This document shows, piece by piece, positions 1 through 60,234 of a DNA stretch of 60,234 nucleotides. Below the pieces are notes generated by a model. The model saw only the letters and a list, made by a program, of their open reading frames with translations. It did not search any database and was not told where the DNA came from. Position numbers and translations under genes: made by a program. Numbering within the stretch: the stretch's first letter is position 1; each line of letters begins with the position of its first letter. The stretch is taken from positions 112,251 to 172,484 of the forward strand of contig MGCS01000011.1 in NCBI GenBank assembly GCA_001790515.1, given 5' to 3'. This DNA is from Candidatus Saccharibacteria bacterium RIFCSPHIGHO2_12_FULL_44_22 (GTDB lineage Bacteria; Patescibacteriota; Saccharimonadia; Saccharimonadales; Saccharimonadaceae).

Positions 1-1838
1 AGATCTACTAACCAGTCAGTCTGCACAGCTGTGATTCCCTGCACCAATTTCAAAGTCTCTAGTCCACCTGATTTTGTTGGCACTTGCAGATCAAACGGCG
101 TACCAGCAATCAGCGTTGGATTACGAACAACCGTACTACTCGATAGTTCACGACGACGTTTTGTCAAAATATGAACCGCTTCGTTTTTGTCATCGATCAC
201 CCACAATTGATCTATTTGGCCAGCAACGATACATCGCAGTAAACTCTGCTGTTCGCTGTCGGTGATAGCAGTCAAAAGTTCTGGATCAAGTCCTAAGTCA
301 CGATTTAATCGATCCATAACCTCGCGTGCTTTATGAACATTCTTACTTATAATCCCTATCTCTTCGTAATCATCCGGAACTATCTGGGGTAACGAAAGAT
401 ACACATCATACTGCGCCAACAAATCTGATTTGTACTGTTTTGTGTACTTTTTCCATCCAGTGTATCGCAGTCCGCCCTTTACTATTCCTCCGATCTCTTG
501 GATACCAATAATAGCAGCGAGTTTTGTTTGCACTTCGGCATTACATTGACCAGCCTCTACAAGCATTCGAGCATAGCTAGATTCAACCGGAAATTGCTCC
601 ATCTGACGCCCAATACGCGTCACGTCACCACTTTTTGTCAGCGCGCCAAGTGCGATAAGCGTACGTTTCGCCTGCATAATAGCCTTATGACTTGGGTCAT
701 GATAAAAATCAAGTGATTCAATGTCGATACCGATAGCCGCAAGCCGTAACGTCAAACGATCAATATGCTTTCGCAAAATTTCAGGCGTTCCATACGCTTC
801 ACGTTCATCAAATTCTAGACATGGCATTGTGTCGTATGGCGCCAGTATATATTCACCTGGCTTTGTTCGGCCAGCACGACCAGCGCGCTGCAAACAATCC
901 GCCTGCGATGTTTGCGCAATAAATAGACCTTCAACACCACTCCGCACTTCGCTTCGCCGTTCCAGTCCGCTATCAATAACAACATCAATGTCATCGATCG
1001 TCACACTTGTCTGAGCAATATTTGTCGCCAAAATAATTTTGCCTTGCGGGTAACCTGCAAACGCTTCTTGTTGCGCTGTTGCTTCCAGTTGGGAATGAAG
1101 TGGAATAATAGGAACGCCGTATTCGCTTGCTTTTGCGCTAATCGCATCACTGACATTTTGGATCTCTGCTTTACCCGGCAAAAACACTAATACATTATGC
1201 CGTGATTTCATAGATTCGTATATTTCACCAATCACATCTGTTCCACGTCGTTTTTCTACATCATAACTGCGGCCTGGAACAGTAATTACCGCATCAGTGT
1301 CAAAATAGTCTGCCAAACTCGCTGTTTCGATTGTTGCGCTCATGATAACAACCTTGAACTGGGGGTCTTCATCGCAGCGTTTGCGTGCCCACGCCACCAA
1401 CACTTCCATATTTTCATTCCATTCATGAACCTCATCTAGCACCAAAACTTGCCGCTGCGTCACACCAGAACCCGTGATTTCACGAACCAGCTGTAGTCCA
1501 TCGGTGCAATATAAAATGTGCGTGTGTCCACTATCATCTCGTTCGTGTGCGGTTCGATATCCTACAATCTCGTCTGCATCAACATTATTCCTTGTCGCCC
1601 ACTCTTCGCGAACACGACGCGACAGATTACGAGCTGCGAGTATTCTTGGTTGCGTCACGACGACTTTTGCGTACCCATGTTCCGCTAAATACTGTGGCAC
1701 TTGTGTGCTTTTGCCCGCACCCGTTTCGGCCGTTATGATCGTCACTTGATTTTGATCAACCGTAGTCACAATCTGATCATAAAAATCATGAACCGGCAGC
1801 CCGTCAGCAAATGCTTTCAGCTCATCATCGGTATTCAT
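1..1838 (-). CDS. DEAH-family (DEVH) ATP-dependent RNA helicase, HrpA/HrpB-like, 3' end cut by the window
   Basis: The reading frame is open from the ATG at 1838 down to the window edge, about 612 codons without a stop, so the C-terminus is missing. Superfamily 2 motifs appear in order: Walker A GAGKST near residue 37, the DEVH box in LDEVHEW, the SAT motif in MSATIE, and motif VI QRAGRAGR. These define an NTP-driven 3'-5' RNA helicase of the DEAH group (HrpA/HrpB type). The bacterial role is RNA remodelling and is not settled. The start codon overlaps the stop of the upstream membrane-protein gene by 1 nt (TAATG), so translation is probably coupled. HrpA versus HrpB cannot be decided without the C-terminal domains. 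Confidence 0.88.
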   Translation of the reverse strand, partial: MNTDDELKAFADGLPVHDFYDQIVTTVDQNQVTIITAETGAGKSTQVPQYLAEHGYAKVVVTQPRILAARNLSRRVREEWATRNNVDADEIVGYRTAHERDDSGHTHILYCTDGLQLVREITGSGVTQRQVLVLDEVHEWNENMEVLVAWARKRCDEDPQFKVVIMSATIETASLADYFDTDAVITVPGRSYDVEKRRGTDVIGEIYESMKSRHNVLVFLPGKAEIQNVSDAISAKASEYGVPIIPLHSQLEATAQQEAFAGYPQGKIILATNIAQTSVTIDDIDVVIDSGLERRSEVRSGVEGLFIAQTSQADCLQRAGRAGRTKPGEYILAPYDTMPCLEFDEREAYGTPEILRKHIDRLTLRLAAIGIDIESLDFYHDPSHKAIMQAKRTLIALGALTKSGDVTRIGRQMEQFPVESSYARMLVEAGQCNAEVQTKLAAIIGIQEIGGIVKGGLRYTGWKKYTKQYKSDLLAQYDVYLSLPQIVPDDYEEIGIISKNVHKAREVMDRLNRDLGLDPELLTAITDSEQQSLLRCIVAGQIDQLWVIDDKNEAVHILTKRRRELSSSTVVRNPTLIAGTPFDLQVPTKSGGLETLKLVQGITAVQTDWLVD

Positions 1839-2281
1839 TACCGCCGCTTCTCGATACTACCTGTCGTAGAGTTCAACCTTTGTGCGATTCGTGTTGCCAC
1901 CTGGTGTCGCTCGGTGTCGCTATCACCAACACCATGCTCTTCCAGAATCGTAATTATCTCGTGATCAAGCCGTATGTCCTGGCGAATCTCTCTTTCCAGT
2001 CTATGATCTTCGGCGACGAGCGCCTTTAACTGTTCTGCTGTTTCATGCACTAGTCGTGCCGCACGTTCTGTCGTTTGCACTTGTCGCGATATTGACAGGC
2101 TTTGAAGTGTCGTCATTATCAATGCCGCCACGCTAATAACATACGCTATCAGGCTAAACGCGATTTGCGATGGATCGTGACCTACATTGGTAAAAATCAA
2201 GATCCCCACTCCTATAAAGGCAACGAGTACGAAAATTCGGGCTAAAAATATATATTTTGTTCGGTCATTGCGGTAGCTCAT
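1838..2281 (-). CDS. small two-helix membrane protein of unknown function
   Basis: 147 aa starting at MSYRNDRTK. An upstream TTG at 2335 would add 18 residues but the ATG at 2281 places a short basic N-terminus directly before the first hydrophobic helix, so I prefer it. Two membrane segments lie at roughly residues 10-30 and 40-65, followed by a charged helical, probably cytoplasmic, coiled-coil-like tail (QTTERAARLVHETAEQL). It sits between the DUF2207 gene and the helicase gene, separated by 57 nt and by a 1-nt overlap respectively, so the three are likely one transcript. I do not recognise the family. Confidence 0.65.
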   Translation of the reverse strand: MSYRNDRTKYIFLARIFVLVAFIGVGILIFTNVGHDPSQIAFSLIAYVISVAALIMTTLQSLSISRQVQTTERAARLVHETAEQLKALVAEDHRLEREIRQDIRLDHEIITILEEHGVGDSDTERHQVATRIAQRLNSTTGSIEKRR

Positions 2282-2338
2282 TCCCCTTATGATACCGAAA
2301 AATGCGTGATTAGGATAGCCAGATTTTATAGACAATGG

Positions 2339-4105
2339 CTACCAGCCACCACCTCCGCCGCCACCACCTCCGCCGCCTGACGATCCGCCACCGCTTGACC
2401 CACCCGATGACGAATCAGATGACGCAGAATAACTATTCATACTTGCGCCAAAGTCACTGACTACAGTCGTAAACAATGCTGCGTTAAAGGCCGTCTGACC
2501 TACGTACCAATCTGGTTGCGCACTTGCCTGTTCGTAGTAGCTACCTAGCTGCTTGTTCCATTCTTTCTCTTGCCCAAACAACACCGCATACGGTAATACT
2601 TTTTCGTACAATTTCACCATCTGGCGACTATCATTACCGTCAACTGGCGAACCGATCTTTTCTGCACCTTCAGGACTTTGCAGCATCTTTACCCTATCTT
2701 GCTCTGCGACGCCAATATAGAGTTTCAGTCCAGCCAAATATCGACGCAAATTGAGCCCTTTGTCGGTGAGAACTTGCAGACTACTACCACAGATAAATGC
2801 CGTTAATGCTGCAATAAAAAGCGTTGGCGCCAAGAATACTATTGAAAGTAACAAAAGTATCCAGGCAAAACGCATAAACCACTTATTCATCGTTTCGTCT
2901 TTGTGCTGCAAACCATATTCACCTTGAATTCTTTTTGTCATACGTTTGCTATTTGCCTGCATAGCACTGACTAGTTTGTAGTTGTTCTTAAGTGTCTTCA
3001 TGTCAAGCTTTGTGCCAACGGCTGTTGCACCAAATAACGTCGCTATAAAGTCACGCTCATCAAGGGTCAAGTCACTAATATCTTTTGTAATTTCTAGTTC
3101 AAATTCAGCAGGCTTCCACGTCGATTTCTCTTTTGTCTGATAAATCTTGATGTAGTGTCGCACCGCGAGATCAATCATCTGTGCTATCGTTTCCGCGCGA
3201 GTACCATCACCAATTTTGGCCGCAGCCAGCACACTCGTTTGTTTTGGAGGTAAATATTCTGCGACAATCGTGCCCATTTCTTTGCTGCGTCTACCTACCT
3301 GAACATAACGAACACAAAACCAGATCGTCAAGGCAATACCCAGTGGTACGGTAATAATTAACGACACCAGCCAAAGCCCCAACAGAAACGCACCAATTTT
3401 TTCTGCAGTTGACTGTTCATATCCTCGGAATGTCCCAGCAGTAAACCCTACAGCAATAGTCATGTTCTCACGCGTCTGCAAGCTATCTGCCGTGGCAGTA
3501 ATGACCGAACCCTCAGCGTTAATTGAACATTGATTTGTTGCGCCCGCCGACCCGTAATAGCACGCCAGTTTATCGGTCAATGTCGGCAGTACAGAATCAG
3601 ACAAATGCACCCGTGTCATCACACTTCCAAACGGCTGGTTCCATAAAGTGCCGTTCGTATCCCAGTAAAATTCCGTCAAACCCGTGTTTTCAAAGTATTT
3701 TGTCACATCGCGCTGCGTATACGTAATGACATAGGTTTTCGTTCCAGTAACATACGTGTCACCATCTCCAATTCGCAGGACGCTATTTCCATTCGAAGAA
3801 TTTACTTCGTACTCTATTGGCGTATTATTTTCATCCGTCACGGATTGTATCTTCAACGTTGTTGGGTGACCATCGTAGTTTTTAGGAATGGCTCGTTCGA
3901 TTCCATGGTTTTGATTCGGGATGTTGAATTCAGCCGTTAATTTTTCAACCGTCTTTAGTGTCGATCGACCCTCGCTATCCGACCCCAGATAATAATCTGC
4001 TTCAAATGATTTGAACGTAAAATCATTCGCGTCTGCAGATACTGGCGCCGCTAATCCGCTTAATACACCCAGTGTAACAATTAGTCCCAAAATCAGTCGT
4101 TTCAT
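2339..4105 (-). CDS. DUF2207-type membrane protein with glycine-rich C-terminus
   Basis: 588 aa from the ATG at 4105. A GTG at 4141 would add 12 residues, but a -10 box (TATAGT, 4113-4118) lies between the two starts, so the ATG is the likely start. The protein has an N-terminal signal-type helix (KRLILGLIVTLGVLSG), an extracytoplasmic beta-rich region, a membrane helix near residue 240, a cytoplasmic stretch, further hydrophobic helices near residues 415-450, and a tail of serine and then eleven glycines ending in Trp. This architecture is typical of the DUF2207 (YciQ-like) family, whose function is unknown. The -10 to ATG distance is 7 nt, which suggests a leaderless mRNA. Confidence 0.8.
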   Translation of the reverse strand: MKRLILGLIVTLGVLSGLAAPVSADANDFTFKSFEADYYLGSDSEGRSTLKTVEKLTAEFNIPNQNHGIERAIPKNYDGHPTTLKIQSVTDENNTPIEYEVNSSNGNSVLRIGDGDTYVTGTKTYVITYTQRDVTKYFENTGLTEFYWDTNGTLWNQPFGSVMTRVHLSDSVLPTLTDKLACYYGSAGATNQCSINAEGSVITATADSLQTRENMTIAVGFTAGTFRGYEQSTAEKIGAFLLGLWLVSLIITVPLGIALTIWFCVRYVQVGRRSKEMGTIVAEYLPPKQTSVLAAAKIGDGTRAETIAQMIDLAVRHYIKIYQTKEKSTWKPAEFELEITKDISDLTLDERDFIATLFGATAVGTKLDMKTLKNNYKLVSAMQANSKRMTKRIQGEYGLQHKDETMNKWFMRFAWILLLLSIVFLAPTLFIAALTAFICGSSLQVLTDKGLNLRRYLAGLKLYIGVAEQDRVKMLQSPEGAEKIGSPVDGNDSRQMVKLYEKVLPYAVLFGQEKEWNKQLGSYYEQASAQPDWYVGQTAFNAALFTTVVSDFGASMNSYSASSDSSSGGSSGGGSSGGGGGGGGGGGW

Positions 4106-4112
4106 ACCATCT

Positions 4113-4118
4113 ACTATA
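4113..4118 (-). promoter_or_regulatory. -10 box of a leaderless promoter for the DUF2207 gene
   Basis: TATAGT on the minus strand with 7 nt before the ATG at 4105. Transcription would begin at or within a base or two of the start codon. No Shine-Dalgarno sequence is present. Confidence 0.55.
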
Positions 4119-4160
4119 GCAAAATTCACCACACCTCGCACCTACATCGATACTACATAG

Positions 4161-4189
4161 TTGACTTTTTATCATACTTATGCTAATGT
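4161..4189 (+). promoter_or_regulatory. sigma-70-type promoter of the 417-aa coiled-coil gene
   Basis: TTGACT (4161-4166), 17-nt spacer, TAATGT (4184-4189). The leader to the ATG at 4227 is A-rich, with no Shine-Dalgarno sequence. The same promoter style recurs before five other genes in the window. Confidence 0.6.
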
Positions 4190-4226
4190 AATTACAAACC
4201 AATCAAACATAAACAAGAAATAAAAA

Positions 4227-5480
4227 ATGCGAAACAACAATACATTATCAAGCGTCAGTCACGAGGATTTTACTCTACCTAGCCAAGAAACTCAAGCTGC
4301 TGATTTCGGTCAGTGGGAGCAAGAGCTAAACCCACTAACTTCAGAGGTCACTGACTCGCCTGAATCAACAGCAGAACAGTCCAATCCGATAGCAGATACG
4401 TTTGTCAAACAAGAGAATCGTCTGAGCGAAATAATGAAAGCAGGAGCAGCACGACGCGAAGTCGCGAAAGCCACGGAGCAGAGTGCCCTACTTACGGCTG
4501 AGAATACGGCAAATGCCGCAGCAGTTCTTGAAAATCTTAATAATGCGATTGGCGGCAAAGTAATTGCTACGTCAGAAGCACCTCAGCCGACCAATCCTAC
4601 TCCAGTCGAGCAAATAACCATACCCGGTCAAGCTGAAAAAATGAGTCTGAAATTTGGACCGATGATGCAGGAACGAGCACGTGTTGCCAGAGAGGCCAAT
4701 CAAGCTCGTTCCGTTGAAGCGCAAGCCCCGGAAGAACCTTCAGGACGACATAGCGAAGCGCCTGGTCGTGTATCATTTGCAGAGACGATGGCAAATGCTC
4801 AACTCGAAAATCGTGAGTCTCCCCCATCAACAGCCACCGAAGTCATCAGAAGTATTGGTACAGCCGCAGCCAATCCTGAAACTATCACAGAAACTCCGAG
4901 TATTAGAGCGCTTGAAGCTATTAAAGCAAGTACGGCCGAAGCGAGGACAGAGAAGTTAAAACTTGGTGAACGACTTACCGCCCGCGCCGATAAGATTCCG
5001 GATGGCATGCCGGCCATCAAAGAAGCCATCGCAGAAAAAGGCGGACTAAAAGGTATTCTCAAAAAAGCATGGATGAAAGCGACATTCCGCAGTGATGCTC
5101 GTCGCGCCAAGCGCCTAGACAACAAAGAATCACGCTTGTCGAAAAAACAAGACAAGATTAACGAGAAGCTTACTGCAGTAGAATACGAAAAAGCTTTTCA
5201 GGCAAAAAAAGCCGAGGAACGCGAAAAAGAGCGACAGGTACTTGTTGATAAATCACGCGTCGCAAGTGCAGCAAAGCAACAGCGCAAACAAAATCGCCAG
5301 GCGTTTCGTCAAGAAAACTACAACAACATCAGACAGTCTGTCAGTGAAAGCAAAATAGGTCGCGTTACCGCAAATACAGCGCGAAAATCTAATCAGTATA
5401 TCAAGGGCGAAAAGATTCAGAAAAAGCCTACACTCTCACCCGAAGAACGTGCCGCTCGTATGGCCGAAATAGCAGAATAG
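4227..5480 (+). CDS. unknown protein, low-complexity N-terminus and charged coiled-coil C-terminus
   Basis: 417 aa. No domain recognised. The first 240 residues are rich in E, A, S, T, P and Q and look disordered. From about residue 250 the sequence becomes strongly basic and helical, with many K/R/E/Q residues and runs such as ARRAKRLDNKESRLSKKQDK that suggest a coiled coil or nucleic-acid contact. There is no signal peptide or membrane helix, so it is probably cytoplasmic. It has its own near-consensus promoter. Start chosen as the only ATG after the promoter. Function cannot be assigned. Confidence 0.7.
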   Translation: MRNNNTLSSVSHEDFTLPSQETQAADFGQWEQELNPLTSEVTDSPESTAEQSNPIADTFVKQENRLSEIMKAGAARREVAKATEQSALLTAENTANAAAVLENLNNAIGGKVIATSEAPQPTNPTPVEQITIPGQAEKMSLKFGPMMQERARVAREANQARSVEAQAPEEPSGRHSEAPGRVSFAETMANAQLENRESPPSTATEVIRSIGTAAANPETITETPSIRALEAIKASTAEARTEKLKLGERLTARADKIPDGMPAIKEAIAEKGGLKGILKKAWMKATFRSDARRAKRLDNKESRLSKKQDKINEKLTAVEYEKAFQAKKAEEREKERQVLVDKSRVASAAKQQRKQNRQAFRQENYNNIRQSVSESKIGRVTANTARKSNQYIKGEKIQKKPTLSPEERAARMAEIAE

Positions 5481-5516
5481 TCTATAATCAAAATATAATA
5501 AAAGGAATAAAAACAC

Positions 5517-5825
5517 ATGGACACATACATAACTAAAGACGCGCTCCTTGCTCTTGGCATCAACCTTGGCGACCAAGACATCGATTCTCTCCTCGCCCAC
5601 CTTAACGACACGGTCGAAGAACGAATCGGTGCAGAAATCACTGAATCACTTAGTGACGAACAATTGCAGGAACTTATTGACCTACAAGACAACGCTACTG
5701 ACGAAGAAGTTGGCGATTGGATTGCCAAGCACGTCCCTGACTATAAAGAGATCGTGCAAGATAATATCGATATCGTTATCGGCGAACTAGTCGACGGCGC
5801 TGACGAAGTTAATCAAGCCGCTTAG
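5517..5825 (+). CDS. DUF5663-type small acidic protein
   Basis: 102 aa, acidic and helical. It shares a layout with the 146-aa protein at 53292-53732: an N-terminal segment with LADIGL- or LALGIN-like text, then EERIG/ELRVG, then SLSDEQLQEL/GLSDTQLEEF, then a DxWI or DWIAKHVPDY versus AWIVQHAPNY motif. I read both as DUF5663 domains, a family of unknown function that I associate with Saccharibacteria. A weak AAAGGA-type ribosome site lies about 11 nt before the ATG. It is followed by a bidirectional terminator. Confidence 0.7.
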   Translation: MDTYITKDALLALGINLGDQDIDSLLAHLNDTVEERIGAEITESLSDEQLQELIDLQDNATDEEVGDWIAKHVPDYKEIVQDNIDIVIGELVDGADEVNQAA

Positions 5826-5841
5826 CATTACTTACTCGTAT

Positions 5842-5876
5842 AAAAAATACTTCCCTATTATCGGGAAGTATTTTTT
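5842..5876. terminator. bidirectional hairpin terminator between the DUF5663 gene and lysS
   Basis: AAATACTTCCC and GGGAAGTATTT form a stem around a TATTATC-type loop, with A-run and T-run on either side, so it can end transcripts from both converging genes. Confidence 0.85.
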
Positions 5877-5887
5877 ATTAGGTATTC

Positions 5888-7402
5888 CTATTTACCAGCG
5901 ATTTCCGGATAAATATCAAGCGTCGTCGGATCAATTTCGGAACGAAGTTGTGGGAATGGCACACCTTCACGCGCTGTCACACCTTCAAGCGACCAGAATA
6001 CGCGCTCACTAAAGCCAAGTCCGCATGCTGGCGGCATGGCATATTCTAGTGCTTCAACGTAGTCAATATCCATCATCTGCGCTTCTTCGTCACCGCTATC
6101 ACGCATTTGCTGCTGCTCTAGGAAGCGGTTGTATTGATCGATTGGATCGTTTAGTTCTGAAAACGCCTTGCACATTTCGCTACCGCCAAATACAAGATTG
6201 AACTGTTCTGTTAGTTCGGGGTTATCCGGCTGTGTTTTTGCAAGTGGCTGCATAAAGGTTGGCATATCAACGAGGAATGCTGGCCCAGATAACGTTTTGC
6301 GGAATTTTTTCCATAGCTTGTCTAGGCTGCGTTGACGATTATCTTGCTTCTCTACTTCCAGTCCGTGTTCTTTTAGTTTGGTAGCGATATCCTCAATCGG
6401 CGATGTAAATACGTCAATCTGGAAGTGATCACGAAGCACCTCAACAAAACTAATGCGCGGGAAGTGTTCACCGTCAGCCCCGAAATCAACAGTCGTTCCA
6501 TCGGACAGTGTGAACTGGCGAGTCCCCCACGTCTGATCTGCAATAAATCGAATCATCTGTTCGGTTAATTCCATCCCCTTTTCCCAGTCTGCATATGCCC
6601 AGTACCACTCCATCGCGACATGTTCTGGCAAGTGTTCGTCACTATAATTTTCGTTACGAAATCGTGCGCCAATATCATAGACCTTTTCGTATCCCGCGAC
6701 TAGCAGTCGTTTGAGCGGCAATTCGTGACTAATACGTAGGTAAAAATCTTGATCAAGCGCATCCATATGCGTGACAAAAGGATTCGCGTCAGCACCACCC
6801 GCGGTTGTTTCAAGTACTGGAATGTTGATTTCCAAGAAACCCTGTTCATTCATGAACTCGCGCGTTGCCTGCCAAAATTTACTTCGACGAACAAATCGAT
6901 CGTGGACATCTTGATTGACATTCATATCGACATATCGACGACGGAAACGCTCTTCTTTGTTCGTTAATTCCGTTGGCATCGGTCGCAATGCTTTCGTCAA
7001 CAACCGTAACGATTTAACCGCAACTGATATCTCACCTGTTTTTGTTCTAACAATTTCACCAGTTGCTTCGACAAAGTCACCAGTATCAAGGAGTGGTAAT
7101 TGCTTCATTCCAACAATGCCCTGTTCTGGCTGCAGTTCTGCGACATCAGGAGCATGTAAAAACAATTGAATCGATCCAGTATTATCCTTGACGACGATAA
7201 ACGCCAATTTACCGAATTTACGAATCCCTATTACGCGACCAGCAACGACAGCCATGTCACCTTCTCGTTCATCAAAATTACTAGTAATCTCACCCGCCAT
7301 GTGCGTACGGTATGATTTAGCCGGGTACGGATTGATGCCCAGTTCTTTTAATTCTGCTAGCTTGCGCAGGCGTTCGTCTCTGTAATCTTGAAGTGTTGCC
7401 AT
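5888..7402 (-). CDS. lysS: lysyl-tRNA synthetase, class II
   Basis: 504 aa from the ATG at 7402 (MATLQDYRDERL). It charges tRNA-Lys with lysine using ATP. The N-terminal OB-fold anticodon-binding domain covers about residues 50-150 (GRVIGIRKFGKLAFIVVKD). The class II core follows with motif 2 in RFRNE and motif 3 near the end in GLGFSERVFWSLEG. A GTG six codons upstream is unlikely because a TATACT -10 box (7412-7417) overlaps it; the ATG is 9 nt from that box, so the message is nearly leaderless. Motif 3 reads GLGFSERVF, whereas the usual form is GxGxGxDRL-like, so the last ATP-binding arginine context is slightly divergent. Confidence 0.95.
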   Translation of the reverse strand: MATLQDYRDERLRKLAELKELGINPYPAKSYRTHMAGEITSNFDEREGDMAVVAGRVIGIRKFGKLAFIVVKDNTGSIQLFLHAPDVAELQPEQGIVGMKQLPLLDTGDFVEATGEIVRTKTGEISVAVKSLRLLTKALRPMPTELTNKEERFRRRYVDMNVNQDVHDRFVRRSKFWQATREFMNEQGFLEINIPVLETTAGGADANPFVTHMDALDQDFYLRISHELPLKRLLVAGYEKVYDIGARFRNENYSDEHLPEHVAMEWYWAYADWEKGMELTEQMIRFIADQTWGTRQFTLSDGTTVDFGADGEHFPRISFVEVLRDHFQIDVFTSPIEDIATKLKEHGLEVEKQDNRQRSLDKLWKKFRKTLSGPAFLVDMPTFMQPLAKTQPDNPELTEQFNLVFGGSEMCKAFSELNDPIDQYNRFLEQQQMRDSGDEEAQMMDIDYVEALEYAMPPACGLGFSERVFWSLEGVTAREGVPFPQLRSEIDPTTLDIYPEIAGK

Positions 7403-7451
7403 ATATATTTTAGTATACACTATTGTAGTTAACAGAGGTAGAATAGTGCTA

Positions 7452-7469
7452 ATGTGAATTTATTCACAT
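7452..7469. promoter_or_regulatory. operator-like inverted repeat upstream of lysS and the 89-aa gene
   Basis: ATGTGAAT, 2-nt spacer, ATTCACAT: perfect 8-bp arms. A third copy of ATGTGAAT stands at 7526-7533. The location between two divergent genes suits a repressor or activator site; no cognate regulator is identified. Confidence 0.45.
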
Positions 7470-7569
7470 ACGATTAAGTCATTCATGATATATAGCTGTT
7501 GCTTTAAAGCGCTTGTGGGTGTACTATGTGAATATAAACAAACGTTAATATAGCATAGATGGTATCAGA

Positions 7570-7839
7570 ATGACACAAACATTTGAACGATCAACCGCAC
7601 AATCAAACATTAGCGAACACTCTCGGCATACGTATGAGTACCCCTACTCTGGCTGCGTTAGTTACCAAACACTGGATAAAGAAGGCGACCGTGATCCGAG
7701 TTTTCTCGAGGCAGATATAAAGATTTACCCTGAAAATAATACATTTCGGGTTATTACGCCCGAAGAACTGGCATTTAAATCTTTTATGAAAAGTATTGTT
7801 GAGCCGCATTTTCAAGAAAGCAAAGGCGATCGTTTATGA
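7570..7839 (+). CDS. unknown 89-aa protein
   Basis: 89 aa, soluble, mixed charge, no motif recognised. Its stop overlaps the start of the next gene in an ATGA arrangement, so the two are translationally coupled and probably act together. The 160-bp region upstream carries inverted repeats that may be operators. Start is the ATG after GGTATCAGA; no strong Shine-Dalgarno sequence. Confidence 0.65.
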   Translation: MTQTFERSTAQSNISEHSRHTYEYPYSGCVSYQTLDKEGDRDPSFLEADIKIYPENNTFRVITPEELAFKSFMKSIVEPHFQESKGDRL

Positions 7840-8411
7840 CAGCAGCACTTGAAACAGTACCTCAGCTATCAGATGTATTGTCAGGAGATATCCCATCATA
7901 TGTCTATTATGATAGCGTCCAACAAGATCTTCTTAACAAAGCCGAAGCAATACGTAGCGGCGAGCTCGAAGTTACAGCAAAGGAGACGGCAAATATTGCA
8001 CAGGTTGCACTTCTACTAGCAGATGTACTTCCGCCAGATCAAGCCGAGATGCTTGTCGTATCAATTGCAGCAGCCACCCATGACGAAGAAGCTATTCGAA
8101 TGGCCCATCGAGAAATCGACTTATTATTTGAAGACAAGCCTGAAAGATGCCGACAATCTCATGATATTGCCAATCTCACTATTCTTTATACAGATAGTAA
8201 AACCAGCTTAGATCAAGCAACAGTCAAAGCTCTTTGCACCGAGAACGAAGCACACGGAGTTGATCTTGAAGCTCCGCTTGAACGCCAATACTCAGAAGAC
8301 GCCAAAAGACACGAACGTGCCAACATGAAAAAAGAGCACGATAGTAATGTTGCAGCATCGACGAATCTTGATCTACCAAGCGTTGCACTTCCTCGACATA
8401 AAGTCGCCTAG
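7836..8411 (+). CDS. unknown 191-aa helical protein
   Basis: 191 aa, helical, acidic in the centre and charged at the C-terminus (KRHERANMKKEHD). No signal peptide, membrane helix or known motif is visible. The ATGA overlap with the 89-aa gene marks a two-gene operon, ended by the hairpin at 8425-8460. Confidence 0.65.
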   Translation: MTAALETVPQLSDVLSGDIPSYVYYDSVQQDLLNKAEAIRSGELEVTAKETANIAQVALLLADVLPPDQAEMLVVSIAAATHDEEAIRMAHREIDLLFEDKPERCRQSHDIANLTILYTDSKTSLDQATVKALCTENEAHGVDLEAPLERQYSEDAKRHERANMKKEHDSNVAASTNLDLPSVALPRHKVA

Positions 8412-8424
8412 TCACCTTCGCAAA

Positions 8425-8460
8425 CAAAAATACAGTACATACGGGTACTGTATTTTGTTT
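8425..8460. terminator. bidirectional hairpin terminator before greA
   Basis: AAAATACAGTAC pairs with GTACTGTATTTT across a 5-6 nt loop, with flanking A and T runs on both sides. It serves the converging 191-aa gene and greA. Confidence 0.85.
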
Positions 8461-8475
8461 GCACTCGGCAATCAG

Positions 8476-8928
8476 CTACAAGCTAACGATTTCGTAGCTT
8501 ATCTCGCCCTTTGGGGTTGTGATGGTTGCAGTATCACCGACTTTTTTGCCCATCAATGCAACACCGATTGGTGATTCGTTACTGATGCGGCCTTCAAGCG
8601 GATTTGCTTCGACAGGACCGACAATATGATACGTAAATGTCTTCTTGCCAGTTTTTACTTCAACTTTACTGCCCAGATGAACAGTAGAGCTTTTCGTCTC
8701 TTTGATAATGTCGGCGTTCAATAGAACATCTTCGATCTCGGCAATACGACTTTCAACCAAACCTTGCTCTTCGCGAGCGGCATCATATTCTGCATTTTCA
8801 GATAGATCACCATAATCACGAGCTTCTGCAATCTTATCAGCAATCTCGCCACGGCGACCTTTGAGTTCAGTCAGCTCTGTCTCTAGCTCTTTCTTACCTT
8901 CATCTGTAATCTGGTAGATTTTTTTCAT
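8476..8928 (-). CDS. greA: transcription elongation factor GreA
   Basis: 150 aa, the usual GreA length. It rescues backtracked RNA polymerase by stimulating transcript cleavage. The N-terminal antiparallel coiled coil spans about residues 5-75, with the acidic tip in ARDYGDLSENAEYDAAREEQ carrying the catalytic Asp/Glu pair, followed by the C-terminal FKBP-like domain ending in GEISYEIVSL. An AAAGGA ribosome site lies before the ATG. A short upstream ORF overlaps the start by ATGA, and two TATAAT-like boxes lie within 110 nt upstream. Confidence 0.95.
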   Translation of the reverse strand: MKKIYQITDEGKKELETELTELKGRRGEIADKIAEARDYGDLSENAEYDAAREEQGLVESRIAEIEDVLLNADIIKETKSSTVHLGSKVEVKTGKKTFTYHIVGPVEANPLEGRISNESPIGVALMGKKVGDTATITTPKGEISYEIVSL

Positions 8929-9020
8929 ATTTGTTCCTTTATATTCATTATATCACTAGCAAGCCGGGCGAAACGGAAGCCTACTTTCATTTCTTGGCGA
9001 TCTGGTGCTTCAATATTCAT
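8925..9020 (-). CDS. possible 31-aa small ORF translationally coupled to greA
   Basis: Open frame from ATG 9020 to TGA 8925; the TGA overlaps the greA ATG (ATGA). The encoded peptide (from MNIEAPDRQEMKV, ending MNIKEQI) has normal amino-acid composition and the frame stays open upstream for at least 27 more codons, though without an ATG. It could be a leader peptide, a small protein or the remnant of a longer gene. A TATAAT box overlaps its ATG. Confidence 0.3.
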   Translation of the reverse strand: MNIEAPDRQEMKVGFRFARLASDIMNIKEQI

Positions 9021-9021
9021 T

Positions 9022-9046
9022 ATAAAAAGTGCTGTCTCAAGCACTT
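9022..9046 (-). terminator. weak hairpin after proS
   Basis: On the minus strand AAGTGCT pairs with AGCACTT over a TGAGAC loop and is followed by a short T-rich stretch. It may partly terminate proS or act in the greA leader. Confidence 0.4.
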
Positions 9047-9094
9047 GCTGCAACTTCTGATCCCTTGCAAACCCCCACTCGAAGTTGTTTACAG

Positions 9095-10336
9095 TTAATT
9101 TAGTTTAGCAATCAGCTCGTCGCGTGTCAATATTTCCGTCACACCGGTCGCTCGAACAGTATATTCGTACTGCCCGTTTTCGCGTAATCGATCGCTGACG
9201 GTGACTCGATATGGGATACCCATCAGTTCGGCGTCGGCAAATTTCGCACCTGGTCGCTCATCACGGTCGTCGTATAGAACCTCAATGCCTTTGTCGGTCA
9301 GTTCCTGATACAGTGTATCCGCGTCAGTAATAGCTTCATCGCCACCGATTCTTACGAGACATACTTTTGCTGGCGCAATACTCTCTGGCCAGATTAATCC
9401 TTTGTCGTCAGCATATTTCTCGACAATAACACCCATAACACGAGTAATACCAATACCATACGACGCAAGAAATATCGGCTTTTTTATTCCATCACTATCA
9501 GTAAAAAACATATTCATTTTTTCGGATTTTTCGGTACCGAATTTGAATATATTCCCAACTTCCGCGCTTTTCACTGCAGTTAATTGATTTTTATCAACAC
9601 CCAGTTCTGCCGTTGCGTCGTCGAGCACTTCTTCGTTAACAGCAATAGTACGGTCGTCGTTAACATACAATATATCTTCACCGGCATCACAAATTGTCTG
9701 AAATTCATGACTAAATTTTGTGAATGATCCACCCGAGGCAAACGTGACGAACGTGCTATCACCTAGTCCAAACCTTTCGTAGCAGCGCTTGTAGGCTTCG
9801 ATAACTTTATCATAATACCGATCCATGTCTTCTTGCGTTGTATGCAAGCTGTACAGATCTTTCATGACAAATTCTCGACCTCGCATGATACCACTTTTTG
9901 CGCGTAGTTCATTGCGTAGTTTCGTCTGGAACTGATATACACTTGTTGGTAGATCTTTGTAGCTCTTAACAAACTGCTGCATCATCTCCAGGATCGCTTC
10001 TTCATGACTCCACGCCAGTCCTAAATCAGTGTCGTCTTTGAGCTTCGTCTTGAACCAAACGTCGACGGTTTCATCGTCCCAGCGTCCCGTACCTTCCCAA
10101 GTCTCTTTTTTCTGCAAACTCGTCATAATGAGTTCTTGACCACCGATAGCATTCATTTCTTCACGGACGATCTGCTTTATGTTCTCAAGAACTCGCAGTC
10201 CTAACGGTGTATACGCATACACACCTGCCATTACTTTATATACGTAGCCAGCACGAATTAATAGTTGCGCATTTTTCGCAATCTCATCTGCCGGTGCAGT
10301 TTTGCTTGTTTTGGTAAATAGTTGACTGATTTTCAT
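9095..10336 (-). CDS. proS: prolyl-tRNA synthetase, short form without the INS editing domain
   Basis: 413 aa. It charges tRNA-Pro. Class II motifs are clear: motif 2 region in TKLRNELRAKSGIMRGREF, motif 3 in SYGIGITRVMG, then the anticodon-binding domain with the typical DDRDERPGAKFADAELMG segment. Standard bacterial ProRS is about 570 aa and has a ~180-residue editing insertion between motifs 2 and 3; here that segment is only a short linker (CDAGEDILYVNDD to EVGNIFKFGT). The enzyme therefore probably cannot hydrolyse Ala-tRNA-Pro in cis. A strong AGGAGG ribosome site precedes the ATG. The CPBP protease gene ends 3 nt upstream, so they share a transcript. Confidence 0.95.
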   Translation of the reverse strand: MKISQLFTKTSKTAPADEIAKNAQLLIRAGYVYKVMAGVYAYTPLGLRVLENIKQIVREEMNAIGGQELIMTSLQKKETWEGTGRWDDETVDVWFKTKLKDDTDLGLAWSHEEAILEMMQQFVKSYKDLPTSVYQFQTKLRNELRAKSGIMRGREFVMKDLYSLHTTQEDMDRYYDKVIEAYKRCYERFGLGDSTFVTFASGGSFTKFSHEFQTICDAGEDILYVNDDRTIAVNEEVLDDATAELGVDKNQLTAVKSAEVGNIFKFGTEKSEKMNMFFTDSDGIKKPIFLASYGIGITRVMGVIVEKYADDKGLIWPESIAPAKVCLVRIGGDEAITDADTLYQELTDKGIEVLYDDRDERPGAKFADAELMGIPYRVTVSDRLRENGQYEYTVRATGVTEILTRDELIAKLN

Positions 10337-10339
10337 ACG

Positions 10340-11227
10340 TTACCCTCCTAATCCTGGTGTGACGACTGATCCAATAAATATAAAGTAAAAAGCGATACCG
10401 TTCTTGAGCATATGCAGTAGCACTCCTGCCCATATACTACCAGTTATTTCGCGAAGACTACAGAGCACCAAACTAAGCGCAAACACATCAACGGCAACAT
10501 TCCATTGCCCATGAATCACCCCAAATATGACACTCGTTACGATCGCTGCAATCCAAATCGGCACCGCGCCACGTAGCTTGCCGTAGAGATACCCGCGAAA
10601 TAGCACTTCTTCGGCGATTGGCGCAACAACAACAAGCGTCGTAAAGGCCAAGATATAACTCGCCTGGTCGTTTAAGGCTTTAAATCCAATGTCCTGGGCC
10701 TGGTCGACTGGAAACGATGGCACTACGAATACAACAAGATTCAACAGCGCGACAGACACCAAGCTATATACAATCACCGCAAGTGGCGCCAGCCCAATAT
10801 CCATCCATGTCATTAGTCGTGTTAGCCCAAGTGTCTCCAGACTAATCACCTTTTTGGTTACCAGATATTGACCCCCGAACGCAATTACAAATGACAATAC
10901 GTAGATGACAGCCGCCGAGAGTGTCTGCAGAGCTGCGTCAGGTATAAGCGTTTCTACGTCAATGCCCGTAAACGACAAGACCTGAAAAACAATCGATACA
11001 ATTAAAACAGCGAGAATAAATGACGTGATAACCCATGCTGGATAAAGCAGCAGCGCCGACCAGTTGCGATGTTTTTTAGGGCCAGGTGAAGGTTGCTCTG
11101 TGCGATGTTTAGTTGCGATAGATACGAGTTTTTTAATATGCTTTGGCGTATGAACCACAGATGCCTTGGTGGTATCACTATGCTTTTTTGTGCTGTTTTT
11201 AGTGCTATTTGATGAGTTTTGAGACAT
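10340..11227 (-). CDS. CPBP-family intramembrane metalloprotease
   Basis: 295 aa. After a charged N-terminal tail of about 65 residues come some eight hydrophobic helices. The family signatures are present: EEVLFRGYLYG (motif 1, two Glu and Arg), FGVIHGQWN (motif 2, His) and a final LLHMLKN motif (His/Asn). CPBP (CAAX/Abi-type) proteins cleave within or near membranes; the substrate is unknown. The start overlaps the end of the M50 protease gene by 23 nt, so two unrelated intramembrane proteases are encoded in one operon. Confidence 0.88.
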   Translation of the reverse strand: MSQNSSNSTKNSTKKHSDTTKASVVHTPKHIKKLVSIATKHRTEQPSPGPKKHRNWSALLLYPAWVITSFILAVLIVSIVFQVLSFTGIDVETLIPDAALQTLSAAVIYVLSFVIAFGGQYLVTKKVISLETLGLTRLMTWMDIGLAPLAVIVYSLVSVALLNLVVFVVPSFPVDQAQDIGFKALNDQASYILAFTTLVVVAPIAEEVLFRGYLYGKLRGAVPIWIAAIVTSVIFGVIHGQWNVAVDVFALSLVLCSLREITGSIWAGVLLHMLKNGIAFYFIFIGSVVTPGLGG

Positions 11228-12353
11228 CTAAGACTGTTACCACGACGACGAGCGCCATTAAAGTTAAGAATCCGGCGGCTTGTATTTTTTCTTCGCGCTC
11301 TTCGGTTAGCTTGCGTTTAAAAAGTCTGAATGCAGCCATAGTAAACCAGCGCCCGCCATCAAGAGCAGGAATAGGCAAAACATTCATCACCGCCAGCGTT
11401 AATGATATCAATGCAGATATCAACACAAGATACGACAAACCCGCTTGTTGCGCCGCCGGGAATAATACACCTAGTATCCCCACAGGTCCTGCAACACTAT
11501 CACCCGCCGCCGCAAGCTCTTTATTGCCCGCTTCGCGTGTTTTGTCATTGCCGCTCAATTGTGACAGTAACCCGCCACCAAAATTACCCACCAGACTACC
11601 AAGACCTTTGAATGTCTCTGTCGTCAACTGACCTGTCAGGACAACGCCAACAATCGGGGCAGACCAGGTAGCCTGCGTATAGCTCTGTTGTGCAGTCCCT
11701 ACGCCCAGATATCCTTTATTATTGTCGTTGTCGCCTCGGAGTGTCACGTCTGTGCGCTGTTCACGCCCATTTCGATCATAGATAACTTCAACTGTCTGTC
11801 CTTTTCTCTCCGCTGCCTTAGACACCAGCGACTGCGCCGTTGGCACTTCTTCACCACCAAAACGAATAATAGCGTCATTCTTTTGCAGCCCAGCTTTTTC
11901 AGCTGGTGAATCTTTCGTGACCGTACTCAGCGTGACTGGCTGTGTTACCGTTGTTGTGTCGCTCGCAATTGAAAACTGATTCGGAATAACCTGCGGCAGT
12001 CCAGTTACGGCCAGTACAGCCAATAGAACTACTGCAGTCAGCCAGTTAATAACAACACCAGCAAGCAAGATCTTTGTTTTTACCCAAAATGACGCTGCAC
12101 CATAATCACCCTTACCTGTTGCCGCATCGTGTTCACCCTGCAACTTGACGAACCCACCAAGCGGTAGCCAGTTTACAGTGAATAGAATGCCATTTTTGAG
12201 TTTCTTACCCCAAGCTTTCGGCGGAAACCCGATGCCAAATTCTTCAACAACAACACCGTTACGACGTGCGACAATTGCATGTCCCAATTCGTGCAATACA
12301 ACCAAAATTGTCAATATCAACGCACCAACAATTATTCCAAATACTAGTTCCAT
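11205..12353 (-). CDS. rseP: M50 site-2 intramembrane zinc protease (RseP-like)
   Basis: 382 aa starting at ATG 12353, with GGAGG 5 nt before it. HELGHA near residue 22 in the first helix supplies the zinc-binding His pair and catalytic Glu; the third ligand lies in NVLPIPALDGGR in a late helix. One PDZ domain lies between (about residues 150-230, TKDSPAEKAGLQKNDAIIRFGGE). Site-2 proteases of this type cut membrane-spanning substrates such as anti-sigma factors or remnant signal peptides. No sigma/anti-sigma pair is visible nearby. Followed by the CPBP protease and proS. Confidence 0.92.
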   Translation of the reverse strand: MELVFGIIVGALILTILVVLHELGHAIVARRNGVVVEEFGIGFPPKAWGKKLKNGILFTVNWLPLGGFVKLQGEHDAATGKGDYGAASFWVKTKILLAGVVINWLTAVVLLAVLAVTGLPQVIPNQFSIASDTTTVTQPVTLSTVTKDSPAEKAGLQKNDAIIRFGGEEVPTAQSLVSKAAERKGQTVEVIYDRNGREQRTDVTLRGDNDNNKGYLGVGTAQQSYTQATWSAPIVGVVLTGQLTTETFKGLGSLVGNFGGGLLSQLSGNDKTREAGNKELAAAGDSVAGPVGILGVLFPAAQQAGLSYLVLISALISLTLAVMNVLPIPALDGGRWFTMAAFRLFKRKLTEEREEKIQAAGFLTLMALVVVVTVLDVSKLIK

Positions 12354-12417
12354 CAATCCTCCAGATTTTCAGTCGATAAATAGCTGTTACCAGTATACAA
12401 TTCAAATAGCGGTTTGA

Positions 12418-12816
12418 CTACTGTGAATCATCGAGGTATTTTTGCAAAAGAACTATATCATTTTGATCTTTTGATCGGTTATGTTTCTTCTTCCATTCCA
12501 AAACGGATTTTGGGTGACAAAATCGCACACTATCGATCGTTACACCCCCGTTCCATAACTGAGTGAAATGAGAGACGCCGTCAACATCCCAAGATAGCCA
12601 AATCTCTTGATCGTCTTTTTCAAGCACTTCTTCGTTATGCCTTATGAAGTAATTATAATCACCACTAGACTTCAGTTCGGCAAATAATTTCTCTGACGCC
12701 ACTAGGTCAATGTCATCGCTCCGCCGCAATCCAAGCGCATCCATAACCCCGCTCCCGATGACCACAATCTGATCAAGCGGTAGACCCGTCGCTACAACTC
12801 GATCTGTGATCCGCAT
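12418..12816 (-). CDS. nucleotidyltransferase-fold protein, small
   Basis: 132 aa. The segment VIGSGVMDALGLRRSDDIDL matches the minimal nucleotidyltransferase pattern GS-x(9-12)-DxD, with the Asp pair that binds metal. The rest is short, with a final WKKKHNRSKDQNDI that resembles the helical tail of small NTase proteins. No substrate can be named. The start overlaps the frr stop by 1 nt (TGATG), so it is translated from the frr message. Confidence 0.7.
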   Translation of the reverse strand: MRITDRVVATGLPLDQIVVIGSGVMDALGLRRSDDIDLVASEKLFAELKSSGDYNYFIRHNEEVLEKDDQEIWLSWDVDGVSHFTQLWNGGVTIDSVRFCHPKSVLEWKKKHNRSKDQNDIVLLQKYLDDSQ

Positions 12817-13370
12817 CAGATCGTCAGTATATCTTTTTCTTTAGCACGAAACGCAATGTCGATCTTCTCTTGGTAATCGCTCATTAATTTGTCGAATTCC
12901 TTCTCGATTGCCTTCACATCATCTTCGGACAATTCTTTGGCATCTTTTTTGCGCTTAGCATCCTTTAGTCCATCCTGACGGATATTACGCAGTGCGATAC
13001 GAGCTTCTTCTACCTTTTCGCCCGTTTGTTTGACGAGTAATTTGCGACGTTCCTCAGTGAGGGGAGGCACAGGGACGCGAATCAAACGACCATCATCTGA
13101 TGGATTAAAGCCAAGGCTTTGGTCATTTCGAATTGCCGCAGCAATTGATTGAATGTTGCCCGGGTCGAACGGTGTGATCTGCAGTAGCTGCGGTTCTGGC
13201 GCTGTCACATTTGCCGCTTGATTCAAAGGTAATTTCGTTCCATACACTTCAACAGTAATACTGTCCAGCATTGATGGATGTGCACGACCAGTGCGGACTT
13301 TTTTTAGTTCTTCTTCGAAGTGCTCTAACGCACCAGTCATTTTTAATTCATAAGTGTCAGTATCAAACAT
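12816..13370 (-). CDS. frr: ribosome recycling factor
   Basis: 184 aa, the usual length. Splits post-termination ribosomes with EF-G. Typical sequences are KVRTGRAHPSMLDSITVEVYG near the N-terminus, the domain II hinge, and DGRLIRVPVPPLTEERRKLLVKQ leading into the long helix. Upstream is TAATAT at 13377-13382, only 6 nt from the ATG, so the gene is probably leaderless. Confidence 0.95.
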   Translation of the reverse strand: MFDTDTYELKMTGALEHFEEELKKVRTGRAHPSMLDSITVEVYGTKLPLNQAANVTAPEPQLLQITPFDPGNIQSIAAAIRNDQSLGFNPSDDGRLIRVPVPPLTEERRKLLVKQTGEKVEEARIALRNIRQDGLKDAKRKKDAKELSEDDVKAIEKEFDKLMSDYQEKIDIAFRAKEKDILTI

Positions 13371-13399
13371 ACTACTATATTATCACGACAACATTACTA

Positions 13400-14116
13400 C
13401 TAGTTATGAAAAACCGGGGTACTTGGACTAAATACGACTGGGATTGATACGCCATGCACTTCCGTATCGACGGGTAATGTATCGAGAACTTGCAAAAATC
13501 GTGCTCTCATCTCAGGACCAGCTGTATCATCCGCCATAGATACCAAAAAATCAGTTAGATCTTCTGAGGAAAATTCCTGGCATATCCGTTGGGATAGCGG
13601 CGTCACTTTTTGACCACGAACATTCATAGCGCTTGAGAATAACACAGTTGGAGTGCTAGTGAGCGTCACTTCACCCGTCGGTGCAGTTGTCTTATCGACA
13701 ATTAATAGAGTAGTGTAAGAATCACTTAACTGGCCATCCTCGCCGACCCTACCAAATGTTGATGAAATGAGCCTTACTGATCGCTTAGTACCGTCACTGC
13801 TTTCCATATCTGCAAGTGGAGTGCCCAATGCATAACCACCCTGTGGGGCTTGATCCTTTGCCGTTCGCTGGAGAACACCTTTGCTATCGTAAGCACCAGT
13901 AGTTGACCGACATGGCATAATATTTACTTTACTATCATCAATAGTAAGTATAAACCTAGCATTAATGCTTGGCGTGGGATCATCCCCGTACACCCTACGG
14001 ATTGTTGCACTCATAATCCCATTCGCTTGTTCAGCACTCAGAAGCTCTCGCTCATTACGTTCGAATGACTGGCTTGCCGGGTCATAATTAGATGATGGTG
14101 TATTATTATGATTCAT
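13400..14116 (-). CDS. unknown 238-aa soluble protein
   Basis: 238 aa, no signal peptide or membrane helix. Composition is balanced, with beta-rich central text (RFILTIDDSKVNI, SYTTLLIVDKTTAPTGEVTLTS). No motif recognised. The promoter is close to consensus: TTGACA, 17 nt, TATAAT, with the ATG 13 nt further on and no Shine-Dalgarno sequence. It sits between frr and a GC-rich membrane-protein gene on the other strand. Confidence 0.65.
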   Translation of the reverse strand: MNHNNTPSSNYDPASQSFERNERELLSAEQANGIMSATIRRVYGDDPTPSINARFILTIDDSKVNIMPCRSTTGAYDSKGVLQRTAKDQAPQGGYALGTPLADMESSDGTKRSVRLISSTFGRVGEDGQLSDSYTTLLIVDKTTAPTGEVTLTSTPTVLFSSAMNVRGQKVTPLSQRICQEFSSEDLTDFLVSMADDTAGPEMRARFLQVLDTLPVDTEVHGVSIPVVFSPSTPVFHN

Positions 14117-14129
14117 GATTATTTTTTAT

Positions 14130-14158
14130 ATTATATCAAATTATTATGCTTATGTCAA
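14130..14158 (-). promoter_or_regulatory. consensus promoter of the 238-aa gene
   Basis: Minus strand: TTGACA (14153-14158), 17-nt spacer, TATAAT (14130-14135). Both hexamers are perfect consensus. The leader is short and A/T-only, without a ribosome site. Confidence 0.75.
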
Positions 14159-14276
14159 CTTTATTATTGATATAATCTTAACAATATGATAAAATATGTT
14201 TAGTTCTTTGTCATCACCATTTCGCACTAAAATCAGCTCGATCATATCAAGACATACTACACCTCGGAGGTGCACA

Positions 14277-14555
14277 GTGCTCTACTTCTCGATCTTCTCC
14301 ATCGCCCTGTTGGTTTTCGTCATCATCGGATTACTCAACCGTAGTAGCGACTATCGGTTGCAGTTCTTCGCGACCTCTGCGCTGCTGTTCGCCATCCTAC
14401 TAATGTGGGTGGTACGAAACGCAGTTCACGATGAACCACCAGTCGGAGACAAGCCGGTTGTCTGGGCATTCCTGGTTGCAATGACAGCCACCATCATCCT
14501 CGCATTCGCGTGGGTGCAATCTGTCATTGCCCCAACACGTTCCAGGCAACAGTAG
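14277..14555 (+). CDS. small three-helix membrane protein, GC-rich and possibly acquired
   Basis: 92 aa starting at GTG 14277. The start is set by GGAGG placed 6 nt upstream; an ATG at 14196 in the same frame lacks a ribosome site. Three hydrophobic helices occupy roughly residues 1-18, 27-46 and 58-80 (WAFLVAMTATIILAFAW). G+C in this gene is visibly higher than in neighbours, the ribosome site is stronger and its terminator is GC-rich. The family is not recognised. Confidence 0.6.
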   Translation: MLYFSIFSIALLVFVIIGLLNRSSDYRLQFFATSALLFAILLMWVVRNAVHDEPPVGDKPVVWAFLVAMTATIILAFAWVQSVIAPTRSRQQ

Positions 14556-14712
14556 CCCAGGACGCCGAAAGTGTGACTCGTGACTAACCGCACGCCGAGC
14601 CGATCAATCTGCGTGCTCGTTTACGGACACAAGAGAAGCAATCAGTGGTGACGAATAAAGAACACGAGTAGCAAATAAACTGTCGCTTAACTAACAGTTA
14701 CTAGCCACTCGC
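14556..14712 (+). other. non-coding stretch after the GC-rich membrane-protein gene
   Basis: About 157 nt between the stop codon and the GC-rich terminator. No ORF longer than about a dozen codons and no recognised RNA family. It may be a long 3' untranslated region of the same transcript. Confidence 0.4.
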
Positions 14713-14742
14713 GGCCCCTCTACCCAGAGGGGCCTTCTTCTT
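14713..14742 (+). terminator. GC-rich intrinsic terminator
   Basis: GGCCCCTC and GAGGGGCC form a perfect 8-bp stem with a TACCCA loop, followed by TTCTTCTT. Closes the transcript of the GC-rich membrane-protein gene. Confidence 0.85.
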
Positions 14743-14775
14743 ACTCATCCTAAAATGACTAAGTTAAAGCAGAAT

Positions 14776-14811
14776 AACAAAACAACCTGCGGTATTGCAG
14801 GTTGTTTTGTT
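14776..14811. terminator. hairpin terminator downstream of tsf
   Basis: AACAAAACAACCTGC pairs with GCAGGTTGTTTTGTT around GGTATT. On the minus strand it ends the rpsB-tsf operon. Confidence 0.85.
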
Positions 14812-14831
14812 AAAATTTTATTTACACGATT

Positions 14832-15428
14832 CTATTCAGTAACGCCAAGTTCAATTCGCTTGAACTGAGAAACACGGATGTTCTCACCGCTCTTTGCGAT
14901 CTGTTCTTTGATTCGTTGACCAACAGTCATACTATCATCAAGTACGAATGTCTGCTCACTCAATACAAGTTCTGCGAAGTGCTTCTTTAGCTGGCCTTCG
15001 ACAATCTTGTCGGCCATGTCAGCTGGTTTGCTTTTCAGTGCATCACTTTCAAGTAGTTCTTGCTTTTTCGCATCATAATCAGCGGCAGGAACATCTTCAA
15101 TAGTCGAATATTTTGGTGCCATTGCGGCAATTTGCATCGCGATTTGGTGTGCGAATTCTTTAAATTCAGGTAAACGTGCCACGAAATCAGTCTCGCAGTT
15201 TACTTCGACAACAACACCAATTCGGTCGCTATGTACATAGCTTTCGATCAGACCCTCACGAGTCTCACGATCACCTTTTTTCTCAGCCTTGGTAATGCCT
15301 TTTTTGCGCATTGCTTCAAGCGCTTTGTCGAAATCACCATCAGCCTCAACCAACGCTTTTTTTGCATCAGTCAGACCAATTCCAGTCAGTTCTTTTAGCT
15401 TTTTGATATCGTCAATAGTTACGCCCAT
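14832..15428 (-). CDS. tsf: elongation factor Ts
   Basis: 198 aa, shorter than the 280-aa E. coli protein and similar to compact forms. It is the nucleotide exchange factor for EF-Tu. The N-terminal UBA-like module (KKLKELTGIGLTDAKKALVEADGDFDKAL) is followed by the conserved GLIESYVHSDRIGVVVEVNCETDFVAR core; the second subdomain is abbreviated. The gene follows rpsB with a 3-nt gap, and its AGAGGAG ribosome site lies inside the rpsB end. Confidence 0.95.
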   Translation of the reverse strand: MGVTIDDIKKLKELTGIGLTDAKKALVEADGDFDKALEAMRKKGITKAEKKGDRETREGLIESYVHSDRIGVVVEVNCETDFVARLPEFKEFAHQIAMQIAAMAPKYSTIEDVPAADYDAKKQELLESDALKSKPADMADKIVEGQLKKHFAELVLSEQTFVLDDSMTVGQRIKEQIAKSGENIRVSQFKRIELGVTE

Positions 15429-15431
15429 CGT

Positions 15432-16139
15432 CTATTTCTCCTCTGTTTTAGCTGTTCCTGCACCTTCACGGACTGCTGCAGTAAAGTAATCTAGTAGTAG
15501 TTGAATGCCTTTGATTGCATCATCATTACCAGGAACGACGTAGTCAACCAAGCTTGGATCTGCATTTGTGTCTACAACCCCGACAACAGGAATACCTAGC
15601 GTCTTTGCTTCTTTGATTGCATTTGCATCAGTTAATACGTCAACAACAACGATAGCACCTGGCTTGCCACTAAGGTCTTTGATACCACCATATTTCAGAT
15701 TTAGTTCATCGATTTCTTCTTGGAAACGCTGTACTTCAAGCTTGTTGTAGCGCTTTTCTAGGTCGCCACTTGCCATACGTGACTCTAGATCATGTAGTTT
15801 TTTGGTTTGCTGCGCGACAGTTGCGACGTTTGTTAGCATACCACCAACCCATCGTTCAGTCACAAATGGCTGATTAACACTTTCAGCAGCGGCACGAACA
15901 ATGTCTTTTGCTTGCTTTTTTGTCCCTACAAATAGAACTTTTTTGCCACTAGCGGCAACTTTAGTAAGAAATGGTAATGCAACATCCAAACCTTCGACAG
16001 TCTTTACCAAGTCAATGATGTGACTTTCCTGGCGTTTGCTGTGGATGTATGGTGCCATCTTTGGGTGCCATCGGCTGGTTTTGTGTCCAAAGTGAACGCC
16101 AGCTTCGAGCAAGTCTTTAATATCGACAGTTACTGCCAT
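15432..16139 (-). CDS. rpsB: 30S ribosomal protein uS2
   Basis: 235 aa starting at MAVTVDIKDLLEAGVHFGHKTSRWHPKM. The start is fixed by AAGGAG 8 nt before the ATG at 16139; an in-frame codon eight residues upstream overlaps that ribosome site. Family landmarks: HFGHKTSRWHPKMAPYI, FVGTKKQAKDIV, ERWVGGMLTN and PVVGVVDTNADPSLVDYVVPGNDDA. Forms the classic rpsB-tsf operon and has a clear promoter at 16234-16262. Confidence 0.96.
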   Translation of the reverse strand: MAVTVDIKDLLEAGVHFGHKTSRWHPKMAPYIHSKRQESHIIDLVKTVEGLDVALPFLTKVAASGKKVLFVGTKKQAKDIVRAAAESVNQPFVTERWVGGMLTNVATVAQQTKKLHDLESRMASGDLEKRYNKLEVQRFQEEIDELNLKYGGIKDLSGKPGAIVVVDVLTDANAIKEAKTLGIPVVGVVDTNADPSLVDYVVPGNDDAIKGIQLLLDYFTAAVREGAGTAKTEEK

Positions 16140-16233
16140 AATTGTGAACTCCTTGTTCCTCACTACCCGCTCTGATCGATCAATCGTTCAGGAGTATGCG
16201 AGTAGTTGTGTCATTAAATATTGTTACTAGGTT

Positions 16234-16262
16234 ATTCTATCCTTTTAATGAGGATTTGGCAA
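16234..16262 (-). promoter_or_regulatory. promoter of the rpsB-tsf operon
   Basis: Minus strand TTGCCA (16257-16262), 17-nt spacer, TAGAAT (16234-16239). The resulting leader is about 90 nt, long for this window, and could hold a ribosomal-protein feedback element, but I cannot define one. Confidence 0.7.
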
Positions 16263-16270
16263 GGGTAGAG

Positions 16271-17128
16271 CTAATACGTGTCCATGCCGAACTCACGACC
16301 CCGCAATCGAGCTGCTTCAATGATTTCTGATATTTTGTCGTCCGATAAGCCAAGCCCACGACCAACAAACAATACATGTTTATCGTAGTCTTTTTCCCTA
16401 TCGTTCTCGGTAGGTGCAACCGCACCCCGAACGTCAGCCGTAAATTGATCAATGCCGGCGGCGAAGCTATCCAAATCTTCTCCCTTCGAAAGCGCTTCAT
16501 CTGCAACATGCTTCAGTGCGTCCTTTAGTTGCTCACCACCAAGAACCATTGCAGTAATATGATCGTCTTGAATGTCATGAGCATAGTATGCCGCATCGCC
16601 AGTCGAAATAGGATATCTTCCCTCGGAGAAAGTTTTGAGGTAGTCATTGCTATCAATAAGTCCTTGGTCTGGGAAGCAGCGCACATCAACACCTAGTTTT
16701 GCAGCGTGACGCACTACTGTTTCTGGGGTCGGCACAGATTTTGCCGCACTATATGCATTTTCATATTTGTACCCTAGCTTTGCTAATAATGCCTGACTAT
16801 TGCCAGTGTTTGCAGTTAAGCCTTGATACATACCCTCAATGTATTTACCGTCGTTATCTTGCGTAACGACAATATTTCTATCAAAAAACGGATCAGTTGC
16901 ATCAGGTGACCCGACTGCGTAGTTACCGGCTGGAAGGCTATTCATAGCACTTGGAAGAAGCCTTCTGTTATACGGCTGCTCGCCTACCGAAGACCCTTCA
17001 AACACCGCAATATCTTCTGGGAGATTTGTCCTGACTGTAACTCCATCGATAATACGATCCGATAAGACTAGCCTATCGATACCCGCTTCGCTTTCAAACG
17101 GATTAGGTGGCGTATACATATCACCCAT
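16271..17128 (-). CDS. unknown 285-aa protein
   Basis: 285 aa, cytoplasmic by sequence (no signal peptide or membrane helix). No motif recognised; the C-terminal 60 residues (ENDREKDYDKHVLFVGRGLGLSDDK) look like a folded helical segment. The ATG at 17128 overlaps the stop of a 60-aa ORF by 1 nt (TAATG); a second in-frame ATG lies three codons later. Both genes belong to one transcript starting at the promoter 17329-17357. Confidence 0.65.
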   Translation of the reverse strand: MGDMYTPPNPFESEAGIDRLVLSDRIIDGVTVRTNLPEDIAVFEGSSVGEQPYNRRLLPSAMNSLPAGNYAVGSPDATDPFFDRNIVVTQDNDGKYIEGMYQGLTANTGNSQALLAKLGYKYENAYSAAKSVPTPETVVRHAAKLGVDVRCFPDQGLIDSNDYLKTFSEGRYPISTGDAAYYAHDIQDDHITAMVLGGEQLKDALKHVADEALSKGEDLDSFAAGIDQFTADVRGAVAPTENDREKDYDKHVLFVGRGLGLSDDKISEIIEAARLRGREFGMDTY

Positions 17129-17310
17129 TACCGCCCACCGTTCCCATCTGCAGTAGCTTTGGTCGCTATTTTAATCCCGTCGTCTTTGCTAGATGTAGAT
17201 TCAATCCCTGATAACACGTCTTGTATGTGCCATGACTCGTTAGTGGCAGTATCATGTTTAGTATTGATAGAAGATTCCTGAAGGTTGTCGTTCATTTTTT
17301 GTTTTTGTCA
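17128..17310 (-). CDS. 60-aa small protein coupled to the 285-aa gene
   Basis: Open frame from ATG 17310 to TAA 17128. The peptide begins MTKTKNERQPQES and contains SWHIQDVLSGIEST; it is hydrophilic and looks disordered. It is placed between a consensus promoter and the 285-aa gene and overlaps that gene's ATG by 1 nt, which argues for real translation. No Shine-Dalgarno sequence; the leader is A-rich. No relative recognised. Confidence 0.55.
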
Positions 17311-17328
17311 TTTATTTTGCTTATATCT

Positions 17329-17357
17329 AATTATACATAATATTGTAATAAAGTCAA
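17329..17357 (-). promoter_or_regulatory. promoter of the 60-aa/285-aa operon
   Basis: Minus strand TTGACT (17352-17357), 17-nt spacer ending in TATG, TATAAT (17329-17334). Same design as the promoters at 4161, 14130, 18208, 34511 and 59119. Confidence 0.72.
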
Positions 17358-17386
17358 TATAGTTATATTAAATACATGTCTGATGA

Positions 17387-18163
17387 TCAAGAAATACTAC
17401 TTCGAGCATAGGCGCGCGCCATGCCACGCGCATTTGAACGTGCTGCCGCTACTTGCCTACGTCCTTCGCGGAATGCTGATTTTCTACCCACATTAGCCGC
17501 ACCACGACCCAATGCAAGCGCTTCGCCTGACGGGTTTAAACCAGCTCTTATAATGCCCTTTGCGAATCGACGCTTGTTTGCGACCGTTATACCAAACCGT
17601 GCTTCGCGATCACGCTGCAAACCATAGCGATCCATAGCAAATTGCCCTACGTCAGCCGCGACATTCATCGTAGATTCCACTGTCGCACCACTTACATAAT
17701 TTGCCGCCTGTGCGACGTATTGATTACGATTTTCGACAAGCAAAGGTGCCTGCTGTGATAGAGTGTTGACAGTATTCTCGAACGAAAACCCCTGAGGAAT
17801 AGTAGGGATGCTATTCATCCGCGAAGATTGATTGCCAATAACATTTTTGATTTTCATTGCTACGTCTAGCGCCTTTGATCCAAGGTTTAACACAGCTCGT
17901 AACCCCTCACCCTTCTCTCTGCTAGAAGGAAGATTACCGCGGGAATTATAGATTTGCGGAAGTGACTCCGTTGCTGGAACTGGGTAGCCAAACGGGTCAC
18001 TATTCATAGGCTGACTATTGTAATAATTCGGAATTGGTTCCGGGTAGTATACACCCGGTGATTGTTGCGTCTGGTTAGAGAATTCTTCCTGAGCAAATGG
18101 ATCAGCAATGGGCGCTTGATCATAGAGAGCGGTACGAGAAGGTGCAGAGTTGAAATTGGCCAT
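17387..18163 (-). CDS. unknown protein with disordered N-terminus and Arg-rich C-terminus
   Basis: 258 aa from the ATG at 18163 (MANFNSAPSRTALYDQ). The first 90 residues are rich in P, Q, N, S and Y and look disordered. The C-terminal 60 residues are strongly basic with many Arg and Ala (GRRQVAAARSNARGMARAYAR), suggesting contact with nucleic acid or membrane. No known domain. A TTG four codons earlier is less likely. Expressed from a strong promoter with an A-rich leader and no Shine-Dalgarno sequence. Confidence 0.65.
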   Translation of the reverse strand: MANFNSAPSRTALYDQAPIADPFAQEEFSNQTQQSPGVYYPEPIPNYYNSQPMNSDPFGYPVPATESLPQIYNSRGNLPSSREKGEGLRAVLNLGSKALDVAMKIKNVIGNQSSRMNSIPTIPQGFSFENTVNTLSQQAPLLVENRNQYVAQAANYVSGATVESTMNVAADVGQFAMDRYGLQRDREARFGITVANKRRFAKGIIRAGLNPSGEALALGRGAANVGRKSAFREGRRQVAAARSNARGMARAYARSSIS

Positions 18164-18207
18164 AATGTTTTGCAAGTATTTTTGTTTTGATTTACTACTT
18201 ACTCTAT

Positions 18208-18235
18208 ATTATACATAAAGTTGTAATTATGTCAA
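18208..18235 (-). promoter_or_regulatory. promoter of the Arg-rich unknown gene
   Basis: Minus strand TTGACA (18230-18235), 16-nt spacer ending in TATG, TATAAT (18208-18213). Both hexamers are consensus. Confidence 0.75.
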
Positions 18236-18302
18236 TGTGCACGTATTGTATATTATTCAGTTTTAATGGGCATTACCACCCACTACTTGATAGTTGTAGC
18301 AA

Positions 18303-18791
18303 TCAGCTTCTCACGCCCCAGCGGTCAGTATATGTCCCAAATACTTTTAAATTATCAGGCACAAGACTCCATTCTGATGACGGTACAGAGGGTTGATAAA
18401 GACGAATTAATGTATATGTCGATCCAGTTGAGTCTGAGGAGTACGCATAGGTATTATTATTTCCACTTGCAGTAGGACCATCAGTGATCGACGGTAGTTT
18501 TGACGTAAATTCTGGCACTAAGCCTGGAATGAAGCTATCGCCCACCGAACGCTGGTAAGTAAATCCTCCAGCGGGAAGGGGCGGATAATTACCGTACGTT
18601 GCATGATAGGACAAGATGAGTTTTTGTATTGTTTTAATGTCATTGTGTTTTTGGGAAAATTTTGCGCGATTCGTAACACCTTGATACGCGACGATCACTA
18701 TAGCCGCCAGTATGCCAATCACTACGATGACGATAAGCAGCTCTACTATTGTAAAGCCCCTGCTTTTCCCTTTAGAATTCTGCTTTATCAT
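18303..18791 (-). CDS. type IV pilin-like (pseudopilin) protein
   Basis: 162 aa from the ATG at 18791. The prepilin signature is unmistakable: a short basic leader ending in Gly, then FTIVELLIVIVVIGILAAI, with Glu at mature position 5. Prepilin peptidase would cut after RG. The C-terminal domain is small and rich in G, S, T and Y. Such proteins build type IV pili or related pseudopili used for attachment or DNA uptake. No pilus assembly genes lie nearby. A second pilin-like gene is at 43673. Confidence 0.88.
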   Translation of the reverse strand: MIKQNSKGKSRGFTIVELLIVIVVIGILAAIVIVAYQGVTNRAKFSQKHNDIKTIQKLILSYHATYGNYPPLPAGGFTYQRSVGDSFIPGLVPEFTSKLPSITDGPTASGNNNTYAYSSDSTGSTYTLIRLYQPSVPSSEWSLVPDNLKVFGTYTDRWGVRS

Positions 18792-18906
18792 ACTTGTGCT
18801 TATTTTATCATGATTATAAAGTAGCATATAAAATTTGGATGTAATATGAATGTATAGACTTTTACAGACTTTCTCGCTCAACAGTTAAATACGTCATCCC
18901 CTACTC

Positions 18907-18935
18907 TTTACACACGCCATAAAATAAAGTACAAT
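18907..18935 (+). promoter_or_regulatory. promoter of rpmE, near-leaderless
   Basis: TTTACA (18907-18912), 17-nt spacer, TACAAT (18930-18935). The ATG follows 9 nt after the -10 box. Confidence 0.65.
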
Positions 18936-18944
18936 ATTACAGAT

Positions 18945-19265
18945 ATGAAAAGCAGTATACATCCAACAACCTATCGCCCAGTCGTATTTAGCGACGATGT
19001 GGCTGGTTTTGCGTTTCTGACACAGTCAACAGCGCAAACAAATGACACTATTAAATGGGAAGACGGCAGCGAGTACCCACTCGTCAAAGTTCACATCTCA
19101 TCAGCATCTCACCCGTTCTTTACAGGTGAAGAGAAGATCATCGACACCGAAGGTCGTGTTGATCGATTCAAAGCTAAATTTGCTGCAGCAGAAGCCCGCA
19201 AAGAAGCACTCCTTAACAAAGCAAAAAAAGCAAACGCCCAAAAAGCGAAAAAAGCTGATCAGTAG
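18945..19265 (+). CDS. rpmE2: 50S ribosomal protein bL31, type B
   Basis: 106 aa. [29 protein letters not shown] and the later [16 protein letters not shown] with a DRF near the end of the fold are standard for bL31. The zinc cysteines of type A are absent, so it is the zinc-independent type B form. A lysine/alanine-rich tail of about 25 residues extends beyond the usual length of 80-90. Followed immediately by a terminator. Confidence 0.93.
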
Positions 19266-19274
19266 TGCTCAATC

Positions 19275-19311
19275 AACAAAGAGGTCGCAGTATTTGCGAC
19301 CTCTTTTTGTT
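19275..19311 (+). terminator. rpmE terminator
   Basis: GAGGTCGCA and TGCGACCTC form a 9-bp stem with a GTATT loop followed by TTTTTGTT; the outer AACAAA/TTTGTT bases extend pairing. Confidence 0.88.
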
Positions 19312-19316
19312 ATAAT
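19308..19316 (+). promoter_or_regulatory. extended -10 promoter of prfA
   Basis: TGTTATAAT: an extended TGn motif plus consensus TATAAT, sitting directly in the T-run of the rpmE terminator. The prfA ATG is 23 nt downstream. Confidence 0.55.
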
Positions 19317-19339
19317 AAGAACATAACGTAAAGAGAATC

Positions 19340-20410
19340 ATGGCGAAAATTACACTCAATATCCAGGAACTAACGGCCGAAAAACAACAACTCGCTGACT
19401 TTTTAGCGTCTGCTGGGGCATTTAATGATCCTGATTTTAGTAGTAAAAATCGCCGCTTTACCGAGCTTGAGGCAACTATAGCAAAGGCGCAGCTACGCGA
19501 AACACTTGAAGGCCAGCTTGCAGAAGCAAAAGCGCTCATGAGTGGTGGGGATGAACTTGCTGAACTTGCAAAGCTGGAAGTTGGTTCGACGACCGAGCAA
19601 CTTGAACAGCTGGAAGAAGAACTATTTATCATGCTCGCCCCGAAAGACCCGAATGATGAAAAAAATGTCATTATCGAAATTCGCGCTGGTGCTGGCGGTG
19701 ACGAAGCAAGTCTGTTTGCAGCGGAACTCTACCGTATGTATCTACGCTACTGCGAAGCAAGTAGTCTTCGTACAGAATTGATGAGCGAAAGTGCAAACGA
19801 TACTGGCGGATATAAAGAAGTTGTTTTCAAGGTAAGTGGTAATGCGCCGTATGCTCGGCTGAAGTTTGAATCTGGCGTCCACCGTGTACAACGCGTACCA
19901 GCGACTGAGTCCCAAGGGCGGATCCATACGAGTACCGTCACTGTTGCAGTACTACCCGAAGCACAAGAAACTGACATCGAGATCAACGCCGGCGACCTTA
20001 AGATAGATGTTTACCGCGCCGGTGGCCACGGCGGTCAATCAGTCAACACGACCGATAGCGCCGTTCGCATCACTCACCTACCGTCTGGACTTGTCGTCAC
20101 TAACCAAGATGAAAAGTCACAGATAAAGAACAAAGATAAAGCGATGAGCGTCCTTCGATCACGCTTACTGCAGCAAAAGATCGATGCCGAACAGTCAAAA
20201 CTCGCAGCCGAACGCCGCAGTCTTATTGGTAGTGGCGACCGCTCGGAAAAGATTCGTACATATAACTTTCCACAAGATCGTATTACCGACCACCGTATTG
20301 GGTATAGCCGCAGTGCGATTCCAGCTGCCATGAATGGCTCAATCGATGATCTTATTGAACACTTGCAAGCGTATGAGCGCGAATTGGCGGCAGCAAATGC
20401 CGGCAATTAA
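19340..20410 (+). CDS. prfA: peptide chain release factor 1
   Basis: 356 aa. Recognises UAA and UAG and triggers peptide release. The PAT tripeptide (about residues 187-189, in [10 protein letters not shown]) fits the RF1-type PxT codon-recognition motif, and GGQ is at 231-233 ([11 protein letters not shown]). The arrangement with prmC downstream is the common one. UGA is used as a stop in this window, so an RF2 must be encoded elsewhere. Confidence 0.96.
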
Positions 20411-21224
20411 TGCCTGGCTTATTGACGCAACTGCTCGCCTAAAAGGTGCTGGGATCCAATCTGCGCGACTCGACGCAGAGTTAATTTTGTCTCATACAAT
20501 CAAGCGCCCCCGTACCTACCTCCATGCACACGGCGATGAATTACTTGACCCACGACATCGAGAAATTGCCGATGCACGTATTGATATGCGGCTTGATTTT
20601 ACTCCAATCGCATATATCATCGGCCACAAAGAATTCTATGGTCGACCATTCAAAGTCACGACAGCAACACTAATACCGCGACCAGAATCTGAAACAATGA
20701 TTGAGATGCTCAACGCATCACTTGGTAGCAATGCATCACTACTACCAAACACAAAGCGATTGGTAGATGTCGGTACTGGTACGGGATGCCTAGGGATAAC
20801 AGCCAAGTTGGAACATCCTGAACTGGATATCACCCTGATTGACATTAGCCAGCATGCCCTTAACGTCGCAGAGAAAAATGCCAAAGCACTTGGCGCAACC
20901 GTTACATTACATCATGGTGACCTTCTAAGAGGATACGCACTGCCAATAGATATTATTCTTGCTAATTTACCCTACGTCGATCGTGAGTGGGATGTCTCAC
21001 CAGAGACACGATCTGAGCCCGACGTTGCCCTGTATGCGTCTAATCACGGCCTGGCTTCAATCTTTGTATTGATTAGTCAAGCCGATCAACTTCTCACTGC
21101 CAACGGTATCCTGTACCTAGAGGCCGACCCTCGGCAGCATCACGATATTATCAGTTACGCCAAGCAGTACCGATTACAGCACTTACAAACAAACGGCTTT
21201 ATTGTTTCGTTTTGTAAACAATAA
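20397..21224 (+). CDS. prmC: release factor glutamine methyltransferase
   Basis: 275 aa. The start at ATG 20397 ([19 protein letters not shown]) overlaps prfA by 14 nt. It methylates the Gln of the GGQ motif in release factors using S-adenosylmethionine. The N-terminal helical domain is followed by LIPRPESE, the SAM motif [12 protein letters not shown], and the catalytic motif. The last reads NLPY instead of the usual NPPY, so the second residue is Leu. The end of the gene overlaps a 17-bp inverted repeat that acts as a terminator. Confidence 0.93.
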
Positions 21225-21232
21225 AGCCGTTT
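21191..21232. terminator. 17-bp hairpin overlapping the 3' end of prmC
   Basis: Perfect stem AAACGGCTTTATTGTTT (21191-21207) with its complement at 21216-21232, 8-nt loop. It includes the prmC stop codon and stands between prmC and the converging htrA gene. Confidence 0.8.
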
Positions 21233-21256
21233 ACGGTGTGTTTATGAGTGAGGGCG

Positions 21257-22492
21257 CTAGCCCGTATACGCCGCTAGCGTGACCTTGAGCGTCAGTGTTT
21301 TGCCGTCACGAAGTATAACTAGTTCGATAGTATCACCTGGGGCATATTCCGCCACCAAACTTGCAACACTTCCCTTTACTCCTACTTCGATACCATTCAC
21401 TTTTGTGATGATATCCTTATCTTTTAGACCAGCTTTGTCAGCAGGACTGCCACTTACAACTGCCGTTCCGCCCTCTGCCGACACGTAGGCTCCGGACTGG
21501 ACTGACAATTTGTATGTATCAGCCACTTCTGGAGTGATGGATATGTAGTTAACTCCAACGTAAGCACGCTCTACTTTTCCATCCTTCAATATTCCCTTTA
21601 GCAACCCCTTAGTTGCGTTAATTGGAATGCTAAACCCAAGCCCATTTGCATCTGACGCAATAGCCGTATTCATACCGATAACTTGACCAGCAATATTGAC
21701 GAGTGGACCTCCAGAATTACCCGGATTGATTGCTGCATCTGTCTGTATAAGATCAGTGAGCGTTTCTGTAGCGTTACTTTGACCCGATTCGGTGGCCGCA
21801 GTCACTGAACGTCCAGTTCCTGACACAATACCGCTTGTAACGGTGTTTTTATACTGCCCTAGTGCGTTACCGATCGCTACAACGCTTTGACCTATTCGCA
21901 GCGAGCTTGAGTCGCCTAGTTCGGCGGCCTTAAGATTTGATACGCCTTCGATTTTTAAGAATGCCACATCGTTAAGTGGATCCTCACCTATCACTTTGAC
22001 GTTAGAATGGGTTACACCATCAGATGTCACGACCGATACTGTCTGGCTACTCTGAACAACGTGTTTGTTCGTTAAGATATACCCATCAGCACTGACGATA
22101 ATTCCCGTACCTGCCCCCTGCCGAGTCTGTGTACCGAAGTAGGATGATACTTCACCCTCTGTAACGATCGAGACAACACTTGGAGATACTTTTGAAGCGA
22201 CCGACGCAATATCTTGTTCTTGTTCGGTAATGATCTGATTGCCATCGTTACCATTGCCGCGTGACGCTATGGTTGAATTATCATTTGATGCAATCAGCCA
22301 CGCTCCGCCAGCGCCCGACACAAAGCACAATGCAATGACAAGAATTGCTGCAGCAACATATTTACCAAGCTTACGGCGTGGAGGCGGTGGTGATGCAGAT
22401 ACTCCAGTTAAAGACAGGGTCTTTAATCTCGTTGATTGTGTGTCTGTAGTAGCATGAATTTCTCGGTTTGTTTCGGTCGTATCGTTTTTCAT
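21257..22492 (-). CDS. htrA: HtrA/DegP-family trypsin-like serine protease with PDZ domain
   Basis: 411 aa. A cytoplasmic N-terminus, one membrane anchor at about residues 45-67, then the protease domain outside the membrane. The catalytic triad is visible: His144 (LTNKHVV), Asp175 (NDVAFLKI) and Ser260 (NPGNSGGPL). One PDZ domain covers about 310-405. It is likely a quality-control protease for secreted proteins. An AAAGGGAG-type ribosome site precedes the ATG. Confidence 0.95.
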   Translation of the reverse strand: MKNDTTETNREIHATTDTQSTRLKTLSLTGVSASPPPPRRKLGKYVAAAILVIALCFVSGAGGAWLIASNDNSTIASRGNGNDGNQIITEQEQDIASVASKVSPSVVSIVTEGEVSSYFGTQTRQGAGTGIIVSADGYILTNKHVVQSSQTVSVVTSDGVTHSNVKVIGEDPLNDVAFLKIEGVSNLKAAELGDSSSLRIGQSVVAIGNALGQYKNTVTSGIVSGTGRSVTAATESGQSNATETLTDLIQTDAAINPGNSGGPLVNIAGQVIGMNTAIASDANGLGFSIPINATKGLLKGILKDGKVERAYVGVNYISITPEVADTYKLSVQSGAYVSAEGGTAVVSGSPADKAGLKDKDIITKVNGIEVGVKGSVASLVAEYAPGDTIELVILRDGKTLTLKVTLAAYTG

Positions 22493-22544
22493 GGCGCTCC
22501 CTTTTATTACTTCCTGATTTTACCTTATTCAGCTGATCAAACGC

Positions 22545-23342
22545 TTAAATTGCACCCAGTCCTATTTCATTCAACGGTGAAAAATAGAGTGCGATAATAA
22601 TACCTAGCGTGAATAGAACTGGCAACATAACATCAACACTCCTCACGACAGAATGCTTTGAATACGACGCATAGATACGCTCGGCAGCAAACCCCAGTGC
22701 AACAACCAGAAGCGCAACCTGAGGAATCTTGATGCCTTCGACGAAAGGAATCGGATACGCAATTGTCCAGTGGAATGCTAGCCATCCGACTTGCGCCATA
22801 ACGAAGCCCCAGATAACACTCATGAGCGTAAGGTCACTGTCTGAATAGGCACTGAATACATGACGAGCAGAAGCATAACCAATTATAAACATCAAGACAA
22901 CAACGATAGATGACGGCCATCCATAGGCAACCCCAAAGAGCGCAGTTGCGCCAAAGAACAACGCCACGCCAGCCTGTGCAATAACGAAGGAACGTTTCGT
23001 TCGAGGTTTGAGAAGAAGTAGCCATCCAACATATAGCATCGTTAAGATAATCTGCACAATCATACCACCCCCACTCATGCCGTGACCAGCTGAATACAGC
23101 AATACCACAAGGCTAAGACTGACGATAATATCAACCATATTCGCTTGAACGTGCGCGAACCAATAACGTGGCCTTACCGCAAGTACACGCCATTTGCTGA
23201 GGAGTACGAGGGCAAATGCGGGAAGTGGCGATTCAACCGCCCATACGACGATCAGCACGGCAACGGCAAGACCAACGTTCAAGAGAACGTATATCAGCTC
23301 ACTCACCAGCGAACGGCGTTTAGCGGATCGTAGAAATTCCAT
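22545..23342 (-). CDS. polytopic membrane protein of unknown function
   Basis: 265 aa with about eight hydrophobic helices and short loops. After the second helix a conserved-looking RPRYWFAHVQANMVD segment may face the cytoplasm. No transporter or enzyme motif recognised. TATACT lies 11 nt before the ATG. It stands between the LCP-protein gene and htrA, all on the minus strand, which suggests an envelope role. Confidence 0.7.
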   Translation of the reverse strand: MEFLRSAKRRSLVSELIYVLLNVGLAVAVLIVVWAVESPLPAFALVLLSKWRVLAVRPRYWFAHVQANMVDIIVSLSLVVLLYSAGHGMSGGGMIVQIILTMLYVGWLLLLKPRTKRSFVIAQAGVALFFGATALFGVAYGWPSSIVVVLMFIIGYASARHVFSAYSDSDLTLMSVIWGFVMAQVGWLAFHWTIAYPIPFVEGIKIPQVALLVVALGFAAERIYASYSKHSVVRSVDVMLPVLFTLGIIIALYFSPLNEIGLGAI

Positions 23343-23371
23343 AGACTTTATTTAGTATACCATGACTACTG

Positions 23372-25045
23372 CTAGTTTGTAGTGTCCGCTATCGTTCCAA
23401 CAACGATGACGAATTTGGTGCCAGCTGTAACAGTAACAGGGGGATCTGTTGTCAGCAGTTCGACTCCGTATAGTTCTTTCAATCGTGCTGCTGTTCCTGG
23501 CGCCTCGGCCGCTTCACCAATTCGATACACCTTGACCTTGCCGTAGTCAGCAACGGGTGCGTTGGCGATCGTCGTGATAGTAAATCCTTTTTCTTCTAGC
23601 TTGTCGGCTTCTTTTTGACCAGCACCAGCAATCCCAGAACCATTAAGTATAACAACTGCAGCTTTTTCTTTCACCATCGGATCACTGCTAAGGTTTTCTT
23701 TGATGTACGCACGTAGGTCTGAATAGTTATATAGGCCTGCTGACGGCTGCACCACGCTAGCGGCGCCAATCATACCAGTACCCATCAGCGTCAGTTGCGT
23801 TTTCTCGTCATTAAATGGCAATGACTTAATATTATCTTGAGGCACCTTATTGCCTAGATCCATCAACGTACGAATCTCTGCCGCTTCAAATGTCGTACGC
23901 AGATTATCGCCTACTGCATCAATCAATCCTGATACTTTGCCAATATCAGCTAATGTACCGGCACTCGTTGCCTTTTTTTGAATCGCTTTGATCACCAACT
24001 GCTGATTTTTTTCGCGATCAAAGTTTGACTGCTCTAGGCCATACGTTGGCGCACGGTCGCCACGCGCCATCGTAAAGTACAATGCGCGTTCTGCATCCAT
24101 TGTCACCTCGCCATTTGGAAAATCGATAAAGTGACCACTGGGAGGACAACGCTTGATTCGTTCTGCGCGTGTCACCTTACGATCCCCTTCTCCACATTTC
24201 CAGTCAAAATTACTGTCCATAACACCATTCTCATTACGGCTTTGAATATTCACGGTTATTCCACCCACGGCTGCAACAAGTTGCCGTATCACCGTATGGT
24301 TCAAATTAACACCGTACTGAATATCCATACCGAATATATCTCCTGCAAATGTGGCAGAATCAGTCAGCGCTGCCGCAATCTGTTCTTTGCTATCACCTTC
24401 CTTGACGCAATCAAAGTACCCGTTTATCTTACCTGCGTACCCGCTGTTGCACGCTTTTCCATACTTAACATATAGGTCACGAGGAATGCTGATCAAATAG
24501 GCGTCCTTCTTGTTTTGGTCAATACTGACTATCATCATTGAATCTGTGAGATCCGCTCCACTGTGATTTTTGTCATCATCAGACGTACCAAGCACCAAAA
24601 TATTACTACGTCCATTGCTATCCTGTTTTAATGGCTTATTTTGGAATGCATCAATAAGATTACCTTGGAATACATTTCCACCCGCCATAAGCGCCTTTAC
24701 GGCAACAAACCCGCCAACAGACACAATAATAAGCACTATCAAGACAGACGACCATTTAATGATCTTGCGGCGCCTCGCCTTTTGCTCAGGATTTTTCCGT
24801 TTACGACCCTTTTCTGTATCACCTGCGACGTCTATACCTTTCAGTGATTCGTCGATCTCCGATCGGTTAATACCTGAACGCTTAATGGATGACGTTTTTG
24901 TGTTTCCTGCGGTATGCAATTCACGAAGCGTCGTAGGGGTTGGCCCTACGCTCGCTCCTTGTTCTTGGTTATGTAGCTCTCCGACGCGAGCGCCAGAGCG
25001 ACGACGAACAAAGCCATCTATTGAATTATTATTTTGCTTTCCCAT
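23372..25045 (-). CDS. LytR-CpsA-Psr (LCP) family protein with C-terminal LytR_C domain
   Basis: 557 aa from ATG 25045. A cytoplasmic basic N-terminus of about 110 residues, a membrane anchor (WSSVLIVLIIVSVGGFVAV), then the LCP domain with RSNILVLGTSDDD, DSMMIVSI, SIPRDLYV and the polar, Arg-rich region around RADGRAPTYGLEQSNFDREK-like text. The last 100 residues form a LytR_C domain. LCP enzymes attach lipid-linked glycopolymers to peptidoglycan. An upstream in-frame start would add 23 residues but overlaps the promoter. Divergent from lepB with a shared 12-bp promoter sequence. Confidence 0.92.
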   Translation of the reverse strand: MGKQNNNSIDGFVRRRSGARVGELHNQEQGASVGPTPTTLRELHTAGNTKTSSIKRSGINRSEIDESLKGIDVAGDTEKGRKRKNPEQKARRRKIIKWSSVLIVLIIVSVGGFVAVKALMAGGNVFQGNLIDAFQNKPLKQDSNGRSNILVLGTSDDDKNHSGADLTDSMMIVSIDQNKKDAYLISIPRDLYVKYGKACNSGYAGKINGYFDCVKEGDSKEQIAAALTDSATFAGDIFGMDIQYGVNLNHTVIRQLVAAVGGITVNIQSRNENGVMDSNFDWKCGEGDRKVTRAERIKRCPPSGHFIDFPNGEVTMDAERALYFTMARGDRAPTYGLEQSNFDREKNQQLVIKAIQKKATSAGTLADIGKVSGLIDAVGDNLRTTFEAAEIRTLMDLGNKVPQDNIKSLPFNDEKTQLTLMGTGMIGAASVVQPSAGLYNYSDLRAYIKENLSSDPMVKEKAAVVILNGSGIAGAGQKEADKLEEKGFTITTIANAPVADYGKVKVYRIGEAAEAPGTAARLKELYGVELLTTDPPVTVTAGTKFVIVVGTIADTTN

Positions 25046-25052
25046 AAATACT

Positions 25053-25064
25053 GTTCTTACTATA
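25053..25064 (-). promoter_or_regulatory. -10 and start region of the LCP gene, inverted copy of the lepB element
   Basis: TATAGTAAGAAC on the minus strand; the identical 12-mer stands on the plus strand at 25141-25152 before lepB. Likely -10 box plus first transcribed bases. Confidence 0.5.
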
Positions 25065-25140
25065 CAAAATTTATCCAAGTATGGAAACACAAAATGCTTC
25101 CGTTTTTTTGACAACTCTGGTGATTATAGGAAATCTGCTA

Positions 25141-25152
25141 TATAGTAAGAAC
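25141..25152 (+). promoter_or_regulatory. -10 and start region of lepB
   Basis: TATAGTAAGAAC; the ATG of lepB begins 8 nt after the TATAGT hexamer, which fits a leaderless or almost leaderless mRNA. Confidence 0.55.
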
Positions 25153-25154
25153 GC

Positions 25155-25754
25155 ATGGAAGCATCCTTCTTCACCCGCCACCCACTATTAAAAGACGTCC
25201 TTAGTCTGACGGCTTTTGCTATAGCAGTGCTAATAGGTACACTACTTATTAATCAGTTCGTGTTCCGAAGTTTCAATGTGGAAGGCCCGAGTATGGAAAA
25301 GACATTATATACAGGCGATCGACTGATCGTTAATCGAGTGCCTGTGACGATCGCCAAGCTTCAAAATAAATCATACATTCCAGAACGCGGTCAGGTTATC
25401 GTCTTTGAAAACCCGCAATATACAGGAAATAATATTGACGAATATATCGTTAAACGCGTGATTGCATTCGCCGGTGAGCGAGTCGTGCTAAAGGACGGAT
25501 TATACACTGTCTACAATGATACAAATCCTATAGGATTCAATCCAGATGACGCCAACGACGGCGAGCCTGGCTCTCCAACTACAGGAGAAGTCGATACGAT
25601 TGTTCCTGATGGAGAAATATTCGTAAGTGGTGACCATCGCCAAGGCAACTACTCATACGATTCGCGTAACGGACTCGGAACAATCCCACTATACGACATT
25701 ATAGGCCCAGTAGGGATTCGCATCTTTCCTTTCACAGACATTCGAACATTCTAA
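25155..25754 (+). CDS. lepB: signal peptidase I
   Basis: 199 aa. Removes signal peptides from exported proteins. One N-terminal membrane helix (residues 15-36), then the catalytic Ser46 in EGPSMEKTL and Lys100 in YIVKRVIAFAGE, and the later GDHRQGNYSYDSR box typical of the family. The active site faces outside. Divergent from the LCP gene and ended by a long hairpin. Confidence 0.95.
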   Translation: MEASFFTRHPLLKDVLSLTAFAIAVLIGTLLINQFVFRSFNVEGPSMEKTLYTGDRLIVNRVPVTIAKLQNKSYIPERGQVIVFENPQYTGNNIDEYIVKRVIAFAGERVVLKDGLYTVYNDTNPIGFNPDDANDGEPGSPTTGEVDTIVPDGEIFVSGDHRQGNYSYDSRNGLGTIPLYDIIGPVGIRIFPFTDIRTF

Positions 25755-25770
25755 TCAGCGACTATCTATT

Positions 25771-25812
25771 TTAAGTACGTATGACCAAAAATCATCGGTC
25801 ATACGTACTTAA
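25771..25812. terminator. 16-bp hairpin between lepB and parB
   Basis: TTAAGTACGTATGACC (25771-25786) pairs perfectly with 25797-25812 over a 10-nt loop. It can terminate lepB and, on the other strand, parB. Confidence 0.8.
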
Positions 25813-25827
25813 CAAGACGGGGTTTTA

Positions 25828-26718
25828 TCAGCTTTCAAGCACTTTTTGAATGCGCTCGAATTCTTCGCTACTCTTAAACGCAATAACAATCTGACCAGCG
25901 CCCTTCGCATTTGTTCGGATCTTTATCTTTGTACTCAGACGTTTTTCTAATCGTTTTATCTCTTTATCGTGTGTAGCTTCATGTAATACTTTTTGAGTCT
26001 GCTTTGCAGGCTGGGATCCGTCTTTTTTTAGATCGACAATAAATTGCTCAATACGACGTGAGCTCCACTCTTCTTTGAGAATCTGAGGTAGTACCATGTC
26101 GATTACTTCAGTATCAAGTCCAACGAGAGGTCGCGCTTGACCCTCACGAATCTTACCCTCAGCAAGCGCTTGTCGTACGTTTTCCGGTAGGCGCAGTAGG
26201 CGCAATGTATTGCTTACTGCGCTAATTGACTTACCTCCGACACGTGCGCCGATCTGCTCCAGTGATAAATTGAACTGGTCGCGTAGTTTTAGATACGCAG
26301 TAGCCGTTTCAAGAACGTTCAGATCACGTCGCTGCAAGTTTTCAATCAATGAAAGTTCTAATTTATGTTGATTACTAAGTGTTCGAACAAGCGCAGGGAT
26401 TTTGTCCAACCCTGCTTTGACCGATGCACGATACCGACGTTCACCAGCGACAATTTGATAGTGACCTTTATGAGGAGTCACGACAATCGGTTGTAATATG
26501 CCGTGTTCAACAATAGATGCCGCCATTTCATCAAGAGCGGCTTCGTCGAATGATCGACGTGGTTGATCGGGATCAGCGACAATTTCTGTCAACTTTATGT
26601 GACGGAGCTCACTCATTCGCTCGTCTTGAGCGGCGGTTGGATCAAATGATTCATCCAGTAATTCTGTTGGAATAAGCGATGCGAATCCTCGCCCCAGACC
26701 TTTTTTATTGACTGACAC
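25828..26718 (-). CDS. parB: chromosome partitioning protein ParB
   Basis: 296 aa from GTG 26718. The start is decided by AAGGAGG, which lies 9 nt before this GTG; a TTG two codons upstream is only 3 nt away. Binds parS sites and loads SMC. Visible: GLGRGFASLIP at the N-terminus, DPDQPRRSFDEAALDEMAASI, the GERRYRA box and the helix-turn-helix region (LSLEQIGARVGGKSISAVSNTLRLLRLP). Overlaps the parA end by 14 nt. I found no parS-like palindrome nearby by eye. Confidence 0.95.
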   Translation of the reverse strand: MSVNKKGLGRGFASLIPTELLDESFDPTAAQDERMSELRHIKLTEIVADPDQPRRSFDEAALDEMAASIVEHGILQPIVVTPHKGHYQIVAGERRYRASVKAGLDKIPALVRTLSNQHKLELSLIENLQRRDLNVLETATAYLKLRDQFNLSLEQIGARVGGKSISAVSNTLRLLRLPENVRQALAEGKIREGQARPLVGLDTEVIDMVLPQILKEEWSSRRIEQFIVDLKKDGSQPAKQTQKVLHEATHDKEIKRLEKRLSTKIKIRTNAKGAGQIVIAFKSSEEFERIQKVLES

Positions 26719-27469
26719 GATCAAGTACCTCCTTTGTCACTGCTTTGTACGCACGCGCACCCTTACTCCAACGATCATAGGCACCAACAGGCAATCCATG
26801 ACTTGGCGCTTCCGCAAGACGTATGTTACGTGGAATCGTGTGGTCAAATACTTTACCCGGAAAGTGCTTTTTAATCTCTTCATATACCTGGTTACTAAGT
26901 GTCGTGCGACCATCCATCATCGTTGGCAACACGCCAATCAAATCAAGCGTTGGATTCATATTCTTGCGAACTAATTTCATTGTCTCAAGCAGCTGTCCCA
27001 GTCCCTCGAGTGCGTAAAATTCAGCTTGTACTGGCAAAAGAACGTATTTTGCAGCAATCAGCCCATTAACGGTCAACAGACTGAGGCTGGGTGGACTATC
27101 GATAATGATGATATCGTAGTCTGCTGCCGATTCCAGCGCGGATTTTAATCGGGTAAATTTTTGCTGTACACCAGCTAACTCGACTTCGGTATTTGCCAGC
27201 AAAGGTGTCGAAGGTGCCAAGTGAAGATTCTTATGCTCTGTTGGAATAATGACGTGACGAATAATTTTTGTGCCCATCATGACATCGCTCATTGTGGATT
27301 GTAGTTCCTGCTTATCAACACCTAGTCCGCTCGTTGCATTGCCCTGCGGATCAAGATCGACCAACAGCACCGTCTTACCGGCTTTTGCCATATAATACGC
27401 AATATTAACTGCCGATGTCGTCTTGCCGACACCACCTTTTTGATTCGTCACAGCAATAACGGTTGTCAC
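26705..27469 (-). CDS. parA: chromosome partitioning ATPase ParA (Soj)
   Basis: 254 aa from a GTG start. Deviant Walker A at residues 10-18 (QKGGVGKTT), Walker A' region LVDLDPQGNATSGLG, and Walker B IIIDSPPSLSLL. Forms ATP-dependent DNA-bound dimers that move ParB complexes. TATAAT lies about 40 nt upstream. The parA-parB pair is often near the replication origin; nothing else here confirms that. Confidence 0.96.
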   Translation of the reverse strand: MTTVIAVTNQKGGVGKTTSAVNIAYYMAKAGKTVLLVDLDPQGNATSGLGVDKQELQSTMSDVMMGTKIIRHVIIPTEHKNLHLAPSTPLLANTEVELAGVQQKFTRLKSALESAADYDIIIIDSPPSLSLLTVNGLIAAKYVLLPVQAEFYALEGLGQLLETMKLVRKNMNPTLDLIGVLPTMMDGRTTLSNQVYEEIKKHFPGKVFDHTIPRNIRLAEAPSHGLPVGAYDRWSKGARAYKAVTKEVLDRVSQ

Positions 27470-27548
27470 TGTTTGTTTCCCCTATCCATTTGTTTTTATT
27501 ATAGCACGACCGTTATGAAAATACAGATGAATGTCTATCGGGCAGCTA

Positions 27549-30386
27549 TTACAGTGAGTTGTTTTTATGAGGCAGGAATCGCCGTCTATTGACGTACGCT
27601 GCAAAGACAAAAGCAGTCACTACTAATGCAGTTGCTGCCGCATATATCATAGAGCCACGCTGCACGCCGAATACCCTGCTGACACCAGTATCCGGTGCAA
27701 GCGGTGTCGATGATGTCACAACTGGCGCGGCCCCGCCGGTATCTGCAACGACAACTGCATATGGACCCAAGTCTTCGATACTATTGTCGGGATTGATCAC
27801 ACGAACTGTCACTGTGTGATTACCAGGAGGCAAATCCATCGCTAGAGTACATGACCAATTACCATTACTATCGGCGATCGTAGTGCATACAATCGGATCA
27901 GACCGAACGGTAACTGTCACGGTCGCACCTGGTTCGGCCACACCGCTAAATGTCGGACGCTTGCTGATTGTTGGTTTATTTTCGAGGGATTGGCCTCCAA
28001 CGGTTGCCGTAGGCTCAACGTCATCGCCATCTCCGGGTGATGTCGCCTGCTGATTAAAGATAAATGTACTTGATCCGTTGACAGATACGGTACCTTGAGC
28101 AGTGATATCAAAATCATCATCAAGACGTATGTCTACATTTGTCGGACTTATCTGAATTTCACCGGTTGAAGCATCTACTAATTTATAACAAGGAATGTCA
28201 TTCGAAAAGAAATCTGGACTATACCCAAACCCTTCGTAGGTAGAAGCTAAGCCATTCGCACAGAACTTCATAGCCACTCCGTTAAGCGTCACGAGAGATC
28301 GAGACAATGCCTCCGTGTACTCATAAGCATTGCTTGCATTGACTAATTCCGAACCGATAATCCTCATGACCGAAATTCCTGATTCGTTAACAAAACTGAC
28401 GTTTGTTATTTGCTTTACCTCAGAGTAGCGTATCGCATCACTGATAGTGACGTCCTGGCCGTCGCTTGTTGTAATAACAATGTCGACAAATCCAGTGCTA
28501 GCAGACATAGGAATTTCAACTTGTAGCTCTTCGGCTGTATTCAATAGTATCTGTACATTTGAGTTTCCTATTTTGACGGATGTATTCTCTAGATTTTCCC
28601 CATAGATTGACAATAGCCTCCCTGACGTACGTATCGGAACATCCGTACCTAAAGAAAACGAAGAGACAATAGGCAAAAGCTCTTTATAAGTATACCCATT
28701 CGCAAGCGTCGCCGACTGGCCATTACTATTTGTCACAACGACATCTCTTGAGCCACTCGTACTGCTGATTGGCGGATTGACATATAGTATAGAGTTGACG
28801 AGATAACGATTCGTTACCTGCGCCTCTTCACCGCCAATTGTCACCGTTGCACCGCTATCAAAATCAACACCTCTAATTTCTATAGCCCCATTGTCTGTAT
28901 CGACACGACCATTATCGGGTGAAACCGATACTACTTCAGGTATCAGTACCACCGAACCAACCGCCTTTGGTAGTGATGACGAACTCGAGAAACGCTCATC
29001 ATCATTACCCAGACCTACAAGACCTTTAAGACCCCAGCAATACGACTGCAGTTCTGCGATCACACACATACTATCGTCCCCAGCTTGCATGGACGATATT
29101 TGTTTATTACTCAGAATACCCCTCGCACCCAACACCGGCACTAAGCTATCCTCATTAGTACCATTGCCAAAATTACCCGACGATCCGAACCCCCAGCAGT
29201 AGACGTTACTCTCGGCGAGTGCGCAAAGTGATCGACTCTGCATAACGACCGTATCGACATGCTTGCCCGCAAGAACGCCGGTTGCATCTACAGCGCTAGG
29301 AACAAGACTATCCTGTGTCGTTCCGTTTCCGAGCTGGCCATTATCATTCCTCCCCCAGCAATATAACGAGCCCTGGTCGGTAGTGACACAGGTCACAAGT
29401 GTTCCGACAAACATTTTTGCGATAGTTTTCCCGAACAAAACACCTGACATGTCTACCGGAAGTGGTGTTGAACTTGGCACTGTCGTTCCATTTCCAAGCT
29501 GTCCGTCCCCGTTACTACCGCCCCAACAATACATCTTAGCCTCGGCGGTGACACATGAGGTCCCCTGCGTCGTGGCCATGTCTGTGACGACTTTCCCGTC
29601 CAGTACACCACCTACTCCAACCTCCATAGGAATAGCACCACCCGAATGCGTTCCGTTACCAAGCTGGCCATTTGAGTTAGACCCCCAACAGTAGACTTTG
29701 CCGCTTGCGAGCACGCAGCCGCCATCAGATTTTATGTCAATTTTAGTAATAGTCTTGCCTGATAACCCACCAGATGTATCGATTGGGGTTGGAGTAGACC
29801 TATTCGATACAAATCCGTTACCTAGCCTGTTCCCCGCACCATACCCCCAACAATAGATATCACCTTCTGCTACTGCACAAAAATGCACTGTACCTGCAAT
29901 AATATCAGTAACATTTTTGTCCGCCATCACACCTGTCACAGCGACTGGAATATTACTATTTGCCATTACACCATTGCCAAGCTCGCCATTTGTACCCTGC
30001 CCCCAGCAATATACTTTACCGTCAGCGAGCGCACAGGCAGATTGATTAATTGTTGCTATATCAGTCACTGATTTACCTGCAAGCACACCAGCCGTGCTCA
30101 CTGGAACAGGGGTGCTGCTCTCTGTATTTGTTCCATTACCTAGTTGGCCATAATTACCAAAATTATCACTCTGCCAGCAATATGCTTTTGCATCCGCTAT
30201 TTCACACGCCAAGCTTGAATTAACCTCTAATTGTGTTACATTTTGTAACTGAGTCGTTTCAACGAGTGCATTAAGTTTATCTCCATCTGTACTGACTTTG
30301 ATTAATGTCGCAGTAACTATTGCTACGGCAGCAACACTAAGAAATACCCCCATGCCAATTCGTTTTTTTGTAATATATAATGCCAC
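27549..30386 (-). CDS. large surface protein: eight RCC1-type repeats, TIG and Ig-like domains, C-terminal anchor
   Basis: 945 aa from a GTG. An N-terminal membrane/signal helix (GMGVFLSVAAVAIVTATLI) leads to eight repeats of about 53 residues, each with a GQLGNGT-like turn and a YCWG motif, forming a predicted seven- or eight-bladed propeller at about residues 50-480. Each repeat has a cysteine pair, CX8C in seven and CX9C in one. Then come two IPT/TIG domains, a third beta-rich module with two more cysteines, one bacterial Ig-like domain, LAPDTG, a membrane helix and an RRR tail. The layout fits a surface adhesin; the ligand is unknown. Confidence 0.85.
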   Translation of the reverse strand: MALYITKKRIGMGVFLSVAAVAIVTATLIKVSTDGDKLNALVETTQLQNVTQLEVNSSLACEIADAKAYCWQSDNFGNYGQLGNGTNTESSTPVPVSTAGVLAGKSVTDIATINQSACALADGKVYCWGQGTNGELGNGVMANSNIPVAVTGVMADKNVTDIIAGTVHFCAVAEGDIYCWGYGAGNRLGNGFVSNRSTPTPIDTSGGLSGKTITKIDIKSDGGCVLASGKVYCWGSNSNGQLGNGTHSGGAIPMEVGVGGVLDGKVVTDMATTQGTSCVTAEAKMYCWGGSNGDGQLGNGTTVPSSTPLPVDMSGVLFGKTIAKMFVGTLVTCVTTDQGSLYCWGRNDNGQLGNGTTQDSLVPSAVDATGVLAGKHVDTVVMQSRSLCALAESNVYCWGFGSSGNFGNGTNEDSLVPVLGARGILSNKQISSMQAGDDSMCVIAELQSYCWGLKGLVGLGNDDERFSSSSSLPKAVGSVVLIPEVVSVSPDNGRVDTDNGAIEIRGVDFDSGATVTIGGEEAQVTNRYLVNSILYVNPPISSTSGSRDVVVTNSNGQSATLANGYTYKELLPIVSSFSLGTDVPIRTSGRLLSIYGENLENTSVKIGNSNVQILLNTAEELQVEIPMSASTGFVDIVITTSDGQDVTISDAIRYSEVKQITNVSFVNESGISVMRIIGSELVNASNAYEYTEALSRSLVTLNGVAMKFCANGLASTYEGFGYSPDFFSNDIPCYKLVDASTGEIQISPTNVDIRLDDDFDITAQGTVSVNGSSTFIFNQQATSPGDGDDVEPTATVGGQSLENKPTISKRPTFSGVAEPGATVTVTVRSDPIVCTTIADSNGNWSCTLAMDLPPGNHTVTVRVINPDNSIEDLGPYAVVVADTGGAAPVVTSSTPLAPDTGVSRVFGVQRGSMIYAAATALVVTAFVFAAYVNRRRFLPHKNNSL

Positions 30387-30488
30387 TTAGTTAGCGTCCG
30401 TCCTCAGATACCTTACGTAGATTGATACTATCTTACCACATAGCGCCTACGCTTTTTCTATGTCTTCTAGGTAATTATTCAATAACAC

Positions 30489-30519
30489 AAAACACCTCCA
30501 CATACGCGGAGGTGTTTTT
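30489..30519. terminator. terminator downstream of rplU
   Basis: AAAACACCTCC (30489-30499) pairs with GGAGGTGTTTT (30508-30518), with T or A runs on both sides. Confidence 0.85.
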
Positions 30520-30533
30520 GCATCTTTAAGGGA

Positions 30534-30842
30534 TTATTTGATCGAAGTAATTTCGATTTTGGAGTATTTTTGGCGGTGACCGTTTTCTTTGTGAACGCGT
30601 TTTTTTGCTTTGTAGCGGATAATGCGGATCTTATCACCCTTTACGAGGTCTTCTATTACCTTTGCAATTACCTTCACACCTTTTACAGTTGGCGTGCCGA
30701 CAGTGGTGTTCTCACCGTCAATAACCAACAATGCATCAAGAGTGAGCTCTTTCGTTCCTTCCGGGAGGAGGTCCACCAGGAGGGTCTCTTTTTCGGTAAC
30801 AATAAATTGCTTGCCACCGATCCTAACGACTGCTTTTGTCAT
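30534..30842 (-). CDS. rplU: 50S ribosomal protein bL21
   Basis: 102 aa, normal length. AVVRIGGKQFIVTEKETLLVDLL at the N-terminus and the basic RYKAKKRVHKENGHRQKYSKIEI C-terminus are diagnostic. AAAGGA precedes the ATG. The usual partner rpmA (bL27) is not next to it: downstream is a terminator and then the RCC1-repeat gene, upstream is the galU-like gene. Confidence 0.95.
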   Translation of the reverse strand: MTKAVVRIGGKQFIVTEKETLLVDLLPEGTKELTLDALLVIDGENTTVGTPTVKGVKVIAKVIEDLVKGDKIRIIRYKAKKRVHKENGHRQKYSKIEITSIK

Positions 30843-30909
30843 ATGATTCCTTTAAACTGTTTAACTAATCAGTAGTAGATTGTAACAGATGTGACAGCGT
30901 TTGACAAGC

Positions 30910-31734
30910 CTAGGCAGCGCCGCGAATAATCACTTCATTCGCATGAAGCCATCCGTGAACATTTCCGCCGTCTAGATATTGACCTTGAGCAGGCACAACT
31001 TGCACCACGCCGTTGTCGAGCGCAAACTGATTAATTGGATCAATGACGAAGTATTCGCCTGATAAATCCATGTTACAAAAATTGTAGATACGAGTGAGGA
31101 CGTCATAGTTTAAGATGAATGTTCCCGAGTTGATGTAATTACTCGGCGCCTGGTCGACATTCGGATGTTCAATGATTTGTTCAAATGCACCAGTATCTTC
31201 ATTAAATTGAATCACGCCATAACGGCTTACCTCTTCACGCGGAATTTGAACAGCTAGCATAGAATTTCCTGCTTCGGGCGTGACATTCTTTAGGCGTAGA
31301 ATTTCCGATGAGCCGTCCGTACTGTGAAAAAAGCAATCGCCAAGGGTGTATAGTATTGATTCGCCTTTTGGAATTTGCGGCAACACCAATGCAATCGGCA
31401 CTGCAGTGCCATACTTTGCGTTGGCATCTTGTTCGACATAATGGAATCGAACATTCTGCGGAGGATGTGCCAATTCCAGCATAGCTGACTGGCCATTATA
31501 CTGCAGGTACTGATTCAAATCGGCGTTATCAGAGTAATATTCTTGCAGCTGCGTGCTGCCTTTGCTAATCACAAAGTAGATATCAGTTATGCCCGCCATG
31601 ATGCAGTCGCGAACGACATAATCGACAACCGGACGATTGCCGACGGGCAGCATACACTTTTCAATTGCTTTGGTGATTGGAAGTCGGCGAACACCCCATC
31701 CTGCCACAGGTATAATTGCTTTTGTTACTGTCAT
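30910..31734 (-). CDS. galU: UTP-glucose-1-phosphate uridylyltransferase-like nucleotidyltransferase
   Basis: 274 aa from ATG 31734. The N-terminal nucleotide-binding signature is a variant of the family pattern: GWGVRRLPITKAIEKCMLPV where GalU normally has GxGTRFLPxTKAxPKEMLPI. NRPVVDYVV, YVEQDANAKYGTAVPI and the metal-binding region LGDCFFHS follow. It would make UDP-glucose or a related sugar nucleotide for surface polymers. The sequence differences mean the sugar substrate is uncertain. The ATG overlaps the CAP gene's stop by 1 nt. Confidence 0.82.
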   Translation of the reverse strand: MTVTKAIIPVAGWGVRRLPITKAIEKCMLPVGNRPVVDYVVRDCIMAGITDIYFVISKGSTQLQEYYSDNADLNQYLQYNGQSAMLELAHPPQNVRFHYVEQDANAKYGTAVPIALVLPQIPKGESILYTLGDCFFHSTDGSSEILRLKNVTPEAGNSMLAVQIPREEVSRYGVIQFNEDTGAFEQIIEHPNVDQAPSNYINSGTFILNYDVLTRIYNFCNMDLSGEYFVIDPINQFALDNGVVQVVPAQGQYLDGGNVHGWLHANEVIIRGAA

Positions 31735-32636
31735 CAAATTTGTCCTCCACTATACATAATTACAATGATAACACTTAATGACCCCAACCCCATCACTTTC
31801 ACAGCTGCATGATGGTGACGCCATGTGCTCCGAATGGCCTTTGGCAGACGCTTTCTGCTTGCATGCGCAGCCATCGCCACCCCGCCTAACAATCCAACCA
31901 GTAGTATACTACCGATAGCAGCTGCAGGAAGCGACTGTACTTTTTGCCCGATGACAGCCAGAATACCCGTCTGTTCAGTCGGTGCGGTGAATGTCGTTGT
32001 TGCAATACCTGCAACTGCTGTTTCTTGTACAGGTGTTCCATACATCGCAACAACCAGTGTTATGTCTTTGCCGTCCAACACCCCCTCGACAGCTGCAAAG
32101 CCAACATCTTGATATAACGAACCAAGTACATTCGCACGGTGTTCCGGCGACGCCAACCACGCGCTCGTCACGCCGTCACTCGTCGTAAACCCCTTCGCTA
32201 AATTTTCCCCAGCATGACTATAGTTATACTGGACATCACTCATCCACTTCCATGGCTGTACCCCAGCTGGTGATTCGTGAGACCAGTATTGCTTACTCAG
32301 CATATCCTGAGCTTTACTATACGCCGCTTGACTTAGTTTTTGGTTTAGCGCTAAGTCATTCAAGCCTTCCTGTTCGCGAACGGTATTCGTTGCTACAAGT
32401 AGTGTCTGAGGTGTGATCATCGCCTGCTGTCCCAGCACGTCGCCTGTCACCATCGTATTATTGAGAAAATATACCCCAAAGACCGCAATAATGACTGCGA
32501 CTAAACTATATCGACGTATCGCAAACGGACGATACTGATTACTGCGGTGCGGTACAACCGCGAGCCTCATCTTTCGATGAATATGTTGTGCCCGTGAGAG
32601 TGTCTGTTTTGTTTGTTGTGTTTGTTTCTTGACCAC
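31734..32636 (-). CDS. CAP-domain (SCP/PR1, YkwD-like) membrane-anchored protein
   Basis: 300 aa from a GTG. A basic N-terminus, one membrane helix (about 45-62), then a CAP domain at about 80-220 with NTVREQEGLNDLALNQKLSQAA, YWSHESPAG, AGENLAKG and SPEHRANVL, which place the conserved His and Glu residues. Two hydrophobic segments close the protein. CAP proteins are extracellular; some bind lipids or cell-wall parts. Coupled to the galU-like gene by a 1-nt overlap. Confidence 0.88.
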   Translation of the reverse strand: MVKKQTQQTKQTLSRAQHIHRKMRLAVVPHRSNQYRPFAIRRYSLVAVIIAVFGVYFLNNTMVTGDVLGQQAMITPQTLLVATNTVREQEGLNDLALNQKLSQAAYSKAQDMLSKQYWSHESPAGVQPWKWMSDVQYNYSHAGENLAKGFTTSDGVTSAWLASPEHRANVLGSLYQDVGFAAVEGVLDGKDITLVVAMYGTPVQETAVAGIATTTFTAPTEQTGILAVIGQKVQSLPAAAIGSILLVGLLGGVAMAAHASRKRLPKAIRSTWRHHHAAVKVMGLGSLSVIIVIMYSGGQI

Positions 32637-32653
32637 AATAATTATAGTGTACG

Positions 32654-33775
32654 TTAGTTTAGGGAACTTTTGAATTTCTGTTTGATATTAATGCCATGCA
32701 GTACAAGCCACCACAACACACCAAACATAGTAATGACGGCCAGTAGCCAATACCATGAAACATTAAACACACTCCACCCAGTGGGCGTCGCCGCTACAGC
32801 CGAGGTATTTTGATCACTCTGGTTACGATCCTGCACACCCAATATAGCCGTGCTTGCTCCATTTGAGGGCTTAGCTACTGACTGCTCTGACGAACGCTCT
32901 GTCAGATCATCGACAGAAACACCGAACAAGCGCGTCTGAACCGTATCGCCAGTTGATTTGATAACCGGTGCAATGAATTGATTTATTTCTGGGGCAAGAT
33001 CTAACACTGGAAATACCGGACCAACGACAATAGGCGTGTTATCGTTTGGAAGAGGGGTAACGACAAGCGTCTCAACATCTATAGGCTTTACCGTCGACAA
33101 TGACTCAATGCCATTATCCCCAATCGGCGTTGCGTATACCGTCAGAATATGGTTACCGTCGGCTATCTGCAGTGGTAGTTTGAACGTCCACATATACATA
33201 GCTGAGCTATCACTATCAGCAGATACGACCGGAGTAGTGTCAGTCAATTCTTGACCATCAATGAGAATACGAAACGACACATCCGCTCTTGAGACCATGC
33301 CAGTGATGTCACGATTACTGTGCGTATCATTAATTGTCACGAGTGGTTGATTATTTCGAACCATCACCTCGTATAATTCAACTTGGCTATTTTCGGACAA
33401 ATCTTGTGCACTATATTCAATAACATAAGTGCCATCAACCACCAATCTAGTATTCCAGTCGTATGTCAGCTCTGAATCACCCGCGCTACTCGTTACCTCA
33501 TGGATTAAAGCGGAACTACTAGATGTTTTGCTCCAGAGGCGTATATGGCTAACACTTGGATTTTCGTCGGTGACCGTGAGTCTGATGAGTTGATTATTAC
33601 GCAATTCACCACCTGTAATCGATGGCGTTAATTGGGGCTTTTGATCATCAATTTCTATCGCGTTTACCGATGTTGACGTCATAAATGCGATCGCGAACAA
33701 TAATGCAATAAGTATACAAGAAAAGGAATAACGATCGAATCGTATATAGCGGTAGGTATGCGCAGCATACGTCAT
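32654..33775 (-). CDS. Ig-like surface protein with C-terminal membrane anchor
   Basis: 373 aa from ATG 33775. GGAGG lies 13 nt upstream; an in-frame GTG at 33787 lies only 1 nt after it and cannot be used with that site. A long N-terminal signal helix (FSCILIALLFAIAFMTSTSVNA) is followed by two beta-sandwich-like modules (GGELRNNQLIRLTVTDENPSV; QPLVTINDTHSNRDIT), a Ser/Pro/Thr linker and a C-terminal helix with KQKFK. The order resembles secreted cell-surface proteins; no enzyme motif. It lies 18 nt upstream of the CAP gene. Confidence 0.7.
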   Translation of the reverse strand: MTYAAHTYRYIRFDRYSFSCILIALLFAIAFMTSTSVNAIEIDDQKPQLTPSITGGELRNNQLIRLTVTDENPSVSHIRLWSKTSSSSALIHEVTSSAGDSELTYDWNTRLVVDGTYVIEYSAQDLSENSQVELYEVMVRNNQPLVTINDTHSNRDITGMVSRADVSFRILIDGQELTDTTPVVSADSDSSAMYMWTFKLPLQIADGNHILTVYATPIGDNGIESLSTVKPIDVETLVVTPLPNDNTPIVVGPVFPVLDLAPEINQFIAPVIKSTGDTVQTRLFGVSVDDLTERSSEQSVAKPSNGASTAILGVQDRNQSDQNTSAVAATPTGWSVFNVSWYWLLAVITMFGVLWWLVLHGINIKQKFKSSLN

Positions 33776-33850
33776 TGCCGTTATCACTCCTCCACATCAA
33801 AATGTGATGCTTACTGTCCCTTATTATATCATGCGGCGCGAATAACCTAA

Positions 33851-34234
33851 CTAATCATGCTTATTCTGAAGCTCGTGCATTCGTGCGTGACTGACCCCGT
33901 AATAATGAGCAATCTCATGCCAAATTGTTCGTTTTATTTGCTCTAACAGTTCTCCTTCACTATTTACAACACGTAAGATAGAATGTTTAAAAAGCGTAAT
34001 TTTATCGGGCAGAACAAACGTGTAGTTATTACCACGTTGTGTTAACGGTATACCTTCGTACAATCCAAGCAGTATCGAACCTTCACGTATATTCATTTTT
34101 TCAATCTGATCCGGCGTAGGGTCATCTGCTTGCACGATAGCAACGTTTACCAGCCCCTCTATATATTCCTGAGGAAGCTCATCCATTGCACGAGTTATTA
34201 GGGTGTCAAATTGTTGGTCGGATAAGTCATGCAT
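33851..34234 (-). CDS. minimal zincin metallopeptidase-family protein (PF06262-type)
   Basis: 127 aa. The near-C-terminal HEIAHYYGVSHARMHEL is an extended zinc motif HExxHxxGxxH, and the N-terminal FDTLITRAMDELPQEY plus GLYEGIPLTQRG segments match the small zincin family (COG3824). The natural substrate of this family is unknown. No signal peptide, so cytoplasmic. Followed closely by genes on the same strand but with its own upstream AT-rich region. Confidence 0.85.
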   Translation of the reverse strand: MHDLSDQQFDTLITRAMDELPQEYIEGLVNVAIVQADDPTPDQIEKMNIREGSILLGLYEGIPLTQRGNNYTFVLPDKITLFKHSILRVVNSEGELLEQIKRTIWHEIAHYYGVSHARMHELQNKHD

Positions 34235-34265
34235 ATGTTTTTATTATACTATACTTTTTATAGTA

Positions 34266-34475
34266 TTAGTCTTCGGTAAAATGAAACCATTCTGGATCAT
34301 GCTTGATATCTTCGACGATAACGCTCCACGTTTTGTTTAGCTCTTCTGCGCTCACATCATCAAGACTGTTAATAGCATCAGACTCTCTCTGCTCGGCTGC
34401 GATTTCGTCTCCTAAACCATCGCCCAGTGGGTCGATGGCAGGAAAGCTCATAGTTTTGTGATGGAAAATACTCAT
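34266..34475 (-). CDS. unknown 69-aa acidic protein
   Basis: 69 aa from ATG 34475 (MSIFHHKTMSFPAID). Acidic, with SDAINSLDDVSAEELNKTWS and WFHFTED at the end. The start is set by the promoter at 34511-34539; the open frame continues upstream across the leader but without need. No Shine-Dalgarno sequence; the leader is rich in A and C. Family unknown. Confidence 0.55.
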   Translation of the reverse strand: MSIFHHKTMSFPAIDPLGDGLGDEIAAEQRESDAINSLDDVSAEELNKTWSVIVEDIKHDPEWFHFTED

Positions 34476-34510
34476 ATTATTTTTTGTTTTTTGTGGATGA
34501 ATCTGAATTA

Positions 34511-34539
34511 ACATTAGCATAATAATGACTATATGTCAA
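34511..34539 (-). promoter_or_regulatory. promoter of the 69-aa acidic protein gene
   Basis: Minus strand TTGACA (34534-34539), 17-nt spacer, TAATGT (34511-34516). The spacer end and -10 box (TTATGCTAATGT) match the promoter at 4161-4189. Confidence 0.65.
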
Positions 34540-34580
34540 TAATATATTGATCAACCCTATCGTTAGATAGGGCTACGCCA

Positions 34581-35477
34581 CTATAGAAGATGATTGCCAC
34601 CCGTTACGCCAATTACTTCCGCGGTGATATAACTTGATTCTTGACTAGCCAAGAACACGTATGATGGTGCCAATTCGGCTGGCTGACCTGGACGACCAAG
34701 CGGGACTTGCTGGCCGAATTCTTTTAATTTCTCTGGCGGCTGACCATGACTAGGTTGCAGCGGCGTCCAAATCGGGCCTGGCGCTACCGCGTTGACGCGA
34801 ATGCCCTTTTCCACGAGCATTTTTGCCAAAGATTTGGTAAACGAAGTGATTGCCCCTTTGGTGGATGCATAGTCTAGTAGCCCTGGCGATGGCTGATACG
34901 ACTGAATCGAAGTCGTGTTGATGATACTTGCCCCAGCTGGCATATGTGGCACGGCTGCTTTAGTAATCCAAAATATGGCAAACACATTTGTCACAAACGT
35001 ATCGGTAAAATGTTCGGTTGTCAGCTGCTGTAAATCCGCCTCGAACTCTTGCTTACCGGCATTGTTCACCAAGATATCGATCGATCCAAATTCCTTGACC
35101 GTATCGGCGACCAATTTCTGGCAGAATGCCTCATCTTTGATGTCACCTGGCAGCGCCAACGCTTTTTGACCAGCGGCTTCGATTTCGGCGATAATTTTTT
35201 TGGCATCTGCCTCTTCTTCGGGTAGATATCCAATCGCAACATCAGCACCTTCACGAGCAAATGCAATTGCCGTCGCCGCACCAATACCTGAATCACCGCC
35301 CGTAATCAACGCTTTTCTCCCCTTTAAGCGTTCGGCGCCTTGATATGTCGTTTCGCCTAAATCTGCTTTTGGATTCAAAGTAGCATCCAACCCCGGCTCA
35401 GACTGTAGCGATCCATCATTGGTTATTTTCGGATATTGCATTGTTGGATCTTGCATTTGGTATTGATTCAATGTCAT
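34581..35477 (-). CDS. SDR-family oxidoreductase, general-stress-protein-39 type
   Basis: 298 aa. A Rossmann-fold short-chain dehydrogenase: ALITGGDSGIGAATAIAFAR binds NAD(P), NNAGKQ is the structural motif, Ser in TTSIQSY and YASTKGA supply the catalytic Ser-Tyr-Lys. The 45-residue N-terminal extension with MQYPKI and ERLKGRKAL is typical of the GSP39/YghA group linked to stress. Substrate unknown. AGGAGG sits 8 nt before the ATG. It is a rare metabolic enzyme in this window and may have been acquired. A decayed chaB gene lies upstream. Confidence 0.92.
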   Translation of the reverse strand: MTLNQYQMQDPTMQYPKITNDGSLQSEPGLDATLNPKADLGETTYQGAERLKGRKALITGGDSGIGAATAIAFAREGADVAIGYLPEEEADAKKIIAEIEAAGQKALALPGDIKDEAFCQKLVADTVKEFGSIDILVNNAGKQEFEADLQQLTTEHFTDTFVTNVFAIFWITKAAVPHMPAGASIINTTSIQSYQPSPGLLDYASTKGAITSFTKSLAKMLVEKGIRVNAVAPGPIWTPLQPSHGQPPEKLKEFGQQVPLGRPGQPAELAPSYVFLASQESSYITAEVIGVTGGNHLL

Positions 35478-35589
35478 AATACTGCCTCCTCAAATAGTTA
35501 CTCCGTTATAGTAGCGATCGGTATGATTTCGGTCAGTTAAAAACTTCACAATGGGCGCGAAACATACGGGCTGCCTGTCATATAGAAAC

Positions 35590-35750
35590 ACCCCCTACCC
35601 GTCTGTGTCGCGGCTGATACCGTCGATCTTTTGGATCTTTATATTTCCCCATCCCATGCGCCGTTAAGTGCTTTTGTATATATCCTGCGCATGTTTAGGT
35701 AGTATATTTTGTACACTGCAGTGTAATTCTGAAATTTTATTAAATGGCAT
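35590..35750 (-). pseudogene. chaB: decayed chaB-like gene
   Basis: AGGAGG is followed by ATG at 35750 and 28 codons reading MPFNKISEL, then VQNILPKHAQDIYKST and a stop. In intact ChaB proteins the text continues with FNxAWxEYKDPxDRR. Here NGAWDGE appears in a second frame right after the stop, and YKDPKDRR in a third, so at least two frameshifts have occurred. The C-terminal part after that is unlike ChaB. ChaB is a small stress-linked protein of about 60-75 aa. The good ribosome site suggests recent loss or sequence error. Confidence 0.7.
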
Positions 35751-35813
35751 ATAACCTCCTAATTACAGGAAAATCATGCACCCATACTTCTCTACTATGC
35801 TATTAAAAACCCA

Positions 35814-35866
35814 CTAAAAAAGCGGACGGGGGCGGAGTGTTACCTCACGCCCTCGTCCGCACCGAC
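35814..35866 (-). terminator. GC-rich intrinsic terminator of the secreted GC-rich gene
   Basis: On the minus strand GCGGACG-A-GGGCG pairs with CGCCC-C-CGTCCGC, followed by six T. Very stable and unlike the AT-rich hairpins elsewhere here. Confidence 0.85.
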
Positions 35867-36345
35867 TAAAAACCAGTCGGCAGCCCGAATTGCGCCAAGC
35901 ATTGAACAACGTCGATCTTGTCACCGTCGCAGTACCTGTCTGGGTACTGCGGCACGACAGACTGAGGTACAGGCCGTAGGTCAAGCGTACCAACCTGAGC
36001 CTGATACCCCCGAGCTGACGTGCGTCCGTCGCTGTTCTGCACTACGACATTGACCGTATAGCCCATGACGGCAGCTGCGCGCGTATGAAAATCGACAACT
36101 TCAGTGTCGCCAGGCTGAACCGAGTGAAGTTGGTGTCGGTTCCCGTACGCATCAGAGACGTTGATCGCCTCTACCGTGTTTGTCGTGTTTGTTAGCTTCA
36201 CACGAGCCACAACCAGGCCGCTCTCGGCGAACAGCTGTGCGTTCACCGCGACTAGCTGACTGGGCGCGGCCGCTGCCACGTGACCAGACAATATACCTGC
36301 GACCATCACTATAGCCAGTACAAAAAGCGCCGTTGCGTTTCGCAT
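35866..36345 (-). CDS. secreted unknown protein, GC-rich and possibly acquired
   Basis: 159 aa from ATG 36345, fixed by AAGGAGGAG 3-5 nt upstream. A classical signal peptide (RNATALFVLAIVMVAGILSGHVAAAA, cut after AAA/AAAP) leads to a beta-rich domain of about 100 residues (VVARVKLTNTTNTVEAINVSD) and a C-terminal stretch with two cysteines (YCDGDKIDVVQCLAQFG) that could form a disulfide. Codon use and G+C are higher than in neighbours. No family recognised. Confidence 0.65.
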   Translation of the reverse strand: MRNATALFVLAIVMVAGILSGHVAAAAPSQLVAVNAQLFAESGLVVARVKLTNTTNTVEAINVSDAYGNRHQLHSVQPGDTEVVDFHTRAAAVMGYTVNVVVQNSDGRTSARGYQAQVGTLDLRPVPQSVVPQYPDRYCDGDKIDVVQCLAQFGLPTGF

Positions 36346-36464
36346 GACTCCTCCTTGCCTAAGGTACGCTACACTCCTGATGAGTGTAGTCATATACATG
36401 TTTTATACCATAGAACTAGTTTTGTCAATAGCAATGCGAGCAGGCACTCACATCAAATGACTCG

Positions 36465-39440
36465 TTAGCGTTTTTTCAGACAAATACGAAGCTCATCGTC
36501 TTCGACGCCAACGGTCGTTTCATAGCCGTCAATGACATCATCATACGAATCAGTCAGTGTTTCGAGAGCAATCGTCTGTGCATGTTCATCGATAGCTTTC
36601 CCTAGTTCAGTGTCTTGGCTCTGACCTGCGTCCAGAGATAGCGTAATGTGATCATCAACATTCAGTCCCGCCGCTTTTCGGGCTGCCTGCACGTGACGGA
36701 CGACTTCGCGCATCAGTCCTTCGCGCCTGAGGCTTGGGGTTACCTCGAAATTTAAACCTAGCTCATCACCTTGAATAACTTTTTTAACATTTAATTCTTC
36801 GGTTAAAATATCTTCGAAGTTGACAAATTTGCCGAGTATCGGCACTGTCACACTCGCGAGCGGTTGCCGAATCTTGATACGCTCTTTTGCACGCAAGCTC
36901 AGCGCTTGGTTGACGTAGTCACGAACTTGTTCCATATCCTGAACGACTAGTTCGTTCACTCGCCCAGTCGACAGCCAATCTTTCAGGTGAACTGATTCTT
37001 TGTCACCTGTGAGGTTATGATACAATTCTTCCGCTAAAAATGGAGTGAATGGTGCGAGAATATAGGATAGTCTCACTAGCACATAGTGGAGTGTTCGATA
37101 CGCCTGCTCTTTGTCTCCGTCATCTTCTGATTTCCAGAAACGGCGTCGGCTGCGGCGAACATACCAGTTGCTGGCATCGTCGAGGAACGGGAGAATCTGA
37201 CTGATCGCATCGGGAATGTTGTAGGTATCAAGGTTTTTTTCGACATCTGCAACTAATTGATGCAGGCGGGAGATGATCCAGATATCCAGCGGGTTCGCGC
37301 AATCTTCTAACGGATCTTTGAGGGTGCCGTCGAATTCCCAACCGTCAACTTCGGCATACATCGTGAAGAAATCGTACATGTTCCAGATCATGCCGAGTTT
37401 GCGCGCGACGTCGCCAACTTCTTTGTCCTGCAGGGCAAAATCTTCGCCGTTGAGTAGCGGGCTCGATAGGAGCAAAAAGCGTAGCGAATCGGCGCTAAAT
37501 TTGTCCATCAGTTCATTTGGATCGGTATAATTGCCGTACGATTTACTCATCTTACGACCATCGTTGCCAGCAACGTTACCAGTGACGATGACGTTTTTGA
37601 ACGAGTTTTCACCGAACAATGCCACGTTCATGGCGTGCATGTAGTAAAACCATGCGCGAACCTGGCCAATGTATTCCACGATGAAATCACCAGGGAAATT
37701 ATCTTCAAATTTTTGCTTGTTTTCGAATGGATAATGGAACTGAGCAAACGGCATACTGCCCGCTTCGAACCAGCTGTCCATGACTTTGTCGATGCGCGTG
37801 TATTCCACGTCGTCGATCGTGAAGGTAACATCGTCGATCCACGGACGATGGTAGTCGTCGAGCTCTTGTCCGGAAAGTTCTTTGAGTTCCGCATAGCTGC
37901 CAATTACTTTTACCTTCTCGTTTCCGTCTTTGTCGATGCCTTTCCAAACTGGCATTGCTGTCGCCCAGAATCGATCACGAGAAATATTCCAGTCAGGTGC
38001 TGATTCAACCGTTTTTGCAAACCGACCGTTTTTGACATGTGCTGGGAACCAGTTGATGTTGCCATTCTTTTCTAGCATCTTTTCGCGCTGGCCATCTATA
38101 TCCATAAACCAGCTGGGGTGTGCGCGGTACATCAACTTTGTGCCACAGCGGTGACAATGAGGGTAGCTGTGCTTGATGTAATCAATCTTCCAGACAATCC
38201 CTGCTTTCTTTAGCCCTTTTGCGATTTCTTTATTACTTGTCCATACGTTGAGCGGCTCGCTCGAATCAAGCCATGGCAAATAACTGTAGAGCTGCTCAGC
38301 CACGGGAGCGTAGTAATTACCGTTTTCGTCGACTGCGTGAAATCCAGGAACGTTATTCAGCTCTGCAAGAGCATAGTCTTCTTCTCCGTAGTTCGGTGCA
38401 ATATGTACGATTCCAGTTCCACTATCGGCGCTGACATAGTCGGCTTCAAGCACTGTATACATATGTTGATTGACTGAATACGTAGTTTTACTATTTATAC
38501 GTTTTGCATTTTTCCCGACTGGATTTTCGGCCATGCCTTTAGGAATCGGAAGCAATGGATGATACGAAAGACCAACTAAATCACTTCCCTTCATCTCTTG
38601 ATTTACGGTGTATTCTAACGGCTGCTTTTTCTCATCGACGAGGACTTTATCGAGGAGTTCTTTGGCAATAATCAGCGTTTCACTATCAGCTAACACGACT
38701 TCTGCATACACCAATGTTGGATTCACGGCGAGTGCGGTGTTTGCAGATAACGTCCACGGTGTTGTTGTCCATGCGAGTAGCGACCTGTCATCCTTGAGCT
38801 TGAACTTTACATAGACGCTCGGATCCGTGACGTCTTGGTACGCGCCAGCATCCATCGTCACCTCAGCTTTTGAAAGTGGCGTTGCGTCGAGCGTACAGTA
38901 CATCAGCACTTTTTCGCCTTCGTAGATTTTGCCCTTTTCGTACAAGTTTTTGAACGCCCACCAGATACTTTCCATGTATTCTTTGTCCATGGTTTTGTAG
39001 GCCCCCTTGAAATCAACCCAACGACCGATACGATCGACAGTATCTTCCCAGGCGCTACTGGTTTCGAGCATGTTTGCGCGAGTCGCTGTGATGTATTTTT
39101 CGATGCCGTATTCAATCACTTCTTGTCGCGAGCGAATACCAAGTTTTTTCTCGGTGAAGCGTTCTGCAGGCAAACCATGCGCATCCCATCCCCACACACG
39201 CTCAACGCGCTTGCCTTTCATGGTTTGGTAACGAGGAATCGTATCTTTGACGATAGAACTGAGGAGTGTTCCGTGGTGTGGCACTCCGGAAATAAACGGA
39301 GGGCCGTCGTAAAATACATACGAATTATCTTTTGGACGGTTTTCGACAGATTTTTCAAATGTCTTGTCTTGTTTCCATTTTTGTACCCAGTCTTTTTCGT
39401 ATTCGAGTGCCCTTCGACGTGTATTTGCTTTGAACTTCAT
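36465..39440 (-). CDS. ileS: isoleucyl-tRNA synthetase, eukaryote-like (IleS2) type
   Basis: 991 aa. Class I synthetase for isoleucine. The HIGH region reads PHHGTLLSSIVKDTIPRY, and GWDAHGLPAE, the editing (CP1) domain around LLAWTTTPWTLSANTALAV, WFMDID and KMSKSYGNY follow. This text resembles the IleS2 form (eukaryal/archaeal-like), which is known for mupirocin resistance, more than the E. coli form. AAGGAG lies 6 nt before the ATG. A 70-nt hairpin element stands upstream at 39467-39535. Confidence 0.95.
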   Translation of the reverse strand: MKFKANTRRRALEYEKDWVQKWKQDKTFEKSVENRPKDNSYVFYDGPPFISGVPHHGTLLSSIVKDTIPRYQTMKGKRVERVWGWDAHGLPAERFTEKKLGIRSRQEVIEYGIEKYITATRANMLETSSAWEDTVDRIGRWVDFKGAYKTMDKEYMESIWWAFKNLYEKGKIYEGEKVLMYCTLDATPLSKAEVTMDAGAYQDVTDPSVYVKFKLKDDRSLLAWTTTPWTLSANTALAVNPTLVYAEVVLADSETLIIAKELLDKVLVDEKKQPLEYTVNQEMKGSDLVGLSYHPLLPIPKGMAENPVGKNAKRINSKTTYSVNQHMYTVLEADYVSADSGTGIVHIAPNYGEEDYALAELNNVPGFHAVDENGNYYAPVAEQLYSYLPWLDSSEPLNVWTSNKEIAKGLKKAGIVWKIDYIKHSYPHCHRCGTKLMYRAHPSWFMDIDGQREKMLEKNGNINWFPAHVKNGRFAKTVESAPDWNISRDRFWATAMPVWKGIDKDGNEKVKVIGSYAELKELSGQELDDYHRPWIDDVTFTIDDVEYTRIDKVMDSWFEAGSMPFAQFHYPFENKQKFEDNFPGDFIVEYIGQVRAWFYYMHAMNVALFGENSFKNVIVTGNVAGNDGRKMSKSYGNYTDPNELMDKFSADSLRFLLLSSPLLNGEDFALQDKEVGDVARKLGMIWNMYDFFTMYAEVDGWEFDGTLKDPLEDCANPLDIWIISRLHQLVADVEKNLDTYNIPDAISQILPFLDDASNWYVRRSRRRFWKSEDDGDKEQAYRTLHYVLVRLSYILAPFTPFLAEELYHNLTGDKESVHLKDWLSTGRVNELVVQDMEQVRDYVNQALSLRAKERIKIRQPLASVTVPILGKFVNFEDILTEELNVKKVIQGDELGLNFEVTPSLRREGLMREVVRHVQAARKAAGLNVDDHITLSLDAGQSQDTELGKAIDEHAQTIALETLTDSYDDVIDGYETTVGVEDDELRICLKKR

Positions 39441-39466
39441 AGTTACTCCTTTTTATGACAAATAAA

Positions 39467-39535
39467 AATCACTTCTTTCGAATGTCAGAGTCCATATCTA
39501 CGGACGTTACCATCTGACTTCCAAAAGAAGTGATT
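39467..39535 (-). promoter_or_regulatory. long structured hairpin before ileS, terminator or leader element
   Basis: Outer stem AATCACTTCTTT with AAAGAAGTGATT (12 bp), inner stem GTCAGA with TCTGAC, tip GTCC with GGAC, and a T-rich run after the outer stem on the minus strand. It follows the VKOR operon and ends about 25 nt before the ileS ATG. It could terminate the upstream operon or attenuate ileS. No T-box sequence is present. Confidence 0.6.
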
Positions 39536-39538
39536 CTT

Positions 39539-39748
39539 TTAGCGCTTAGTTGTTCGCTTTGACGTAGCGTTCACGTTGGGGTCTAGTGGACGATGTCGTT
39601 CTTCCCAAAACTTCGCGGTTGATGGCCGCTCATGTATATAAAATACAGTGTCTCTTAATCTATAATAACGCAATAAGTAGATGTATTCAACTGAAGCCAG
39701 TTCATAACCACCTGCAGATACACCACTAAGCAAACAGGGCGTCACCAA
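39539..39748 (-). CDS. possible small basic protein after VKOR
   Basis: 69 aa overlapping the VKOR end by 23 nt. Contains EYIYLLRYYRLRDTVFYIHERP and a basic C-terminus. No family, no Shine-Dalgarno sequence and a non-ATG start, so it may be spurious. It stops 4 nt before the hairpin element. Confidence 0.3.
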   Translation of the reverse strand: MVTPCLLSGVSAGGYELASVEYIYLLRYYRLRDTVFYIHERPSTAKFWEERHRPLDPNVNATSKRTTKR

Positions 39749-40352
39749 ATTTCAAGAACACAAGCGATACAAGGATGACAATCCAGATTGCTACTGCCAA
39801 CTTGTCATAGTCACTGTAGAGTATTTCTTGCAATCGCTTGCGTTGCGTCGCACCAAGATTAAACACGTTCTCACGAAGGTTATAGTGAGTGAGCGTCGCA
39901 AAAATGAGCGTCGTACTAAATGTTACTACTAAACACCAAGGACACAGTACTTGAATCGCATAAACACTCTGAAAAAATAGCCAGTACGAAAACAGTGCGC
40001 CAAGAGCATAGCAAATATTAGCTACAATCAGAAACTTATTTGGAAAACGAACTCCGCTTAATCCAGCAACCGCGACTGCAATGACAACCGGGTATGCCAT
40101 CAAACCGATAAGCATATTAGGAAATCCAAAGACACTTGATTGCCATGTTTGCATAACGGTCGAGCAGTTGAGCACTAAATTAAAGCTGCACGACAAAATA
40201 GCGTTCGGGTCTTCCAGTAAATGAAATTTCTCAATGGTCAAAACGAATGCAGATGCCAGTCCGATAAGGCCAAAAACCAACATCGTTCCGAATATCCATC
40301 GATCAGATCGACGTTCGTCGGCGGTTTTTTTGTGGAAAATATTAGAGAACAT
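39726..40352 (-). CDS. vitamin K epoxide reductase (VKOR) family membrane protein
   Basis: 208 aa, four to five membrane helices. The catalytic cysteines are present: Cys137 and Cys140 in CPWC near the last helix pair and Cys55/Cys63 in the loop CSFNLVLNC, plus the family SSVFGFPN motif. Bacterial VKOR homologs reoxidise a thioredoxin-like partner to form disulfides outside the cell, passing electrons to quinone. The gene overlaps the thioredoxin-like gene by 11 nt at its start. A likely client is the cysteine-rich surface protein at 27549. Confidence 0.92.
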   Translation of the reverse strand: MFSNIFHKKTADERRSDRWIFGTMLVFGLIGLASAFVLTIEKFHLLEDPNAILSCSFNLVLNCSTVMQTWQSSVFGFPNMLIGLMAYPVVIAVAVAGLSGVRFPNKFLIVANICYALGALFSYWLFFQSVYAIQVLCPWCLVVTFSTTLIFATLTHYNLRENVFNLGATQRKRLQEILYSDYDKLAVAIWIVILVSLVFLKFGDALFA

Positions 40353-40602
40353 AATAACTTACCTCATCTATTGTTGGTAGTGGTCGACCTCGCCATGTCG
40401 TTTGCAGCTTGCCTTGATCGTCAGTTGCAACTATCGTTGGATATTCCACAATATCATAAAGCCGACATAGCGACGTTCCTTCACGAGTATCCGGATCAAT
40501 CTCTTCAATCTTTTTACCTGTTCTTCGTTCAAAATCACGCAAATAATCTAGCACATCACGCGCATGATCACTTTCGATCTTATAGGCGACCATTACACGC
40601 AT
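40342..40602 (-). CDS. small thioredoxin-like protein without CXXC
   Basis: 86 aa. Predicted thioredoxin fold: an N-terminal beta strand and helix, a central segment with Cys46 and a cis-Pro context at Pro55 (EYPTIV), and a final helix. The usual CXXC active site is absent; only Cys46 (SLCRLYD) remains. Coupled by overlap to nrdR upstream (1 nt) and VKOR downstream (11 nt). It might be a mono-cysteine partner of VKOR or a non-redox scaffold; assignment is tentative. Confidence 0.6.
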   Translation of the reverse strand: MRVMVAYKIESDHARDVLDYLRDFERRTGKKIEEIDPDTREGTSLCRLYDIVEYPTIVATDDQGKLQTTWRGRPLPTIDEVSYYVL

Positions 40603-41051
40603 TATTTATTGCCCTGAGCAGCCGTAATAGCTTCGACGAACTGATCTAGCGTCTTGAATTCGTAATAGACACTTGCAAATCGTACGTAGGCAACTTCATT
40701 TCTATCCAGCAACTCGTCCAATACGAGCGAGCCGATCTTTGGAGATGGCACTTCATTTTCGCCAAGCGCATACAGACTTTCTTCGACACGCGTGACAATA
40801 TCATCTATTTCTATTTCTGACTCAAAAAACTTACCAACAGAGCGACGAATTGCAATTGTCAATTTTTCGCGGTCGTACAATTCGCGACTACCGTCTTTTT
40901 TGATGACGGCAAGATTAGGCTTTTCGACACGCTCGTATGTCGTGAACCGCCGGCCGTCAGGTGATTCACGACGACGACGAATTGAGACACCATCACTACC
41001 CTCTCGCGATTCGATAACGCGACTGTCGCCGATCTTGTATTGCTTCGTCAT
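40602..41051 (-). CDS. nrdR: NrdR-like ATP-cone regulator lacking the zinc ribbon
   Basis: 149 aa from ATG 41051. NrdR represses ribonucleotide reductase genes. The ATP-cone domain (LAVIKKDGSRELYDREKLTIAIRR to about residue 140) and the GxSIRRRRES...RRFTTYERVE DNA-contact text are intact. The four zinc cysteines are missing: the N-terminus reads MTKQYKIGDSRVIESREG where CPxC is expected, and ESPDGRR replaces the CxxCxxR. The protein may bind DNA differently or not at all. Sits between ftsZ and the thioredoxin-like gene. Confidence 0.85.
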   Translation of the reverse strand: MTKQYKIGDSRVIESREGSDGVSIRRRRESPDGRRFTTYERVEKPNLAVIKKDGSRELYDREKLTIAIRRSVGKFFESEIEIDDIVTRVEESLYALGENEVPSPKIGSLVLDELLDRNEVAYVRFASVYYEFKTLDQFVEAITAAQGNK

Positions 41052-41062
41052 GAACAATCCTT

Positions 41063-42268
41063 CTAAGACTCGTCCGAAGGTTTATTCTTTTTACGTCGGC
41101 GAAGAAACGCAGGGGTATCGGATTCATCGTCATCATCAGTCGGCGTATCCCATATATTACCCGTAGGTTCTTCGGCGAAACTCGTCGCTGCATCGGTACG
41201 ATCGAGATCCATATCAATCGCAGTGACCGCTTCATCGCGAACGCCTTCTGTTTCAATTGCATTAACCGCTGCTGCCGCAGGATCAAGTACCACTTCCTGT
41301 TCATGGAAGAATTGGCTATCAAACCCAGTCGCAATAACCGTTATGATCAACTCATCCTCAAGATCAGGTTTTAGTGTTGCACCAAAAATAATATTCGCAT
41401 CTGGAGACACGGCACTGGTGATAATTTCAGCAGCTTCTTGAATTTCACTCATGCTCATGTCATAGCCACCGGTGACATTGAACAAGACACCCTTGGCGCC
41501 ATCAATCGATACTTCGATCAGTGGAGATTCAATCGCCTGTTGTGCAGCCTGTGCGGCGCGATCATCGCCACTCGCACGTCCAATGCCCATTAATGCACTT
41601 CCGGCATTACTCATAATGGCCTTCACATCAGCAAAGTCGAGATTAATTAACCCATGTTCAGTGATTAGCTCAGAGATACCCTGCACGCCTTGACGTAGGA
41701 CGTCATCGGCAATTTTAAATGTCTCAAGAAGTGGCGTTCGTCGATCGATTGTCTGAAGTAATCGATCGTTCGGAATAGTGATTAACGTGTCGACTTGGCG
41801 ACCAAGCTGGTTAATAGCCCAATCAGCATTCGTACGACGTTTTTCTCCCTCAAAACTAAACGGTTTCGTTGCTACGCCAACTACTAGGATGCCCATTTCA
41901 CGTGCGACTTCGGCAACGATATGACCAGCACCAGACCCAGTACCACCACCGGCACCAATAGTCACAAATACCATGTCAGCGCCCTCAAGTGCTTGTTGAA
42001 TTTCTGCACGCGACTCATTAGCAGCCGCTTCGCCGGTCGACGGATCGGCGCCTGCGCCAAGTCCACCGGTCGTATTATGACCAAGGTGTAGTTTAATATC
42101 TGCTTTGCTGTTATGAAGTGCCTGAGCATCAGTGTTCATTGCAATGAACTGTACACCGGATAGCCCGGCGTCCTTCATTCGATTGACAGCACTTCCGCCA
42201 GCGCCACCAACGCCAACGACTTTTATACTTGCAAATGTCTGTATTTCACTTGGTGTAACTTCCGGCAT
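41063..42268 (-). CDS. ftsZ: cell division protein FtsZ
   Basis: 401 aa. Tubulin-like GTPase that forms the division ring. The GTP loop GGGTGSGAG is at about 107-115; the T7 loop NLDFADVKAIM follows later. The C-terminal tail after about residue 335 is variable and ends in KNKPSDES, without the usual conserved membrane-tether peptide that FtsA binds; the segment TPAFLRRRKKN may serve. FtsA gene directly upstream. Confidence 0.97.
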   Translation of the reverse strand: MPEVTPSEIQTFASIKVVGVGGAGGSAVNRMKDAGLSGVQFIAMNTDAQALHNSKADIKLHLGHNTTGGLGAGADPSTGEAAANESRAEIQQALEGADMVFVTIGAGGGTGSGAGHIVAEVAREMGILVVGVATKPFSFEGEKRRTNADWAINQLGRQVDTLITIPNDRLLQTIDRRTPLLETFKIADDVLRQGVQGISELITEHGLINLDFADVKAIMSNAGSALMGIGRASGDDRAAQAAQQAIESPLIEVSIDGAKGVLFNVTGGYDMSMSEIQEAAEIITSAVSPDANIIFGATLKPDLEDELIITVIATGFDSQFFHEQEVVLDPAAAAVNAIETEGVRDEAVTAIDMDLDRTDAATSFAEEPTGNIWDTPTDDDDESDTPAFLRRRKKNKPSDES

Positions 42269-42330
42269 GAACTCGCTCTCCCGTCCCTCTATATATTCTT
42301 TTCTAGTATACCACTATTGTATGTATTCAA

Positions 42331-43578
42331 TTACGCTTTAAAGCGTCCGATAATTCCTGACAAGAATCCGCCCGCCCGCTTTACTGCTTTACCGGCATGT
42401 GCACTCTTGCCCGACCCCCGTGATTGCTTGGTTGTTGGCGCAGCCTCTGAGTCGGCTAACATTAGTCCAACAGCCGCCGCGAATTGCGGTTCATCGAGAT
42501 GCTCACCAACGCCGCCATATCCTTTCGCCGAGCCTAGCCGCACTGCAAGACCTAGAGATTCTTTGGCATAATCGGTAATCTTTTTTAAATTGGCAGATCC
42601 ACCAACCAATACAACACCACTTGGCAACTTGCCTGCGTATCCAGCACGCTTTAACTCTTTTTGAATTGCCTCAAAAATTTCTTCAAGTCGCGCATCAACA
42701 ACATCATCGATGTCTGATACTGCAAATTCATGAATGTCCTTATTCACCTTAACACCTACAGTATCGTTATTTCCGCGAACGACTGCCGATCCATGCTGCA
42801 GTTTAACCAGTTCTGCGATTTCTGGATCTGTCTTGAGCCCAATGGCAAGATCATTGGTGATATTTGCTCCGCCCACAGATAGAACAGACACGAATTGCAA
42901 ATCTCCTTCTTCAAATACCGCGATACTTGTAGTTGCACCACCAAGATCGATAACGGCAACACCATTCTCAAGCTGCTGTTCAGTAAGCACAGCTCTAGCC
43001 GCCGCAACAACAGAGGGAACGATTGCACGAGGTATTACTTTTGCGAGCTCCGCAGTGCGCTGTAGATTCGTGACGTGAGGGGCTAATGCCGAGACAACAT
43101 TAGCTCTAATCTCTAGGCGAGTACCAGTCATACCGATTGGATCCTTGATATTGTCTTGTCCATCAAGCCTATAGCTATGGGGGACAACCTCAAGTATTTC
43201 GCGATTTGCTGGGACTTTTCCTACTGTCGCTACCTCTTCCAATCGAGCAATATCATCATCAGTAATTTCATGATCAGCCGCACCGACCGCAATCATACCA
43301 TCTGCTTTGGAGCTGAGTATATGAGAACCATTAATAGTCAGCGTCGCTACGTCGACCTGATAGCCACTCATTCGCTCCGCCTCGCCAAGTGCGTCATCAA
43401 TCGCGCGGGCAGGACCTGTTAAATTTGCAATCGCGCCTTTGCGCATGCCCGTATTGGAGACTGATCCTATGCCAACAATTGTTGGCGTCCCTGTTGTCGC
43501 ATCTATATGACCAACGACACATCGAACAGTGGTCGTACCGATATCAATACCGACGGCATAGCGGGAAGAATCTTGCAT
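42331..43578 (-). CDS. ftsA: cell division protein FtsA
   Basis: 415 aa. Actin-like ATPase anchoring FtsZ to the membrane. VGIDIGTTTVRCVVG (phosphate 1), VIDLGGATTSIAVF (phosphate 2) and GVVLVGGSANLKKI (adenosine) are visible, and the C-terminal KRAGGFLSGIIGRFKA is an amphipathic membrane-targeting helix. TATACT lies 7 nt before the ATG, so the mRNA is likely leaderless. First gene of the ftsA-ftsZ-nrdR operon. Confidence 0.96.
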   Translation of the reverse strand: MQDSSRYAVGIDIGTTTVRCVVGHIDATTGTPTIVGIGSVSNTGMRKGAIANLTGPARAIDDALGEAERMSGYQVDVATLTINGSHILSSKADGMIAVGAADHEITDDDIARLEEVATVGKVPANREILEVVPHSYRLDGQDNIKDPIGMTGTRLEIRANVVSALAPHVTNLQRTAELAKVIPRAIVPSVVAAARAVLTEQQLENGVAVIDLGGATTSIAVFEEGDLQFVSVLSVGGANITNDLAIGLKTDPEIAELVKLQHGSAVVRGNNDTVGVKVNKDIHEFAVSDIDDVVDARLEEIFEAIQKELKRAGYAGKLPSGVVLVGGSANLKKITDYAKESLGLAVRLGSAKGYGGVGEHLDEPQFAAAVGLMLADSEAAPTTKQSRGSGKSAHAGKAVKRAGGFLSGIIGRFKA

Positions 43579-43585
43579 ACGTTTC

Positions 43586-43591
43586 AGTATA
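43586..43591 (-). promoter_or_regulatory. -10 box of leaderless ftsA
   Basis: TATACT on the minus strand, 7 nt before the ATG; no Shine-Dalgarno sequence between. Confidence 0.6.
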
Positions 43592-43635
43592 TCGCTTATG
43601 TCATCATTTGAATAGACCGACCGCCTAAAAATAGT

Positions 43636-43664
43636 TTGTTAATTGCTTCTAAAATGCTTATACT
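43636..43664 (+). promoter_or_regulatory. promoter of the 43673 pilin gene, leaderless
   Basis: TTGTTA, 17-nt spacer, TATACT (43659-43664); the ATG follows 8 nt later. Confidence 0.6.
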
Positions 43665-43672
43665 AACAACAT

Positions 43673-44314
43673 ATGAATTATTCACACACACGTCTTAATC
43701 GTCGCGCCAACCGCGGATTCACCCTCATTGAGCTGCTCGTTATCATCGTGGTGATCGGAATTCTTGCAGCGATCATTATTCTTGGATACAATAATGTCCA
43801 AACAAGGGCAAAAAATACTGTTCGAGCTACAGAGGTAAAGCAATACGCAAACCTCTTTCACTCATACAAACTAGCCAAAATTAATCCAAATGGTGATGGA
43901 TGGCCAAATGTTTCTCCGGGAACGTATTGCCTTGGGACTGGGTTCCCGCAGTCCCCCTCTAGCCCGTCGCTACGAACGTGTCGTGACTGGCAACAACCAA
44001 CCAGTCCCACAAATACGTCACTTACTCCAAATGAAACATCCAGTAAACCACTCATGGATGAGCTGCAGAAAGCCGGGAAAGTCGCAATCGCAAATGATAG
44101 TCACGACGATACATCAGTTCCAACAATCGGACCATACGTACAGGTTCACTCTAATCGAATCGTTATTACCGCCATCCTCATTGGCAAAACTCAAGACGTA
44201 TGCGACGAATTCGAAGTCAAACTAGACACCACTAACCCAGATGACATGGGATGGGATGGATTTGCAGCAACCGGCAAACCAATCCAAAGCTGTGGCGTCA
44301 TCATCGAAAGATAG
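43673..44314 (+). CDS. type IV pilin-like (pseudopilin) protein
   Basis: 213 aa. Leader ending RANRG, then FTLIELLVIIVVIGILAAIII with Glu at mature position 5: a clear prepilin signal. The C-terminal domain has paired cysteines (GTYCLGTG, LRTCRDW; later VCDEFEV, SCGVI) that could form disulfides. Shares its first 40 residues in style with the 18303 pilin. The last bases run to 44314, 2 nt before the murI ATG at 44317, so both are cotranscribed. Confidence 0.9.
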   Translation: MNYSHTRLNRRANRGFTLIELLVIIVVIGILAAIIILGYNNVQTRAKNTVRATEVKQYANLFHSYKLAKINPNGDGWPNVSPGTYCLGTGFPQSPSSPSLRTCRDWQQPTSPTNTSLTPNETSSKPLMDELQKAGKVAIANDSHDDTSVPTIGPYVQVHSNRIVITAILIGKTQDVCDEFEVKLDTTNPDDMGWDGFAATGKPIQSCGVIIER

Positions 44315-44316
44315 CC

Positions 44317-44961
44317 ATGAAACTCGGAGTATTCGACAGCGGGGTTGGCGGCGCATCAATCGCACTAGCATTGACGCGGTCATTTCCTTCCGCACAGATT
44401 GATTCAATCAACGATCATAAAAATGTCCCCTACGGTGACAAGAGCGACAGTCAAGTATTTTTGCTCACCCACACAGCTATTCAGCCATTTCTAGATGGAA
44501 CATACGACGTTATAATACTTGCGTGCAATACGGCAACTGCTGTCACGATTGATCAGCTACGAAATCAATACCCGTCGCAAAAATTTATAGGTATTGAACC
44601 AATGATCAAAACCGCATCGCACTTAACAAAGTCAAATACCATTGGTGTTTGCGCGACTCCTGCCACGCTTTCTAGTCGTCGTTACGCGAAACTAGTTCAA
44701 ACCTATGGGCAGCACCTTGATATTATCGAGCCGGATTGCAGTCAGTGGGCGTACCTGATAGAAAACAATCAAATAAATAGAGCTCACATCGAATCAACTA
44801 TTCGTTCTCTTTGCGACCGCGGCGCTGACGTCATCGTCCTTGGCTGCACACATTATCATTGGATAAAAGAACTGATCGCTGAAATTGCCGATAACCGGGC
44901 AGTCATTATTGAACCATCCGAAGCGATCAGCAGGCGCGTGCGGCAGCTTATAGCTGTGTAA
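44317..44961 (+). CDS. murI: glutamate racemase
   Basis: 214 aa from ATG 44317. Makes D-glutamate for peptidoglycan. The family signature FDSGVGG with Asp7, the first catalytic Cys70 (ACNTATA) and the second Cys177 (GCTHYHW) are all present. It is shorter than the usual 260 residues. The 3' end overlaps the convergent map gene by 14 nt. One of few cell-wall enzymes here. Confidence 0.93.
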   Translation: MKLGVFDSGVGGASIALALTRSFPSAQIDSINDHKNVPYGDKSDSQVFLLTHTAIQPFLDGTYDVIILACNTATAVTIDQLRNQYPSQKFIGIEPMIKTASHLTKSNTIGVCATPATLSSRRYAKLVQTYGQHLDIIEPDCSQWAYLIENNQINRAHIESTIRSLCDRGADVIVLGCTHYHWIKELIAEIADNRAVIIEPSEAISRRVRQLIAV

Positions 44962-45709
44962 GAATTTCTGCACCGTCTTCGGTGATAAGAACTGTATGCT
45001 CAAAATGCGCAGCCAAACTTTTGTCTTTGGTATATATTGTCCAGCCGTCGTTTTTATCGGTCAGAATCTTCTCCCCACCCAACGTTGCCATAGGCTCTAT
45101 GGCAATTGTGTCCCCTGGCCGAAGTAGCACTCCACTGCCCTTTCGCCCATAGTTAGGAACATCGGGCTCCATGTGCATTTCAGGACCAATCCCATGACCA
45201 ACAAGATCGCGGATAATGCCTAACTTCCCATCAGATAATACTTTTTCGATCGCCGCTCCAATATCACCAGTGTATGTGCCTCGTCCTTTGATAGCATCAA
45301 TTCCAGCATATAAACTTCGCTCTGTTAAATTAACAAGATGCTTCTTTGCGCCACTTGGTTTTTCACCGACAATCATCGTGAATGCACTATCAGTCTTCAT
45401 CCCCTTATAGGAAATAACGAGGTCGAAACTGACAATATCACCTGCTTCAAATGTGTAGTCAGTTGGGATACTGTGCACAATCTCCTCATTAGTACTGATA
45501 CAAATAACATTTGGAAAATCGGGCACCGGTTCTTTATAGGTTGGCGTTGCTCCCAACCGTTTAATTTCTTTTTCAACCCACAGGTCAACTTCAAGTTCGG
45601 TCATACCAACTTTTACACGTTTTTTTATACCATCGAAAATAGTTGCAAGGATTCTACCGCCTTCTCGCATTGCTTGGATTTGAGTTGTCGTTTTTTCTGG
45701 CTGACTCAT
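44948..45709 (-). CDS. map: methionine aminopeptidase, type I
   Basis: 253 aa. Removes N-terminal Met after deformylation. TPTYKEPVPDFPNVICISTNEEIVHSIP, then the metal ligands in DIVSFDLVISYKGMKTDSAFTM, GHGIGPEMHMEPDVPNYG and TIAIEPM. The catalytic set is intact. Its ATG overlaps the adk stop (ATGA, 4 nt). Def and fmt in this window complete the N-terminal Met pathway. Confidence 0.96.
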   Translation of the reverse strand: MSQPEKTTTQIQAMREGGRILATIFDGIKKRVKVGMTELEVDLWVEKEIKRLGATPTYKEPVPDFPNVICISTNEEIVHSIPTDYTFEAGDIVSFDLVISYKGMKTDSAFTMIVGEKPSGAKKHLVNLTERSLYAGIDAIKGRGTYTGDIGAAIEKVLSDGKLGIIRDLVGHGIGPEMHMEPDVPNYGRKGSGVLLRPGDTIAIEPMATLGGEKILTDKNDGWTIYTKDKSLAAHFEHTVLITEDGAEILTQL

Positions 45710-46260
45710 AGTGATTGTGCGAGGTTATGCGCTTCTAGTTCTTCCATGATACGATCGTGGACTTGCCCGACAGACCCAACACCATCAATATGGACAATAT
45801 TGACATTCTGCTCAGTCAGAAAGCTTAGTATAGGATACATTTCCGTCCGATAGATCTTGAGGCGTTCGTCGATTGCATCAGGCACGTCATCAGCCCTGCC
45901 ACGAACCTCAAGGCGTTTGAGTAGTTCGCTTTTTGGCACCTCTAGGACAACAACTAACTTAATATCACGTCCATGATGTGACTGACTTTCAACAAGCCAT
46001 TTTGCTTGGTTTAATTGCCGAGGAAATCCATCAAGAATAACCCGGTCAATGTTTTTAGATCGTTTAATAGCTTCACCCATTAGTTCGTTTACTTTTTCTG
46101 GGTTGACTAATTTTCCGGTCTGCATTTCTTTGATGAGTTCAATATCATGAGTATCACGAAGTAGCTGCCCTGCACTCAACCAACGCCAGCCGTTGCGTGC
46201 AGCTAACATTTGCCCTTGGACGCTTTTACCAGCACCTGCCGGTCCGAAAAATACAATCAC
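45706..46260 (-). CDS. adk: adenylate kinase
   Basis: 184 aa. Interconverts AMP, ATP and ADP. P-loop GPAGAGKS at residues 6-13, AMP-site GQLLRDT, and DGFPRQLNQAKWL are present. The LID is reduced to a short RGRADDVPDA loop, as in compact Adk forms (E. coli 214 aa). Placed between yqeY and map on one operon. Confidence 0.9.
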   Translation of the reverse strand: MIVFFGPAGAGKSVQGQMLAARNGWRWLSAGQLLRDTHDIELIKEMQTGKLVNPEKVNELMGEAIKRSKNIDRVILDGFPRQLNQAKWLVESQSHHGRDIKLVVVLEVPKSELLKRLEVRGRADDVPDAIDERLKIYRTEMYPILSFLTEQNVNIVHIDGVGSVGQVHDRIMEELEAHNLAQSL

Positions 46261-46286
46261 TATCCGCTCCTCTTTTTGTATTTAGA

Positions 46287-46742
46287 TTATGAATTCAATA
46301 GTTCTTTAACGATACGCGCAACCGTCGCACCATCTGCCGATGTACCCGCTTTGGCTTTAACACCACCAATGACCTGTCCCATTACACTAGGCCCGACGTT
46401 TTCCATTGCTTCGATAACTGTTTTTGCTAGTTCGCGAATCTGATCTTCACTTAACTGTTGCGGTAAGTAGGTTGCAAGTACTGCGGCTTCTTTACGCTCT
46501 TCTTCAGCAAGTTCAGGTCGGCCATTCTGTTCATACAGCACGATACTTTCGTTACGTTTCTTTACTTCACGCGCAATAATTACTTCAATCTCAGGATCAC
46601 TGATTCCGGTGTCACGCTTGTTTTGTGCGACTTCTTCGTTCAAGATAGCTGCTTTTAGGTTACGTAACGTATCCCCTACAAAACGATCGCCGCCAAGAAG
46701 GGCGGCTTTCATATCGTTTTGAATTTGCTCTTTCAGAGCCAT
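46287..46742 (-). CDS. yqeY: YqeY-family protein (GatB/YqeY domain)
   Basis: 151 aa. Helical protein with the family text ALKEQIQNDMKAALLGGD, LRNLKAAILNEEV, ELAEEERKEAAVLATYLPQQLSEDQI and VMGQVIGGVKAKAG. Related to the tail of amidotransferase GatB and thought to bind tRNA; its role is unclear. It starts 2 nt after the rpsU stop. The rpsU-yqeY pair is common in bacteria. Confidence 0.93.
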   Translation of the reverse strand: MALKEQIQNDMKAALLGGDRFVGDTLRNLKAAILNEEVAQNKRDTGISDPEIEVIIAREVKKRNESIVLYEQNGRPELAEEERKEAAVLATYLPQQLSEDQIRELAKTVIEAMENVGPSVMGQVIGGVKAKAGTSADGATVARIVKELLNS

Positions 46743-46744
46743 TC

Positions 46745-46960
46745 CTAGCGGAGCCCCAAACGTGCTTTTGCTAGTTTGTCTGCTTTGCGTTCCTTACGGA
46801 TGATCGCCTTAGCACGACGCTCAGTCTTACTGAGTGGCTTCGCGAATCGCATCGAAGCTTTTGCTTCTGCAAGTACGCCACTTTGCAAAACTTTGCGGTT
46901 GAAACGACGAATAATATTCTCGTTTGCTTCCTTCTGATCTTTACGTGTTACTTGTACCAT
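46745..46960 (-). CDS. rpsU: 30S ribosomal protein bS21
   Basis: 71 aa from ATG 46960. VQVTRKDQKEANENIIRRFNRKVLQSGVL and the basic lysine-rich C-terminus are typical. The longer open frame upstream overlaps the promoter: TACAAT lies 10 nt before the ATG. Followed by yqeY. Confidence 0.9.
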   Translation of the reverse strand: MVQVTRKDQKEANENIIRRFNRKVLQSGVLAEAKASMRFAKPLSKTERRAKAIIRKERKADKLAKARLGLR

Positions 46961-47050
46961 ATCGTCAACTATTGTAACAGAGACGTAGCAGTTGTGCAAC
47001 TGTCTTCATCAGAGAATCATCACAGCCTACCTATTGGCATCCATACACCA

Positions 47051-48739
47051 CTAAAGCAATTCAAGATGGAGTAATCGCCCTTCAATACTGCGTCGTCCTT
47101 GCCATTCGTTGACCGTCGGCTGAAACCATATAGCGGCATGTTCGCCTGGTTCTAAAAAGAAATGATTCGGTGCGTTAAATGCCAGGAACTGCATGGTACT
47201 GCCGGACTCATCCCGCAGTTCAAGTTTGACATGTTGGGATTCGGCACCCATTTTCCGTCGATTGATAACCAATAGTTTCTCGGCGCGGAGTATAGGTTCA
47301 GGATTACCGCTGCCAAACGGCTCTAATTGCGCCAATTGCACAATAAACGATTCATTAATATGCGACAACATCGACACGGTCGCGTCGGCTTTCGGGAGTA
47401 GTAAGTTCTGCTGATTGACGAATTTCTGCTGTTCATAAAATTCATTCACTCGTTGTCGAAAAGCTGGAATATCCGTCGTCGCCATGGTCACACCAGCGGC
47501 GAATTTGTGACCACCACCCTTGATAATGATGTCGTCAGATGCGCGGATGGCGTCCGCCACACTGAAATCACCGTAACTTCGCGCCGAACCTTTTGACTCG
47601 TCACCCATTTCTTCCAGGACATACGTTGGCTTTTTATATTTTTCTAATAATTTCGCAGCAACAATGCCAATAATCCCATGGCTCCAGCCTGGACTACTGA
47701 CAACTAACACTGTATCGTTTTTGTATTCCTCGGCCTGAATAATCGCCTCTTTAAATATTTTATCCTGATCAGCTCGCCTGACAACATTCATCGCGTCTAG
47801 TTTTTGCGCAGCTTCTAGTGCCTGCATTGGCTCTTTTGCCCGCAACATATCTAGCGAAAACTGCGCTGTTTCTAATCGACCGGCCGCATTCATACGTGGC
47901 CCCAACCCAAACCCTAAATGCCGCGAATTCACCATGTGTGGTTCAACGCCCGCAACTGCCATTAGCGCACGCAAACCTGGGCGCTTTGCCTGCGCCAAAA
48001 CCTTTAAACCCCAGAATACATTTGCTCTGTTTTCGTCCACCAGCGTCACGATGTCGCACACCGTCCCCAGTGCGACTAAATCCAATAGCCACTTTTCATG
48101 ACCAGGCTCTAGTCCATCCAGCCTTGTCTGTAAAGCTTGGATCAATTTGAAAGCAACGCCAACTCCCGCGAGATCCAAGAACGGATATACCTTTCCGGTC
48201 ATCGCCGAGCTAGATTTTAACAAATAGTTTTGATATTCATCTGGATACTCTTGTAGCAAGCGTTTTGGGTTAATCACAGCAATCGCAGGTGGTTGGACTG
48301 GAGCGACATTATGATGGTCCGTCACTATTACATCAACACCCAGTTCGCTCGCACGAATAATTTCTTTTTCGCTCAGGCTACCACAATCAACAGTCACGAT
48401 TAATTGAGCGCCGGTCGCAGCAATCCTCTCAACTGCATCGACAGTTAGTCCATATCCTTCAACGAATCTATTAGGAATAAATGCATCCACGTTATCAAAC
48501 CCAAAGCTATCAAACGCATCCAGTAATACTGTTGTTGCCGTGAGTCCATCAATATCGTAATCACCGTAAATGGTTATTTTTTCTTGATTATTGCGAGCTT
48601 GAACGAGCCTGTTGACGGCTTTCATCATATCCGGGAGTAAGAACGGATCATGTTTTGCATCGTAACTAGGGTTTAAAAACGCATCGCGCGCGTGACCAGA
48701 CAGTCCGCGCGCGGTGAGCAGTTGTTCGAACAGCGTCAT
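47051..48739 (-). CDS. recJ: single-stranded-DNA exonuclease RecJ
   Basis: 562 aa. A DHH-family 5'-3' exonuclease for recombination and repair. DYDIDGLTATT (motif I), VDCGSLS, VTDHHN (motif III), the GFGLGPRMNAAGRL segment and the DHHA1 region GGGHKFAAGVT are in order, then an OB-like C-terminal domain. Coupled by a 1-nt overlap to the upstream winged-helix gene. Confidence 0.95.
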   Translation of the reverse strand: MTLFEQLLTARGLSGHARDAFLNPSYDAKHDPFLLPDMMKAVNRLVQARNNQEKITIYGDYDIDGLTATTVLLDAFDSFGFDNVDAFIPNRFVEGYGLTVDAVERIAATGAQLIVTVDCGSLSEKEIIRASELGVDVIVTDHHNVAPVQPPAIAVINPKRLLQEYPDEYQNYLLKSSSAMTGKVYPFLDLAGVGVAFKLIQALQTRLDGLEPGHEKWLLDLVALGTVCDIVTLVDENRANVFWGLKVLAQAKRPGLRALMAVAGVEPHMVNSRHLGFGLGPRMNAAGRLETAQFSLDMLRAKEPMQALEAAQKLDAMNVVRRADQDKIFKEAIIQAEEYKNDTVLVVSSPGWSHGIIGIVAAKLLEKYKKPTYVLEEMGDESKGSARSYGDFSVADAIRASDDIIIKGGGHKFAAGVTMATTDIPAFRQRVNEFYEQQKFVNQQNLLLPKADATVSMLSHINESFIVQLAQLEPFGSGNPEPILRAEKLLVINRRKMGAESQHVKLELRDESGSTMQFLAFNAPNHFFLEPGEHAAIWFQPTVNEWQGRRSIEGRLLHLELL

Positions 48740-49047
48740 TATGAAGGCTGAACGTCAGTTGAAGTTCGCTTAGGACGACCAGATTGCTGCTGTGATTTAA
48801 TGACGATACTCTGGAGCTCTTTAAAGATGACAAATTGCTTGTTTGTTGAGTAAATTTTAGTATTACCTTGTTTTTCGCTTTGTAAAAATCCTACTTTTTC
48901 CAACCTCTTCAGTTCTCGCTGAATATTTCCCGGGTCTTCTTTGATAAGTTTGGCAAGTCCTCGAACGTGCGTACGAAAATCAGGATATTTGGCATACACC
49001 ACCACAATTTTTCGTCGCACCCTTGAGGTAATAAAAACGTCTAACAT
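48739..49047 (-). CDS. winged-helix DNA-binding protein
   Basis: 102 aa. Helix-turn-helix with a wing: VRGLAKLIKEDPGNIQRELKRLEKVGFLQSEKQGNTKIYSTNK resembles ArsR/MarR-type regulators, with recognition helix at about 38-50. No metal or ligand site recognised. Basic tail SGRPKRTS. It shares a 1-nt overlap with recJ and might regulate that operon. Confidence 0.8.
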   Translation of the reverse strand: MLDVFITSRVRRKIVVVYAKYPDFRTHVRGLAKLIKEDPGNIQRELKRLEKVGFLQSEKQGNTKIYSTNKQFVIFKELQSIVIKSQQQSGRPKRTSTDVQPS

Positions 49048-49122
49048 ATACTCCCTTAATCACATTCCTGTCGCTATCGTTACTCTCTATCTTACACTTT
49101 CTTACAACATTTCACAAGCGAC

Positions 49123-49782
49123 TTAGCGCCAATTCAATACAATCTGATTTATTTTTGCAACCGTAACCTCGTGAGTAGGCACATCATTCACCTGGTAATA
49201 GTGATTAGTTCCTAAAAAGTTAGCTTTTACATCAAGAATGTGTAATTCGTCTGCGTACATATGTAACTTATCGACGACAGCAACATCAGCAACGGGCGCG
49301 GCAACGACAAGGCGTTGGACCCGAATTGGTTTCAAAAAGTCTAGTGCAACATCAAGGATCGAGATACTATCGAGCCCGTCCGCTACGAGTATAACTGTAT
49401 GATCACGCAGCATATCATGATCAATCATACCGCCATCACCTAGTAATCTGTTTATCCTACCGAAAGCTTCACGCTTCTGCTCCTCCAGATAGCCATGAAA
49501 CTCCGTCGCATATTCCTCGGCCTGACCAGCGGACATCTGTGAATTATAGGTAAAATTTCCAGACTGAGACATCGACCCAAATGAAGTGCTTTCGCCAGGC
49601 ACTTCAATTCCTTCAATTATCAACATCGTCAATATACAGTGCAAACTGGCTGCTATTTGCTCACCAACCTGGACTGCGCCGTCGCTCAATGCGACGACAG
49701 CACAGTTTTCGTAACGATACTTATCAAGCAGTTGACCCGATAGAAGTTGACCCGCCTGAGCGCGACTTTGAAAATACATCAT
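49123..49782 (-). CDS. phosphoribosyltransferase-fold protein with degenerate PRPP loop
   Basis: 219 aa from ATG 49782 (a second ATG follows directly). The text YENCAVVALSDGAVQVGEQIAASLHC and HTVILVADGLDSISILDVALDFLKP matches predicted phosphoribosyltransferases (COG1926 type). The PRPP loop is normally VDDGLATGAT; here it is VADGLDSISI, with the first Asp and the TG lost. PRPP binding is therefore doubtful. Function unknown. The start is 8 nt after a -10 box that overlaps the -10 box of priA. Confidence 0.72.
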   Translation of the reverse strand: MMYFQSRAQAGQLLSGQLLDKYRYENCAVVALSDGAVQVGEQIAASLHCILTMLIIEGIEVPGESTSFGSMSQSGNFTYNSQMSAGQAEEYATEFHGYLEEQKREAFGRINRLLGDGGMIDHDMLRDHTVILVADGLDSISILDVALDFLKPIRVQRLVVAAPVADVAVVDKLHMYADELHILDVKANFLGTNHYYQVNDVPTHEVTVAKINQIVLNWR

Positions 49783-49790
49783 ATAAAGCA

Positions 49791-49798
49791 AGTATAAT
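49791..49798. promoter_or_regulatory. overlapping -10 boxes of the divergent priA and phosphoribosyltransferase genes
   Basis: Plus strand TATAAT 49793-49798, 7 nt before the priA ATG (49806). Minus strand TATACT 49796-49791, 8 nt before the ATG at 49782. The two boxes share the TATA core, and both genes would be leaderless. Confidence 0.65.
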
Positions 49799-49805
49799 GG
49801 ACTGT

Positions 49806-51746
49806 ATGGAATATTACGAGGTTGCGCCAAATCGCATTGTCCGCGCCGGCAGTGACTCCTTTACGTACTCCAGCAGTCGACGACTATCTATCGGCCAGAT
49901 CGTTACAGTAGAGCTTGGGAGTAAAGAACAAGTAGGTGTTGTGGTTAAAAGAGTAGCTCAACCCTCATATAAAACAAAGTCAATCATAGCCACCATAGGT
50001 GACGCCTCTCTCCCTCAGCCATTACTACAGCTAGCATTATGGATGAGAGATTACTATGCCACTCCCCTAGCCACCGTTTTTCAAACAGTCTTGCCTCGAG
50101 GGATCACGAAAAAAAGACGCCCGCGTATTAACATCGATGCAGTGCGATTACGCGACCGAACACAATATGTGCTCACAGACGATCAACGTAATGCGCTGGA
50201 AGTAATTACCGCAATGAACCCCGGAAGTGCCCTTGTTCATGGCGTGACAGGATCAGGTAAAACACGTCTTTATATTGAACTCGCCGAGCGGGCTGTGGCC
50301 AACGGTAAGTCCGTCATAGTGCTCGTTCCGGAAATTGCTCTCACGTCCCAGCTAGTTGATGAGTTCTCTCATCACTTCGAAAATATTATTCTGACACACT
50401 CTCGTCAAACGGAAGCAGAGCGACACCATGCGTGGTTAGAGGCGCTGCATAGTACAATACCTCGGATTGTTGTTGGACCACGCTCTGCACTTTTTATGCC
50501 ACTCATTCATATTGGATTGATTGTTATCGATGAGTCTCATGAGCCAAGTTTTAAACAAGAACAGGCGCCACGTTATTCCACCTTGCGCGCCGCAAGCATA
50601 CTCGCCCGTTATCATAGAGCCAAGGTCGTGATGGGCAGTGCAACACCTTTAATCAGTGAGTACTATTTAGCAAAACAATCCGACCGACCCATTATTCAAA
50701 TGAATACGCGTGCCAAGCTGGGCGCGATTATGCCAACCATTACCGTTGTTGATCTTACAAAGAAACAAAGCTTTAAGAAACATCGGTTCTTATCAAATAC
50801 GCTACTGGATGAATTAGAGAGAACATTCGCAACAGGCAATCAGGCGCTCATTTTTCATAACCGACGCGGCAGCGCTAGTACGACGCTTTGCGACAACTGT
50901 GGTTGGACATCGACATGCCCTCGATGTTTCGTTCCTTTTACACTTCATGCAGACCGTCATCATCTGCAATGCCATATCTGCGGCAGTACTGAGCGAGTTC
51001 CGACAAGCTGTCCAGAATGCCACAATGCAGACATTATTCATAAAGGAATCGGCACAAAGCTGATAGAGTCAGAACTGCGCAAATTTTTTCCTGATAAAAA
51101 AATTGTACGGTTTGACGCAGACGCGACCAAAGAAAACTCAGTTGATAAACGATACAAAGAACTATACGATGGTTCAATTGAACTTATGATTGGCACTCAA
51201 GTCGTCGCCAAGGGACTTGACTTACCCCACCTTCGAATGGTCGGTGTTATCCAGGCGGATGCAGGTTTAAGTCTGCCCGACTACGGAGCTTCAGAACGAA
51301 CGTTTCAGCTACTTGCACAGGTCGTTGGACGAGTAGGACGCACAGAGCATCCGACATCAGTTATTATTCAATCATATCAGCCCAATCACCCCGCCGTTGT
51401 CGACGGCATTGCACAAGATTATGAACATTTTTATGAAACAACGCTCGCTGAACGTAAACGTGCAAAGTTTCCTCCGCACACATTTTTACTCCAATTAACA
51501 TGCGTTTACAAGACCGAGGCAGCGGCGGTGCGCAATGCGCAAGCCGTCGCTCGGAATCTTCGAGCAGTCGCTCCTAAAGATATAGATATTCTTGGTCCAA
51601 CTCCTGCATTTTACGAACGGCAGCATGAAACCTACCGATGGCAGTTACTTATAAAATCGCCGAAACGTAGTGATCTTGCTGGGCTCCTCAAACATATTCC
51701 GTCGACTCATTGGCACGCCGAGCTTGATCCGCTTTCATTACTATAG
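49806..51746 (+). CDS. priA: primosomal replication restart helicase PriA
   Basis: 646 aa. The start at ATG 49806 (MEYYEVAPNRI) is set by the -10 box; an in-frame ORF extends upstream but is antisense coding. It restarts stalled replication forks. Walker A GVTGSGKT (about residue 148), DEXH-like IDESHEPSFKQEQ, and two zinc clusters of eight cysteines (CDNCGWTSTCPRC and CHICGS...CPEC). It heads the classic priA-def-fmt operon. Confidence 0.95.
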   Translation: MEYYEVAPNRIVRAGSDSFTYSSSRRLSIGQIVTVELGSKEQVGVVVKRVAQPSYKTKSIIATIGDASLPQPLLQLALWMRDYYATPLATVFQTVLPRGITKKRRPRINIDAVRLRDRTQYVLTDDQRNALEVITAMNPGSALVHGVTGSGKTRLYIELAERAVANGKSVIVLVPEIALTSQLVDEFSHHFENIILTHSRQTEAERHHAWLEALHSTIPRIVVGPRSALFMPLIHIGLIVIDESHEPSFKQEQAPRYSTLRAASILARYHRAKVVMGSATPLISEYYLAKQSDRPIIQMNTRAKLGAIMPTITVVDLTKKQSFKKHRFLSNTLLDELERTFATGNQALIFHNRRGSASTTLCDNCGWTSTCPRCFVPFTLHADRHHLQCHICGSTERVPTSCPECHNADIIHKGIGTKLIESELRKFFPDKKIVRFDADATKENSVDKRYKELYDGSIELMIGTQVVAKGLDLPHLRMVGVIQADAGLSLPDYGASERTFQLLAQVVGRVGRTEHPTSVIIQSYQPNHPAVVDGIAQDYEHFYETTLAERKRAKFPPHTFLLQLTCVYKTEAAAVRNAQAVARNLRAVAPKDIDILGPTPAFYERQHETYRWQLLIKSPKRSDLAGLLKHIPSTHWHAELDPLSLL

Positions 51747-51787
51747 CCAGACGAACCGCCCCCAATCTGTTATACTTGTATTAATCT

Positions 51788-52366
51788 ATGAAAAAAGAAG
51801 ATATAATTAGACTACCAAACGAACATTTGCGTGAAAAATCAAAGAGAGTGCACGTAGTCACTCAAGCGACTCAGGCGCTCGTTGACGATATGGTAAGTGC
51901 AGCTCTCGACTGGGAAGATAGTCGACCACACGAAATTAGTGCTGCACTCGCTGCAGTACAAATCGACAAACTCGACCGCGTTATTATCGTCAGAAGCGAC
52001 TTCGACGACAAGAACGTACGTGATTTTACAACATTCATTAACCCTGAAGTTGTTAAATATGAAGGTAAAATCATCGCCGACTACGAAGGCTGCCTAAGCG
52101 TCGGGGGAATCTATGGCAAAGTCCCTCGACATGACAAAATACGAGTCAAAGCGCTGTCGCTAGACGGGCAGGAAGTTCGGTTCAAAGCCGAAGGGTTCTT
52201 AGCGCGCGTTATTCAGCATGAAATCGACCATACGAATGGCATTGTTTTTATTGATCATATTCATGATACGCATGATGCATTTTACACTCTCGACGAGAAA
52301 GGCGAGCTTCAACCACTAGATTATGACACGCATATTGCAACAAGCACCGAACTTTGGACAAACTAA
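51788..52366 (+). CDS. def: peptide deformylase with divergent motif I
   Basis: 192 aa. Removes the formyl group from N-terminal Met. Motif II EGCLS (100-104) and motif III HEIDH (144-148) hold the metal ligands Cys and two His plus the catalytic Glu. Motif I is normally GxGxAAxQ; here it is SAALAAVQ (51-58), so both glycines are replaced while the Gln is retained. The overlap with fmt downstream is 44 nt. Confidence 0.92.
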   Translation: MKKEDIIRLPNEHLREKSKRVHVVTQATQALVDDMVSAALDWEDSRPHEISAALAAVQIDKLDRVIIVRSDFDDKNVRDFTTFINPEVVKYEGKIIADYEGCLSVGGIYGKVPRHDKIRVKALSLDGQEVRFKAEGFLARVIQHEIDHTNGIVFIDHIHDTHDAFYTLDEKGELQPLDYDTHIATSTELWTN

Positions 52367-53291
52367 TCCCGCGCAACCGATTGTCTTTTTCGGAACCGAA
52401 GATTTTAGTTTTTTAACACTCAAAGCGCTCGTTCAGAGCGGGTATAGTATCTCTGCGGTCGTGACAAAGCCCGATAGTAGACAAGGTCGCGGACAAAAAC
52501 TAACGCCGCCTAAAGTGAAAGTCTACGCAGAACAACACAGCATAGACGTATGGCAACCAATTAAGCTGACTGCTATAACTGAAAAAATCAAAGCACTGGG
52601 ATCTCCAGTCGGCGTACTTGTAAGTTACGGAAAAATTATTCCTCAATCAGTTATCGACCTATTTACACCAGGTATTATTAATATCCACCCTTCTCTACTT
52701 CCTGTTTATCGTGGCCCATCGCCCGTCGAATCGGCAATATTAAATGGCGACAACCAGACAGGCGTCAGTATTATGCTCTTATCCGCAGACATGGATGCTG
52801 GACCGGTCTATGTACAAAAACCACTTACCTTAACTGGCAACGAACAAATCCAACAGCTATACGACTCGCTCGGCCAAATCGGCATTGATCTCTTAGTGAA
52901 ACACCTACCGAGTATACTATCTTGCACATTACTACCGACAGCACAGAAGGCAGAGGCTGCAACATATTGTCACCTTATCAGTAAGACTGATGGCGTCATC
53001 AACTGGCAGCAATCAGCTACTATTATTGAACGTAAGGTACGCGCATACCAAAACTGGCCAAAGACACGCACGAAGATTGGATCGGCTGAAGTGATCATTA
53101 CATCAGCTCATGTTCAAGCTAAGCATGGAGCTCAGCCAGGAACGATCGAGACGTGCGACGAACAAGCTGGCATTCTATCGATAGCAACAGGAGACGGAAT
53201 CCTTGTTCTTGACACCATCCAACCTGTCGGTAAAAAAGAAATGCCCGTAAAGGCATTTCTTGCTGGATACAAGTCGCAACTTATTCAGTAA
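52323..53291 (+). CDS. fmt: methionyl-tRNA formyltransferase
   Basis: 322 aa. Formylates initiator Met-tRNA. FFGTEDFSFLTLKALVQSG at the N-terminus, INIHPSLLPVYRGPSPVESAILNGD with the catalytic Asn and His, and MDAGPVY are present. The C-terminal domain with LAGYKSQ follows. Starts inside def (44-nt overlap), so no separate ribosome site. Convergent with the DUF5663 gene, whose stop abuts its own with no gap. Confidence 0.95.
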   Translation: MTRILQQAPNFGQTNPAQPIVFFGTEDFSFLTLKALVQSGYSISAVVTKPDSRQGRGQKLTPPKVKVYAEQHSIDVWQPIKLTAITEKIKALGSPVGVLVSYGKIIPQSVIDLFTPGIINIHPSLLPVYRGPSPVESAILNGDNQTGVSIMLLSADMDAGPVYVQKPLTLTGNEQIQQLYDSLGQIGIDLLVKHLPSILSCTLLPTAQKAEAATYCHLISKTDGVINWQQSATIIERKVRAYQNWPKTRTKIGSAEVIITSAHVQAKHGAQPGTIETCDEQAGILSIATGDGILVLDTIQPVGKKEMPVKAFLAGYKSQLIQ

Positions 53292-53732
53292 TTAAGCGGC
53301 CGCTTGCCCATCATTTGCACCGAGAATTGAATCACGGTTACTAATGATCTCACGCTTCAGCTCGTCGAGTACTTGCGCAACAACCTGTCGATAATCTGGA
53401 CGATTTACTTCAAGCCACTTTGTTGCAACATATTCAGCCTTCAAATTTGGATCAGTCAGCTCAAGCTTCGTTGCTTGCTGCATACGGATAAACACTTCAT
53501 CTGTTGCATAGTTAGGCGCATGCTGCACAATCCATGCATCGATCGTCGCTTGATCGCGATCGATGATTTTCTCAAACTCTTCCAGCTGAGTATCCGAAAG
53601 TCCGTCAGATAGACGAGTGCCGACGCGTAGCTCAAGCTCTTCATAAATATGTTGTAAAAATGGTTGTTTTTGATCATCAGGAAGATCGTTCAATCCGATG
53701 TCAGCCAAGAATTTGTCGTCTAATTGAAACAT
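53292..53732 (-). CDS. DUF5663-type protein, paralog of 5517
   Basis: 146 aa. Shares the motif order of the 102-aa protein at 5517: LADIGL, ELRVGTRLSDGLSDTQLEEFEK and DAWIVQHAPNYATDEV, plus an additional C-terminal 45 residues of helix (DYRQVVAQVLDELKREI). Acidic and helical. Function unknown. The stop is flush against the fmt stop. Confidence 0.7.
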   Translation of the reverse strand: MFQLDDKFLADIGLNDLPDDQKQPFLQHIYEELELRVGTRLSDGLSDTQLEEFEKIIDRDQATIDAWIVQHAPNYATDEVFIRMQQATKLELTDPNLKAEYVATKWLEVNRPDYRQVVAQVLDELKREIISNRDSILGANDGQAAA

Positions 53733-53800
53733 TGTATACCTTATATCCTTATATTAGCTCTCCCTACGATTGTAGCACGGGGTGTCTACCGAGACAAAGC

Positions 53801-55570
53801 CTACTTCAGTGTTCGCTTCACGAGCTCTCGACTAAAGAATTCAATCGTGTCGCCCTCTTCGATGAGCAGCTTCTTCGTTGTTTTCAGGCTTAACCCACAC
53901 ATCTCGCCCTCAAAGACTTCTTTCGCCTCTTGCTGCTGACGCTGTACTTTCGTCACTTCAACCTCTGCCAGCTGTTCATCACCTCGCCTTACGCGAGCAA
54001 GCACACCTGCGACTGCCTTACCCGTCATCACTTCACCGCCAGCGATGACCTCATTTTTCAGCGTACGGAACACACCCTTGATAGTTAGCGAGCCGATTTC
54101 AGTTTCAACAACTTCTGGTGCCAGCATTGACTCCATTGATTGTCGTGCGTCATCTAAAAGTTCGTAAATTACTTTGTACATACGAACTTGAACCTTGTCA
54201 CGCATCGATAATCGCTTTACGGCAGGCGGTAGATCAACGTTAAAACCATAAATAATTGTGTTTTCGTTTGCTGCAAGACGAATATCGTTTTCTGAAATAT
54301 TTCCAACACCACTACCGATAATTCGAAGTGTGATCTCGCCATCCGTGTCCACAAGTCGTAAACTGTCCATAACAGAAGTGAGCGATCCTTGAACATCCGC
54401 CTTCACAATCACATTAAGCTCCTGTGATTCATTTTTCTGCGTCATCATTTTGAGCATATCCGCACCAGTAACATTTGTGCTCGCCGCATCACGCTCACGT
54501 TCGATACGCGCCTGATTAGCTGCATTGCGCGCATCTTTTTCACTCTTGGCAATCGAGAATACATCACCGAATTGCGGCAACTCTTTAAATCCTGTCACAG
54601 TAACAGGCGTTGCTGGTCCAGCCTTTTTAATTGTCTTGCCGGCAAAATCAAGCAATGTTCGGACTTTACCGTATGTCGCACCAGCGACCATAAAATGACC
54701 AGGCTTCAATTCACCATGCTCAACGAGCAACCCTACAACAGAACCTTTACCAAGCTCCATGTGCGATTCAATCACAAGTCCCTCAGCCGGCGCATCAACA
54801 TCAGCGCGTAGCTCCTCTAAATCAGCTACGAGTAATACCGTGTCAAGAAGCTTATCAATATTTTGACCAGTCTTTGCACTCACCTCAACCATCAATGTGT
54901 CACCGCCCCACTCTTCCGGATTAAGTCCGTGCTCGGTTGCGAGTTGCGTTTTTACAAGTTGTGGATTTGCTGCTTCTTTGTCCATCTTATTAATCGCAAC
55001 AACGATTTTTGCGTTAGCGGTCTTTGCGAAACGTATAGCCTCAATTGTTTGCGGCTTGACTCCGTCGTCAGCAGCGACAACGATAACAACAACATCTGTA
55101 AGAGTCGCACCGTGCTGTCGAAGAGCAGCAAAAGCCTCGTGCCCAGGAGTGTCCAGAAGAGTAATTGATCGATTATTACGTGTCGTTTGATACGCGCTAA
55201 TATGCTGCGTAATCCCACCCGCTTCATCATCAACCGACTTTGTCTTCAGAATCGCATCAAGCAGGCTTGTCTTGCCGTGATCTACATGACCCATAACAGC
55301 AACGATTGGCGGACGCTCGGTTGCAGTGTCTGATAATTCATGGACTTTACGAGCAGATACGGTCGCAGTTTCCTTGCGAATGATTTCTACATCAATCCCT
55401 AATTCTTCCACAATAATTTGCGCCGTCTCAAAATCAAGTCGTTGATTAATCGTGGCGACAATGCCATTTTTAAACAATTCCCCAATCAAGTTTGTAACGG
55501 GCAGGTTAAGCGTTTCAGCTAGCTCACCAACAGTAATTGAATCAGCGACAGTTATCACTTTTTCAGCCAT
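53801..55570 (-). CDS. infB: translation initiation factor IF-2
   Basis: 589 aa, much shorter than the 890-aa E. coli form because the long N-terminal segments are missing; only one short IF2_N domain (about 1-55) remains. GTPase motifs GHVDHGKTS (about 93), [14 protein letters not shown]. Domains II-IV follow, including [12 protein letters not shown]. Positions initiator tRNA. AAGGAG before the ATG. Confidence 0.96.
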
Positions 55571-55649
55571 AGCCTATAGCTCCTTTCTACCTGCTCGTTA
55601 AACGTTGTTAAAACGGCGGCAATTATTGTACAAGTTACAACGTAACGAG

Positions 55650-56723
55650 TTATTTATTCTTTTTGCCAAGACTCAAAGAGATCTTGCGGTTGTCCTTATC
55701 GACGTCAAGGACAGTAAAGCTTTTGCGTTCGTTGAGAGTAAAGACCTTCTCTGGATCAGCGTTGTCACCTTCACCAAGTTCGCTTACATGGACAAGCGCT
55801 TCAACAGCAGGGCTGATTTGCACGAATGCACCAAACGGTGTAATTCGAGTCACCGTACCTTCAACATCACTACCAGATTTGAATTGTTCAACTTCATCTA
55901 GCCATGGATCTTGTGACAGCTGCTTAATACTGAGGCTTAGGCGATCTTTATCGATAGAGATAATTTTCGCTTCGATCGTATCCCCGACCTTCACATAGTC
56001 GCTTGGATTATTGACACGTTCCCAGCTAATTTCGCTGATATGAACGAGACCTTCGATACCTTCAACATTCACAAAGACACCAAAATCAACAACGCCAGTT
56101 ACGACACCCTTTACAGCATCACCAATGGCGAGCTTTTGGAAACGCGCAGCCAAACCGTCTTTCACTGCTTCTTTTTCGCTAAAGATCAATTTATTAGCTT
56201 TGCGATCACTGTCAAGGATACGAACTTTTAGGTTTTGTCCAATAAGTGAGTTCAAGCGCTGCAAGATTTCATCCTTGTCGCTACTGCCAACGCGTGGATA
56301 GTGTTCAGCAGATAATTGCGAAACAGGCAGGAATCCTCGGACGCCTTCATATTCGACAAGAAGTCCGCCGCGATTAGCATCATAAGGTGCAACTTCGATG
56401 ACTTCTCCACTTTCCAGTTTCACTGCAACTTCTTCCCAGCCGCGATCTTTTGCTGCTTTTCGAAGTGAGAGGAGTGAGTAGCCATTATCTAGCTCTGTAT
56501 CGACAACACTTGCCGTTACTTCGTCTCCCTCGTTTAATGCACGCGAGAATCCGACCTCGCGTCGTGGTACGAATCCTACGCCTTGTGGACCAAGGTCAAT
56601 CAGTACTTCGTGTTTGCGAAGGGTTAGTACCGTACCAGTAATAACCTCTCCGACTGTTAGTTGTTTAACGTTCTGATCGCCAATTGCAAGCAGATCATCC
56701 ATTGTTATTGCGGCTTGTGCCAT
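55650..56723 (-). CDS. rpsA: ribosomal protein bS1
   Basis: 357 aa with four S1 domains at about 20-90, 107-177, 193-262 and 279-350; E. coli has six. Binds mRNA at initiation. VDFGVFVNVEGIEGLVHISEISWERV is a typical module. The start is preceded by GGAAGGAG then a short hairpin before the ATG (see the leader feature). An A/T-rich TATAAT lies about 20-25 nt upstream of the ribosome site. Confidence 0.93.
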   Translation of the reverse strand: MAQAAITMDDLLAIGDQNVKQLTVGEVITGTVLTLRKHEVLIDLGPQGVGFVPRREVGFSRALNEGDEVTASVVDTELDNGYSLLSLRKAAKDRGWEEVAVKLESGEVIEVAPYDANRGGLLVEYEGVRGFLPVSQLSAEHYPRVGSSDKDEILQRLNSLIGQNLKVRILDSDRKANKLIFSEKEAVKDGLAARFQKLAIGDAVKGVVTGVVDFGVFVNVEGIEGLVHISEISWERVNNPSDYVKVGDTIEAKIISIDKDRLSLSIKQLSQDPWLDEVEQFKSGSDVEGTVTRITPFGAFVQISPAVEALVHVSELGEGDNADPEKVFTLNERKSFTVLDVDKDNRKISLSLGKKNK

Positions 56724-56744
56724 AAGTCTTAAAAGACTCCTTCC
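56724..56744 (-). promoter_or_regulatory. hairpin between the rpsA ribosome site and ATG
   Basis: Minus strand GGAAGGAG is followed by AGTCT-TTTA-AGACT (stem-loop) and then TTATG. The linear gap from AAGGAG to ATG is 13 nt; the hairpin shares its first A and G with the ribosome site. Confidence 0.5.
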
Positions 56745-56840
56745 TTAATTATATTTCCCGAGAACACCTGATTAGAGGGTGACCCGTAGATTACCCACCA
56801 TTGTAACACTAGTGCGCCTCTATGTCCACCTACCGTAGTA

Positions 56841-57368
56841 CTAACGAAGGAGCGAGCCGAATCGATGTCTATACGATTTGAGATATATGCCGATAGCTGC
56901 GACAAGGACGCCGACTGTCAATGCCTGAGTCAACCAGTCGGATGGGCCTGTTTGCGGCAGCGGAGCTGCTACCTGTGGCGCTGTACTCGTTTGCGGCATT
57001 GGCTTTGCTGCGTCAGCTTGAGCTTGCTGTTGTTTTGCGGCAGCTTGGCGATCAGCCTCAGCTTTGTCAGCAGCTGCTTTTTTATCCGCTTCTAACTTCT
57101 TTGCTGCTTCGTCAGTAGTTGATTGCTGCTGCTTCGCATCTTCATTTGCTTTCTCTTGTGCTTCTTTATCTCGCTGCGCTTGTTCAGCCTTGTCCTGATC
57201 TGTTTGTGTTTGCGTGTTTTGTGCGACCTGTACCTCCGCTGGCTCAGCAGATGCGCCACGTTTCTGGACGGCATAAATACCCCCGATAACCGCCGCAGCA
57301 AGCAGCGTCGAGACAATTAAAAATACTACAACCGAACCACTCTGATTTGTTCGTCTATCGCTATACAT
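56841..57368 (-). CDS. LPXTG-type anchored coiled-coil protein
   Basis: 175 aa. An N-terminal membrane helix (VVVFLIVSTLLAAAVIGGIYAV) precedes a long charged coiled coil rich in A, K, E, D and Q (DKAEQAQRDKEAQEKANEDA). After a Pro/Ser/Thr linker comes LPQTG, a hydrophobic helix and a basic end (KSYRHRF). This order is that of a sortase substrate. No sortase gene is visible in the window. Function likely structural or adhesive at the surface. Confidence 0.8.
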   Translation of the reverse strand: MYSDRRTNQSGSVVVFLIVSTLLAAAVIGGIYAVQKRGASAEPAEVQVAQNTQTQTDQDKAEQAQRDKEAQEKANEDAKQQQSTTDEAAKKLEADKKAAADKAEADRQAAAKQQQAQADAAKPMPQTSTAPQVAAPLPQTGPSDWLTQALTVGVLVAAIGIYLKSYRHRFGSLLR

Positions 57369-57443
57369 ACTTCGTCCTTAAAACACACATCAAATTTTAT
57401 CTATACTATACACGGTTTCTTGAAATTATACAAGTTTTACATA

Positions 57444-57455
57444 GGCTGTACAGCC
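57444..57455. promoter_or_regulatory. 12-bp palindrome upstream of the ROK gene
   Basis: GGCTGTACAGCC, a perfect palindrome at 13-24 nt before the -10 box (TACACT, 57469-57474). It lies where a -35 box would be expected and may be an operator. Confidence 0.45.
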
Positions 57456-57480
57456 TTCATGACTATGTTACACTAGAATT

Positions 57481-58293
57481 ATGTTAGTAACAGTTGATAC
57501 GGGGGGCACAAAAACACTTGTTGCCAGCTTTTCTGAAGACGGCGTTATTGGCGACCAGATAAAATTCCCAACTCCACCAAATCAGCACGATTATGTAGAA
57601 TTACTTCGTGAAACGCTTCATAAACAATACGGAGGGCGTCGCGTTGAAGCGGTCGTCATCGCACTTCCAGGTATCATAAAAGACGGTATTGCCGTTTGGT
57701 GTAACAATCTGAAATGGAGTAACTTCGACGTCGCAAAAGCCCTAGAGGGCGTGCTCGGTAGCACTCCAATACTTGTAGAGAACGACGCCAACCTCGCAGG
57801 CTTAGCCGAAACACGAATGCTTAAACCCATCCCCGTCTCATCCTTATATGTCACTATTAGTACAGGCATAGGCACAGGCATTACAACCAATGGCAAAATC
57901 GATCCAGGTCTTCGCTTAAGTGAGGGTGGCCGATCGCTCGTTGAATTCGATGGCGTCGTTCGAGAATGGGAGAGTTTTGCAAGCGGGCAATCGATCCATA
58001 TCACCTATGGCAGATATGCGAGCGAAATTCATGATAAGCGCACATGGAACCAAATTGCTGATCGCATTAGTCGCGGCTTTCTAGCTATAGTCCCGATTCT
58101 TCAACCTGATGTTGTTATTATTGGTGGTAGTATTGGCACATATTTTGATCAATATGCTCCTCAGCTCGAGGCAGTACTTCGCGAAAAACTTCCGCCACAC
58201 ATACCATGTCCCGAATTCAAACAAGCTCAACACCCCGAGCAAGCAGTTATTTATGGATGCTATTATTATGCACTCGACAACCTCCCTCGTTAG
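57481..58293 (+). CDS. ROK-family sugar kinase or regulator-like protein
   Basis: 270 aa. N-terminal DTGGTKT phosphate loop, ALPGIIKDGIAV, VENDANLAGLAE with the catalytic Asp, and STGIGTGITTNG are ROK features. The zinc motif of some ROK kinases is not evident. It may phosphorylate a hexose such as glucose or N-acetylmannosamine. The ATG begins 6 nt after TACACT, so leaderless. It overlaps the IrrE-like gene by 26 nt. Confidence 0.86.
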   Translation: MLVTVDTGGTKTLVASFSEDGVIGDQIKFPTPPNQHDYVELLRETLHKQYGGRRVEAVVIALPGIIKDGIAVWCNNLKWSNFDVAKALEGVLGSTPILVENDANLAGLAETRMLKPIPVSSLYVTISTGIGTGITTNGKIDPGLRLSEGGRSLVEFDGVVREWESFASGQSIHITYGRYASEIHDKRTWNQIADRISRGFLAIVPILQPDVVIIGGSIGTYFDQYAPQLEAVLREKLPPHIPCPEFKQAQHPEQAVIYGCYYYALDNLPR

Positions 58294-58732
58294 CCGCATA
58301 AAACGTGACCATCCTCAGTTCGCGTTCATCAATGGAAATGAGTTTCGCTGGTCACCGGATACAATGACAATATATATTGACCAAAGTTCACAAGATTTCG
58401 AAGCGTTCGTTCTTCACGAGCTTGGCCATGCGCTACTCAACCACAAGTCGTATCATCGTGACATTGAACTGCTCAAGATCGAGCGTGATGCGTGGTCACA
58501 CGCAGTATTGGCATTGGCAGATGTTTACAATGTCGCCATACGAGAGGACGTTATCCAAGATAACCTCGACACATACAGAGAATGGCTTCACAGACGTAGT
58601 ACATGCCCATCGTGCACAGCCACAGGCTTGCAGTCATCGAAGGGATTATACGCGTGCTTAGGATGCGGTACCAGATGGAAATCAAACGAAGCACGTAATT
58701 GTGCGTTGCGACGATATTCTATCACTCACTAA
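58268..58732 (+). CDS. ImmA/IrrE-like metallopeptidase with zinc ribbon
   Basis: 154 aa from ATG 58268. A short M78-type core with HELGHALLNH (zinc motif) and DIELLKIERDAWSHAV helix. A C-terminal zinc ribbon: CPSC and CLGC separated by about 16 residues. ImmA/IrrE peptidases cleave repressors in mobile elements or stress circuits. A start at 58253 is also possible. Overlaps the ROK gene; downstream is a terminator. Confidence 0.8.
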   Translation: MHSTTSLVSRIKRDHPQFAFINGNEFRWSPDTMTIYIDQSSQDFEAFVLHELGHALLNHKSYHRDIELLKIERDAWSHAVLALADVYNVAIREDVIQDNLDTYREWLHRRSTCPSCTATGLQSSKGLYACLGCGTRWKSNEARNCALRRYSITH

Positions 58733-58742
58733 CAATAGAGTG

Positions 58743-58786
58743 CTCTACTTAAAATACCCCTCGCCTGAGGGGTATTTTAAGTAGAG
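58743..58786. terminator. 20-bp perfect hairpin terminator
   Basis: 58743-58762 pairs perfectly with 58767-58786 over a 4-nt GCCT loop. Serves the converging IrrE-like and KGG genes. Confidence 0.9.
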
Positions 58787-58795
58787 GCGCTTTAT

Positions 58796-59029
58796 TTACG
58801 CAGCGACAGAATCACTCTGCTGAGTTGTCGCTACCGTTGCAGCCTTTTTGCGTCGGCTAATACGGCCACCCTTGGCACCTGCAATACGTGCAAGATCAGG
58901 GTTAGCGGCAAATCCGCCAGTTCGGCCTAGACGACCGCCCTTTGCACCAATTTTAGCGTAAAAATCAGCACCATGTTTTGCTTTGTTCGTTGCTGCAGCT
59001 TTTTCGCCACCTTTTTTAGTTCCTGCCAT
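58796..59029 (-). CDS. small basic protein with KGG motifs
   Basis: 77 aa, basic, with KKGGEKA, AKGGRLGRTGG and AGAKGGRISRRKKA. This resembles the stress-induced KGG repeat family (PF10685). It may bind nucleic acid. It has a strong promoter (59119-59147), so probably abundant. Ribosome site AGGAG-like in the leader before the ATG. Confidence 0.75.
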   Translation of the reverse strand: MAGTKKGGEKAAATNKAKHGADFYAKIGAKGGRLGRTGGFAANPDLARIAGAKGGRISRRKKAATVATTQQSDSVAA

Positions 59030-59118
59030 CTCACTGGTCTCCTTATTATAAAAGGTTCGCCCACTGCTACAGTAGCCGAACCCTCCGTTTACCTCACATA
59101 TGATATGTGTATGAATTC

Positions 59119-59147
59119 ATAATAGCATAGCATAGGCTTTTTGTCAA
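59119..59147 (-). promoter_or_regulatory. promoter of the KGG gene
   Basis: Minus strand TTGACA (59142-59147), 17 nt, TATTAT (59119-59124). Leader about 85 nt. Confidence 0.7.
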
Positions 59148-59183
59148 TATTTACGTAAGCACTTTTTTATTTTATATATAATG

Positions 59184-59212
59184 TTGCATATATCCGCTTG
59201 GTGCTATATTAT
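59184..59212 (+). promoter_or_regulatory. promoter of the predicted small RNA
   Basis: TTGCAT (59184-59189), 17-nt spacer, TATTAT (59207-59212). No ORF starts downstream: the first ATG is followed at once by TAG. Confidence 0.55.
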
Positions 59213-59218
59213 AAATGT

Positions 59219-59364
59219 AGTTCGTTTGTCCAAACGACATAGATCAATTGCGTGATCTAAAAGCGAATCAAAGCACCTGTTTGGGCCTTATCAAAAACAA
59301 ATAAGCCCCTCACGAAATACTAAATACGACCGTCTCTGCGAGAGCGGTCGTATTTAGTATCGTG
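59219..59364 (+). ncRNA. predicted structured small RNA, no known family
   Basis: About 146 nt between the promoter and a long hairpin. Local stems by eye: GTCGTTTG/CAAACGAC-type, AGATCA/TGATCT, GGGCCTTAT with ATAAGCCC (one bulge), and a long final stem at 59311-59364. CCAAAC near the start can also pair with GTTTGG, giving an alternative fold. No T-run follows the last stem. It is not SRP RNA, tmRNA or 6S RNA as far as I can tell. Confidence 0.45.
59311..59364. repeat. long inverted repeat (terminator-like hairpin)
   Basis: ATACTAAATACGACCG pairs with CGGTCGTATTTAGTAT; the outer CACG/CGTG and inner CTC/GAG extend it to over 22 bp. No T-run on the plus strand. Confidence 0.8.
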
Positions 59365-59632
59365 TTTCAATAAATCATATAGCTTATATATTACTTAATA
59401 AATACACATAAGCATCCTTAGTTCATTTGTTGACTAAGGATGTCGGGCATCTCCATTATTCCACGGCTGATGCCCCAACTGTAGTAATAGCATACGTAGC
59501 TTATCCATATTCATGAAACGCAATGGACCGACTCATACACTTTTGCTCACTCTGGAATATAATACGACAGAGATTAACCCATCTCCCAAGCTTGATTCAT
59601 GGCGCCATAGCAAATTTCATTTATTCACCAAA
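59365..59632. other. intergenic region between small RNA and 5S terminator
   Basis: About 270 nt. Two further inverted repeats: CATCCTTAGT (59413-59422) with ACTAAGGATG (59433-59442), and GGGCATC (59445-59451) with GATGCCC (59469-59475). A short frame on the minus strand (about 26 codons, MNMDKLRMLLLQLGHQ) is probably not coding. No other feature seen. Confidence 0.5.
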
Positions 59633-59661
59633 GAAAAGAGACCTCCTATTCGGAAGTCTCT
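59633..59661 (-). terminator. terminator of the rRNA operon
   Basis: Minus strand AGAGACTTCC pairs with GGAGGTCTCT (one G-T pair) across GAATA, followed by TTTCTTT, just after 5S. Confidence 0.85.
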
Positions 59662-59667
59662 CTTATA

Positions 59668-59778
59668 ATTCGGCACCGTGCTAGTTTCCCACTTGTGGCA
59701 GTATAATCGCCGCTGCTGAGCTTGACTTCTGTGTTCGGAATGAGAACAGGTATTTCCCCAGCGCCATGGGCACCGAAG
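59668..59778 (-). rRNA. rrf: 5S ribosomal RNA
   Basis: On the minus strand it begins near TTCGGTGCCCATGGCGC, contains CCTGTTCTCATTCCGAACAC and AAGCTCAGC, and ends with GGTGGGAAA-like text and CACGGTGCCGAA, so both ends of helix I pair. About 111 nt. Ends are approximate. Confidence 0.93.
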
Positions 59779-59846
59779 TAAGGCTTTGAATCTTTGCGCT
59801 GATTTCACAAAAATCAGTGGGCGGTGGTTCAAAAAAGCCTTGCTTC
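59773..59846. repeat. inverted repeat flanking the 5' side of 5S, likely processing stem
   Basis: CGAAGTAAGGCTTT at 59773 pairs with AAAGCCTTGCTTCG at about 59833-59846, with one mismatch. Its location at the 5S precursor start suits RNA processing. Confidence 0.45.
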
Positions 59847-59997
59847 GATGTCCTTAGACAAATGCACGGTAGTTTGGATGTAAGTTTATTTAAAAACTGA
59901 CGATTGGAAATATCATTGATATTCACCAATTACTAGTTAAGTCTACCTCATCACCTCTGTTAATGCAAGCATTAACATCGATGATAAGGACATAAAA

Positions 59998-60234
59998 AGG
60001 CGATGGGACTATTAGTACGCTTTAGCTCCATACATTACTGTACTTCCACCTTGCGCCTATCAAACAGATAGTCTTTCTGTGTCCTCATAGGGAAATCTAA
60101 TCTTGAAGTTAGTTTCGCGCTTAATATGCTTTCAGCGCTTATCTATTCCGAACATAGCTACTCGACAATGCAGCAGGTGGCCACAATCGATACACCAGAG
60201 GTTCGTCCGCCCCGGTCCTCTCGTACTAGGGGTA
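59998..60234 (-). rRNA. rrl: 23S ribosomal RNA, 3' end
   Basis: Minus strand. Contains the sarcin-ricin loop AGTACGAGAGGACC near the window edge, then GGTGTATCG, CTGAAAGCATATTAAGCG and the 3' GTACTAATAG text. The rest of the gene lies beyond the window. 3' end approximate. Confidence 0.95.

Follow-up and report, generated by a model that had tools for sequence, protein, structure and literature searches.

A candidate bidirectional promoter with overlapping -10 elements between priA and a phosphoribosyltransferase-like gene in a Saccharibacteria genome

Can two divergent genes be served by one promoter that takes up the complete region between their start codons? The question is raised by a locus of Candidatus Saccharibacteria bacterium RIFCSPHIGHO2_12_FULL_44_22, where priA and a phosphoribosyltransferase-like gene (PRT) are transcribed away from each other, within the stretch of 60,234 nucleotides of contig MGCS01000011.1 that was analyzed (the window). 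A first-pass annotation of this DNA had proposed that both genes are leaderless and share one overlapping -10 region, that two polymerases cannot use the site at once and that the genes are therefore expressed in alternation.

The gene pair and the geometry of the site

Judged from the encoded proteins, the assignment of the two genes as priA and a phosphoribosyltransferase-like gene holds. The priA product contains the PFAM domains PriA_3primeBD, DEAD, Zn_ribbon_PriA and PriA_C, and the PRT product matches PF00156 just over the cut-off (29.7 bits versus 26.3, E=4.7e-7). The priA start that is listed in Table 1 is backed by the relatives, in which the conserved N-terminus MxYYEVAP begins at the equivalent codon. 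The alternative in-frame ATG was rejected as the priA start, as it overlaps the -10 hexamer and is not the start that is kept in relatives. For the PRT gene it is the second of the two consecutive in-frame ATGs that represents the start conserved in relatives. The mechanically defined open reading frame of priA reaches back to position 49581, which is 225 nt before the conserved start and within the opposite gene, and this extension (window positions 49581-49796) could misguide automatic start annotation.

Direct reading of the plus strand from 49780 to 49808 yields CATATAAAGCAAGTATAATGGACTGTATG. The TATAAT of priA and the TATACT of the PRT gene, located on opposite strands, overlap by 4 bp (49793-49796), and the start codons are 24 bp apart, counted from first base to first base. 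The geometry, including the distances of 7 nt (priA) and 8 nt (PRT) between box and start codon, is thus as it had been described in the first-pass annotation; the gap of 8 nt is at the long end of the range. Neither of the two boxes is preceded by TGn. From the boxes and the start codons, a distance between the transcription start sites of 21-24 bp is expected (ideally 21 for a register of 4 bp). A TTGAAA at 49768-49773, at 19 bp from the TATAAT, was considered as a conserved -35 element and set aside: it lies inside PRT codons and is absent from L013 and L032. No TTGACA-like -35 element for the PRT box was seen at the locus.

Table 1. Coordinates of the genes and the putative promoter elements within the window
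Feature	Position	Strand	Remarks
priA coding sequence	49806..51746	+	start ATG 49806; alternative in-frame ATG 49797
Phosphoribosyltransferase-like (PRT) gene	49123..49782	-	start ATGATG (49782 / 49779)
Putative -10 hexamer TATAAT of priA	49793..49798	+	7 nt upstream of ATG 49806-49808
Putative -10 hexamer of the PRT gene, TATACT	49791..49796	-	8 nt upstream of ATG 49782-49780, 11 nt upstream of ATG 49779
Candidate bidirectional promoter core	49783..49805	.	entire intergenic region, 23 bp; based on sequence and relatives

Sequence signs of leaderless initiation in the genome

Leaderless genes with a -10 box immediately upstream of the start codon are known in many bacteria and archaea. To specify how common such boxes are in this genome, 413 kb of stretches, around one third of the 1.23-Mb genome, were screened for hexamers that match TATAAT in at least five of six positions, with T1, A2 and T6 fixed, at 6-8 nt ahead of an ATG. 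We found such boxes at 63 of the 526 candidate start ATGs (12%) versus 17 of the 2069 internal ATGs (0.8%), an enrichment of around 15-fold, and within the same sample the box positions peak sharply at a spacing of 6-8 nt from the start ATGs. A Shine-Dalgarno-like 4-mer was present in only 2 of the 63 genes with such a box, versus 87 of 249 other genes, and around half of the boxes carried a TGn.

Judged by sequence, leaderless genes thus appear to be common in this Saccharibacteria-like genome. The enrichment at start ATGs and the near absence of Shine-Dalgarno-like elements in the genes with such a box make it plausible that priA and the PRT gene are both expressed without a leader. Their boxes at 7-8 nt from the ATG fit within the general pattern of a -10 element at about 6-8 nt from the start and no Shine-Dalgarno element, although leaderless genes usually have one promoter each, whereas this pair would share one. 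The chance of encountering boxes on both sides is about 1e-4, conservation not yet counted. A search of a literature library for a published map of transcription start sites or for transcript data recovered none for this organism, its relatives or such bacteria.

Conservation and lability of the arrangement in relatives

The PRT gene was matched in 185 of the 295 family genomes searched, and, where the flanking sequence was readable, most of the genomes that carry it had priA divergently next to it. The promoters were compared for the 116 family loci in which both starts were readable, without requiring an AG before the TATA. The priA box is TATAAT in 61 loci and TATACT in 51, hence one of the two in 112 of 116, mostly at 6-7 nt from the start. 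The PRT gene, on the other hand, generally has its own extended -10 element, TGnTAnnnT, mostly at 6 nt before the ATG (TGn in 90 of the 116 loci), and this element is usual however far away priA starts, over distances of about 29 to 169 bp. The PRT genes of most relatives therefore resemble extended -10 promoters (TGnTATAAT), unlike the boxes of the window, and the overlap represents a minority state. The priA and PRT starts are between 19 and about 170 bp apart. The compact form that is encountered most often has starts at around 30 bp (e.g. CATACGCTTATTTTAGCAGTATACTGGTAGTTATG in G155); the hexamers are then separated by 4 bp and do not overlap, and the TGn of one box almost touches the other box.

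The six genomes that combine starts at 24 bp with the 4-bp overlap (G000, G063, G024, G146, G154 and G184) belong to genera g1, g64 and g25. Within this set the constant parts are only CATCATA, A[GT]TATAAT and the priA ATG, and both spacers vary. The minus box has identical spacing in all six and is TATACT except in G146, where a G-to-T change has converted it to TATAAT, which is still consensus. The six genomes represent only two or three lineages. In the PRT tree the genome of the window and G063 are sisters (100/97), but g25 is not firmly placed, so that the 24-bp form may have had one or two origins. Genus g25 also holds genomes in which 63 to about 166 bp separate the starts, so that the 24-bp state is labile. 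The A to which the minus box owes its last T was also encountered in 17 of the 66 loci with separated promoters, so that its conservation is suggestive, short of proof.

These data bear on the reading in which priA alone uses the -10 element and the minus TATACT arises only because TATA is nearly symmetric, the promoter of the PRT gene being located elsewhere, either inside priA or as a weak, degenerate extended -10. The TGnTAnnnT at 6 nt before the start of most PRT relatives, next to a retained TATA[AC]T on the priA strand, is in line with this reading, and so are the relatives with the palindromic core CAGTATACTG, which have an opposite-strand TATACT regardless. The six 24-bp genomes, however, lack a TGnTAnnnT at the usual place and have TATACT or TATAAT at leaderless spacing in six out of six cases, and the minus box is held near consensus by the two bases, A and G/T, that it does not share with the box of priA. 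We therefore regard exclusive use by priA as rather unlikely.

Other forms of overlap were found as well. In g11 the -10 boxes of two genomes overlap by 2 bp, and the tightest form was read by eye in G030 (L020, g31), CATACTAGGTATAATAATAGCATG, where TATAAT and TATTAT overlap by 5 bp and the starts are 19 bp apart. A palindromic TATA core is part of the priA -10 region in L003, L004 and L082, where it has the sequence mentioned above, and in other relatives; it provides TATACT on both strands, besides a separate PRT extended -10, and in such relatives the PRT gene may have tandem start sites. The gene pair, with a PRT protein that is 78% identical and with the 24-bp promoter, is also present in a record labelled Chloroflexi bacterium PMG_070 (L032, SEAL01000066.1), which is probably a mislabelled bin.

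A probable shared promoter and its expected behavior

Bidirectional promoters with a shared -10 region constitute a class that was established by experiment by Warman, Grainger and co-workers (PMC12825309, PMC10268837). Divergent transcription start sites at 18, 10 and 23 bp are common, 18 bp being the commonest type, and small variations are allowed (PMC12825309, PMC10268837). In E. coli, 24% of these promoters are located between divergent genes and yield two mRNAs (PMC12825309). The locus in the window resembles this class in its pseudo-symmetric -10 on both strands, its divergent genes and the predicted mutually exclusive binding of polymerase. It differs in that both mRNAs would lack a leader, with an intergenic region of only 23 bp, and in its register of 4 bp (ideal start-site distance 21, start codons 24 apart, deduced here from sequence) versus the 18-bp type; the ideal distance of 21 is not exactly one of the preferred 18, 10 and 23. 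The arrangement in G030 falls into the published 18-bp register and is tighter than that of the window; the earlier remark that no simpler arrangement was known for two coding genes can thus not be maintained.

Taken together, we consider it likely that the 23-bp region is a bidirectional promoter for the housekeeping sigma factor, from which two leaderless mRNAs are produced, usually at a low level and independently of each other. Whichever way it is oriented, RNA polymerase would encounter a -10 element in the AT-rich, pseudo-symmetric core AGTATAAT. Each transcript would start at, or one or two bases from, its start codon, leaving both mRNAs leaderless, which would account for an intergenic region of only 23 bp. 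That initiation is leaderless and proceeds from a shared -10 element, as had been proposed, is supported by the genome-wide statistics in conjunction with the recurrence of the 24-bp geometry. A polymerase bound in one orientation would block the other orientation at that instant, and priA and the PRT gene would probably each be expressed at a low level without switching. We infer the positions of the start sites, the recognition by sigma, the exclusion and its missing regulatory consequence. The bidirectional type as such has been described before; notable is that both mRNAs would be leaderless and that the whole 23-bp region would be promoter, which illustrates to what extent the control region of two genes can shrink in the absence of leader sequences.

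The first-pass annotation went one step further and held that the genes are expressed in alternation. Such a regulatory switch would build on the overlap, which rules out simultaneous binding: that two polymerases do not occupy the site at once is likely, as it follows from the geometry, and for bidirectional promoters steric exclusion has been stated (PMC12825309). It would also agree with the finding that in E. coli strong activation of one direction represses the opposite one, an effect that was brought about only by raised transcription (PMC12825309). Nevertheless, basal transcription was too low for competition at five of the five E. coli promoters tested, and weakening of one direction barely affected the other (PMC12825309), so that alternation is not expected by default. 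Moreover, the same gene pair is retained, with well-separated promoters, in relatives whose starts are as much as about 170 bp from each other, and exclusion is therefore not a conserved requirement. Alternation is thus unsupported, and we hold a true switch to be very improbable. Marginally less so, albeit still a long shot, is a minimal regulatory unit, selected in several lineages, in which the orientation of the polymerase sets the balance between PriA, a replication-restart helicase, and the PRT-like enzyme. Within the family the same promoter pair occurs naturally at a range of start distances, which should be useful for testing the importance of polymerase exclusion. The least credible account is a chance juxtaposition through genome compaction, in which longer transcripts serve both genes and nothing is shared: the genome is small and its intergenic regions are short, but the high frequency of -10 boxes at 6-8 nt from start ATGs across the genome sample and the TATA[AC]T in nearly all priA loci speak against it.

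Within the 413-kb sample of the same genome some other divergent pairs drew attention. The candidates at L046 18720/18737 and L059 16335/16356 were rejected, as one open reading frame of each pair overlaps a better one or seems spurious. A second candidate bidirectional promoter was found at L058 4493/4515, where open reading frames of 190 aa (GTG start, minus) and 446 aa (ATG start, plus), both without a PFAM match, diverge at 22 bp, and where the minus box TATAAT, at 7 nt from its start codon, overlaps by 5 bp with the plus box TATTAT, at 9 nt. A weaker candidate is present at L055 662/686, between diverging MscS-like and Sua5/YrdC genes with a start distance of 18 or 24 bp, a TATACT on the minus strand (9 nt) and a weak TAGTAT on the plus strand. 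Given the candidates at L058 and L055, the arrangement at priA may not be unique within the genome.
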